32,290 nt of DNA from a virus. Positions 1 to 32,290 of the stretch are shown one piece after another. The DNA lies in the IMG/VR virus record IMGVR_UViG_3300047557_001948, positions 1 through 32,290 of that record; one strand, written 5' to 3'. Below the pieces are notes generated by a model. The model saw nothing but the letters and a program-made list of their open reading frames with translations, was not told where the DNA came from and did not search any database. The translations under genes and the position numbers were made by a program. Position 1 is the stretch's first letter; every line of letters starts with the position of its first letter.

Positions 1-1
1 A

Positions 2-2149
2 CTACATGAAGAAATCATTCGTGAAGGTGTACATGACAAAGGCATTTTCAAAGCAGTGTTTCTTGGTGGTGGTCCTGGCTCAGGCAAAGACTATGTGTTG
101 AGTAAGACACTTGATGGTCATGGTCTAACAGAAATTAATTCTGATAAAGCACTTGAGTATCTGATGGACAAAGAGGGTCTTGACAAAAAGATGCCTGACA
201 ATGAAGAAGCACAGCGTAATGCAGTTCGCAAACGTGCAAAGAATGTTACAGAATTGCGTCAGCGTTTGGCTCTTCATGGCCGTAATGGATTGATTATCAA
301 TGGCACTGGTGATGATCCAGAAAAGTATGCCAAGATTAAAGAAATGCTTGAAAAGATGGGTTATGAAACATCAATGATCATGGTCAATACAGATGATGAA
401 GTATCAAAAGCAAGAAACGTTGAGCGTGGACAACGTGGTGGCCGCACCGTGCCAGAAAATATTCGTAAAGAAAAATGGGATTCTGTGCAAGCAGCACGCC
501 CAATGTTTGGTAAAATATTTCGTGATAGTTATACTGAATTTGATAACTCAGAAGATTTGCGTACAGCACCACCAGAAGTTGTTGAGTCAAAAACAAAAGA
601 GTTGGATGGCATCTTCAAAAATATGCAGAAGTTTGTAAACAAACCACCGAAGAATGATTCAGCAAAAGGTTGGATTGCTACAGAGTTAGGTAAAAAAGAT
701 ACTGCACCAATTCGTACCGACATGAAACCACATGCTGCTGCCGGCACACATGATGAAATGAACACGATGGGTCTTGAGTATTATGGTTTTGGCCGTTATG
801 GAAAAAATGGTAAAGTCACACATCGTTCGGTACATGGCAGTCTTGTACCAGTAGAGAAGATTGCAAAAACTGTTGAGACTCATCAAAAGAAAATGGCTAA
901 GATAGATGAAGCCGTTACAGTTTCAGTTACAGGTGATACAGTAGAAGAAGTTACACGTACACTCCGTTTGCTCAAATCTGATGAAGAGGAAATGACAGAA
1001 GAAGATATCAATACAATGTCTGATCCCGGTGCGTTTAATTTATTAACTCTTGGTCAAAGTATGATCAAAGAAGATTTGCGTAATTGGTTTAATCCAAAAC
1101 ATCCAGAAGGTGGATGGAAACGAATCAATAGTAAAGGTGAAGCAATAGGTCCTTGTGCAAGAGAACCTGGCGAACCAAAACCCAAATGTATGTCAAATGC
1201 AAAACGTGCAAGTCTTTCAAAGAAAGAACGTGCATCAGCAGTCGCAGCAAAACGCCGTCATGATCCAGTAGCAGATCGTTCAGGCAAGGGTGGAAAACCC
1301 GTAAATGTTTCTAGTTATGGCAAAGGTAAAATAAGTGAAGCTGCTTATCCTGGTAACATTGGTATGATGGAAGTTATGAAGTTTCATCAAAAAGCAACTG
1401 ACGAGCAGAAGAAACAATTTAAGAAACACATGGCTGATAAAAATCACAAAGAAGCGTGGAAATTAGTTCAACATGTATCTGGTACAAAGCTCATTGGTAA
1501 ACAATTTGAGGAAATAGAAAAGAAACAAAAATTATTAACAGATAAAAATGGTAAAGTTCGTTTGTTCTTCATTCGTGGCTCAGCAGCGAAAGAAGCACAT
1601 CAAAAGGGCGGTACTGTAGCAAAAGTTGGTAAGAGATATGTTGTCAAACTTAGAGAGGACTTAGATGAAATTTATACACCTAGTGATTCTACGATTGAAA
1701 TCCATTATGGACAGAATAGTTCCACCCCTTCCGCAGCAGAATTACAAAAGGGTAGAACCAGTGTTAGAAGAAAAGAAAGACCCAGCGCCGACAAACCCGT
1801 TGCCGAAGCAAGAAGAACCATCACCCTTGCCACAATCAAAGAAAACTGGCAAAAGAAAATCGAAGAGTCAATCGACAAAGGCATAGAACCCGGCACTTCT
1901 ATGGCTGGCACTGGTGAATCACCTGCACGTGATATGGGTGAGAAATTAGATAAGAATGGTAAAGCTACACAAGTAACATGTAATGGTACAGGAGCGGGCA
2001 TAGATTGTCCAAAGCATGGTGCGAAAAACTGTAGACTTACTGAACTTACCGGTGATACGACAACAGCAAGCATTGGTGATCAGAAAGAAGATGAATTAAA
2101 GAAAAAAGGTATCTCACTAACAACATTTAAAAAGAGAAATTACATATGA
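2..2149 (+). CDS. Phage structural-region protein with N-terminal P-loop (zeta-toxin-like) kinase fold, 5' partial
   Basis: The frame is open to the window edge, so the true start lies upstream; 715 residues are visible. About 18 residues in is a Walker A loop (GGGPGSGKD), followed by INSDK and a run of charged helices, as in zeta-toxin/AAA-type small kinases. The usual Ser/Thr after the Walker Lys is Asp, so activity is uncertain. The middle holds a short module seen in many phage proteins (DLRNWFNPKHPEGGWKRI, with two Cys and a Lys/Arg-rich tail). The C-terminus has a SMAGTGESPARDMGEKL segment and four Cys in CNGTGAGIDC..HGAKNC. It overlaps the next gene by 4 bases (ATGA) and sits in a block of virion-type genes. 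A virion-associated or internal-head role is inferred; the substrate is unknown. Around 1725-1880 another frame is also open and better matches local codon preference. Confidence 0.75.
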   Translation, partial: LHEEIIREGVHDKGIFKAVFLGGGPGSGKDYVLSKTLDGHGLTEINSDKALEYLMDKEGLDKKMPDNEEAQRNAVRKRAKNVTELRQRLALHGRNGLIINGTGDDPEKYAKIKEMLEKMGYETSMIMVNTDDEVSKARNVERGQRGGRTVPENIRKEKWDSVQAARPMFGKIFRDSYTEFDNSEDLRTAPPEVVESKTKELDGIFKNMQKFVNKPPKNDSAKGWIATELGKKDTAPIRTDMKPHAAAGTHDEMNTMGLEYYGFGRYGKNGKVTHRSVHGSLVPVEKIAKTVETHQKKMAKIDEAVTVSVTGDTVEEVTRTLRLLKSDEEEMTEEDINTMSDPGAFNLLTLGQSMIKEDLRNWFNPKHPEGGWKRINSKGEAIGPCAREPGEPKPKCMSNAKRASLSKKERASAVAAKRRHDPVADRSGKGGKPVNVSSYGKGKISEAAYPGNIGMMEVMKFHQKATDEQKKQFKKHMADKNHKEAWKLVQHVSGTKLIGKQFEEIEKKQKLLTDKNGKVRLFFIRGSAAKEAHQKGGTVAKVGKRYVVKLREDLDEIYTPSDSTIEIHYGQNSSTPSAAELQKGRTSVRRKERPSADKPVAEARRTITLATIKENWQKKIEESIDKGIEPGTSMAGTGESPARDMGEKLDKNGKATQVTCNGTGAGIDCPKHGAKNCRLTELTGDTTTASIGDQKEDELKKKGISLTTFKKRNYI

Positions 2150-2793
2150 AATCATTCAAAGATTACATGACAGAGAGATGTTGGCCTGGATATAAACCAG
2201 CGCCAGGTAAAAAAGCATATGCAAAAGGTTCATGTGTAAAAGAAGAAATTGAACAGATTGATGAAATCTCTAAAGAAACTGCTGGTAAATATTTGACAGC
2301 GCCACAGGGTAAAGGAGCAAACAAGTATAAAGTTAGTTCCGATAAATCAGTCTATCCTGATATAGCAACAATGTCAAAGCATAGCACAAATGTTCGTAGA
2401 GCATTGAAAAGAAGTGAAGGTAGTTCACTGTACAAAAAACCAGATTATTACAAAGAAGAGGAAGATTACGAAGCAGATGATGGTTCACTCACAGAAGACC
2501 AATTAGAACAGATTCAAGAAGTCGCAGCATGGCAGCGTAAAGAGGGTAAATCTGAATCTGGTGGTTTAAATCGTAAAGGTATCGAATCATATCGTCGTGA
2601 GAATCCTGGTTCAAAACTATCGATGGCTGTAACAACAAAGCCAAGCAAATTGAAGCCGGGTTCTAAAGCAGCAAATCGTCGTAAGTCATTCTGTGCAAGA
2701 ATGGGTGGTATGAAGCGCAGACTAACATCTACAAAAACTGCACGTGATCCAGATTCACGTATCAACAAAGCATTGAGAAAGTGGAACTGCTAA
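2146..2793 (+). CDS. Conserved phage protein with DUF6321-like C-terminus
   Basis: 215 residues. The N-terminus (MKSFKDYMTERCWPGYKP) resembles leaders of other T4-like phage structural-region proteins. Residues 33-40 carry an EEIEQIDE linear motif and a related QLEQIQE lies near 120. The C-terminal ~85 residues (RKEGKSESGGLNRKG through DSRINKALRKWNC) match, from memory, the phage family called DUF6321: conserved Gly, Lys and Ser, an SFCARMGGM core and an RKWNC end. Its function is not established. It is translationally coupled to the gene before it (ATGA) and its stop abuts the GTG of the next. A virion or head-interior role is inferred from position only. Confidence 0.75.
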   Translation: MKSFKDYMTERCWPGYKPAPGKKAYAKGSCVKEEIEQIDEISKETAGKYLTAPQGKGANKYKVSSDKSVYPDIATMSKHSTNVRRALKRSEGSSLYKKPDYYKEEEDYEADDGSLTEDQLEQIQEVAAWQRKEGKSESGGLNRKGIESYRRENPGSKLSMAVTTKPSKLKPGSKAANRRKSFCARMGGMKRRLTSTKTARDPDSRINKALRKWNC

Positions 2794-4104
2794 GTGGCAC
2801 AGTTTAGAACGGACTTACATAAGATAGATTCAGGACAAGTATTCACTCGTTATGAAGTGAATATGATGTCTGATCGTCTTTCACCATCTGGCACTTTGAC
2901 AGATGCGTTTGGCCGTTTGCGTATCGTAAATCCTTTTACTTTGTTTGAAAGCACACATCGTTTTTCTGATAATGGTCTGTGGGTAACATCAAACACAGCA
3001 AGTAATAGTTCATACACTTTTGTTGAAAATCAAAGCATGATTGCGATGACTGTTGGCACAACTGCAAATGCTGAAGTTGCCAGAGAAACGACAAAAGTTA
3101 TGTCTTATCAACCAGGTAAATCTTTGTTGATTATGTCAACATTTGCTATGGAAACACCAAAAGCAAATGTTCGTCAAAGAGTAGGATATTTTGGTCAAAG
3201 TAATGGCATTTATTTGGAAAATGATGGCACAACAACTTATTTTGTATTAAGAAGTAACACATCAAGCACAGTTACAGAAACAAGAGTTGCACAATCAGAT
3301 TGGAATGTAGATAAGTTTGATGGTACAGGCTACTCAGCACAAAGTGGTGGCGCAGAACACACTGATGGTGTTGATGTGAGTAAAACAAACATTCTTTGGA
3401 TGGACATTGAATGGTTAGGTGTTGGTGATGTTCGTTGTGGTTTTGTAGTTGATGGAAAAATGATTCCAGCACATATATTCCATAACGATAATAAAAATTT
3501 ACAACCATACATGACTACGGCTTCTTTGCCATTGAGATATGAAATAAAGAACACAGGAATTACAACAAGTAACTCAACATTAAAACAAATATGTTCAACA
3601 GTCATTTCAGAAGGTGGTTATGAATTATACGGCTCACAACAAGCCATTCAAACACCAATTGGTTCACCTATTGATTTACCAACGTCTGGAACATATTATC
3701 CAGTTATTTCACTAAGATTAAAAGCAAATCGTTTAGATGCAATCGTAATTCTTACTGCACTATCAATATTGGGTATTACGAATAACTCAGTTTATAATTG
3801 GCAAGTACGAGCAGGTGCGAATACCACTGGAGGTGGAACTTGGGTGAGTGCGGGAGATAATTCTTCTGTTGAATACAAAATTGATGGCGGCACAATGACT
3901 GGCGGCAGAATATTAGCATCAGGCTTTACTGGCGCAACAATTAGTGCAATACCAGTTGATATTCTTAAAGAAGCACTATTCAAATTTCAATTAGAAAGAG
4001 ACAGTTTCACTAACACTCCATACGAACTAACATTATGTGCTTCTGCTACCATAAACGGTTCAGACATATATGCATCGATGGATTGGGAAGAGATTACAAG
4101 ATAA
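2794..4104 (+). CDS. Phage virion structural protein (putative)
   Basis: 436 residues, GTG start directly after the previous stop codon; the weak initiation context suggests translational coupling. It has no Lys-rich repeats, unlike its neighbours; it is rich in Ser, Thr, Asn and Gly and predicted mostly beta, as expected of a tail, fibre-base or head-decoration protein. The segment SDRLSPSGTLTDAFGRLRI followed by NPFTLFESTHRF is a familiar conserved stretch in structural proteins of marine and freshwater T4-like phages. The end (ATINGSDIYASMDWEEITR) is typical of the same family. The exact virion location cannot be given from sequence. Confidence 0.75.
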   Translation: MAQFRTDLHKIDSGQVFTRYEVNMMSDRLSPSGTLTDAFGRLRIVNPFTLFESTHRFSDNGLWVTSNTASNSSYTFVENQSMIAMTVGTTANAEVARETTKVMSYQPGKSLLIMSTFAMETPKANVRQRVGYFGQSNGIYLENDGTTTYFVLRSNTSSTVTETRVAQSDWNVDKFDGTGYSAQSGGAEHTDGVDVSKTNILWMDIEWLGVGDVRCGFVVDGKMIPAHIFHNDNKNLQPYMTTASLPLRYEIKNTGITTSNSTLKQICSTVISEGGYELYGSQQAIQTPIGSPIDLPTSGTYYPVISLRLKANRLDAIVILTALSILGITNNSVYNWQVRAGANTTGGGTWVSAGDNSSVEYKIDGGTMTGGRILASGFTGATISAIPVDILKEALFKFQLERDSFTNTPYELTLCASATINGSDIYASMDWEEITR

Positions 4105-4127
4105 TAAAACTAAATCAGGAGAACAAC

Positions 4128-5438
4128 ATGTCAATTTTCAATGACAAAGCACTGAAAGGTGTAGCAGAAGCAGCAGCAAAAATCATGGCAGAAACAAGCC
4201 ATGGTACACATCCAAAGACACCTAAAGAAAAATCTTTAGCAGCACTTGCACATCCAAAAGATAAGATTACACACAAAGATGTGTTGGTAGGTCGTGGTGT
4301 TCTGAAGAAAGAAGAGAAAGAACAACTTGATGAAGTTGGTGATACACCAGCAGGTAGAAAAGCACTTGGTTCATATGTGACCAAAGCAATTGCCGACAAG
4401 ACAAAAGATCACACAAAAGGTCTGCGTAAGGCAACATCACGCATGTACAAAGATGATTACTATGGTAAAAAGAATGAAGAAGTTGAACTGAATGAAGAAG
4501 CAGAACAACTTCAAGAATATGAATCAAAAGGTGGCGTATACAAACACAAGGGCACCTACGGTTCTTCATATAAGACAGATGAAGAAGGCGATGAGAAGAA
4601 AAGCAAAAAGGGTAAAACCCTTGGTGCTCGTCAAGATTTTATCCGTTCAACCCGTGAAAATGAAAAACCAGGTGAGTACAAAAAAACTGAAGGCGCATAC
4701 AAAAAAGAAAGTGATAAGGCTAAAAAAACTAGAGCCAAAAATTATGAAAGCATGGCAAAATATATTTCTGCAAATGAATCATTGTCATTTACAGAGATGC
4801 TTGAATTGTACAATGAACAGGGTTTAAAAGTTCTTGCACCAATTGAAACGGAAGAAATGAATATTGATGGCACAACAATTGAAGTTATTGATGCCGACAA
4901 GGTAAATGGTGTTGTTGAAACTATCGTTGAAGAACCAACAAACGATGAGTTCACAAAAGAGTTTGAAGATCAAAAAGCAAGTTTTGAGGGTAAAAAGAAA
5001 CAACCAAAAGTTGCTGCTGGTAAAACAACTGGCGTAAAAGTTATGCCAGAAGAAGTTGAACAAATTGATGAGTTGTCAAGAGGCACTTTAGCATCATATA
5101 CTAATAAAGCAGCGCATAATATGTCTACAATGACGGGAATAGCTGCAAAACATTCAACACCAGCGGGCAATCCTAAAAAAGGCTCCGAAGAAAAGGCTAA
5201 AAAACTTTCTAAAACTATTGTTAATAGAATGCATGGTATTAATAGATCAACTTCCCGTTTGGCTAAAGAAGAAGTTGAACAAATTGATGAGCGTGAACTA
5301 ACAAAAGATGAAGCCAAAAAGAAAGAAGATTATGTGATGGGTATGAAGAAAGGTCTTTCTGGTTTCAAACAGCGTTATGGTGAACGTGCTAAATCAGTAA
5401 TGTACGCAACAGCAACTAAGATGGCAAAGAAAGACTAA
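4128..5438 (+). CDS. Lys/Glu-rich phage protein with repeated EEVEQIDE modules
   Basis: 436 residues; the ATG at 4128 has a good SD (AGGAG, 8 bases upstream), so an earlier in-frame start is not needed. The protein is highly charged, low in hydrophobics and modular. EEKEQLDE, EEVELNEE, EEVEQIDEL and EEVEQIDER separate small modules; the stretches GRKALGSYVTKAIAD and SRGTLASYTNKAAHN look like diverged copies of one module. A hydrophobic island (SLSFTEMLELYNEQGLKVL) lies near the middle. The C-terminus (QRYGERAKSVMYATATKMAKK) recurs in T4-like phage proteins. This composition fits a head-interior or scaffold-type protein cut by a prohead protease, but that is inference. Confidence 0.7.
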   Translation: MSIFNDKALKGVAEAAAKIMAETSHGTHPKTPKEKSLAALAHPKDKITHKDVLVGRGVLKKEEKEQLDEVGDTPAGRKALGSYVTKAIADKTKDHTKGLRKATSRMYKDDYYGKKNEEVELNEEAEQLQEYESKGGVYKHKGTYGSSYKTDEEGDEKKSKKGKTLGARQDFIRSTRENEKPGEYKKTEGAYKKESDKAKKTRAKNYESMAKYISANESLSFTEMLELYNEQGLKVLAPIETEEMNIDGTTIEVIDADKVNGVVETIVEEPTNDEFTKEFEDQKASFEGKKKQPKVAAGKTTGVKVMPEEVEQIDELSRGTLASYTNKAAHNMSTMTGIAAKHSTPAGNPKKGSEEKAKKLSKTIVNRMHGINRSTSRLAKEEVEQIDERELTKDEAKKKEDYVMGMKKGLSGFKQRYGERAKSVMYATATKMAKKD

Positions 5439-5439
5439 T

Positions 5440-6753
5440 ATGAAAGTCAAACCTCTAAAAATCAAAATAAAGCAGCCGACACCAACGGCTGCTGAGAGGT
5501 TATATCAGAGACATCAGGAAATTCGAAAAAAGTCTGGACTTCCTGATCCTTCTGAATATAAGAAAAAACTTGATGCAATGAAGAATGAAGAGATAGAACA
5601 ACTCGATGAGATGCCAGAGTCAAGCATGAAAACCCGTGATGTACATGCTCATCTTAAAAAATCAGGTTGGTCACTTAAAAGAACTTCTGGTGGTCATGAT
5701 GTGTATGGTCACCCAAAATCGAAGGAGAATATTTCTGTGCCAAGACATAAACAACTTAAAGCACCATTAATTCGTGGTATCATGAAAGCATCAAGAGTTT
5801 CTGAAGAGACAGAAATTGATGAACAATTAGAAAAGAAAGGACGATTTGTGTCTGGACCACCTAAGAAAACATTTAAGGCACCCACGATTGTGTCGCCAAT
5901 TAGAGAGGCGAAAGACCCACGTGAATATGATTATGAAGGTGATATGGCAATGTCACAACTTCGTTCACTCATATTCAATGCAGAAGATTTGATTGATCTG
6001 ATGGAAGAAAATTCAAACTTACCTGAGTGGGTACAATCAAAGATTACACTTGCTGAAGATTATATTTCTACAGCAGCGAACTATCTGCGTGGTGAATTGA
6101 CGGAAGCAGCAAATCCTGCACAACAAGCAGCAATTGCTATCAATATGAAGAAAAAAGGTATCAAACCTAAGAATGAAGAAGTTGAACTTTCTGAAGGTCG
6201 CCCATCACAGCGTCATCCATTAGAAGGTCATGAGTACCATAAAAAATCAGATGAGGCATTAGTTCATATTGCCAAAGATGCACATGCAGCAGCAGAAGCA
6301 ATGAAAGGTCACAATACAGCAGCAGAGAACAAATATCGTGATCAAGCAAATGATTCTGCGACTGTAAGATACTATCGCAAGAAACATGGTATGCCTGATT
6401 GGTACAAAAAGAAGTATGGTCATGTTAAAGAGGAGATTGAGTATCTTGAAGAAAAGAATGCTCCAACTAATCCCGAATTGTGGTCAAGAGCAAAAGCACT
6501 TGCACGTTCCAAGTTTGATGTTTATCCATCAGCATACGCTAATGGCTGGGCAGCAAAGTGGTACAAATCTAAAGGTGGTGGTTGGAAAACTGTCAGTGAA
6601 GAAGCAGAAGAGCCAAGCATGGCAGCAAGAACTCTGTCACGTAAAGCACAGATCGTAAAAGATGCTGCAAAAAGTAAGAAAGTAGATAAAGAAGAGGCAT
6701 CGGATAAGTTTCAGAAAGACCCCGAATTGTCTAGCGATATACAGAAAACATAA
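5440..6753 (+). CDS. Mosaic virion-region protein containing a HicA-like domain
   Basis: 437 residues, starting 1 base after the previous stop. Domains in order: basic N-terminus; EEIEQLDE motif at 50-57; a HicA-like fold at ~64-118 (RDVHAHLKKSGWSLKR, GGHDVYGHP with the catalytic-type His at 86, SVPRH, and IRGIMKAS); a helical module (LRSLIFNAEDLIDLMEEN..LPEWVQSKITLAEDYI) common in phage proteins; a module with EALVHIAKDAHAAAEAMKGH; and a C-terminal APTNPELWSRAKALAR..KWYKSKGGGW domain also seen in many phage proteins. Further EEVELSE and EEIEYLEE motifs link them. No HicB antitoxin is adjacent, so the HicA-like fold may be a structural or RNA-binding use, or toxin cargo. The assignment as virion-associated is by context. 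Confidence 0.7.
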   Translation: MKVKPLKIKIKQPTPTAAERLYQRHQEIRKKSGLPDPSEYKKKLDAMKNEEIEQLDEMPESSMKTRDVHAHLKKSGWSLKRTSGGHDVYGHPKSKENISVPRHKQLKAPLIRGIMKASRVSEETEIDEQLEKKGRFVSGPPKKTFKAPTIVSPIREAKDPREYDYEGDMAMSQLRSLIFNAEDLIDLMEENSNLPEWVQSKITLAEDYISTAANYLRGELTEAANPAQQAAIAINMKKKGIKPKNEEVELSEGRPSQRHPLEGHEYHKKSDEALVHIAKDAHAAAEAMKGHNTAAENKYRDQANDSATVRYYRKKHGMPDWYKKKYGHVKEEIEYLEEKNAPTNPELWSRAKALARSKFDVYPSAYANGWAAKWYKSKGGGWKTVSEEAEEPSMAARTLSRKAQIVKDAAKSKKVDKEEASDKFQKDPELSSDIQKT

Positions 6754-6756
6754 ATA
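6749..6756 (+). promoter_or_regulatory. Candidate T4-like late promoter (CATAAATA)
   Basis: CATAAATA fits the NATAAATA late-promoter pattern of T4-like cyanophages (T4 itself TATAAATA). It lies about 29 bases before the ATG of the following structural gene and upstream of its SD (AGGAG), a sensible late-promoter position. The motif is short and could be chance in A-rich DNA. Confidence 0.35.
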
Positions 6757-6784
6757 ACTAATCAAAGATTTATAGGAGAAAAAC

Positions 6785-7363
6785 ATGTCACTTTGGGGAA
6801 ATTTAGACGCATCTAACAATGCTCCAAACTTTTCAGGTCTGACTGGCTACGATACATCAACTACTGGTGAAAGTCTGGCTAACTCTCAGCCCTCATCAGT
6901 ATTTGGTAACACATACGCAAGCGCCACAAGAACAAACGTAGAGTTTGGTGTATTTGGTATTGATGCTGTAGAAGAAGGGCTTATCACAGACGGTCAACCA
7001 ACACATGCTGGTTGGGTAGCACGTACAAAAGGTATGGGTCCAATCGACTCAGTTACAGCAAATACAAATGCTGTAGGTCCTGCCGCATCAGCATGTACAT
7101 ATACACTGGTAATTTCTGGTGGTGGCACAAATAACACCTCCGCACAAGTTACTGTTACTACGGCTGCTACTGGTAGAATCTCAAGCATTTCAGTTACAAA
7201 TGCTGGATTGTATAGTGGCACACCGACAGCAAACACATTTGGTAACACAGCGTTCACGTTCACAATGGGTGGTCGTAATGGCCGCACAACGTTTGAAACT
7301 CTGGTTGCAATGGGTTCGATGGTTGGTGATGCTTCCGACGACGCTATTGCACCTGATTCCTAA
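6785..7363 (+). CDS. Small phage structural protein (putative)
   Basis: 192 residues, SD AGGAG 6 bases before the ATG. Low in charge and rich in Gly, Ser, Thr, Ala and Asn, with beta-strand-like repeats (YTLVISGGGTNNTSAQVTV, and GRISSISVTNAGLYSGTP). The N-terminus (MSLWGNLDASNNAP) and C-terminus (GGRNGRTTFETLVAMGSM) resemble a conserved small structural protein of T4-like marine phages. It is preceded by a candidate late promoter and followed by a strong terminator, so it closes the structural block. Exact virion location unknown. Confidence 0.7.
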   Translation: MSLWGNLDASNNAPNFSGLTGYDTSTTGESLANSQPSSVFGNTYASATRTNVEFGVFGIDAVEEGLITDGQPTHAGWVARTKGMGPIDSVTANTNAVGPAASACTYTLVISGGGTNNTSAQVTVTTAATGRISSISVTNAGLYSGTPTANTFGNTAFTFTMGGRNGRTTFETLVAMGSMVGDASDDAIAPDS

Positions 7364-7372
7364 TGTATCATA

Positions 7373-7400
7373 GCGGCTGGCTTCGGTCAGCCGCATTTTT
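7373..7400 (+). terminator. Rho-independent terminator with UUCG tetraloop
   Basis: A 9-bp stem with one G-U pair (GCGGCTGGC with GTCAGCCGC) closes a TTCG loop inside a C(UUCG)G context, followed by ATTTTT. This is a textbook intrinsic terminator ending the structural operon. The next start codon begins on the base right after its T-run. Confidence 0.9.
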
Positions 7401-7793
7401 ATGTCGTTTGAGAATTTAACTAATGATAATATAATGTTATATGCTGCAAAGGCGTATGATAAGCCTAACTGCATCATGAGTGAGTTCACTGAAGATATGA
7501 AACGATTGAATTATCTTAAACGATTATTCAGACGATATTCTAAACATGGTGAAATGCGTGAGCGTCTGATACTTAATCATATTGTTGTCCTATACAACAT
7601 TTTTGGTCCTGAGGTATCAACAAGAATAATGTTCTTTCACACAAACAAAAGTGACTACAGTATTCTTAAAACATATTTGTTATTTTTGAATCTTATGCCA
7701 GAAAGAGTTCGTGGTATTAACGGCACAGATATTATATCATCAGAAATACCAGTTGATATGAAAGTCGCAGAAGTTTTAAGAAATCTAAAATAA
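7401..7793 (+). CDS. Conserved T4-like phage protein of unknown function
   Basis: 130 residues. The sequence MSFENLTNDNIMLYAAKAYD, then LNYLKRLFRRYSKHGEMRERLILNHIVVLYNIFG, is a recognisable conserved phage protein found between structural and lysis genes in T4-like phages; predicted all-helical, basic in the middle. No function is established. There is no SD: the ATG touches the T-run of the terminator, so initiation on read-through mRNA or from an internal signal is odd. A later ATG at 7434 exists, but the conserved N-terminus supports the first one. Confidence 0.75.
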   Translation: MSFENLTNDNIMLYAAKAYDKPNCIMSEFTEDMKRLNYLKRLFRRYSKHGEMRERLILNHIVVLYNIFGPEVSTRIMFFHTNKSDYSILKTYLLFLNLMPERVRGINGTDIISSEIPVDMKVAEVLRNLK

Positions 7794-7801
7794 ATAAATT
7801 C

Positions 7802-8038
7802 ATGTCTAACGAATTCAAAAAAGAATGTGGTCAAGGCTACTACTGGTGTACTACAGATAAAGTCTGTAAACCTCTCAAAGAAGATGCAGGAGCTATAGGT
7901 GGTGTTCCTACTAATGCTGTGGGTGGTGGTGCTATTGCTGGTCTTGGGGTAGGTTCGCAGGGTGAGCCAGGCGTAAAAAAACGCAAGACGGCCACATTCA
8001 TTTCATTCATAAAGAGAAAGTCAAATGTGGCTTCTTAG
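7802..8038 (+). CDS. Small conserved phage protein with Cys-rich head and Gly-rich linker
   Basis: 78 residues. It begins with CGQGYYWCTTDKVCKPL, three Cys in a compact arrangement, followed by a Gly/Ala linker (GGVPTNAVGGGAIAGLGVG) and a basic tail. The same head-plus-linker pattern recurs in T4-like phage proteins of unknown role. An AATAAATA motif lies just upstream, too near the start to be a convincing late promoter. It overlaps the next gene by 14 bases. Confidence 0.6.
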   Translation: MSNEFKKECGQGYYWCTTDKVCKPLKEDAGAIGGVPTNAVGGGAIAGLGVGSQGEPGVKKRKTATFISFIKRKSNVAS

Positions 8039-8462
8039 TTTTTTGCCATCAGGTTTTCTTTTATTCATCATCAACACTGTTTTAATCTGCGGTGCCATCG
8101 GTGCCGTGTTGGGATTTTTAGGTAGTAGACTGCCATTTATTGGCAACTATGCGAACGTTATCAAATACGTTTCCATAGCATTACTTTGCATCGGTATATA
8201 TTGGAAAGGAGGCTATAGCGTCGAGCAAGAATGGCGCCAAAGAGTGGCTGAATTAGAGGAGAAGATAAAAGATGCAGAAGCGAAATCACAGCAAACAAAT
8301 GTCGTTATTGAAACGAAGATCAGAGAGAGAACAAAGAGAGTCGTTGAGACAAGAGAGAGAATTGTCGAAAAGATTAAAGAGGTGGAAAAAACAATCGATG
8401 CAAAATGCGAACTTGATCCCAACGTAGTAAGTATTTTGAACGAAGCAGCCAAGAAGCCATGA
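8025..8462 (+). CDS. Rz-like inner-membrane spanin candidate
   Basis: 145 residues. Two hydrophobic segments (about residues 8-33 and 44-60) are followed by a long, strongly charged coiled coil (VEQEWRQRVAELEEKIKDAEAKSQQ onward through ERIVEKIKEVEKTID). The next gene, overlapping by ATGA, is a small lipoprotein, and the endolysin follows: this order (membrane-anchored coiled coil, lipoprotein, lysin) is that of an Rz/Rz1 spanin pair. Classical Rz has a single N-terminal helix, so the two-helix start is unusual; a different membrane protein with a coiled-coil tail is the alternative. Confidence 0.55.
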   Translation: MWLLSFLPSGFLLFIINTVLICGAIGAVLGFLGSRLPFIGNYANVIKYVSIALLCIGIYWKGGYSVEQEWRQRVAELEEKIKDAEAKSQQTNVVIETKIRERTKRVVETRERIVEKIKEVEKTIDAKCELDPNVVSILNEAAKKP

Positions 8463-8719
8463 AAAAATTACTTATAGTTTTATTGCTGACGGGCTGTAGC
8501 ACTACAGTGCCAGTGGCCCGCAAGTTTCCCGAAATGCCAGAATCATTAGGTAAACCTTGCCTGCCACTGACACAAGTAAAAGAAGGCACGACCAAACTGA
8601 GTGAGGTGATTACGGTCGTATCTGATAACTACATGGAATATCATAAGTGTAGTGACAAGGTTGATATGTGGATAGAATGGTATAGATTACAAAAGGAGAT
8701 TTTTGATTCCGTAAAATAA
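8459..8719 (+). CDS. Rz1-like outer-membrane lipoprotein (o-spanin candidate)
   Basis: 86 residues with a lipoprotein signal (MKKLLIVLLLTGCSTT, lipobox LLTGC) that would leave an outer-membrane-anchored periplasmic protein. The mature part (RKFPEMPESLGKPC, two further Cys, SEVITVVSDNYMEYHKC and WIEWYRLQKEIFD) matches the pattern of T4-like Rz1/o-spanin proteins. It overlaps the preceding coiled-coil membrane gene by 4 bases and lies 15 bases before the endolysin. Acting with that partner, it would fuse inner and outer membranes at lysis. Confidence 0.65.
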   Translation: MKKLLIVLLLTGCSTTVPVARKFPEMPESLGKPCLPLTQVKEGTTKLSEVITVVSDNYMEYHKCSDKVDMWIEWYRLQKEIFDSVK

Positions 8720-8734
8720 TACCTGAGGATACAC

Positions 8735-9352
8735 ATGGAACTGACAAAAGAACAATTAAAACAATTACTACCAAAAAATCCATATATTGATCAGTGGCAC
8801 AAAGCATTAAGCCAATTACTTCCAGATTATGAAATCAATACACCACAGCGTATTGCATCGTTTATTGCACAATGCGCTCATGAGTCTGGTGGTTTTGTTT
8901 TTCTCACAGAGAATTTGAACTACAAAGCAGAAAGTCTGATGAAAATATTTTCAAAGTATTTTCCAGACATCAACACTGCAAAAGCATACGAAAAGAAGCC
9001 AGAGAAAATTGCAAATCGTATCTATGCTGATCGAATGGGTAACGGTAACGAAGCGTCTGGTGATGGCTACAAATATCGTGGCCGTGGACTAATTCAATTG
9101 ACTGGCAAAACAAACTACACATGGTTTGCTGCATCACTTGAAATATCTCCTGAAGAAGCCGCAGAATATACACAAACATTCGAAGGCGCTGCACAATCTG
9201 CATGTTGGTTTTGGGAAACAAACAAGCTGAATCAGTGGGCAGATAAAGGTGATATTCTTACAATGACCAAAAGAATCAATGGTGGCACCATTGGGTTGGA
9301 AGATCGTAAGAAGCACTATGAACACGCTCTTCATGTTTTAGGAGTGCATTGA
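8735..9352 (+). CDS. GH19-family endolysin
   Basis: 205 residues, SD GAGGA. A single GH19 (chitinase-like) lysozyme domain spans nearly the whole protein: CAHESGGF supplies the first catalytic-type Glu (residue 50) and FLTEN a second (59); the family signature YKYRGRGLIQLTGKTNY follows, then WFWETNKLNQWAD and TKRINGG. It cleaves the glycan strands of peptidoglycan. No signal peptide or SAR helix is visible, so it needs a holin; candidates are the membrane proteins just downstream. Confidence 0.9.
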   Translation: MELTKEQLKQLLPKNPYIDQWHKALSQLLPDYEINTPQRIASFIAQCAHESGGFVFLTENLNYKAESLMKIFSKYFPDINTAKAYEKKPEKIANRIYADRMGNGNEASGDGYKYRGRGLIQLTGKTNYTWFAASLEISPEEAAEYTQTFEGAAQSACWFWETNKLNQWADKGDILTMTKRINGGTIGLEDRKKHYEHALHVLGVH

Positions 9353-9585
9353 TGAAATATTTGTCACTCTTTTTATTACCACTTCTTGTTGCATGTGGAG
9401 AACATTATCGTTATCCCTGCCAAGACCCAGAAAATTGGGATCAAAAACAATGTAAGAAACCATACTGTAGCGCAAACGGAACTTGTCCCGAAGATTTGAC
9501 ACATTACGAAAAAAATAAAGTCGGTCAACCGGTACAAACAATACAACAACTACCACAGGTTCCAGTTAAAGGAGAATGCAAATGA
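9352..9585 (+). CDS. Small Cys-rich lipoprotein
   Basis: 77 residues from the ATG at 9352, which has SD AGGAG; the TTG one codon earlier is less likely. Lipobox LLVAC ends a short signal peptide. The mature part contains six Cys (YPCQDPENW, QCKKPYCSANGTC), probably disulfide-bonded in the periplasm. It shares a TGATG overlap with the endolysin gene. A lysis-associated or superinfection-exclusion role is possible from position; the function is unknown. Confidence 0.6.
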   Translation: MKYLSLFLLPLLVACGEHYRYPCQDPENWDQKQCKKPYCSANGTCPEDLTHYEKNKVGQPVQTIQQLPQVPVKGECK

Positions 9586-10049
9586 TTAAGGATTTATGGT
9601 CTGGACCAAGATACACAACTGAAGAATTGAATGCACGACTAAAGTTTTTTATCGGTATCGTATTAGGTCTTACACTTTTTGGTATTGTGTTTGTTGTGCT
9701 ATACAGTTTAATTTTTGTAACTCAGCCAATGAATGGTATGAGTCCGGTTGACAACAAGTTTTTTGAACTCATCATACCAATTGCAACATTCTTGACAGGT
9801 ACACTGTCTGGTATCATGATTGCTGGTGACGATAAAGATTTGAAAGCAAAAGCACTTGATGCTGCAAACAAACCTTACACACCACCACCAGCACCACCAT
9901 CGTTACCATCAAGTGGTGGTTTTAGTGCAACATTTTCATCTACTGTTGCAGAAGCACCAGTTGCAGCGGCCGCAGCATTTGCACCAGCAGTTGCAACGGG
10001 TTTTGGTGGTAAAGAAGCACCAAAACAACCAGATCATCCTGAACTATGA
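9582..10049 (+). CDS. Membrane protein with Pro/Ala-rich tail (holin candidate)
   Basis: 155 residues using the ATG at 9582 (SD AAAGGAG, spacing 7); an ATG two codons earlier is too close to the SD. Two hydrophobic helices (residues ~23-46, and ~65-82: ELIIPIATFLTGTLSGIMIAG) are followed by a long Pro/Ala/Ser-rich tail. The GMSPVDNKFFELIIPIATFLTGTLSGIM segment is conserved in phages of this type. Position between lysin and other membrane genes makes it a holin or lysis-control candidate, but no holin family is certain. Confidence 0.55.
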   Translation: MIKDLWSGPRYTTEELNARLKFFIGIVLGLTLFGIVFVVLYSLIFVTQPMNGMSPVDNKFFELIIPIATFLTGTLSGIMIAGDDKDLKAKALDAANKPYTPPPAPPSLPSSGGFSATFSSTVAEAPVAAAAAFAPAVATGFGGKEAPKQPDHPEL

Positions 10050-10273
10050 TAAACTTTTTTATCAAGGCACTTTCTGGTGAAGGTGAGCAGAATCCTAGTA
10101 GCAAGAGATTGATTACCTTTTTGGCATTCATTCTACTTGCTACGGGGTTTATCGCCGAATTGTTTTTTGAAAGAAAGTTGAATCCACAGACATTTGATGC
10201 TATAATGTATATTGTGTTAGGTGGATTGGGATTTACGGCATCAGAAAAATTCATATCAAAGGAAAAGAAATGA
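10046..10273 (+). CDS. Two-helix small membrane protein, holin candidate
   Basis: 75 residues, ATGA overlap with the gene before. Two transmembrane segments (RLITFLAFILLATGFIAELFF and FDAIMYIVLGGLGFTASEKF) joined by a short charged loop, with a Lys-rich C-terminus: the size and topology of class II holins. It lies about 0.7 kb after the endolysin. No named family is recognised. Confidence 0.55.
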   Translation: MINFFIKALSGEGEQNPSSKRLITFLAFILLATGFIAELFFERKLNPQTFDAIMYIVLGGLGFTASEKFISKEKK

Positions 10274-10467
10274 GAAAAGAACTTACCGTATTGAGTCTAT
10301 TATTGTTTTTACTTTTGGCACCACTGACTAAAGCTGCTTTTGCTGCCGAAGAAAAAAAAGTCTGTGTCAAAGAGTTTGACAACAAAACTAAAAAAGAAAA
10401 AGAAGTTTGTAAAACAATTAAAGTGCATAAGAAATTAGAAGGCACAAAGATTCCAGATAAAAAATGA
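10270..10467 (+). CDS. Small secreted Lys-rich protein
   Basis: 65 residues, ATGA overlap. A clear signal peptide (LLLFLLLAPLTKAAFA, cleavage near AFA|EEKK) precedes a 40-residue, Lys-rich mature peptide with two Cys (KVCVKEF, EVCKTIKV). It is periplasmic by prediction. Function unknown; it sits in the lysis block. Confidence 0.55.
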   Translation: MRKELTVLSLLLFLLLAPLTKAAFAAEEKKVCVKEFDNKTKKEKEVCKTIKVHKKLEGTKIPDKK

Positions 10468-10895
10468 TAGACGGAGAAGTAGCACTAAAAGTAGAGGTTG
10501 GCGTCCTCAGAGAGAAAGTCTACACACTTGTAGACCTCTGTGAGAAGATGGACCGTGTCATTGAGAAACTTGCAGACAATAATAACTCCGTAGTCAATCA
10601 AATTTATAACGACATGGATAAAAGAAGAGAAGAAACTGCAAGTGATATCAAAGAACTTCATTCACGTATTACTACTACAGATAGAAATCTTTCGGACAAG
10701 ATTGAATTGACCGAACGTAGAATAATGGATGAATTTAAAGCATTGCGTGATCACATTACCGAACACAACAAAAAAGAAGATGAAGAACTGGCAGCATTAT
10801 CTAGATGGAAGTGGATGGTTGCCGGTGGTGTAGTTGTAGCAGCATGGATTATCTCAAACGTTAAATTAGAATACCTAGTAAAACTGTTTAATTAA
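10464..10895 (+). CDS. Coiled-coil protein with C-terminal membrane anchor
   Basis: 143 residues, ATGA overlap. Almost entirely helical and charged, with heptad-like spacing (EVGVLREKVYTLVDLCEKMDRV, and later helices), ending in one hydrophobic helix (WMVAGGVVVAAWIISNVKLEYL). The layout resembles XhlA-type hemolysin/holin-partner proteins and other tail-anchored phage proteins. It is the last gene before a strong promoter, so it ends the lysis operon. Confidence 0.5.
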   Translation: MIDGEVALKVEVGVLREKVYTLVDLCEKMDRVIEKLADNNNSVVNQIYNDMDKRREETASDIKELHSRITTTDRNLSDKIELTERRIMDEFKALRDHITEHNKKEDEELAALSRWKWMVAGGVVVAAWIISNVKLEYLVKLFN

Positions 10896-10924
10896 TTGAC
10901 AACCGTGAGCAACACTGATATAAT
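10896..10924 (+). promoter_or_regulatory. Consensus sigma70 promoter; predicted leaderless start
   Basis: TTGACA (10896-10901), exactly 17 bases, then TATAAT (10919-10924), a full match to consensus, followed by GG. The ATG of the primase gene is at 10931, 7 bases after the -10, where transcription should begin; no SD fits in between. It starts one base after the previous stop codon. Confidence 0.8.
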
Positions 10925-10930
10925 GGACAC

Positions 10931-11971
10931 ATGGCACTTTCAACTGACTCAAAATATGTGAAGTTGGTATCTTCACGCTTGCGTAATTTCAAGCAGAAGA
11001 ATACCAATCTTTGGAATTTTTCATGCCCTTATTGTGGAGATTCCAAAACAAACAAAATCAAAGCCCGAGGCTATATGTATGCCAAAGGCAATGATTTATT
11101 CTATCGATGTCATAACTGCGGAGTAGGAACAAATGTCGCCAATTTCCTCAAACATGTTGACCCATCCATACATGGAGAGTATGTACTCGAAAAGTACAAA
11201 TCAAATACATCCAATACATATCACAGAAAAAGTAACACATCACCAAGAGTCATCACCAACCCACCCAAATTTGGTCACATCGAAAAGCGCCGTATATTTG
11301 AACATGGGGAATGGCTCAGTAATCTACCAAGTGGACATTTTTGTCTAAACTACGTAGAGAATCGATTACTTCCTAAAGAACATTATGATAAGTTGTTGTT
11401 CACTTCGAACTATAAAGCATTTTGTGATGCACTAATTCCTGATCACGGCAAAGAACTAGCAGAAGATGCACGATTAGTTATACCATTCTATAACTATCAA
11501 AATGAATTGGTTGCATTATCGGGTCGAGCATTAGAGAATAGTAGTTACAAACTTCGGTATGTGACTATGAGAACAAACGATTCTGATAATAAACTTATCT
11601 ATGGAATGGATCGTGTGAATTTAAAAGAACGTGTGTATCTTGTTGAGGGTCCACTTGACAGTCTGTTTTTGAATAACTGTGTGGCATCAGGTGACGCCAA
11701 TCTTGCACTAACAGTGAAAAATATTCAAGCAGAAAAAATTACACTTGTATTTGACAATGAACCACGAAATAAAGAAGTATGTAAGTTGATTGAAAATGCA
11801 ATCAAATCAAATCACGATGTCGTCATTTGGCCTGATAACATGGATGGAAAAGATATAAATGAGATGATATTGAATGGTTTCTCTTCTAGTGAGATTCTAG
11901 AAATCATAGATAGTAATACATTTCATGGTTTGGAAGCAATAGCTAAATTTACATTTTGGAAGAAATTATGA
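10931..11971 (+). CDS. DNA primase, T4 gp61-like
   Basis: 346 residues. N-terminal zinc ribbon: CPYCGDS (Cys32, Cys35) and RCHNCG (Cys60, Cys63). A TOPRIM-type core follows, with VYLVEGPLDSLFL (the acidic Glu of TOPRIM) at about 236-248, then LVFDNE and IWPDNMDGKDINEMI. This matches phage T4-type primases, which make RNA primers with the gp41 helicase on the lagging strand. It is directly under a consensus early promoter and overlaps thyX by ATGA. No helicase gene is in the window. Confidence 0.85.
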   Translation: MALSTDSKYVKLVSSRLRNFKQKNTNLWNFSCPYCGDSKTNKIKARGYMYAKGNDLFYRCHNCGVGTNVANFLKHVDPSIHGEYVLEKYKSNTSNTYHRKSNTSPRVITNPPKFGHIEKRRIFEHGEWLSNLPSGHFCLNYVENRLLPKEHYDKLLFTSNYKAFCDALIPDHGKELAEDARLVIPFYNYQNELVALSGRALENSSYKLRYVTMRTNDSDNKLIYGMDRVNLKERVYLVEGPLDSLFLNNCVASGDANLALTVKNIQAEKITLVFDNEPRNKEVCKLIENAIKSNHDVVIWPDNMDGKDINEMILNGFSSSEILEIIDSNTFHGLEAIAKFTFWKKL

Positions 11972-12621
11972 ACGTGAAATTAATAGGTGTTACGGCACCA
12001 TACTCAGGGCACAACTCTGCTGAAGATATGATTGTACACATGGCACGTGTGTCGAATCCAAGCAATCAGGGAATGAACAGTGATCCCGCCAGATTAATTC
12101 GTTATCTCATCAAAAATCAACATTGGTCGCCATTTGAAATGGTCAACATTGTTATGGAAATAAAGACAACAAGAGATATCGCAAGGCAAATCTTGCGACA
12201 TCGTAGTTTTTCCTTTCAGGAATTCAGTCAACGATATGCTGATCCAACGAAAGATTTAGGCTATGAACTACGTGAAGCACGGCTACAAGACACAAAGAAC
12301 AGACAGAACTCTATTGAGACTGACGATAAAGAATTGCAGGCTGAATGGAAAATCAAACAAATCAATCTAATTGCAGAATCAAAAGCAGCATATGATTGGG
12401 CAATTGAAAATGGTATTGCAAAAGAACAAGCACGTGTAGTATTACCGGAAGGCAACACACAATCACGCATGTACATGAATGGAACATTGCGTAGTTGGAT
12501 TCATTATTGTCAGTTGCGTACAGCAAACGGCACACAAAAAGAACATATGGAAGTAGCAGAAGATTGTTGGAAACTTATTAAAGAACAGTTTTCAAACGTA
12601 GTAGCAGCAATAGAACAATAA
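11968..12621 (+). CDS. thyX: FAD-dependent thymidylate synthase ThyX
   Basis: 217 residues from the ATG at 11968, overlapping the primase stop. The ThyX signature R-H-R-x7-S-x-R is complete at residues 77-89 (RHRSFSFQEFSQR). Other family features are HWSPFEM near 52-58 and the C-terminal region EQARVVLPEGNTQSRMYMNG with LRSWIHYCQLR. The enzyme makes dTMP from dUMP using methylene-tetrahydrofolate, FAD and NADPH. It lies in a dNTP-synthesis operon with nrdA and nrdB. Confidence 0.93.
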   Translation: MNVKLIGVTAPYSGHNSAEDMIVHMARVSNPSNQGMNSDPARLIRYLIKNQHWSPFEMVNIVMEIKTTRDIARQILRHRSFSFQEFSQRYADPTKDLGYELREARLQDTKNRQNSIETDDKELQAEWKIKQINLIAESKAAYDWAIENGIAKEQARVVLPEGNTQSRMYMNGTLRSWIHYCQLRTANGTQKEHMEVAEDCWKLIKEQFSNVVAAIEQ

Positions 12622-12634
12622 TATTGGAGAAGAA

Positions 12635-14428
12635 ATGGTAGATGTCAGCAGTATTAAAATAGACCTAGAGAGAGATAAACTATTCGATGAACTCGGAATT
12701 AAAAGACTTAAAGAATCATATATGCGTGAGGACGAAACAAGCCCTCAAGAAAGATTTGCATTTGTATCCGCCGCTTTTGCATCCAATGCTGATCATGCTC
12801 AGAGGTTGTATGATTATAGTTCTAAGCATTGGCTTTCTTATTCTACTCCTATCCTTAGTTTTGGTCGTAGCAAGCGTGGGCTTCCTATTAGCTGTTTTCT
12901 CCCTTATCTGGATGATAGTGCAGAAGGCCTGGTCAATACTCTATCAGAAGTCAACTGGCTCTCAATGTTAGGTGGAGGTGTAGGAATTGGATTGGGTATT
13001 CGTTCTGCTGATGATAAATCTGTTGGCATTATGCCTCATCTTCGTACCTATGATGCTTCATCCTTGGCGTATAGACAAGGTCGTACCCGCCGTGGTTCTT
13101 ACGCTGCCTATTTGGATATTAGTCATCCTGATATTATTTCTTTCTTAGAGATGAGAAAACCAACTGGTGATCCCAATATGCGAACATTGAATCTGCATCA
13201 TGGTATCAACATCACAGATGACTTCATGCACATCATTGAACAAGCAATGCTTGATCCACATTTCGATGACACATGGGAACTCAAAGACCCACATTCAGGT
13301 GAAATTAAAGACAAAGTATCAGCACGTGAATTATGGCAGCGCATACTTGAAACACGTATGCTAACTGGTGAGCCATACATTCATTTTATTGACACATCAA
13401 ATCGTTTGATGCCAGAATTCCAGAAAGAAAAAGGTCTGAGCATTAAACAATCAAACCTATGCAGTGAAATTATTTTACCTACAGATAAAGAACGTACCGC
13501 TGTATGTTGTCTTTCATCTGTAAACTTGGAGTATTATGATGATTGGAAAAACGATAAACTTTTTCTACGGGACATGGCTGAAATGCTTGATAATGTACTT
13601 CAGTATTTTATTGACAATGCTCCTAATGCTATTCACCGAGCCAGGTTCTCTGCTGAACAAGAGCGCAGCATTGGTGTGGGGGCTCTTGGCTATCATGCTC
13701 TTCTACAGAAAAAGAATGTTGCGTTTGAGTCAGCGGTTGCAAAATCGTTGAACAATCAAGTATTCAAACACATTCGTGAAAGATTAGACAATGCAAATTA
13801 CGAACTCGGAAAAGAAAGAGGTGAGGCTCCTGATGCTGTTGGTACAGGTAAAAGGTTTAGCCATATGCTTGCTATTGCTCCTAACGCTTCATCTTCCATT
13901 ATTATGGGCAATACTAGCCCCTCCGTTGAACCTTATCGTGCTAATGCTTATAGACAAGACACTCTTTCGGGAGCTTTTTTAAACAAGAATAAATTTTTAG
14001 ATAAAATTATTCAGGAGAAATGTAATGCAGATGACAAATTGGATTATCAAGAAATCTGGTCAAGTATCATTGCAAACGACGGTTCCGTCCAACACTTGGA
14101 TTTCCTGGATGAATACACCAAAGATGTCTACAAAACTGGTATGGAGATTGACCAAAGATGGGTTGTGGACCACGCCGCTGACAGACAAAATTACATTGAC
14201 CAGGCGCAATCCATTAACCTCTTTTTTAGACCTGATGTGAATGTTAAATACTTACATGCAGTACACTTTCAGGCATGGAAGCAGGGCTTGAAAACGTTGT
14301 ATTACTGCCGTTCAGAGAAACTTGCAAAGGCTGACAAAGTATCCAAGAAGATTGAACGTGAGATTATACAAGAAATCGATTTGAAGCAACTGGCTACCGA
14401 GGAGGTCTGTCTAGCGTGTGAGGGATAA
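12635..14428 (+). CDS. nrdA: Ribonucleotide reductase large (alpha) subunit, class I, without ATP cone
   Basis: 597 residues, SD GGAGA. Catalytic residues are present: Cys87 (PISCFLPYLDDS), the N-L-C-x-E loop with thiyl Cys276, Cys291/292 (AVCCLSSVN), a Tyr pair (TLYYCRS) and a C-terminal CLACEG redox pair (592, 595). It reduces ribonucleoside diphosphates with NrdB and thioredoxin, both encoded nearby. At 597 residues it is much shorter than E. coli NrdA (761); the N-terminal ATP-cone is absent, so dATP feedback inhibition is probably lost. Codon usage is patchy: 12741-13155, 13600-13720 and 13815-13990 favour GCT, CCT and TCT, while the rest uses GCA, CCA and ACA like the surrounding genome. 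Confidence 0.95.
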   Translation: MVDVSSIKIDLERDKLFDELGIKRLKESYMREDETSPQERFAFVSAAFASNADHAQRLYDYSSKHWLSYSTPILSFGRSKRGLPISCFLPYLDDSAEGLVNTLSEVNWLSMLGGGVGIGLGIRSADDKSVGIMPHLRTYDASSLAYRQGRTRRGSYAAYLDISHPDIISFLEMRKPTGDPNMRTLNLHHGINITDDFMHIIEQAMLDPHFDDTWELKDPHSGEIKDKVSARELWQRILETRMLTGEPYIHFIDTSNRLMPEFQKEKGLSIKQSNLCSEIILPTDKERTAVCCLSSVNLEYYDDWKNDKLFLRDMAEMLDNVLQYFIDNAPNAIHRARFSAEQERSIGVGALGYHALLQKKNVAFESAVAKSLNNQVFKHIRERLDNANYELGKERGEAPDAVGTGKRFSHMLAIAPNASSSIIMGNTSPSVEPYRANAYRQDTLSGAFLNKNKFLDKIIQEKCNADDKLDYQEIWSSIIANDGSVQHLDFLDEYTKDVYKTGMEIDQRWVVDHAADRQNYIDQAQSINLFFRPDVNVKYLHAVHFQAWKQGLKTLYYCRSEKLAKADKVSKKIEREIIQEIDLKQLATEEVCLACEG

Positions 14429-14551
14429 ATGCCTTTCGAACTAAATCCGAAAAAACCAAAGCCGCATCCAAAAAGACCGCATTACAAAGAAAAAACACCT
14501 GTTCAACCAACACCAAAAAAGAAGGAGCAGGAAGATAAAAAGGAAAAATGA
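14429..14551 (+). CDS. Lys/Pro-rich 40-residue peptide
   Basis: Starts on the base after the nrdA stop (TAAATG) and overlaps the next gene by ATGA, so it is fully embedded in the operon. The product is basic and disordered (MPFELNPKKPKPHPKRPHY and a KKKEQEDKKEK end). There are no recognisable domains. Its tight spacing and open frame support a real gene; it may mainly serve translational coupling. Confidence 0.5.
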   Translation: MPFELNPKKPKPHPKRPHYKEKTPVQPTPKKKEQEDKKEK

Positions 14552-15189
14552 GTCGTACCATAGCGTTGTTCGTGCAGCATCCACGTTGTTCAGTGCAGTC
14601 AGTAAATGGTGTAATCAAGGCACTAGGGCCGAACTATAACTACAAGGTGTTCACAAAACATGAAGTTGAGGACGATTATTTTGATGCAGTGGATTGTGTA
14701 TGCTTTCCTGGCGGTGTTGGTGATTCTGATACCTACGATATTTTGTTTAAATATCATGAACATAGTATCAGACGATACGTACAAAATGGTGGCAGATTTC
14801 TCGGAATTTGTATGGGCGCTTATTGGGCTGGCAGGCATTATCTCAATCTTATGGATGGCTGCGAACCCGAACAATATATCCGCCGTCCGAACACTTGCAC
14901 AAGAAGATACTACAGCAAAGCAGTGGAATGTAACTGGAACGGCACAACAGACAGATTCTTCTTTTACGATGGACCTGCATTTGTCGGAGATGAAACCAAC
15001 TACGAAGTCCACGCCAGATACACCAATGGTGACGCAGCAGCAATCATTCAAGGACGTATAGGATTAATAGGTCCTCATCTTGAAGCAGAAGAGTATTGGT
15101 ATGACAAACCATATCTTCACAAATATTGGCATGGTGGTAAGCATCACATTTTATTGAAGAAATTTTTTGGAAGATTGATGGAGAAGTGA
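14548..15189 (+). CDS. Class I glutamine amidotransferase-like protein (BPL_N type)
   Basis: 213 residues. DJ-1/GATase-like fold with CFPGGVGDSD near 52-61, a nucleophile elbow FLGICMGAYWAG (Cys ~88), and late GPHLEAEEYWY providing His and Glu. This arrangement resembles the biotin-protein-ligase N-terminal domain family (BPL_N), which also occurs as stand-alone phage proteins. Reaction and substrate are unknown; peptidoglycan or nucleotide modification would be guesses. ATGA overlap with the peptide before it. Confidence 0.7.
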   Translation: MSRTIALFVQHPRCSVQSVNGVIKALGPNYNYKVFTKHEVEDDYFDAVDCVCFPGGVGDSDTYDILFKYHEHSIRRYVQNGGRFLGICMGAYWAGRHYLNLMDGCEPEQYIRRPNTCTRRYYSKAVECNWNGTTDRFFFYDGPAFVGDETNYEVHARYTNGDAAAIIQGRIGLIGPHLEAEEYWYDKPYLHKYWHGGKHHILLKKFFGRLMEK

Positions 15190-15190
15190 T

Positions 15191-15322
15191 ATGATATTAG
15201 ACATGATAGTATGGGGTTTCTTTAGTGCATGGGGCTGGATTGGTGCCAATGCAATCAAAGACAAAGTTTGGCCTGAACCACCAGCCACGGTAATAGTACA
15301 GCCAGCAGAGAAAAAAGAGTAA
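15191..15322 (+). CDS. 43-residue single-helix membrane protein
   Basis: ATG one base after the GATase-like gene; stop overlaps the next start (TAATG). One hydrophobic, Trp-rich helix (MIVWGFFSAWGWIGANAI) and a short Pro-rich charged tail. Operon packing on both sides supports translation. Function unknown. Confidence 0.55.
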   Translation: MILDMIVWGFFSAWGWIGANAIKDKVWPEPPATVIVQPAEKKE

Positions 15323-15576
15323 TGTGGGCATATATTTTTACATTTGTTTGTATGTTTGTTACAGACATCGTTTATACGCAGTTACTCAAATCGGTGCAAA
15401 ACGATAGACCAATGGCATCAAGTATTTGGGCATCAGCAATTACATTTTTAGGTGGTGTAGCAATCATTAACTACACCAACGATAACATGATGATCATACC
15501 AGCAGTTCTTGGTGCATTTGCTGGAACATATGTTGGTATGAAATTTCACTTACATGAGAAAAAATGGCACATCTAG
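15322..15576 (+). CDS. Small integral membrane protein (three helices)
   Basis: 84 residues. Hydrophobic segments at about 3-20, 32-50 and 56-74, with a His/Lys tail. The C-terminal segment (MMIIPAVLGAFAGTYVGMK) is of a kind common in phage membrane proteins. It overlaps its neighbours on both sides (1 base before, 13 after). No family assigned. Confidence 0.6.
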   Translation: MWAYIFTFVCMFVTDIVYTQLLKSVQNDRPMASSIWASAITFLGGVAIINYTNDNMMIIPAVLGAFAGTYVGMKFHLHEKKWHI

Positions 15577-16196
15577 TTGCAAACATACCACCCGTACACT
15601 GTTACATACGCAAAGAGTTTCTGTATGATTTTGAAAAAGGTCATGGTGAGTATGAGCCATGTATCTGGGTTTCAATCAAAAGCATCAGAGGTCAAGCATT
15701 CAGAATAGAGGCATATCTACCAAACTATGGCGCACTTTACGATAAACTACCATTACATGCTTTTGTTAGCAGAACGGATAATCTCCCGAAGTCTTTTTTA
15801 CCTTTAGACACATTGCAAATCTGGGACTGTTTTAGTTATGATTTCACCGTAATACAAAAAGCATTTGTGCGTAATCTTACATGTAAGTTTTATGCCAAAG
15901 ATAAACAGTTCTACGAAGGCAATTACATGTTCACTGTAGATCATTCATCACCAGATTTAAATATTATAGATACAAGTTATGCTGAGTGGCCAGAAGATCA
16001 CAAGAGTTTCAACTTCATTGAATTGTACAACGGTCAATATGCAGCACAACCAAACAATCGTTGTTTGTTTTTAGATGCAGCAAGTAATCCAAAACAATTG
16101 AAGTTTCCTGATTTTAAAGTTTGCACCAAAAAGTATGTTGTAGAACAAAATCCCAAATGGTCTTTGGGTGACACTGAAACAGTAATGTATGAATAG
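15564..16196 (+). CDS. Conserved phage protein of unknown function
   Basis: 210 residues; soluble, aromatic-rich, predicted mixed alpha/beta. The N-terminal stretch (MAHLVANIPPVHCYIRKEFL), followed by EPCIWVSIKSIRGQAFRIEAYLPNYGALYDKLP, is a recognisable conserved protein of T4-like phages, always near nucleotide-metabolism genes in my memory. No catalytic motif is evident. It may be a structural or regulatory protein. Confidence 0.7.
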   Translation: MAHLVANIPPVHCYIRKEFLYDFEKGHGEYEPCIWVSIKSIRGQAFRIEAYLPNYGALYDKLPLHAFVSRTDNLPKSFLPLDTLQIWDCFSYDFTVIQKAFVRNLTCKFYAKDKQFYEGNYMFTVDHSSPDLNIIDTSYAEWPEDHKSFNFIELYNGQYAAQPNNRCLFLDAASNPKQLKFPDFKVCTKKYVVEQNPKWSLGDTETVMYE

Positions 16197-16204
16197 GAGA
16201 AATT

Positions 16205-16342
16205 ATGTCAGTTAAAGCACCTAATGTGAGTAAACACAAAAAAGTACACAAACGCACCAAACAAGGTGGTCAAAAGAAAACAGCATCAATGAATAAACAC
16301 GAAAAACGTTCACATAAAAAATACAGAGGTCAAGGCAAATGA
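16205..16342 (+). CDS. 45-residue basic protein
   Basis: SD GGAG 6 bases before the ATG; overlaps the thioredoxin gene by ATGA. Very rich in Lys, His, Arg and Gln (SKHKKVHKRTKQGGQKK and KHEKRSHKKYRGQGK), so it probably binds nucleic acid. Similar short basic proteins occur beside nrd genes in related phages. Function unknown. Confidence 0.6.
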   Translation: MSVKAPNVSKHKKVHKRTKQGGQKKTASMNKHEKRSHKKYRGQGK

Positions 16343-16584
16343 AAAAGATAGTACGTTTCACTGCATCATGGTGTGGACCATGTAAAACATTAGCAAAGAC
16401 GCTCGAAGAAGTAGATTCAAAACTACCAATCGAAGTTGTTGATGTTGATATTCATCCTGAGATTGCAGCAGAATTTGGTATTCGTGGCGTTCCAACCTTG
16501 GTGATTGTTGAAGATAATATACCATCAAAAAGATTAGTAGGAAATAAAACAAAACAAGAACTAGAGGCATTCATCAATGATTAA
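16339..16584 (+). CDS. Thioredoxin
   Basis: 81 residues, a minimal thioredoxin fold. The active site WCGPC is at residues 11-15 and the cis-Pro loop is GVPTLV. It is shorter than E. coli thioredoxin (109) and lacks the first strand and helix, like phage T4-type thioredoxin/glutaredoxin. It lies directly before nrdB (8-base overlap) and likely re-reduces the C-terminal Cys pair of NrdA. Confidence 0.88.
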   Translation: MKKIVRFTASWCGPCKTLAKTLEEVDSKLPIEVVDVDIHPEIAAEFGIRGVPTLVIVEDNIPSKRLVGNKTKQELEAFIND

Positions 16585-17569
16585 AAAACAACAAACAAAA
16601 CTAACGGATGAAAGAACATCATTCAAACCATTTGCATATCCTTGGGCATACGAAAATTGGCTCAAGCATGAACAGAGTCACTGGCTACACACTGAAGTAC
16701 CAATGCTTGAAGATGTTAAGGATTGGAAGAATAAACTTACACAGAACGAAAAGAATTTTCTCACACATATATTCAGATTCTTTACTCAGGGTGACATTGA
16801 TGTTGCAGGTGGCTATGTTAATAATTATCTACCTTATTTCCCTCAACCTGAAGTAAGAATGATGTTGTTAGGCTTTGCAGCACGTGAAGCACTACACATT
16901 GCAGCATATTCACATTTGATTGAAACACTTGGTATGCCAGATACCACATACACAGAGTTTATGGAATATGAAGAGATGCGTTCAAAGCATGATTATGTAC
17001 TTGGTATTAGCACACAGAATGGCGATAGGGCTTCTACTGCTGCTCATATTGCAGTATTCTCTGCTTTCACCGAAGGAATGCAACTATTCAGTTCCTTTAT
17101 CATGTTACTTAACTTTGCACGACAAGGTAAGATGAGAGGCATGGGTCAGATTATCACATGGTCTATCGTTGATGAAACACAACATGCAGAGTCAATGATT
17201 AAATTATTCCGTACTTACATCGAAGAGAATAAGGAAATCTGGAATGACGACCTCAAGTCAAGAATTTATACCATTGCTGAGAAGATGGTTGAACTTGAAG
17301 ATAAGTTTATTGATCTTGCTTTCAATATGGGTGGTATTGATGGGCTATCTGCTGATGATGTCAAGTTATACATCCGCTACATTGCTGATCGCAGGCTCAT
17401 ATCTCTTGGCCTTAAAGGTGTTTTTAAGGTCAAGAAGAATCCGCTTTCATGGGTTGAAGAGATGATCAATGCACCAACACATACAAACTTTTTTGAAAAT
17501 CGTGCAACAGATTATTCAAAGGGCGCATTGACAGGCAATTGGGAAACAGTGTGGGGTAAAGCAGCGTAA
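16577..17569 (+). CDS. nrdB: Ribonucleotide reductase small (beta) subunit, class Ia-type
   Basis: 330 residues. The diiron ligands align with E. coli NrdB by spacing: Asp73, Glu104, His107, Glu166, Glu200 and His203 (ExxH in REALHIAAY and DETQH); radical Tyr111 is present (HIAAYSH). It generates the tyrosyl radical used by NrdA. Overlaps the thioredoxin gene by 8 bases. As in nrdA, two patches (about 17020-17110 and 17330-17460) use T-ending codons unlike the rest of the gene. Confidence 0.95.
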   Translation: MIKKQQTKLTDERTSFKPFAYPWAYENWLKHEQSHWLHTEVPMLEDVKDWKNKLTQNEKNFLTHIFRFFTQGDIDVAGGYVNNYLPYFPQPEVRMMLLGFAAREALHIAAYSHLIETLGMPDTTYTEFMEYEEMRSKHDYVLGISTQNGDRASTAAHIAVFSAFTEGMQLFSSFIMLLNFARQGKMRGMGQIITWSIVDETQHAESMIKLFRTYIEENKEIWNDDLKSRIYTIAEKMVELEDKFIDLAFNMGGIDGLSADDVKLYIRYIADRRLISLGLKGVFKVKKNPLSWVEEMINAPTHTNFFENRATDYSKGALTGNWETVWGKAA

Positions 17570-17581
17570 AACTAAATATAA

Positions 17582-17608
17582 AGTCTGGTTGTCTCTGACG
17601 GTCAGACT
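17582..17608 (+). other. Strong hairpin after nrdB
   Basis: A 12-bp stem with three G-U pairs and a TCT loop: arms AGTCTGGTTGTC and GACGGTCAGACT. It is followed by an A-run rather than a T-run, so it is not a normal + strand intrinsic terminator. It may protect the 3' end of the nrd mRNA or separate it from pstS. Confidence 0.6.
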
Positions 17609-17628
17609 ATTAAAAAAAATTCTAAATT

Positions 17629-17652
17629 GTGACAGTTTCGTTACTCTAGAAT
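17629..17652 (+). promoter_or_regulatory. Candidate pstS promoter with a possible Pho-box
   Basis: GTGACAG (complement CTGTCAC, a PhoB half-site) is followed after TTTC by GTTACTC, a weak second half-site in the same orientation (4 of 7). The -10-like TAGAAT (17647-17652) follows directly, and no good -35 is present, as in PhoB-activated promoters. Host PhoB control of phage pstS is established for cyanophages; here the match is suggestive only. Confidence 0.3.
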
Positions 17653-17683
17653 AATTTTAGTAGTCCAACCTATAGGAGATAAC

Positions 17684-18706
17684 ATGAAGAAGTTTTTACT
17701 ATCAATATTACTTTTCACAGGTGTCGCATCAGCAGCAGATTTAACCGGTGCTGGTGCGACATTTCCATATCCAATCTATGCAAAATGGGCTGAAGCATAT
17801 AAAGCAGCAACAGGCATAGGACTCAATTATCAATCAATTGGTTCTGGTGGTGGTATCCGTCAAATCAAAGCAAAGACAGTTGACTTTGGTGCATCTGACA
17901 TGCCATTGAAGCCAGAAGAACTTGAAAAAGAAGGTCTAACACAATTTCCAGCAATTATTGGTGGTGTAGTACCAGTTGTAAATCTTGATGGTGTAACACC
18001 AGGTCAATTGAAGTTGACGAGTGATGTTGTTGCGGGTATTCATCTTGGTAAAATCACAAAGTGGAATGATAAGGCAATCACTGATTTGAATCCAGGTGTA
18101 AATCTACCAGCAATGAACATTACTGTAATTCATCGTGCAGATGGTTCTGGTACAACATTTGTTTGGACAAATTACTTGGGTAAAGCAAATGCTGAATTTG
18201 CCAAAATAGTTGGTGAAGGCACAGCAGTGAAATGGCCAGTTGGTATTGGCGGCAAAGGTAATGAAGGTGTCGCAGCAAATGTGCAAAGAGTAAAAGGTGC
18301 ATTTGGTTATGTTGAATATGCATATGCAAAGAAAAATAAAATTGCATGGGCACAATTAAAGAATCGTGATGGTAACTTTGTACAACCAGATGATTCAACA
18401 TTCAAAGCAGCCGCAGCAAATGCAGATTGGGCAAACGCACCAGGTATGTACTTGTTACTCACATGGCAAACAGGTAAAGACGCATGGCCTGCAACAGGTG
18501 CAAGTTTTATTCTAATGCATAAGCAACAAGCAGATGCACTTACTGGTCGTGCAATTCTAAAATTCTTTGATTGGAGTTACAAGAATGGCGCAAAGATGAG
18601 TGAAGATTTGGAGTATGTACACATGCCTCAATCAGTTATCAAGTTAGTTCAAGATAACTGGAAAAAGGACTACAAAGGTCCTGACAACACACCTATTTGG
18701 AAATAA
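17684..18706 (+). CDS. pstS: Phosphate ABC transporter substrate-binding protein PstS
   Basis: 340 residues with a signal peptide (MKKFLLSILLFTGVASA, then ADLTGAGATFPYP). Phosphate-site motifs of PstS are present: GAGATFPYP, SIGSGGGIRQI, DFGASDMPL and RADGSGTTFVWTNYL. The length matches bacterial PstS (about 340). It binds phosphate in the periplasm and would hand it to the host PstCAB permease; no permease is encoded here. SD AGGAG in a TATAGGAGATAA leader. It is the first gene of a cassette with a phosphate porin 9 bases downstream. No lipobox, so it is soluble and periplasmic. Confidence 0.95.
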   Translation: MKKFLLSILLFTGVASAADLTGAGATFPYPIYAKWAEAYKAATGIGLNYQSIGSGGGIRQIKAKTVDFGASDMPLKPEELEKEGLTQFPAIIGGVVPVVNLDGVTPGQLKLTSDVVAGIHLGKITKWNDKAITDLNPGVNLPAMNITVIHRADGSGTTFVWTNYLGKANAEFAKIVGEGTAVKWPVGIGGKGNEGVAANVQRVKGAFGYVEYAYAKKNKIAWAQLKNRDGNFVQPDDSTFKAAAANADWANAPGMYLLLTWQTGKDAWPATGASFILMHKQQADALTGRAILKFFDWSYKNGAKMSEDLEYVHMPQSVIKLVQDNWKKDYKGPDNTPIWK

Positions 18707-18715
18707 GGATAAATT

Positions 18716-20122
18716 ATGAAATTATTTAAAAAACTTGCTATCGTCATTGCACTTGCAACTGTAATGCCAGCATATGCTGATAGTCACAAAGAAACTTTAA
18801 GCATTTTAAAAGACAAAGGTATTCTTACTCAACAAGAGTATGATACTAAAATTAAAGAGTATGAAGAAAAAGAAGAAAACAAAAAGTTCGTTGAACAAAG
18901 AATTGACAGAGATGTCAGTGAATCAAACAAGTGGAGAATTGCAAGACAAGATGACGGCGGAGTCATGGGCAATGGTCTTGGAATCAAATCCAAAGATGGC
19001 AACACGACAGCCCAGTTTACAGGTAGAATACATATGGACTACCGAACTTATACACCAGACTACGCCACGGGTCAAAGCACAGATACGTATCAAGATGGTT
19101 TAGAGGTACGCCGTGCAAGATTTGGTGTTCGTGGTCAATTTGCAAAAGACTTCAAATATCTTCTATTAGCGAACTTTGGTAATGATACAGGTGCAGCATC
19201 ATCTACTTCAACAATGGATGAAATGTGGGTTAACTATGCAGCCAATCCTGAAATGCAATTTCAGTTTGGTTTATTCAAAATGCCATTCAGTCTTGAGCAA
19301 TTGACCAGTTCAAATAATCTTGATTTTATGGAGCGTAGTCTAATTGGTCAAACTGAAGGTGAGTTTATACCTGCAAAAGAAACAGGAGTGATGCTACATG
19401 GTGTACCTAAAACTGGTGTTACATATGCCGTGGCTCTCAGTCGTGGCAGAGGAAATAAGAGTGCCACAGCAGACAGCACTGACGTAATCGGTCGTGCAAC
19501 TGTAAACTTTGCCGAACTTGCGATGATTAAAGATACAGTAATGCATCTTGGTGCTGCATACAGTGTAGGCGATATCAAAAGCGGCGTAGCACCAGCAAGT
19601 GGTCGTACAGAGAGTCGTCAACAAAGTGCATACTTTACAGGTCCTGCACTAAGTGGTGACACAAACCGCACACGCCAAGGTCTTGAAGCAGCGTTTGCAT
19701 ATAAGGCACTGAAACTACAAGGTGAACAGTTTCAATTCACATATGATCCTGCGAAAGGTGCTGATCAAAAGATTGATGGTTATTACATTCAAGCAATGTA
19801 CAATCTGACAGGTGAAAGCCACAGTTATAAAGATGGTGTATTTGGTTGGATCAAGCCAAACAATCCCATTGATAAAGGTGGCAAAGGTGCATGGCAGGTA
19901 GGTGTTCGTGCAAGTGAGTTCAATGCCGATGACATAGCCGTAGTCACAGGCAAAACAAACAAAGCAACAGCACTCACATATGGCATTACGTGGTTTGCAA
20001 ATGACAATCTACGTTTCATGCTAAACTATGTTGACACAAAGTTTGATGCTCCAGTTGGTGCAGCCGGTAGTCGTGTAAACGGAGACAAGGCTGTGATGCT
20101 CAGAGGTCAATTGAGTTTCTAA
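18716..20122 (+). CDS. Phosphate-selective porin O/P family outer-membrane protein
   Basis: 468 residues. Signal peptide MKLFKKLAIVIALATVMPAYA, then a short helical segment (LSILKDKGILTQQEYDTKI) typical of the family, then a beta-barrel. Family hallmarks: LEVRRARFGVRGQFAKDFKY, FQFGLFKMPFSLEQLTSSNN and DFMERSL; the last residue is Phe in LRGQLSF, the outer-membrane assembly signal. It would form a trimeric outer-membrane channel for phosphate or polyphosphate. It is close behind pstS (9-base gap), so the two are co-transcribed. Pro, Ala and Thr codons are those of the phage, so this is not a very recent capture from a host. Confidence 0.9.
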   Translation: MKLFKKLAIVIALATVMPAYADSHKETLSILKDKGILTQQEYDTKIKEYEEKEENKKFVEQRIDRDVSESNKWRIARQDDGGVMGNGLGIKSKDGNTTAQFTGRIHMDYRTYTPDYATGQSTDTYQDGLEVRRARFGVRGQFAKDFKYLLLANFGNDTGAASSTSTMDEMWVNYAANPEMQFQFGLFKMPFSLEQLTSSNNLDFMERSLIGQTEGEFIPAKETGVMLHGVPKTGVTYAVALSRGRGNKSATADSTDVIGRATVNFAELAMIKDTVMHLGAAYSVGDIKSGVAPASGRTESRQQSAYFTGPALSGDTNRTRQGLEAAFAYKALKLQGEQFQFTYDPAKGADQKIDGYYIQAMYNLTGESHSYKDGVFGWIKPNNPIDKGGKGAWQVGVRASEFNADDIAVVTGKTNKATALTYGITWFANDNLRFMLNYVDTKFDAPVGAAGSRVNGDKAVMLRGQLSF

Positions 20123-20136
20123 TATAAAAGCAGTCT

Positions 20137-20178
20137 AAATAGGCGTTTAGAGGGAGTAATTCCATGAAACGCCTATTT
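20137..20178 (+). other. 12-bp hairpin whose loop holds the SD and start codon of the next gene
   Basis: Perfect inverted repeat AAATAGGCGTTT / AAACGCCTATTT with an 18-base loop; the loop contains GAGGGAG (SD) and the ATG at 20164. TTATTTG follows the 3' arm. It could act as a weak terminator for the pstS-porin mRNA, as a translation control element, or both. The 3' arm also codes residues 2-5 of the next protein. Confidence 0.7.
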
Positions 20179-20622
20179 TTATTTGTAATGGCGGCACTCA
20201 TTTCACTACCAGCATTTGCAGAATATCGCCTACCTTTCATAGAATCACAAGACGGCTTCACTAAAATTCCTTTTGTTGAAAAAGACTGGATTCTTGGCGC
20301 AGGTCGAGATGATTGGGATTTGTATGTTGAGAAAGGGATGTTTGATAAGCACAAAGACATTCACGAATTTCATGCAGTTACCGCATACAAAACGCCATAC
20401 CACAGCGATGGTTTAAAAGCCAAAGTCAGCAAGATATATACTTACGGAGTTCTAAATTGCAATCGAGGATTTCTAGATATCATGTATGAATGGTATGTTG
20501 ATATAGATGAAAATATAATCTATACATCAACACACGAATTTGGCTCATATACAATTGAAATGTTATCGCCAGACACAGCAAGAAATGAAGTTTACAACCA
20601 AATTTGTAAGGAAATGATATGA
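20164..20622 (+). CDS. Secreted surface-adhesin-E-like protein
   Basis: 152 residues, signal peptide MKRLFLFVMAALISLPAFA then EYRLP. The mature part fits the small beta fold of the surface-adhesin protein E family: DWDLYVEKG, an AYKTPYHSDGLKAKVSKIYTYGVLNC strand pair with one Cys, YVDIDENIIYTS, and a final ARNEVYNQIC Cys. In bacteria these are periplasmic or surface proteins of unclear role. The start is inside the loop of a 12-bp hairpin. Family assignment is moderate; secretion is well supported. Confidence 0.6.
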   Translation: MKRLFLFVMAALISLPAFAEYRLPFIESQDGFTKIPFVEKDWILGAGRDDWDLYVEKGMFDKHKDIHEFHAVTAYKTPYHSDGLKAKVSKIYTYGVLNCNRGFLDIMYEWYVDIDENIIYTSTHEFGSYTIEMLSPDTARNEVYNQICKEMI

Positions 20623-21077
20623 AAAAATTTATGACAAAGTTTTATATTGCAGTAGGATTTTTGTTCCTGTGTATATTTTTACCTGCACAAGCACAAAAAA
20701 CACCACAAGGTGTAACATACGATGCACAAATTGTTCGTGTAAATGATGGTGACACTGTAGTGATTGCAGCGCCATTTTTACCAGCGCCATTGAAACCTGA
20801 ATTGGCAGTTCGCATCTATGGCGTAGATACACCAGAGAAAGGCTTTCGTGCTCAATGTCCACAAGAGGATGAAAGGGGAAAGATGGCGACAAAATTTACA
20901 ACCAATGCAGTTGCCAAATCATCTAAACGTCAAGTCATTCTTTATGCGTGGGATAAGTTTGGTGGTCGTGTATTGGGAGATATCATTTTAGATGGCCAAA
21001 GTCTACGTGCTCAATTAATTCAAAATGGTTTTGCACGTGAGTATTATGGTGAAGCAAAGCAATCATGGTGTAACTAA
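20619..21077 (+). CDS. Secreted staphylococcal-nuclease-like (thermonuclease) protein
   Basis: 152 residues, ATGA overlap with the gene before. Signal peptide ending PAQA|QKTPQG. The SNase core is complete: VNDGDTVVI (Ca2+-site Asp), AVRIYGVDTPEKG (catalytic Arg, Asp/Thr and Glu), and FGGRVLGDI (second catalytic Arg), then LRAQLIQNGFAREYYG. It is predicted to degrade DNA or RNA in the periplasm or outside the cell. Next to pstS and the phosphate porin, a role in releasing phosphorus from nucleic acids is plausible; host-DNA degradation is less likely given the signal peptide. Confidence 0.88.
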   Translation: MKKFMTKFYIAVGFLFLCIFLPAQAQKTPQGVTYDAQIVRVNDGDTVVIAAPFLPAPLKPELAVRIYGVDTPEKGFRAQCPQEDERGKMATKFTTNAVAKSSKRQVILYAWDKFGGRVLGDIILDGQSLRAQLIQNGFAREYYGEAKQSWCN

Positions 21078-21256
21078 TGATTAAGCTACAGCATGAATGT
21101 TCAGCATGTGGATCAAACTTTACAATTTCTTACAATGAAATGTACACCGAGTCTGACCCACAGCATTGTCCTTTTTGTGGTGAGTTTTTGTTATTAGATG
21201 ACGAAAACTTTGATGATCAAAATCTTCATGATGATGAAGATGAAGATCCACTATGA
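21077..21256 (+). CDS. 59-residue zinc-ribbon protein with acidic tail
   Basis: ATG overlaps the previous stop (TAATG) and its stop overlaps the next start (ATGA). Two Cys pairs (CSACG and CPFCG) 22 residues apart form a zinc ribbon; the last 20 residues are mostly Asp and Glu. Probably binds nucleic acid or a protein. Small proteins of this layout are common in T4-like phages. Function unknown. Confidence 0.65.
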   Translation: MIKLQHECSACGSNFTISYNEMYTESDPQHCPFCGEFLLLDDENFDDQNLHDDEDEDPL

Positions 21257-21693
21257 CATGGTACTATGACAGTGTGCCGTTTGAATACGACGGCACACAT
21301 TTTGGATTTGTCTATTTAATAGAAAATCTAATTAACGGAAAAAAATACATTGGACGCAAATACTTTAGTAAAGCTGGCACAAAGCAGGTCAATGGTAAGA
21401 AGAGAAAAATTAGAAAAGAATCCGATTGGACAACGTATTACGGTTCCAACGAAACACTCAAAAGAGAAATCTTAGAGTTGGGTGAGCATAACTATAGGCG
21501 CACAATTTTACACTTATGTAAAAGCAAATCAGAATGTGCTTATTGGGAAACTTATGAAATTCTTACACGCCACGCATTAATCAAAGAATCCTATTACAAT
21601 GATTGGGTAACGGCAAAGATACGTCGAGATCACTTAAAAAATGTTGCAGAGCAACATAAAATGCTATATAATAGTAAGACAGTGCCTAACTAG
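21253..21693 (+). CDS. GIY-YIG-fold endonuclease-like protein
   Basis: 146 residues. GIY-YIG core: GFVYLIENLINGKKYIGRKYF with Arg in IGRKY, then SDWTTYYGSNETLK and AYWETYEI with the metal-type Glu. It lacks a large DNA-binding C-terminus, so it is a small stand-alone nuclease like those scattered through T4-like phages. It may be a Seg-like homing or a housekeeping phage nuclease; it is embedded by ATGA overlap, which argues against a recent insertion. Confidence 0.7.
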   Translation: MTWYYDSVPFEYDGTHFGFVYLIENLINGKKYIGRKYFSKAGTKQVNGKKRKIRKESDWTTYYGSNETLKREILELGEHNYRRTILHLCKSKSECAYWETYEILTRHALIKESYYNDWVTAKIRRDHLKNVAEQHKMLYNSKTVPN

Positions 21694-21701
21694 GGCTGTC
21701 T
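21677..21701 (+). other. Hairpin between the GIY-YIG gene and the next gene
   Basis: Arms AGACAG and CTGTCT flank an inner CCT/AGG stem with a four-base loop; AACTTTATA follows. It overlaps the last codons of the nuclease gene. A weak terminator or mRNA end-protecting structure is possible. Confidence 0.4.
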
Positions 21702-21720
21702 AACTTTATAGGAGATAATT

Positions 21721-21978
21721 ATGTTTTTTACTCAAACACCTCAGTTTCCAACATTCTATTCATGGAATGATATTCAGCGCAAGGCTGAAGATGCAACGAT
21801 CAAAACGATTGATTTCAACAAAGTATTGATTGATCACACTCTTGCCTATTTTGACAGTGTTACAGATAATACTTTTACTACATATACAAAGAAAGTAGTA
21901 AATTTGAATAATAACATTGCGGAAGATGCAAAAAAAATCATCAGGTCAGAAGTCAAAAAATCTAAGACTGGAGATTGA
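21721..21978 (+). CDS. Small helical protein of unknown function
   Basis: 85 residues, strong SD in a TATAGGAGATAA leader almost identical to that of pstS. One amphipathic helical protein (FYSWNDIQRKAEDATIKTID) with a Lys-rich tail and no Cys. The size and helical character recall phasins, but the sequence is too general to assign. The strong leader suggests good expression. Confidence 0.6.
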   Translation: MFFTQTPQFPTFYSWNDIQRKAEDATIKTIDFNKVLIDHTLAYFDSVTDNTFTTYTKKVVNLNNNIAEDAKKIIRSEVKKSKTGD

Positions 21979-22186
21979 ATCTAAATCAAAGTTTTGGCAA
22001 CCAGTGGTCAGGAATGGGTGGTGGATTAAATTCTCTGTCTATCGTGACCACTTTATTTTACTCATGATTGTTTCACGTTATACTGGTCAAACAATTATTC
22101 GTTATTACACTAATGAAGAAGAAGCAGTAGCATTCATCAATTTTATCACAACCTGTAACGCACAAGATACATTTGAATCTGCATAA
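21926..22186 (+). CDS. Conserved small phage protein
   Basis: 86 residues from the ATG at 21926 (a TTG at 21917 is in frame). The core WQPVVRNGWWIKFSVYRDHFILL, followed by YTGQTIIRYYTNEEEAVAFINF, looks like a small alpha/beta domain conserved in T4-like phages. It overlaps the previous gene by 53 bases, and the first ~20 residues are Lys/Ser-rich and lie wholly in that overlap, so the true start may be internal. Function unknown. Confidence 0.6.
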   Translation: MQKKSSGQKSKNLRLEIESKSKFWQPVVRNGWWIKFSVYRDHFILLMIVSRYTGQTIIRYYTNEEEAVAFINFITTCNAQDTFESA

Positions 22187-22194
22187 AATTTCAA

Positions 22195-22512
22195 GTGCCA
22201 TACAAATCAAAAATTTGTCCTACTTGTAACATACAACACAAAAAACGTGGACCGTATTGTTCACGTTCATGTGGTAACATTAGGCAACACACACCAGAAG
22301 TAAAAGCCACATTATCAAAAAAACTAACAGAGTATCATCAAACGCCAGAAGGCGCAGCAACTAGAGCCAAATCTGCACGAATCACCTCTGCCATAAGAAA
22401 AGGTGAAGAGTGGGAAAAAGTTGAAGTTGACGATTACATGGTAAACATTCCCGATGTTACCGACTATGTTTCGGAATATGATGCAACATGGGAACGTGCC
22501 GAAAAATGGTAG
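22195..22512 (+). CDS. Small zinc-finger protein
   Basis: 105 residues, GTG start without clear SD. N-terminal CPTCNIQHKKRGPYCSRSCGN: four Cys of a treble-clef or zinc-ribbon type found in phage HNH-related and DNA-binding proteins. A basic helix (VKATLSKKLTEYHQTPEG) follows, then an acidic tail with VEVDDYMVNIPDV. No nuclease motif is visible. Probably nucleic-acid binding. Confidence 0.6.
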   Translation: MPYKSKICPTCNIQHKKRGPYCSRSCGNIRQHTPEVKATLSKKLTEYHQTPEGAATRAKSARITSAIRKGEEWEKVEVDDYMVNIPDVTDYVSEYDATWERAEKW

Positions 22513-22541
22513 TTGACAAATAAAACGAATTGCTCTAAAAT
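22513..22541 (+). promoter_or_regulatory. Sigma70 promoter; predicted leaderless start
   Basis: TTGACA (22513-22518), 17 bases, TAAAAT (22536-22541). The ATG is at 22549, 8 bases after the -10, with no SD. The same geometry and the same CATGGC start context occur at the primase gene. Confidence 0.7.
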
Positions 22542-22548
22542 AGTATAC

Positions 22549-22716
22549 ATGGCTGAGATATATACATTTGTACCCAAACAAAAACCGAAGGAGTCTTTGG
22601 AGTTAGACCGTTTGAGGGCAAAATTGTTGGAGTTACACGAATGCAAAGACGTAATTAATAAAGAGATAAGATTTATCAAAGATGCAATTAAATTACTTGA
22701 AAAAGGCGAAAAATGA
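22549..22716 (+). CDS. Small coiled-coil protein
   Basis: 55 residues (MAEIYTFVPKQKPKESLEL then a Leu/Lys/Glu-rich helix). The TTG at 22513 is part of the promoter, so the ATG at 22549 is the start; its mRNA is predicted leaderless. ATGA overlap with the next gene. Short early proteins of this kind are common in T4-like phages. Function unknown. Confidence 0.6.
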   Translation: MAEIYTFVPKQKPKESLELDRLRAKLLELHECKDVINKEIRFIKDAIKLLEKGEK

Positions 22717-22952
22717 CCGAAGATGATAGTGACTTTGAGCACATCGATGAGGTCGGTGTGATCGATAAAATCGACATTTTGCTGACACTCATTGAAAATG
22801 GTCCTGGAAAAAATCGATACAGGGCATTGTCTGCTGTTTTAAGTGAAGCAAAATTTGCATTACTTCATTCATGGAACGAAGCACAATATTATATGGAACT
22901 CTGTGAAGGTTATGAAAGATCAATCAAACAAATAGGCGATAGGTTGAAATAA
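22713..22952 (+). CDS. Small acidic helical protein
   Basis: 79 residues, ATGA overlap upstream. Acidic N-terminus (MTEDDSDFEHIDEVG), then helices with a conserved look (IDILLTLIENGPGKNRYRALSAVL). No recognised family. Its stop codon lies in the loop of the first arm of the two-state hairpin at 22934-22980, so terminating ribosomes may influence that structure. Confidence 0.6.
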   Translation: MTEDDSDFEHIDEVGVIDKIDILLTLIENGPGKNRYRALSAVLSEAKFALLHSWNEAQYYMELCEGYERSIKQIGDRLK

Positions 22953-22980
22953 TCAATTGATCGCCTGGGAGAAGGCGATG
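22934..22980 (+). promoter_or_regulatory. Two-state RNA hairpin over the start of a small membrane peptide
   Basis: ATCGCCT (22960-22966) can pair with AGGCGAT upstream (22934-22940; inner TTGA/TCAA extends the stem) or with an identical AGGCGAT downstream (22973-22979). The downstream pairing has a six-base loop (GGGAGA, the SD) and takes the first two bases of the ATG at 22978 into the stem. The two hairpins exclude each other, as in attenuators or riboswitch expression platforms. Confidence 0.6.
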
Positions 22981-23070
22981 AATCAATTGTTTAAAGAACT
23001 TATAGTTTTCATTCTACTGTTATTTGCGGCAGTATCATCACTCTCAATATTCACTTTCTTATTTAAATGA
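22978..23070 (+). CDS. 30-residue membrane peptide
   Basis: Starts MNQLFKELIVFILLLFAAV, a single hydrophobic helix; SD GGGAGAAGG. Its stop overlaps the next ATG (ATGA). Its start is controlled, by structure, by the two-state hairpin. May serve as a leader to the carboxypeptidase gene or be a membrane effector in its own right. Confidence 0.55.
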   Translation: MNQLFKELIVFILLLFAAVSSLSIFTFLFK

Positions 23071-23963
23071 ATAACGATAAACCATACGTTGACCGACCAT
23101 ATTTACAATTTACACTTTTAGAGTGGTTTGTAGCATTCTGCCTACTGTTTTTCATGGTAGTTCAATCGTCGGAAGCAAAACCACGTACACAGAAAAAACA
23201 TGCAGTTGAAACATACGGCACATTATCTGTGATGGTGACAAATATATCCGAAGATGTAATTGTACGTAAACAGAATATTGATCAAATTCGTGCATTGGCA
23301 AGTGTGACAAAACTCATGACAGCAATGATTGCATTAGATCATGATATGAATATGAATCGTAAGCTACAATTGAGCAACAAGGCAGGCAGTCGTATGCCCA
23401 AACGTGAATATACACGTGGAGAATTGTTTCATATGCTATTGATCAAGAGTGACAATGCAGCAGCAGAGACACTAGCGGCAGATTACCCAGGTGGTCGTGA
23501 AAAATTTATACGTGATATGAATGTTCGTGCCATGATGTTGAATATGTACAGTACAAATTTTGATGACCCATCAGGTTTGAGTTCTGGCAATGTGAGTACA
23601 GCAAGTGACGTAACTTCAATGGTAGTTGCTGCATCACATTATCCAGACATACGAGAAATTTCAGTTAAAAAAACTGCGCCTATTTTGACACAGGTCAAAC
23701 GTAAAAACAGAATAGTTGTTCTACATAATACGAACACTATTTTATTATCACAAATTAATGGTGTTCAAGTAAGTAAGACCGGGTTTACTAACCCAGCAGG
23801 ATTTTGTGTAGCCATGTTGGTAGAAAAGCATAGGGGTGATATTTTACAGCATGAGGTAATCGTTGTTATGGGCGCACGAAATCCTGCACAGAGAGTTGAC
23901 ACTGTGAAACGAGTAGTGTATAATGGTACTGAAGGAGATAATTATGAGCCGAGCAGAATTTAA
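23067..23963 (+). CDS. D-alanyl-D-alanine carboxypeptidase (S11/DacA-type)
   Basis: 298 residues. N-terminal hydrophobic helix (LEWFVAFCLLFFMVVQSSEA) as signal or anchor. The three penicillin-binding motifs are present: SVTK (79-82), SDN (128-130) and KTG (237-239). It removes the terminal D-Ala from peptidoglycan stem peptides. It lacks the C-terminal domain and amphipathic anchor of PBP5, so it resembles short PBP7-like enzymes. It is coupled by ATGA to a small membrane peptide. A phage could use it to alter the wall against competitors or help lysis. Confidence 0.9.
   Translation: MNNDKPYVDRPYLQFTLLEWFVAFCLLFFMVVQSSEAKPRTQKKHAVETYGTLSVMVTNISEDVIVRKQNIDQIRALASVTKLMTAMIALDHDMNMNRKLQLSNKAGSRMPKREYTRGELFHMLLIKSDNAAAETLAADYPGGREKFIRDMNVRAMMLNMYSTNFDDPSGLSSGNVSTASDVTSMVVAASHYPDIREISVKKTAPILTQVKRKNRIVVLHNTNTILLSQINGVQVSKTGFTNPAGFCVAMLVEKHRGDILQHEVIVVMGARNPAQRVDTVKRVVYNGTEGDNYEPSRI
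23896..23924 (+). promoter_or_regulatory. Consensus sigma70 promoter inside the carboxypeptidase gene
   Basis: TTGACA (23896-23901), 17 bases, TATAAT (23919-23924), followed by GG. It reads into the small gene at 23944; the SD AAGGAG begins at about the predicted transcription start, giving a 12-13 base leader. Confidence 0.75.
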
Positions 23964-24159
23964 TATGGTGATGAATCGCATCAAAAATTTAGAAGAGTAT
24001 GAAGTTCAGGTATTCATACCTGAAGATTTTGTTTTTGATGGACCGGTGCCTTATGACATGAGTATATCAGGTGATACTGCGTGGGTAAAAGTGATTGCTG
24101 CATCACTAGAAGAAGCAAAGAATAAAGCGTATGACTATTTCGAGAGCAAATACAAATAA
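23944..24159 (+). CDS. Small phage protein of unknown function
   Basis: 71 residues from the ATG at 23944 (SD AAGGAG); an in-frame ATG at 23923 lies in the promoter. It overlaps the end of the carboxypeptidase gene by 20 bases. Mixed alpha/beta (EYEVQVFIPEDFVFDG, AWVKVIAASLEEAKNKAYDY), like small phage domain proteins that have their own promoter. Function unknown. Confidence 0.6.
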   Translation: MSRAEFNMVMNRIKNLEEYEVQVFIPEDFVFDGPVPYDMSISGDTAWVKVIAASLEEAKNKAYDYFESKYK

Positions 24160-24301
24160 ACCCTGGCTTGCGCCAGAATATGATGTGCCTGTGCTAGAGA
24201 ACGAAGAGATGTGGTCGCAGCGTGTGATCGATGAGCAAACATATTACCTATGGTTAGATATTGATAAGGATGAAAATGAATCAAAAAAACAACACAATTA
24301 A
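24131..24301 (+). CDS. Small acidic protein (56 residues), tentative
   Basis: Open from the ATG at 24131, overlapping the previous gene by 29 bases and the oxygenase gene by 26. The product is acidic and Trp-rich (NKPWLAPEYDVPVLENEEMW, and TYYLWLDIDKDENES). It fills a gap of 116 bases that otherwise has no gene, which supports it. No SD is obvious. Function unknown. Confidence 0.45.
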   Translation: MTISRANTNKPWLAPEYDVPVLENEEMWSQRVIDEQTYYLWLDIDKDENESKKQHN

Positions 24302-24986
24302 GATACTGCCTGAGCCTAATATGCATGGTCTGTTTCCGACGCCAGTATTGTTCACAAAGTTTTATCGTGACTGGACAAAAGAAGAAAAAGAATTTTTTGA
24401 AGAGACTGCAAAGAGCACGACACAAAACACAGGTAATCTGACGAGTGCTGATCGATATGTATTAGATCATCCTATAATGAAAGAAGTTCGTGATTATTAT
24501 CAATTTTATGTGAACTATTTCATGGAAAAAGTGTATGCGCCAAAAAATGATGTGCAAGCATACATTACACAATCATGGATGAATTATACTAAAACAGGAC
24601 AGTTTCATCATAAACATGCACACCCAAACAGTTGGATATCAGGCTGCATTTATGTGAGCACTGATCGTGAAAAAGATCGTATTACATTTTATAATGACAA
24701 ATATCATCGCATATCATTACCCACAGAGACTTACAATCCATTCAACTCTGAGTCGTGGTGGTTCTCTGTAGGCACTGGTGATATTGTTATCTTCCCATCA
24801 TATTTGACACATATGGTAGAGCAAACGACGAGTAGTGACACCAGAGTGAGTATTGCTATCAATACATTCTTAAAAGGATATATTGGTGATGAACATAGTC
24901 TGACTGGCTTGCATTTGCAAGGACAAGATACTGAAGCGCCACAGCGCACAGAAGCAAAACCTGAAAATGCACCAACTGGATACTAA
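24276..24986 (+). CDS. 2-oxoglutarate/Fe(II)-dependent oxygenase-like protein
   Basis: 236 residues from the ATG at 24276 (SD AAGGA). Family features of phage 2OG-Fe(II) oxygenases: FPTPVLFTKF near the start, FHHKHAHPNSWISGCIYV supplying the first metal ligands, GDIVIFPSYLTHMVEQ with the distal His, and TRVSIAINTF with the 2OG-binding Arg. It probably hydroxylates a protein, nucleotide or small molecule; the substrate is unknown. Such enzymes are common in cyanophages and other aquatic phages. Its stop is directly before the tRNA-Leu. Confidence 0.82.
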   Translation: MNQKNNTIKILPEPNMHGLFPTPVLFTKFYRDWTKEEKEFFEETAKSTTQNTGNLTSADRYVLDHPIMKEVRDYYQFYVNYFMEKVYAPKNDVQAYITQSWMNYTKTGQFHHKHAHPNSWISGCIYVSTDREKDRITFYNDKYHRISLPTETYNPFNSESWWFSVGTGDIVIFPSYLTHMVEQTTSSDTRVSIAINTFLKGYIGDEHSLTGLHLQGQDTEAPQRTEAKPENAPTGY

Positions 24987-25071
24987 GCGGGTATGGTGAA
25001 ATAGGTAGACACAGCAGACTTAAAATCTGCCGACTTCGGTCATGCTGGTTCGATTCCGGCTATCCGCACCA
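24987..25071 (+). tRNA. tRNA-Leu (anticodon UAA)
   Basis: Full cloverleaf with acceptor GCGGGTA/TATCCGC, anticodon stem GCAGA/TCTGC around CTTAAAA, a short type II variable arm, T-loop TTCGATT and an encoded CCA end. Reads UUA, a common codon in this A-rich genome. It begins on the base after the oxygenase stop. Confidence 0.95.
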
Positions 25072-25075
25072 AACA

Positions 25076-25150
25076 CTGGCGTTAGTTCAATGGATAGAAC
25101 AGTAGCCTTCTAAGCTATAAATGTAGGTTCGATTCCTACACGCCGGACCA
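25076..25150 (+). tRNA. tRNA-Arg (anticodon UCU)
   Basis: Cloverleaf with acceptor CTGGCGT/ACGCCGG, D-stem GTTC/GAAC, anticodon stem GTAGC/GCTAT around CTTCTAA, T-stem GTAGG/CCTAC and an encoded CCA. Reads AGA, which is rare in many proteobacteria but frequent here. Four bases separate it from the tRNA-Leu. Confidence 0.93.
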
Positions 25151-25170
25151 ACTACATTATGGAGATAATG

Positions 25171-25599
25171 ATGGCAATAAACAAACTACCGACGACACCG
25201 AAACATCTAATGATTGATCCGGCACATCCATTGCCACCAAATTCTCTTACATACCCCGGCTCTGGTGTATTTTCTGCACCTGGTGGATCAATAACCACAC
25301 ATGTAACGACGCCTAACATCAATACAAAAGATTATGCTATTCAAGGTCAAATGCTGACAGTTGAAAAAGTATTGAACAGTTATGAATTGGAACGAACTGG
25401 ATTATCAGCCAATATCAAAAACTTTGAAGATGAAATAAAAAAAGAATTGATACAGAAATTGCTGCATGAAATAGTAAGGCAAAGATGTATAGAATTCACC
25501 TCACAAAAAGACATGCTGACCAATAGTGTTGTCTATCGTGCAAGAATCTATGTAACACCAGATGAACAAACCAGAATCATTAGACAGATACAAAAATGA
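25171..25599 (+). CDS. Phage protein of unknown function
   Basis: 142 residues from the ATG at 25171 (SD GGAG at spacing 6; two other in-frame ATGs lie just upstream). The first 60 residues are Pro/Thr/Gly-rich (PTTPKHLMIDPAHPLPPNSL, and YPGSGVFSAPGGS) and the rest is helical and charged (IKNFEDEIKKELIQKLLHEI). Such a Pro-rich arm plus helical body suggests a structural or assembly protein. First gene after the tRNAs; no family recognised. Confidence 0.6.
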   Translation: MAINKLPTTPKHLMIDPAHPLPPNSLTYPGSGVFSAPGGSITTHVTTPNINTKDYAIQGQMLTVEKVLNSYELERTGLSANIKNFEDEIKKELIQKLLHEIVRQRCIEFTSQKDMLTNSVVYRARIYVTPDEQTRIIRQIQK

Positions 25600-25658
25600 C
25601 AACAAAAGTTATCAAAAAGAAATCACTTTGGCGTAAAAGACAGGCACCAAACCGATAA
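25596..25658 (+). CDS. 20-residue basic peptide, tentative
   Basis: ATGA overlap with the gene before; codes for MTTKVIKKKSLWRKRQAPNR and stops 5 bases before a promoter. Only the overlap and basic composition support it; it could be a chance tail. Confidence 0.3.
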   Translation: MTTKVIKKKSLWRKRQAPNR

Positions 25659-25663
25659 AATAC

Positions 25664-25692
25664 TTGACAAGTAAACCTCATTCTTGTATACT
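25664..25692 (+). promoter_or_regulatory. Early-type promoter, CTTGACAAGT family (copy 1)
   Basis: TTGACA (25664-25669), 17 bases, TATACT (25687-25692), then GG. The -35 is inside CTTGACAAGT, an inverted repeat around one A. The leader holds ATG AGA AAG TGA (25702-25713), a three-residue upstream open frame, before the gene at 25722. Confidence 0.75.
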
Positions 25693-25721
25693 GGAACTGT
25701 GATGAGAAAGTGAGTTAAGAA

Positions 25722-25991
25722 ATGAGTAAGATTGTCAAAATTGATATAACAGAAGCATGTGGCTGGATCGGTATGGTGTTGATTCATGCTGCTACATTAC
25801 CAACAAGTCTGGGTGTGATTCTTGGATACACTGATAGGCTTCCACCACTAAGCATGGTGTTGATGGTGTGGAGTGGATTGTTTCTGTTTCTGGTTCGTGC
25901 GTTAGGTAGAAACGACAAATTATACATAATTAGCAACGCTGTCGGTTTCTTCTTTAACAGTGTATTGTTGGCATTGATTGTTTTTAAATAA
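25722..25991 (+). CDS. Small membrane protein, possibly SemiSWEET/PQ-loop-like
   Basis: 89 residues, three predicted helices: GWIGMVLIHAATLPTSLGVI, then LSMVLMVWSGLFLFLVRALG, then YIISNAVGFFFNSVLLALIV. The Pro in the first helix, the Arg/Asn-containing last helix and the length recall half-SWEET sugar transporters, but similarity is not strong. Its own promoter lies upstream; the SD is weak (AAGAA). Confidence 0.6.
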   Translation: MSKIVKIDITEACGWIGMVLIHAATLPTSLGVILGYTDRLPPLSMVLMVWSGLFLFLVRALGRNDKLYIISNAVGFFFNSVLLALIVFK

Positions 25992-26002
25992 TGGAGAATG
26001 TG

Positions 26003-26197
26003 ATGAGTTATTATGGTATGTTCACAGAAAATGGTAATCGTGTAATTGATGCAATTGTGTCTGTCGCAAAAGATTACAATTATTCTTGGGAGTGTGTAAG
26101 TGAGATACTTACCAAAATCTCAGAGATAGAGGGTTTCGGTGAAGCGACTGATACTGCGGTTCGTGAATATGTTTATGAAGCAATGGAGGGTGTGTGA
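26003..26197 (+). CDS. Small acidic early-type protein
   Basis: 64 residues from the ATG at 26003 (SD GGAG; an ATG at 25991 overlaps the previous stop). Helical, acidic (GNRVIDAIVSVAKDYNYSWE, and ATDTAVREYVYEAMEGV). Overlaps the next ATG by 1 base (TGATG). No family recognised. Confidence 0.6.
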   Translation: MSYYGMFTENGNRVIDAIVSVAKDYNYSWECVSEILTKISEIEGFGEATDTAVREYVYEAMEGV

Positions 26198-26427
26198 TGA
26201 GTAATTTAACATGGGAAATGCAAGCCTACGGTGCGCCTAAGGCTGAGATTCTTGAATCGATTGAAGATTCACTTACGTTTAAAATGTCTGGCATTGGTAT
26301 GGTGATTGCATCATATTTGTCCGATGCACAAGAACTGATTGAGTTTAACGACAAAAATCGTGCCCGTCAATATATTAATATTGCAAAGATGTTGATTTTC
26401 GAACAAATGGAGGCTGAAGTAGAATGA
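26197..26427 (+). CDS. Small helical early-type protein
   Basis: 76 residues, SD GGAGGG. Three helices (EILESIEDSLTFKMSGIGMV, ASYLSDAQELIEF, RARQYINIAKMLIFEQME). Proteins of this length and pattern occur in early regions of T4-like phages. Overlaps the next gene by 4 bases. Function unknown. Confidence 0.6.
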   Translation: MSNLTWEMQAYGAPKAEILESIEDSLTFKMSGIGMVIASYLSDAQELIEFNDKNRARQYINIAKMLIFEQMEAEVE

Positions 26428-26510
26428 TGCAATACATTTTCTCATTCATTGGAGTGGTCGTCATTGCGGCGGCCATTTATTGTTTGGAACGCATAAAAAA
26501 TGATGTATGA
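26424..26510 (+). CDS. 28-residue membrane peptide
   Basis: MMQYIFSFIGVVVIAAAIY and a short charged end: one transmembrane helix. ATGA overlap with the previous gene and 11-base overlap with the next. Fills an otherwise unused 70 bases. Function unknown. Confidence 0.5.
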   Translation: MMQYIFSFIGVVVIAAAIYCLERIKNDV

Positions 26511-26733
26511 TGAACCATTTTACATTGTAGCGGGCACAAGAAAAGAATTTGAAGATTTTGTAATGCGTAAAAATATGATGGGTATCTACTACAATTGGAA
26601 ATATGTGTGGAACGCTGATACGCTACGTGGGCTTCAGCGCCTCCGTGGCTTTTATATCGGCAGTTACGAAGAACATGAAGATTGGAGTGCCATACAAGAT
26701 GTTATCAAAATAATAAAATCCAAAGGTGGATGA
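26500..26733 (+). CDS. Small aromatic-rich phage protein
   Basis: 77 residues; two adjacent ATGs (26500 and 26503). Trp/Tyr-rich and positively charged at the end (FYIVAGTRKEFEDFVMRKNM, RGFYIGSYEEHEDWSAI). Looks like a compact alpha/beta fold. Ends 1 base before a promoter. No family recognised. Confidence 0.55.
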   Translation: MMYDEPFYIVAGTRKEFEDFVMRKNMMGIYYNWKYVWNADTLRGLQRLRGFYIGSYEEHEDWSAIQDVIKIIKSKGG

Positions 26734-26734
26734 C

Positions 26735-26763
26735 TTGACAAGTTATTTGTTTTCTGTTATGAT
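26735..26763 (+). promoter_or_regulatory. Early-type promoter, CTTGACAAGT family (copy 2)
   Basis: TTGACA (26735-26740), 17 bases, TATGAT (26758-26763), then GG; CTTGACAAGT at the -35. The gene at 26793 follows with SD TAGGAG. Confidence 0.7.
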
Positions 26764-26792
26764 GGTTATTGTTTTCTTGATAGGAGTGTAAA

Positions 26793-26981
26793 ATGAGTGC
26801 CCCAGGTCTTACTGAAGAAGAAATTAACATTTTAGCAAAAGAAATTGCTGATGCTACCTTGACCGATTATGTCGATGATGAGTGTGAGGCAATGTTTGAT
26901 GCATTGTATGCTGAACACGAGGCAATGATGTATGCTGCCAATTCATATGACCTTGATGCAATTGCATATGGTGAGATGTAA
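26793..26981 (+). CDS. Small acidic protein
   Basis: 62 residues, strong SD, own promoter. Very acidic (net strongly negative: TEEEINILAKEIADATL, YVDDECEAMFDALYAEHEA). Acidic early proteins can mimic DNA or bind host enzymes, but nothing here proves that. Stop overlaps the next ATG by 1 base. Confidence 0.6.
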   Translation: MSAPGLTEEEINILAKEIADATLTDYVDDECEAMFDALYAEHEAMMYAANSYDLDAIAYGEM

Positions 26982-27217
26982 TGAAGTTATGTAAGGACTG
27001 CAAATACTTTACCGAAGCCTCTAATAAAGAGGCTTTTTGTTTACACTCAGAATCGGTAATGTATGATGATCCAATATATGGTGAACATTCACGAAGAACT
27101 TGTCGTGATATGCGATTGGGCGGACCTGACCGCACTGCACCGTGTGGTAGATACGGCAAGCTATTTGTTGCCGTTGCTGGATTCGTACCTCAAATTATAA
27201 GTGAGGAAATGAAATGA
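26981..27217 (+). CDS. Cys-rich zinc-binding small protein
   Basis: 78 residues. CKDCKYF, then FCLH and TCRDMRLGGPDRTAPCGRYG: five or six Cys arranged like the small Cys-rich phage/bacterial proteins of unknown function that bind zinc. Codons for EASNKEAF form a perfect terminator-like hairpin (27014-27042) 35 bases into the gene. ATGA overlap with the next gene. Confidence 0.65.
   Translation: MKLCKDCKYFTEASNKEAFCLHSESVMYDDPIYGEHSRRTCRDMRLGGPDRTAPCGRYGKLFVAVAGFVPQIISEEMK
27014..27042 (+). terminator. Intragenic terminator-like hairpin (possible attenuator)
   Basis: Arms AAGCCTCT / AGAGGCTT (8 bp) with loop AATAA, followed by TTTGTTT. It lies inside a coding region, 34 bases after its start codon. 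When ribosomes follow RNA polymerase closely the stem would not form, so it could couple transcription of the downstream genes to translation. Confidence 0.55.
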
Positions 27218-27381
27218 GACAATTTTTTACAAGCAAAGAAGAATATTTGGCAGTATTGAATGCCGAACGTGAGATACTACTACGATTTTATTATAAACCA
27301 GATGAGTCGGCTACAGGATATTACAATACAGCCGCATCGGTTTTAGCAGAGCGCATCAAAGAATTAGAAGAACAAAAATGA
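27214..27381 (+). CDS. Small helical protein
   Basis: 55 residues, ATGA overlaps on both sides. MRQFFTSKEEYLAVLNAERE, then RFYYKPDESATGYYN and a helical end (AASVLAERIKELEEQ). The pattern is that of a short coiled coil. Function unknown. Confidence 0.55.
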   Translation: MRQFFTSKEEYLAVLNAEREILLRFYYKPDESATGYYNTAASVLAERIKELEEQK

Positions 27382-27617
27382 GATATTGGACCATCTGTTA
27401 TCCTGCGCCTCATCCTACACAAGATTTTGATATCTGTGTGTGGGAAACACTATCCGATCAAGAAATAATAGATTATTATTGGGACTGGTGGTCGGGTAAA
27501 ATGTTGGCTGAAGGTCCCAATGATTCATGCACATTTGAGAATTGTATCATTGATTGGTGCATTGTACATTGGGCGGAGCGTAATCATTGGCGTGAGATGA
27601 AGGAATATTATGAGTGA
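27378..27617 (+). CDS. Trp-rich small phage protein
   Basis: 79 residues with nine Trp and four Cys (IDYYWDWWSGKM, CIIDWCIVHWAERNHW). Such composition is unusual; similar W-rich small proteins appear in other T4-like phages. Overlaps the next gene by 8 bases. Function unknown. Confidence 0.6.
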   Translation: MRYWTICYPAPHPTQDFDICVWETLSDQEIIDYYWDWWSGKMLAEGPNDSCTFENCIIDWCIVHWAERNHWREMKEYYE

Positions 27618-28002
27618 TATTGAGAATGATATTGCCGAACGTAAACGTGCAATATTTGATTTGATTGAACACAATGAAATGTTAGATGATGACGGCTATC
27701 CGACCGATGCTGCATTAGATGTCATTCGACTATGGCATTGGGATAATGCAAAAGGCTGGTTCAAGTTTATCGAAGGTCTTTGGCATTTTCATAGTTGGGG
27801 TTGGAGAGAAGATGACGAGGCACATGAATATCTAAAAGATGAAATTGTGCGGAGATATTACGTTTCGACCTGTGGTTGGTCTGGTAATGAATCAATCATT
27901 CGTGCTATGCAAGAAAATAAAAGTATGATGTGGACACTGACCTGGGTACAATCACGCCGTGGTGGTCATTATATTTTTGAACTGAGGGAGATTCATCAAT
28001 GA
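27610..28002 (+). CDS. Conserved phage protein of unknown function
   Basis: 130 residues. A central motif (DDDGYPTDAALDVIRLWHWD, then GLWHFHSWGWREDD) is conserved in many T4-like and other phages. Trp/His-rich core suggests a compact fold with a possible ligand site. ATGA overlap with the next gene. No function established. Confidence 0.65.
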   Translation: MSDIENDIAERKRAIFDLIEHNEMLDDDGYPTDAALDVIRLWHWDNAKGWFKFIEGLWHFHSWGWREDDEAHEYLKDEIVRRYYVSTCGWSGNESIIRAMQENKSMMWTLTWVQSRRGGHYIFELREIHQ

Positions 28003-28163
28003 ATGAAGATGATTTAGTGTACCGCCTACGCAAACGTGCTGAGATACGCCGTCAGATACCAGGACGCAAATCTGTGGAAGAGGGCAAGCCCGACCGTATT
28101 GCCGACTTGTTGGAAGAGGCGGCAATTGAAATTGAACGGCTGCGTGAGCCAAAGAATAAATAA
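27999..28163 (+). CDS. Small basic coiled-coil protein
   Basis: 54 residues. Arg-rich N-terminus (YRLRKRAEIRRQIPGRK) and a helix (DRIADLLEEAAIEIERLRE) of a type often found in short phage early proteins. ATGA overlap upstream. GC-richer codons than its neighbours (CGC, CGT, GAG). Confidence 0.55.
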   Translation: MNEDDLVYRLRKRAEIRRQIPGRKSVEEGKPDRIADLLEEAAIEIERLREPKNK

Positions 28164-28196
28164 TGATATGATTCGGCGATAAACCAATCCATATCA
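28164..28196 (+). other. Hairpin just before the next start codon
   Basis: TGATATG and CATATCA pair, with ATT..AAT and GG/CC continuing through small bulges around loop CGATAAA. It occupies the whole gap before the ATG at 28200, which has no visible SD. Confidence 0.45.
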
Positions 28197-28199
28197 ATC

Positions 28200-28403
28200 A
28201 TGTCAGACCCAAAAGAAGAACTCAAAAAACACAGACCCAAAAAGAAAAAACTTGCAGTACCAGCCGAATTTCTACAAGAAGCAAAATCATATGATGACAA
28301 ATTAGTTTTGGTGAAAACACTGACCGAAATGGAAAAAGGTCGTGTGCTGTTGATCATTCGTGGTATGCTGGCTGATGCTGTAAAAGCCAGAGACAAAAAA
28401 TGA
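28200..28403 (+). CDS. Small basic/helical protein
   Basis: 67 residues. Lys-rich start (KKHRPKKKKLAVPAEF) and two helices (YDDKLVLVKTLTEMEKGRVL, IIRGMLADAVKARDK). No SD; the gap before it is a hairpin. ATGA overlap with the next gene. Function unknown; nucleic-acid binding is possible. Confidence 0.55.
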   Translation: MSDPKEELKKHRPKKKKLAVPAEFLQEAKSYDDKLVLVKTLTEMEKGRVLLIIRGMLADAVKARDKK

Positions 28404-28663
28404 AACAACTGCTGGAGATATTACCGAAACTGTTGGGCATGATGCCCGAACTGGTCAAGTATATCAAATATATTCCCATTCTAATGATATTGGCAGGTGT
28501 AGGATATGGTGCATACTATGTGACACAAAACTACAAAGACCCATACAAGTGTTATAATAATCAGTTATTCAAACAAAAATCTATCGATTCAAATGTTTAT
28601 ATTTTCGTTGGTGAGGTGTGCATAGATGGCAATGAGAAACCTATTCCTGAAACTGAAAACTAG
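28400..28663 (+). CDS. Single-pass membrane protein with periplasmic tail
   Basis: 87 residues. Amphipathic start, one transmembrane helix (YIPILMILAGVGYGAYYV), then an extracytoplasmic-type domain with two Cys (YKCYNNQLF, GEVCIDGNE). Overlaps the next gene by 38 bases. Possibly a superinfection-exclusion or envelope protein; unproven. Confidence 0.55.
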   Translation: MKQLLEILPKLLGMMPELVKYIKYIPILMILAGVGYGAYYVTQNYKDPYKCYNNQLFKQKSIDSNVYIFVGEVCIDGNEKPIPETEN

Positions 28664-28847
28664 AACGGATTCCGTCATAGTTTTCATAGCATATATTTCC
28701 CTGTTCGTCGCATCGGCTACTGCCTACACAATTATACGTGATAAGCGCCTGGCTGCCGAGGAATATTGTGAAAATCATCGTGGCATTCTATTCACCGACC
28801 GTGCTGGTGAGTATATTTGCATCAAAGAAAAATCCATAGTAAAATGA
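28626..28847 (+). CDS. Single-pass membrane protein with two-Cys tail
   Basis: 73 residues. Basic start, one helix (VIVFIAYISLFVASATAYTI), then a tail with CENHRGILFTDRAGEYIC. The layout parallels the preceding protein (helix, then a two-Cys module), so the two may be partners or distant duplicates. ATGA overlap with the next small gene. Confidence 0.55.
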   Translation: MAMRNLFLKLKTRTDSVIVFIAYISLFVASATAYTIIRDKRLAAEEYCENHRGILFTDRAGEYICIKEKSIVK

Positions 28848-28921
28848 CAATTGTTGCGATTGCACAATGTGCTATCATTTTGCTATGTATTGTCATTTTA
28901 GTAAGCTTCCCAGATATTTAA
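28844..28921 (+). CDS. 25-residue membrane peptide
   Basis: MTIVAIAQCAIILLCIVILV and a short end: almost entirely hydrophobic. ATGA overlap upstream; ends just before a promoter. Supported only by overlap and composition. Confidence 0.45.
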   Translation: MTIVAIAQCAIILLCIVILVSFPDI

Positions 28922-28928
28922 AAAAACC

Positions 28929-28957
28929 TTGACAAGTAAACCGAAATGCCTCATAAT
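28929..28957 (+). promoter_or_regulatory. Early-type promoter, CTTGACAAGT family (copy 3)
   Basis: TTGACA (28929-28934), 17 bases, CATAAT (28952-28957), then GG. The -35 is in CTTGACAAGTAAACC, identical over 15 bases to copy 1. The gene at 28987 has SD AAGGAG. Confidence 0.7.
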
Positions 28958-28986
28958 GGTTGCATAGTGATTGAGAAGGAGATTAT

Positions 28987-29151
28987 ATGAAAATTCAATG
29001 TCAAAATGTAGCAGGAGGCTGGCAAACCAGCGTAGTCGAAACTGGTTATCTGTTCGGTCCGGTGTTCAATAAAATCACCGACTTGTGGGATTGGCAGCGT
29101 GAAAATCTGTTTGGTGTTGTTGATGGTTATGTTATGCGGGAGGTAGCATGA
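28987..29151 (+). CDS. Small early-type protein
   Basis: 54 residues, own promoter and good SD. MKIQCQNVAGGWQTSVVETG and WDWQRENLFGVVDGYVMREV; beta-rich. ATGA overlap with the next gene. No family recognised. Confidence 0.6.
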   Translation: MKIQCQNVAGGWQTSVVETGYLFGPVFNKITDLWDWQRENLFGVVDGYVMREVA

Positions 29152-29375
29152 GAGTAGCACATAATTATGGTAAAGTTCGTATTGTGCATGATGGTAGCCC
29201 ATTTGATGTAGCATACGATATTCGAGTCGAATGGCTCAAAAATGATGAGTGGGTGACGTATCGTGGTTTCAATAGTCTGAGCGACGATTATGCAAATACC
29301 AATGCATCCGAGGCAGCCGGTCGTGCAATAGCAATTCTTGCTGCTGAGGCTGCCGCTAACTTGCCAGGAGTGTAA
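29148..29375 (+). CDS. Small early-type protein
   Basis: 75 residues; beta-rich front (HNYGKVRIVHDGSPFDVAYD) and an Ala-rich helical end (SEAAGRAIAILAAEAAANLP). SD GGGAGG. Ends one base before the next ATG. Function unknown. Confidence 0.6.
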   Translation: MRVAHNYGKVRIVHDGSPFDVAYDIRVEWLKNDEWVTYRGFNSLSDDYANTNASEAAGRAIAILAAEAAANLPGV

Positions 29376-29376
29376 A

Positions 29377-29535
29377 ATGGACAAAGTATTCATTGTAGTC
29401 GAACCTGTACCCTATGAGGGCGACACCGTTCTCCGTGTATTCACCAAATACGATGATGCAATAGCATATGGGCATGAATTGTATGCCGAAGGTGCTATTG
29501 AGGAATTCGATGTATATGAGCGTGAATTGTACTAA
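29377..29535 (+). CDS. Small acidic early-type protein
   Basis: 52 residues from the ATG at 29377 (SD CAGGAG). Beta-alpha pattern (DKVFIVVEPVPYEGDTVLRV, then YDDAIAYGHELYAEG). Acidic, no Cys. Followed by 62 A-rich bases without a gene. Function unknown. Confidence 0.6.
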   Translation: MDKVFIVVEPVPYEGDTVLRVFTKYDDAIAYGHELYAEGAIEEFDVYERELY

Positions 29536-29597
29536 AAAACAGTAAAAAATCCATAAAAACGCAAAAAATAAGCACAAAATCAATATGGAGATGAATC

Positions 29598-29768
29598 ATG
29601 AGTGATGGAGTTACCATTGTATTTTTCGTACTTTTTACATTTATTGGTGCCCTTTTTGGACACAATATTGGTGCAAGTACAGCAAACAAGGCCATAGCCG
29701 AATGTGAAAAAACCCTGCCACGTAACGTACAATGTACAATCATTGCTGTACCGGTAGACAAGAACTAA
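29598..29768 (+). CDS. Single-helix membrane protein
   Basis: 56 residues, SD TGGAG. N-terminal helix (VTIVFFVLFTFIGALFGHNI), then a short conserved-looking tail (AIAECEKTLPRNVQCTIIAV) with two Cys, probably periplasmic. Similar proteins occur in T4-like phage early regions. Function unknown. Confidence 0.6.
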   Translation: MSDGVTIVFFVLFTFIGALFGHNIGASTANKAIAECEKTLPRNVQCTIIAVPVDKN

Positions 29769-29769
29769 T

Positions 29770-30093
29770 ATGAACTACCACGCCCACGTATACTGGAAAA
29801 ACAATGCTGAACGGGAGATAGCCATATCCATGCGTCCATCGTTCCTATCAATGGGTGCGAGCCTGGGTGCAATCCATGACCGTCCCATAGGTCCGCATCC
29901 ACTGCCCATGTATCAGATAATGTATGACACTCCAATCCAGACTGAAGTTGAAACACTGCTGAGAATTCAGCCGATGTCAATTCTACTTCATGAGGACATA
30001 GGCATTGATCATGTAAAAGACCACACTGACGGTGCCAGATGGATCAATACACCACTAGAATTAGACTTACAATTTCTGGAGAATTTTGAATGA
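29770..30093 (+). CDS. DOPA 4,5-dioxygenase-family protein
   Basis: 107 residues. The N-terminal NYHAHVYW, the AIHDRPIGPHPLPMYQIMY signature, and SILLHEDIGIDHVKDHTDGARW reproduce the spacing of His residues in the DOPA 4,5-dioxygenase family (His6/His8, His42 region, LLHE, DH). The full family domain is about 105 residues, so it is complete. Bacterial members act on small catechols or are uncharacterised; the phage substrate is unknown. It overlaps the next gene by ATGA. Confidence 0.78.
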   Translation: MNYHAHVYWKNNAEREIAISMRPSFLSMGASLGAIHDRPIGPHPLPMYQIMYDTPIQTEVETLLRIQPMSILLHEDIGIDHVKDHTDGARWINTPLELDLQFLENFE

Positions 30094-30320
30094 GCCTTCT
30101 ACCCTGTCCACAGTGTAATTCCGAGGCTGAGATATTCTCCACGGGTACACTAGAATGCTACGGCTGGGCATGGCAGACTTATGGAGTAAGATGTAAAGAT
30201 ACCAATGGCAAACACTGTGGTATGGAAATAAGCATGAATGCCGACTTTTTCTATGTAGAACTACATGATGGACATTGGGAAGAGATATGGAATAATCTAC
30301 CAGTAAGGGCAAAGATATGA
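30090..30320 (+). CDS. Lar-like small zinc protein (possible restriction alleviation)
   Basis: 76 residues. CPQCNSEAEI, then VRC and HCG, and a late EEIWNNLP: this is the layout of Lar-type restriction-alleviation and related small phage zinc proteins. Lar proteins moderate type I restriction of incoming DNA. Length matches. The similarity is by pattern only; other phage zinc ribbons share it. Confidence 0.5.
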   Translation: MSLLPCPQCNSEAEIFSTGTLECYGWAWQTYGVRCKDTNGKHCGMEISMNADFFYVELHDGHWEEIWNNLPVRAKI

Positions 30321-30529
30321 ATGAGCGAATTCGAGAACTGTATTATCAATGTCAAGATGAAAGTCTAAGTACAGAGGAGTGCTATCATAACTTTGCCGAG
30401 TTGATTGTCCGAGAATGTGTAAAAGTGATGTATGATAATGCTATAGAACGAAAAGTTCCACCCGATATCAACCAAACACCTACACATTATGCTATTGCTG
30501 TATTAGAACATTTCGGAGTTGACCAATGA
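30317..30529 (+). CDS. Small phage protein, paralogue A
   Basis: 70 residues (MNERIRELYYQCQDESLSTE, and NFAELIVRECVKVMYDNA). It shares its start (MNERI.EL) and the FAE.I..ECV motif with the next gene, so the two are tandem paralogues. ATGA overlaps on both sides. Such proteins are common in T4-like phages; function unknown. Confidence 0.6.
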   Translation: MNERIRELYYQCQDESLSTEECYHNFAELIVRECVKVMYDNAIERKVPPDINQTPTHYAIAVLEHFGVDQ

Positions 30530-30798
30530 ACGAGCGAATAAAAGAACTAGCCACGCAAATCGGCATTGATGTAAACTACCTCACTAACACCAAACAAATC
30601 GTGCTAATCGAAAAGTTTGCCGAATCAATAATTCTAGAGTGTGTAGCCTGCTGTGGCTCACAAGCCGACAAGAAAAACATACGCTATCGATTCGGTCTAC
30701 CCATAGAATCGGATGTACAATACGAAGCACCACCAGTGTATAATTCAATCACTAGTCAATACACAAGAAAATACAATCTACCTGGCAGCGACAATTGA
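30526..30798 (+). CDS. Small phage protein, paralogue B
   Basis: 90 residues; paralogue of the preceding gene over its first 50 residues (MNERIKELATQIGIDVNYLT, KFAESIILECVACCG), then a distinct tail (RYRFGLPIESDVQYEAPPV). Ends inside the start of a repeat array. Function unknown. Confidence 0.6.
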   Translation: MNERIKELATQIGIDVNYLTNTKQIVLIEKFAESIILECVACCGSQADKKNIRYRFGLPIESDVQYEAPPVYNSITSQYTRKYNLPGSDN

Positions 30799-30848
30799 GC
30801 GACAGATTGAGCGACAGAGAGCGACAGAGAGAGCGACAGAGAGCGACA
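30786..30848 (+). repeat. Tandem AGCGACA repeats with a 22-bp period
   Basis: Five GAGCGACA copies start at 30797, 30809, 30819, 30831 and 30841 (spacings 12, 10, 12, 10), giving a 22-bp unit repeated two and a half times; a sixth partial copy is at 30786. It ends 6 bases before the MazG-like start codon and contains GAGAG tracts that could serve as weak SDs. Confidence 0.75.
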
Positions 30849-30854
30849 AATAAT

Positions 30855-31103
30855 ATGAAACCAATAGCCGAAATTCTCACAATCTTACAGGAAGAGTGTG
30901 CCGAAGTAATTCAGATTGCCTCAAAAATACACCGCTTTGGTCATCATCCCGACAATATGAAAAGACTAGCAGAAGAACTGGGCGACCTACAGTGTATGAT
31001 AGAATTATGCATAGAACACCAACTGGTCGATGAAACAAAACTGCAAATATACAGTAAAGACAAAAGAGAAAAACTGAGAACGTGGAGCACAATACCACTG
31101 TAA
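30855..31103 (+). CDS. MazG-like nucleotide pyrophosphohydrolase
   Basis: 82 residues from the ATG at 30855; an in-frame TTG at 30795 would add 20 residues coded by the repeat array (RERQRERQR-type) and is less likely. The MazG fold is indicated by LQEECAEVIQIASKI (ExxE) and RLAEELGDLQCMIEL (ExxD), the Mg-binding pair of this family. It would hydrolyse nucleoside triphosphates, perhaps (p)ppGpp-related or non-standard ones, as proposed for other phage MazG proteins. Confidence 0.75.
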   Translation: MKPIAEILTILQEECAEVIQIASKIHRFGHHPDNMKRLAEELGDLQCMIELCIEHQLVDETKLQIYSKDKREKLRTWSTIPL

Positions 31104-31281
31104 TGTGTGGGGAAGTGTGGGGGAAAGTGGGGAACGGTGTAGTTTCACATTGTGAAAAATGCGAAAATCCACTGTAACGGCGCTGGTGCAAAATACCACA
31201 ACGCCGGGCTGCACTGCCCCGCCCCCAGGCTGCTGCACCGCTGCCCAGGCTGTTGCGCTGACCCAACGCTGCAAATAATGC
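31104..31281. other. GC-rich non-coding region with G-runs, palindrome and direct repeats
   Basis: No gene is visible. It holds three G-tracts of 4-5 (31108-31134), a perfect 15-base palindrome TTTCACATTGTGAAA (31143-31157), a hairpin with arms CGGCG/CGCCG and inner TGGT/ACCA (about 31178-31206), and direct repeats beginning CCCAGGCTG near 31224 and 31244. GC content is clearly higher than in the rest of the window. Candidates are an origin, an untranslated RNA or an operator region. Confidence 0.6.
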
Positions 31282-31310
31282 TTGACAAGTTAACCGATAT
31301 CACCTATACT
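31282..31310 (+). promoter_or_regulatory. Early-type promoter, CTTGACAAGT family (copy 4)
   Basis: TTGACA (31282-31287), 17 bases, TATACT (31305-31310), then GG. CTTGACAAGTTAACC at the -35. A small membrane peptide gene follows at 31343 with SD TTGGAG. Confidence 0.75.
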
Positions 31311-31342
31311 GGCACTGTACTGAGATGATATTGGAGATTGAG

Positions 31343-31429
31343 ATGATTGCGATTTTGATACTGTTTGCTGCTTTGATAACGTGGGGCGCCCTGGCTGCTG
31401 CTCCTGGTGCTGTTATTACTTTGGGCTAA
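31343..31429 (+). CDS. 28-residue membrane peptide
   Basis: MIAILILFAALITWGALAAA and a short Gly/Pro end, entirely hydrophobic. It has its own promoter and a good SD, stronger evidence than for the other tiny peptides here. Codons use GCT, CTG and GGC, unlike most of the window. Function unknown. Confidence 0.6.
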   Translation: MIAILILFAALITWGALAAAPGAVITLG

Positions 31430-31433
31430 GCAA

Positions 31434-31526
31434 ATGGAACTAATTGATTGGATTTTCGTTATAGCAACACCAATTGCCTGTGTGTATATTCTGTGGGACG
31501 CTATTGTTGACAGGAGTAGAAAATGA
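31434..31526 (+). CDS. 30-residue membrane peptide
   Basis: MELIDWIFVIATPIACVYIL and a charged end (WDAIVDRSRK): one helix, positive-inside C-terminus. Four bases after the previous stop; ATGA overlap with the next gene. Function unknown. Confidence 0.5.
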   Translation: MELIDWIFVIATPIACVYILWDAIVDRSRK

Positions 31527-31684
31527 TACCAAAATCAACTTATTACAGTATTGTCTGTAAAGCAACTGGCCTGGTGACGGAAAAAGGTAGCAAAAAAGCA
31601 ATGTTGAAAGTCATGAAAGCAAAACCAGGTGTTTACTTTTTAGCACTGACCGGCCGCCCAATTGGTAGCATTTTTGCCGAATAA
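31523..31684 (+). CDS. Small basic protein
   Basis: 53 residues, SD AGGAG. Beta-alpha-beta look (TYYSIVCKATGLVTEKGSKK, then PGVYFLALTGRPIGS). Ends 5 bases before the next -35. No family recognised. Confidence 0.55.
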   Translation: MIPKSTYYSIVCKATGLVTEKGSKKAMLKVMKAKPGVYFLALTGRPIGSIFAE

Positions 31685-31689
31685 AACAC

Positions 31690-31718
31690 TTGACAAGTTT
31701 TTGGCTTGTCCCTATAAT
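31690..31718 (+). promoter_or_regulatory. Early-type promoter, CTTGACAAGT family (copy 5)
   Basis: TTGACA (31690-31695), 17 bases, TATAAT (31713-31718), then GG; a full consensus match. The gene at 31749 follows with SD GGAGG. Confidence 0.78.
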
Positions 31719-31748
31719 GGTTCTGTGCTGAATGATGTGGAGGAAAAG

Positions 31749-31913
31749 ATGTATACCTGTGATGGCAGAAAATTCAAGCGTCTGAAAACCGCTGTGGCCT
31801 ATGCTGCAAAAGCTTTTGCAAAGACCGGCGTAGTGTTGGGCATTGAGCCTGTGGTGGTGTTGAACAAGAACCCTGGTTATGTTGCTTATCTTGCGAAAGG
31901 TATGAAATTATGA
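31749..31913 (+). CDS. Small basic early-type protein
   Basis: 54 residues from the ATG at 31749; longer in-frame starts run back through the promoter. MYTCDGRKFKRLKTAVAYAA, then GVVLGIEPVVVLNKNPGYVA. Net positive, mixed alpha/beta. The shape (short beta start, helix, beta end) resembles the previous small protein. ATGA overlap with the next gene. Confidence 0.6.
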   Translation: MYTCDGRKFKRLKTAVAYAAKAFAKTGVVLGIEPVVVLNKNPGYVAYLAKGMKL

Positions 31914-32044
31914 TAGTCCGCCGTGAAACTCTGAATGAAATTGCTACTCTGAAGTACCTTGGCTACCCTGTGTGGCGTATATCGCAATTGCTGCGTATTG
32001 CTTCCGCTGACATTGACGCCGCAATTAAAACCTGGAAACTGTAA
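31910..32044 (+). CDS. Small helix-turn-helix-like protein
   Basis: 44 residues. LKYLGYPVWRISQLLRIASA followed by DIDAAIKTW has the spacing of a helix-turn-helix (helix, turn near IAS, recognition helix). It is too short for a full repressor; it could be a small DNA-binding regulator. The call is by pattern. Confidence 0.5.
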   Translation: MIVRRETLNEIATLKYLGYPVWRISQLLRIASADIDAAIKTWKL

Positions 32045-32052
32045 GGAAAAAT

Positions 32053-32250
32053 ATGTCTGATGCGAAATTTACTAAACATGAGTCCGCCTTTGAAGTAACG
32101 AAGGCTGTACTGTGGGGCACAGTGCCGATCACAGTGATCCCTGCACGTAAGCGTAAAGTAAAGTCTGTTGCACGTGTGAAGTCCAGCAAGGGCTTTGTCA
32201 AGGGTACTAGTGGTATCGCAACTGGCTATCCCCGAAAGACCTTTGTATGA
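32053..32250 (+). CDS. Small basic protein
   Basis: 65 residues, SD AAGGA. Hydrophobic-to-basic sequence (VTKAVLWGTVPITVIPARKR, then SVARVKSSKGFVKG) with a beta-rich feel. Likely nucleic-acid or protein binding. ATGA overlap with the next, cut-off gene. Confidence 0.55.
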   Translation: MSDAKFTKHESAFEVTKAVLWGTVPITVIPARKRKVKSVARVKSSKGFVKGTSGIATGYPRKTFV

Positions 32251-32290
32251 CCAAAGCACGATTCGACCAGGCAGAGGTGCAGTCTGCCAT
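32247..32290 (+). CDS. 3' partial gene start
   Basis: ATGA overlap with the previous gene; codes for MTKARFDQAEVQSA before the window ends. Nothing more can be said. Confidence 0.45.
   Translation, partial: MTKARFDQAEVQSA

Follow-up and report, generated by a model that had tools for sequence, protein, structure and literature searches.

Early promoters of T4-like phages and comparable control sites

Early promoters of T4, RB69, RB49, RB43, 44RR and Aeh1 are described (PMC1524935) as host σ70-type elements present in tens of copies, with a motif of their own in each phage. Also listed are a phage-specific base at −36, an A-rich stretch at −40 to −44, novel small ORFs and tRNA genes downstream and a separate gp55-dependent late class; T4 itself uses GTTTAC at −35, and some T4-like phages favour C at −3 to −1. 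That early-promoter motifs of T4-like phages are phage-specific is already known. T4 middle promoters match the −35 consensus poorly and carry a MotA box (GCTT at −30 to −27), used with AsiA, upstream of a σ70 −10.

Operators and stoperators of cluster A mycobacteriophages (L5, Bxb1 and Trixie) consist of one short site that varies by lineage, in step with its reader. The L5 site overlaps a CTTGACA −35. Stoperators lie scattered within genes and predominantly point one way, and the phages that carry them are temperate and have a repressor. The GGG-type discriminator, contacted by σ region 1.2, lies directly after the −10 and normally varies between promoters.

A uniform promoter family in a freshwater T4 relative

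The window analysed here is the whole 32,290-nt stretch of IMG/VR record IMGVR_UViG_3300047557_001948. It forms part of a 172-kb contig (G001) from a freshwater relative of phage T4. Homologues of gp17, gp18, gp20 and gp23, together with the late sigma factor gp55, give it a T4-type context: a T4-superfamily phage with a separate late transcription class. A PstS homologue is best matched by Burkholderiales proteins at no more than 75% identity, a hint to the host only. A second contig, that of L205, matches G001 at 100% identity across 10 kb.

The window contains the following promoters and genes (window coordinates).

25663..25694, + strand: P1, predicted early promoter; C-TTGACA (25664–25669)-AGT, 17-bp spacer, TATACT (25687–25692), GG
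25722..25991, + strand: 89-aa ORF behind P1; relatives 87–98% identical
26734..26765, + strand: P2, predicted early promoter; C-TTGACA (26735–26740)-AGT, 17-bp spacer, TATGAT (26758–26763), GG
26793..26981, + strand: 62-aa ORF behind P2; ATG 29 nt past the −10, SD 5/5
28928..28959, + strand: P3, predicted early promoter; C-TTGACA (28929–28934)-AGTAAACC, 17-bp spacer, CATAAT (28952–28957), GG
28987..29151, + strand: 54-aa ORF behind P3; ATG 29 nt past the −10, SD 5/5
31281..31312, + strand: P4, predicted early promoter; C-TTGACA (31282–31287)-AGTTAACC, 17-bp spacer, TATACT (31305–31310), GG
31325..31429, + strand: 34-aa (or shorter) ORF behind P4; kept in four relatives
31689..31720, + strand: P5, predicted early promoter; C-TTGACA (31690–31695)-AGT, 17-bp spacer, TATAAT (31713–31718), GG; core 12/12 consensus
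31749..31913, + strand: 54-aa ORF behind P5; ATG 30 nt past the −10
31910..32044, + strand: second gene behind P5, for a 44-aa HTH-like protein with three predicted helices
10896..10926, + strand: non-family σ70-type promoter, TTGACA-ACC..TATAAT GG; has GG, lacks C and AGT; sister L010 has TATAAT GA
23896..23926, + strand: non-family σ70-type promoter, TTGACA-CTG..TATAAT GG; sister has GA, some other relatives GG

An earlier note on this DNA had picked out P1–P5 by a common CTTGACAAGT, and all five are confirmed, at 25663, 26734, 28928, 31281 and 31689 on the + strand, each with TTGACA, an exact 17-bp spacer, a −10-like hexamer and GG. P1 and P3 are identical over CTTGACAAGTAAACC, as claimed there; they share AGTAAACC with each other and with sites at G001:36329 and G001:40249. 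Extending the scan to the contig, as the note had proposed, the full pattern (CTTGACAAGT, a 14-base gap, a −10-like NANNNT and GG, with at most one mismatch) gives 15 matches across 172 kb, all on the + strand, and five in the window; reversed-pattern controls give 0 in both. G001 holds 14 exact copies of CTTGACAAGT, where a third-order Markov model expects about 0.5. Thirteen of these copies are promoters, the last (G001:72916) being a stray within a gene. A look-alike at G001:41362 was left out of the family because it lies within an ORF, and the coding sequence there is preserved in relatives.

The family comprises at least 14 promoters on G001, all on the + strand with a spacer of 17, distributed over three early-gene blocks and laid out as C-TTGACA-AGT, 17-bp spacer, −10 box and GG. 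Beyond the σ70 core, AGT at −29 to −27 (13/14) and GG at −6/−5 (14/14) are near-fixed. C−36 is found in 15/15 sites, and A in 6–11 of 15 at each position from −44 to −39. The family thereby has the T4-type early-promoter features of a phage-specific −36 base and an A-rich −40 to −44 stretch, along with a σ70-like −35 and −10 at about 17-bp spacing, many copies and correct orientation before ORFs. Under a strict SD rule, an ORF starts 29–34 nt past the −10 at 8 of the 14 sites. The note's "many tiny genes" is too narrow, as family promoters also serve a 23-tRNA cluster, a 228-aa KOW-like gene and genes of 752 and 392 aa. Their position ahead of novel ORFs and of tRNA genes likewise agrees with the published T4-like early promoters (PMC1524935).

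Searching IMG/VR with the 15-base pattern matched many contigs, once each among the matches listed; we judge such single matches, from pattern length and collection size, to be at chance level. Among the matches listed, only G001 and the contig of L205 have more than one. The longer form CTTGACAAGTAAACC...GG was found in G001 only. A 56-copy CTTGACTACC repeat in G014 and G020 was rejected as a regulatory site; it looks like repetitive coding DNA of Gly-X-Y-like pattern.

Promoter flanks changed in place and in concert

Relatives, down to about 57–65% protein identity, keep C−36, TTGACA, the 17-bp spacer and the −10 box at the same loci. The orthologous promoters in sister phages lack G001's AGT and GG flanks, the sister form of CTTGACAAGT being CTTGACAATC. 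The P1 orthologue in sister G029 reads TTGACAATC..TACTAT GA, within flanks 91% (downstream) and 86% (upstream) identical; at P2, four relatives have AAG where G001 has AGT, and TA/AT where it has GG. The claim that conservation exceeds TTGACA itself holds, with a refinement: the leading C, present in nearly all relatives' orthologues, and A−29 (56/74 relatives' sites) are both common clade-wide, and specific to the G001 phage are GT at −28/−27 and GG at −6/−5.

Counted over unselected sites, AGT occurs at 13/17 promoters in G001 versus 4/74 in relatives (p = 2.4 × 10−9) and GG at 15/17 versus 13/74 (p = 6.5 × 10−8). Across 12 orthologous pairs, G001 gained G−28 11 times, T−27 9 times, G−5 11 times and G−6 4 times, with 0 losses. 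GG was gained also at the non-AGT promoters 10896 and 23896 (GA in the sister), and at least one promoter that shares the core, G001:45046 (CTTGACA-ACG, TATAAT GT), is unconverted. Loss of an extended −10 TG as compensation is not significant (5/17 versus 34/74, p = 0.28). The distant relative G014 has an extension of its own, GG before the −35 in 13–15 of 15 sites.

These counts refute the idea that the sites are ordinary strong σ70 promoters whose flanks agree by chance or base composition, and we give it almost no weight. TTGACA, 17 bp, TATAAT and G−5 are indeed textbook strong-promoter features, but the excess over relatives' same-core promoters (p = 2 × 10−9 and 6 × 10−8), the gains without losses and the empty reversed controls are not what chance would leave. 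Just as improbable, and largely refuted, is a spread of promoter cassettes by recombination, the likeness reflecting recent duplication and not recognition. The AGTAAACC common to P1, P3, G001:36329 and G001:40249 would suit copying, but spacers and flanks otherwise differ from locus to locus, and for most loci they can be aligned with the orthologous promoter region of the sister; beyond the clade-wide core, only −28, −27, −6 and −5 are uniform. Divergence at the other spacer positions makes recent copying unlikely, and flank change in place and in concert argues for a common reader selecting those bases. Judged from these alignments, one common reader probably recognizes the G001 early promoters. 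Concerted in-place rewriting between sister phages is not described for T4-like early promoters in the accessible part of the comparative study (PMC1524935), and our literature search on concerted early-promoter change returned nothing on point.

What reads the promoters

We lean towards T4-type early σ70 promoters whose consensus has been extended in a way specific to this phage and suited to the polymerase holoenzyme, a reading drawn from sequence comparison. Host σ70-type RNA polymerase would recognize them soon after infection, the lineage's promoters having converged by in-place substitution on C−36, TTGACA, A−29 G−28 T−27, 17 bp, TATAAT and G−6 G−5. Such convergence implies one trans-acting reader common to all, and the likeliest is the holoenzyme that transcribes from them, in its host form or altered by the phage. 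G−5/G−6 would fit σ region 1.2 and should make for long-lived open complexes, as established for E. coli σ70. G at −5 extends open-complex life 10–50 fold (PMC10911233). The gain of GG at promoters lacking AGT points to a polymerase-level preference. GG resembles a GGG-type discriminator in its place right after the −10, but here it does not vary (14/14), and most copies are new to this one lineage. AGT, just downstream of the −35 contact, may be read by σ region 4 or by a protein of the phage that binds at this place. Early genes would then be expressed strongly, uniformly and at the same time. Against holoenzyme reading, σ70 is not known to recognize −28/−27 specifically, and a further protein may be needed for AGT; nor would the unconverted G001:45046 be expected if the polymerase preferred these flanks universally. 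A further point against is that AsiA, MotA and Alt-type ADP-ribosyltransferase, all present in T4, had no match in G001 in searches with PF09010, PF09158 and PF03496, a non-detection bounded by possible incompleteness of G001 or divergence of the homologues; T4 as positive control gave E values of 4 × 10−38 (PF03496), 2 × 10−43 (PF09010) and 7 × 10−71 (PF09158).

The earlier note had offered two readings, a common operator and a preference of a phage-modified polymerase, taking CTTG-A-CAAG over the −35 as an inverted repeat. A coordinated family under common selection on its flanks, with some common reader, is borne out; the inverted repeat as functional unit is so far not supported. We regard it as rather doubtful that all early operons are together shut off, or staggered, by a DNA-binding protein of the phage or a co-resident element. 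Such a protein, most likely dimeric and small, would occupy CTTG-A-CAAG(T) across the −35; its specificity would have shifted in this lineage, and its sites with it. CTTGACAAG is a perfect 9-bp dyad, intact at 14/14 promoters, and its completing base, G−28, is the one gained 11 times; a regulon would allow the same-core G001:45046 to stay unconverted, and one family operon encodes a small HTH-like protein. Yet eight of the nine dyad bases are already set by TTGACA, C−36 and A−29, so that with only G−28 new the dyad arises about 1 in 4 times by chance. T−27 lacks its mirror, A−37 occurring in 7/14 versus 29/74 in relatives; there are no free-standing operator copies on G001; GG changed alongside, beyond any −35 operator and also where AGT is absent; and relatives that lack the motif have the HTH-like protein too. 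The unmirrored T−27 and the fixed register with the −10 would suit a monomeric or polymerase-bound phage factor reading CTTGACAAGT in one direction, either MotA-like at −30 or stoperator-like, which we nevertheless find improbable. As at T4 middle promoters, a specific element lies near −30 upstream of a σ70 −10, and one study (PMC9283540) describes an asymmetric site bound by a monomeric cluster A repressor. But MotA and AsiA are undetected, there is no GCTT box, and the full TTGACA at every site means that sigma appropriation is not needed. Unlike stoperators, the sites are all promoters but for the one intragenic copy, and no repressor was found.

Holoenzyme tuning aside, a lineage-specific regulator or polymerase-altering protein may read CTTGACAAGT and GG−6/−5, a recent change in its specificity having forced all early operons to alter their promoters in parallel; we put this forward tentatively. 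If true, it would be an immunity-group-like promoter-specificity switch in a lytic T4-like phage without sign of a temperate lifestyle. With host polymerase as sole reader, the family would be a neat example of promoter tuning, otherwise ordinary. Because G001 and its sisters differ in two base groups at one set of 12 promoters, the question of the reader is directly testable, and the comparison would also show the speed at which a whole regulon is re-tuned base by base.

Candidate regulators

The protein at 31910, suggested earlier as a small dimeric regulator, does model as a three-helix HTH (AlphaFold, pLDDT 88.5; helices 5–16, 21–28 and 32–42), with no Pfam match and weak PDB matches only, all to HTH domains, those of DeoR and Tc3 among them. 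It is not lineage-specific, as orthologues 52–82% identical occur in relatives without the motif, and it is a weak candidate regulator. Candidates confined to the lineage are the 228-aa KOW-like protein and a 76-aa zinc-ribbon protein, both weak Pfam matches.

An extended promoter family

The five window promoters P1–P5 all carry C-TTGACA-AGT, a 17-bp spacer, a -10 hexamer and GG on the plus strand, as the earlier note claimed, and rank first among direct repeats of their region. The window DNA sits at about 2875–35164 of G001, a 172,439-bp IMG/VR contig with T4-superfamily genes (gp17 terminase, gp18 sheath, gp20 portal, gp23 capsid and late sigma gp55). Its capsid relatives include cyanophages (up to 64%) and a Pelagibacter phage (62%); a betaproteobacterial host is our guess, because the nearest matches to its PstS-like protein are Burkholderiales proteins. 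The full pattern occurs on G001 as 13 exact and 2 one-mismatch copies, all plus-strand (reversed-pattern control, 0), and 0 or 1 times in each of 21 other phage records. The near-copy at G001:41362 lies within a conserved ORF and was set aside, leaving a family of 14, clustered at 28.5–41.7, 56.8–57.6 and 146.8–149.3 kb. The family is real, and more extensive than first reported.

None of the 15 G001 sites departs from C-36, TTGACA or A-29; G-28 and T-27 are each present in 14/15, and G-6 and G-5 in 15/15; each remaining spacer position holds ≤0.8 bit. The flanks are also commoner than in relatives at unselected sites (CTTGACA, 17 bp, xAxxxT with at least 4/6). AGT is found at 13/17 of these in G001 versus 4/74 in seven relatives (p=2.4e-9) and GG at 15/17 versus 13/74 (p=6.5e-8), both p values being approximate because some of the sites in the relatives are orthologues of one another.

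Concerted change at shared loci

Relatives carry the same promoters beside the same neighbours, retaining C-36, TTGACA, the 17-bp spacing and the -10 at these loci down to about 57–65% protein identity. Their flanks differ by locus: P1 has TTGACAATCTTACCG in 4/4 relatives checked, P2 has AAG and 149301 mostly AAG. At one locus, 57157, many relatives already have AGT and GG. Compared with its nearest sister phage at 12 loci, G001 has gained G-28 at 11, T-27 at 9, G-5 at 11 and G-6 at 4, with 0 losses. Replacement of promoters as cassettes is largely ruled out, since the sequence around most of them aligns between G001 and the sister. The sister is about 82–88% identical in DNA, which suggests a fairly recent flank change. 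The two base groups are partly separable, because window sites 10896 and 23896 have GG (GA in the sister) without AGT, and both groups are missing from G001:45046, which shares the core.

Candidate readers of the flanks

Judged by comparison between the phages, convergence at fixed positions implies a trans-acting reader common to the family. As to which reader acts, we infer that polymerase reading is the simplest account of the GG part, because a discriminator with GG at -6/-5 stabilizes open complexes via sigma region 1.2 (PMC10911233). AGT (-29 to -27) adjoins the -35 hexamer but lies outside it; its possible readers are region 4 of sigma, a polymerase altered by the phage, or a phage protein bound there. 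Searches of G001 for the known T4 modifiers AsiA, MotA and Alt-type ADP-ribosyltransferase, run with a positive control, found none. The case for the inverted repeat over the -35 as a functional unit, raised in the earlier note, is weak, because eight of the nine dyad bases were already in place and no mirror base pairs with T-27. The 44-aa 31910 protein, named there as one to examine in a search for a regulator, is plausibly a three-helix HTH (predicted model pLDDT 88.5; best PDB match the DeoR DNA-binding domain, E=0.47), but is not singled out, being common to relatives without the motif.

Genes served

Family promoters serve, among others, the window's tiny ORFs, 752-aa and 392-aa genes, a 23-tRNA cluster (G001:41828–46371, behind promoter 41666) and a candidate transcription factor with no counterpart in the relatives compared:

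G001:36390–37076 (stretch L087:16390–17073), directly behind a family promoter: 228-aa protein, weak KOW match (NusG-type motif)

At the promoter of the 392-aa AAA-type gene (G001:149290–149330, L093:9290–9330; relatives L277–L337), the -35 falls in the middle of a GC-rich inverted repeat, after which comes a T-rich stretch (for example AACCACCACTTGACAAAGTGGTGGTT in L337). The arrangement resembles a terminator overlapping a promoter and persists in most relatives. An extremely glycine-rich 848-aa repeat protein is encoded at G001:54190–56736, immediately upstream of the second block of promoters. Window 30090–30320 encodes a 76-aa zinc-ribbon-like protein (weak Lar/Ogr matches), found in none of the relatives' contigs compared; the adjoining DOPA-dioxygenase-like ORF (29770–30093) is likewise restricted. 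At window 30797–30840, GAGCGACAGA-like units form a brief tandem array at the end of one ORF, ahead of the next.

Comparison with T4-like early promoters

Every T4-like phage has an early-promoter motif of its own, several with a characteristic -36 base, and these promoters are A-rich at -40 to -44 and precede novel ORFs and tRNA genes (PMC1524935). The G001 family agrees on every such feature testable here, and is best read as a set of early promoters of T4 type whose extended consensus is specific to this lineage. This particular consensus is new here, as is the demonstration that sister phages differ at the same loci by coordinated substitution. The distant relative G014 has its own 15 sigma70 promoters (minus strand, L110–L111, G014:15000–26000), with GG directly before TTGACA (15/15 and 13/15); with this further extension, phage-specific flanks thus occur elsewhere in the group. 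These promoters often have a TG extended -10 and are followed by ATACACATA-like starts. G014 (about 48–68 kb) and another phage record, G020 (about 313–334 kb), also hold 56 copies each of CTTGACTACC, apparently part of a coding repeat with collagen-like Gly-X-Y resemblance on the opposite strand.
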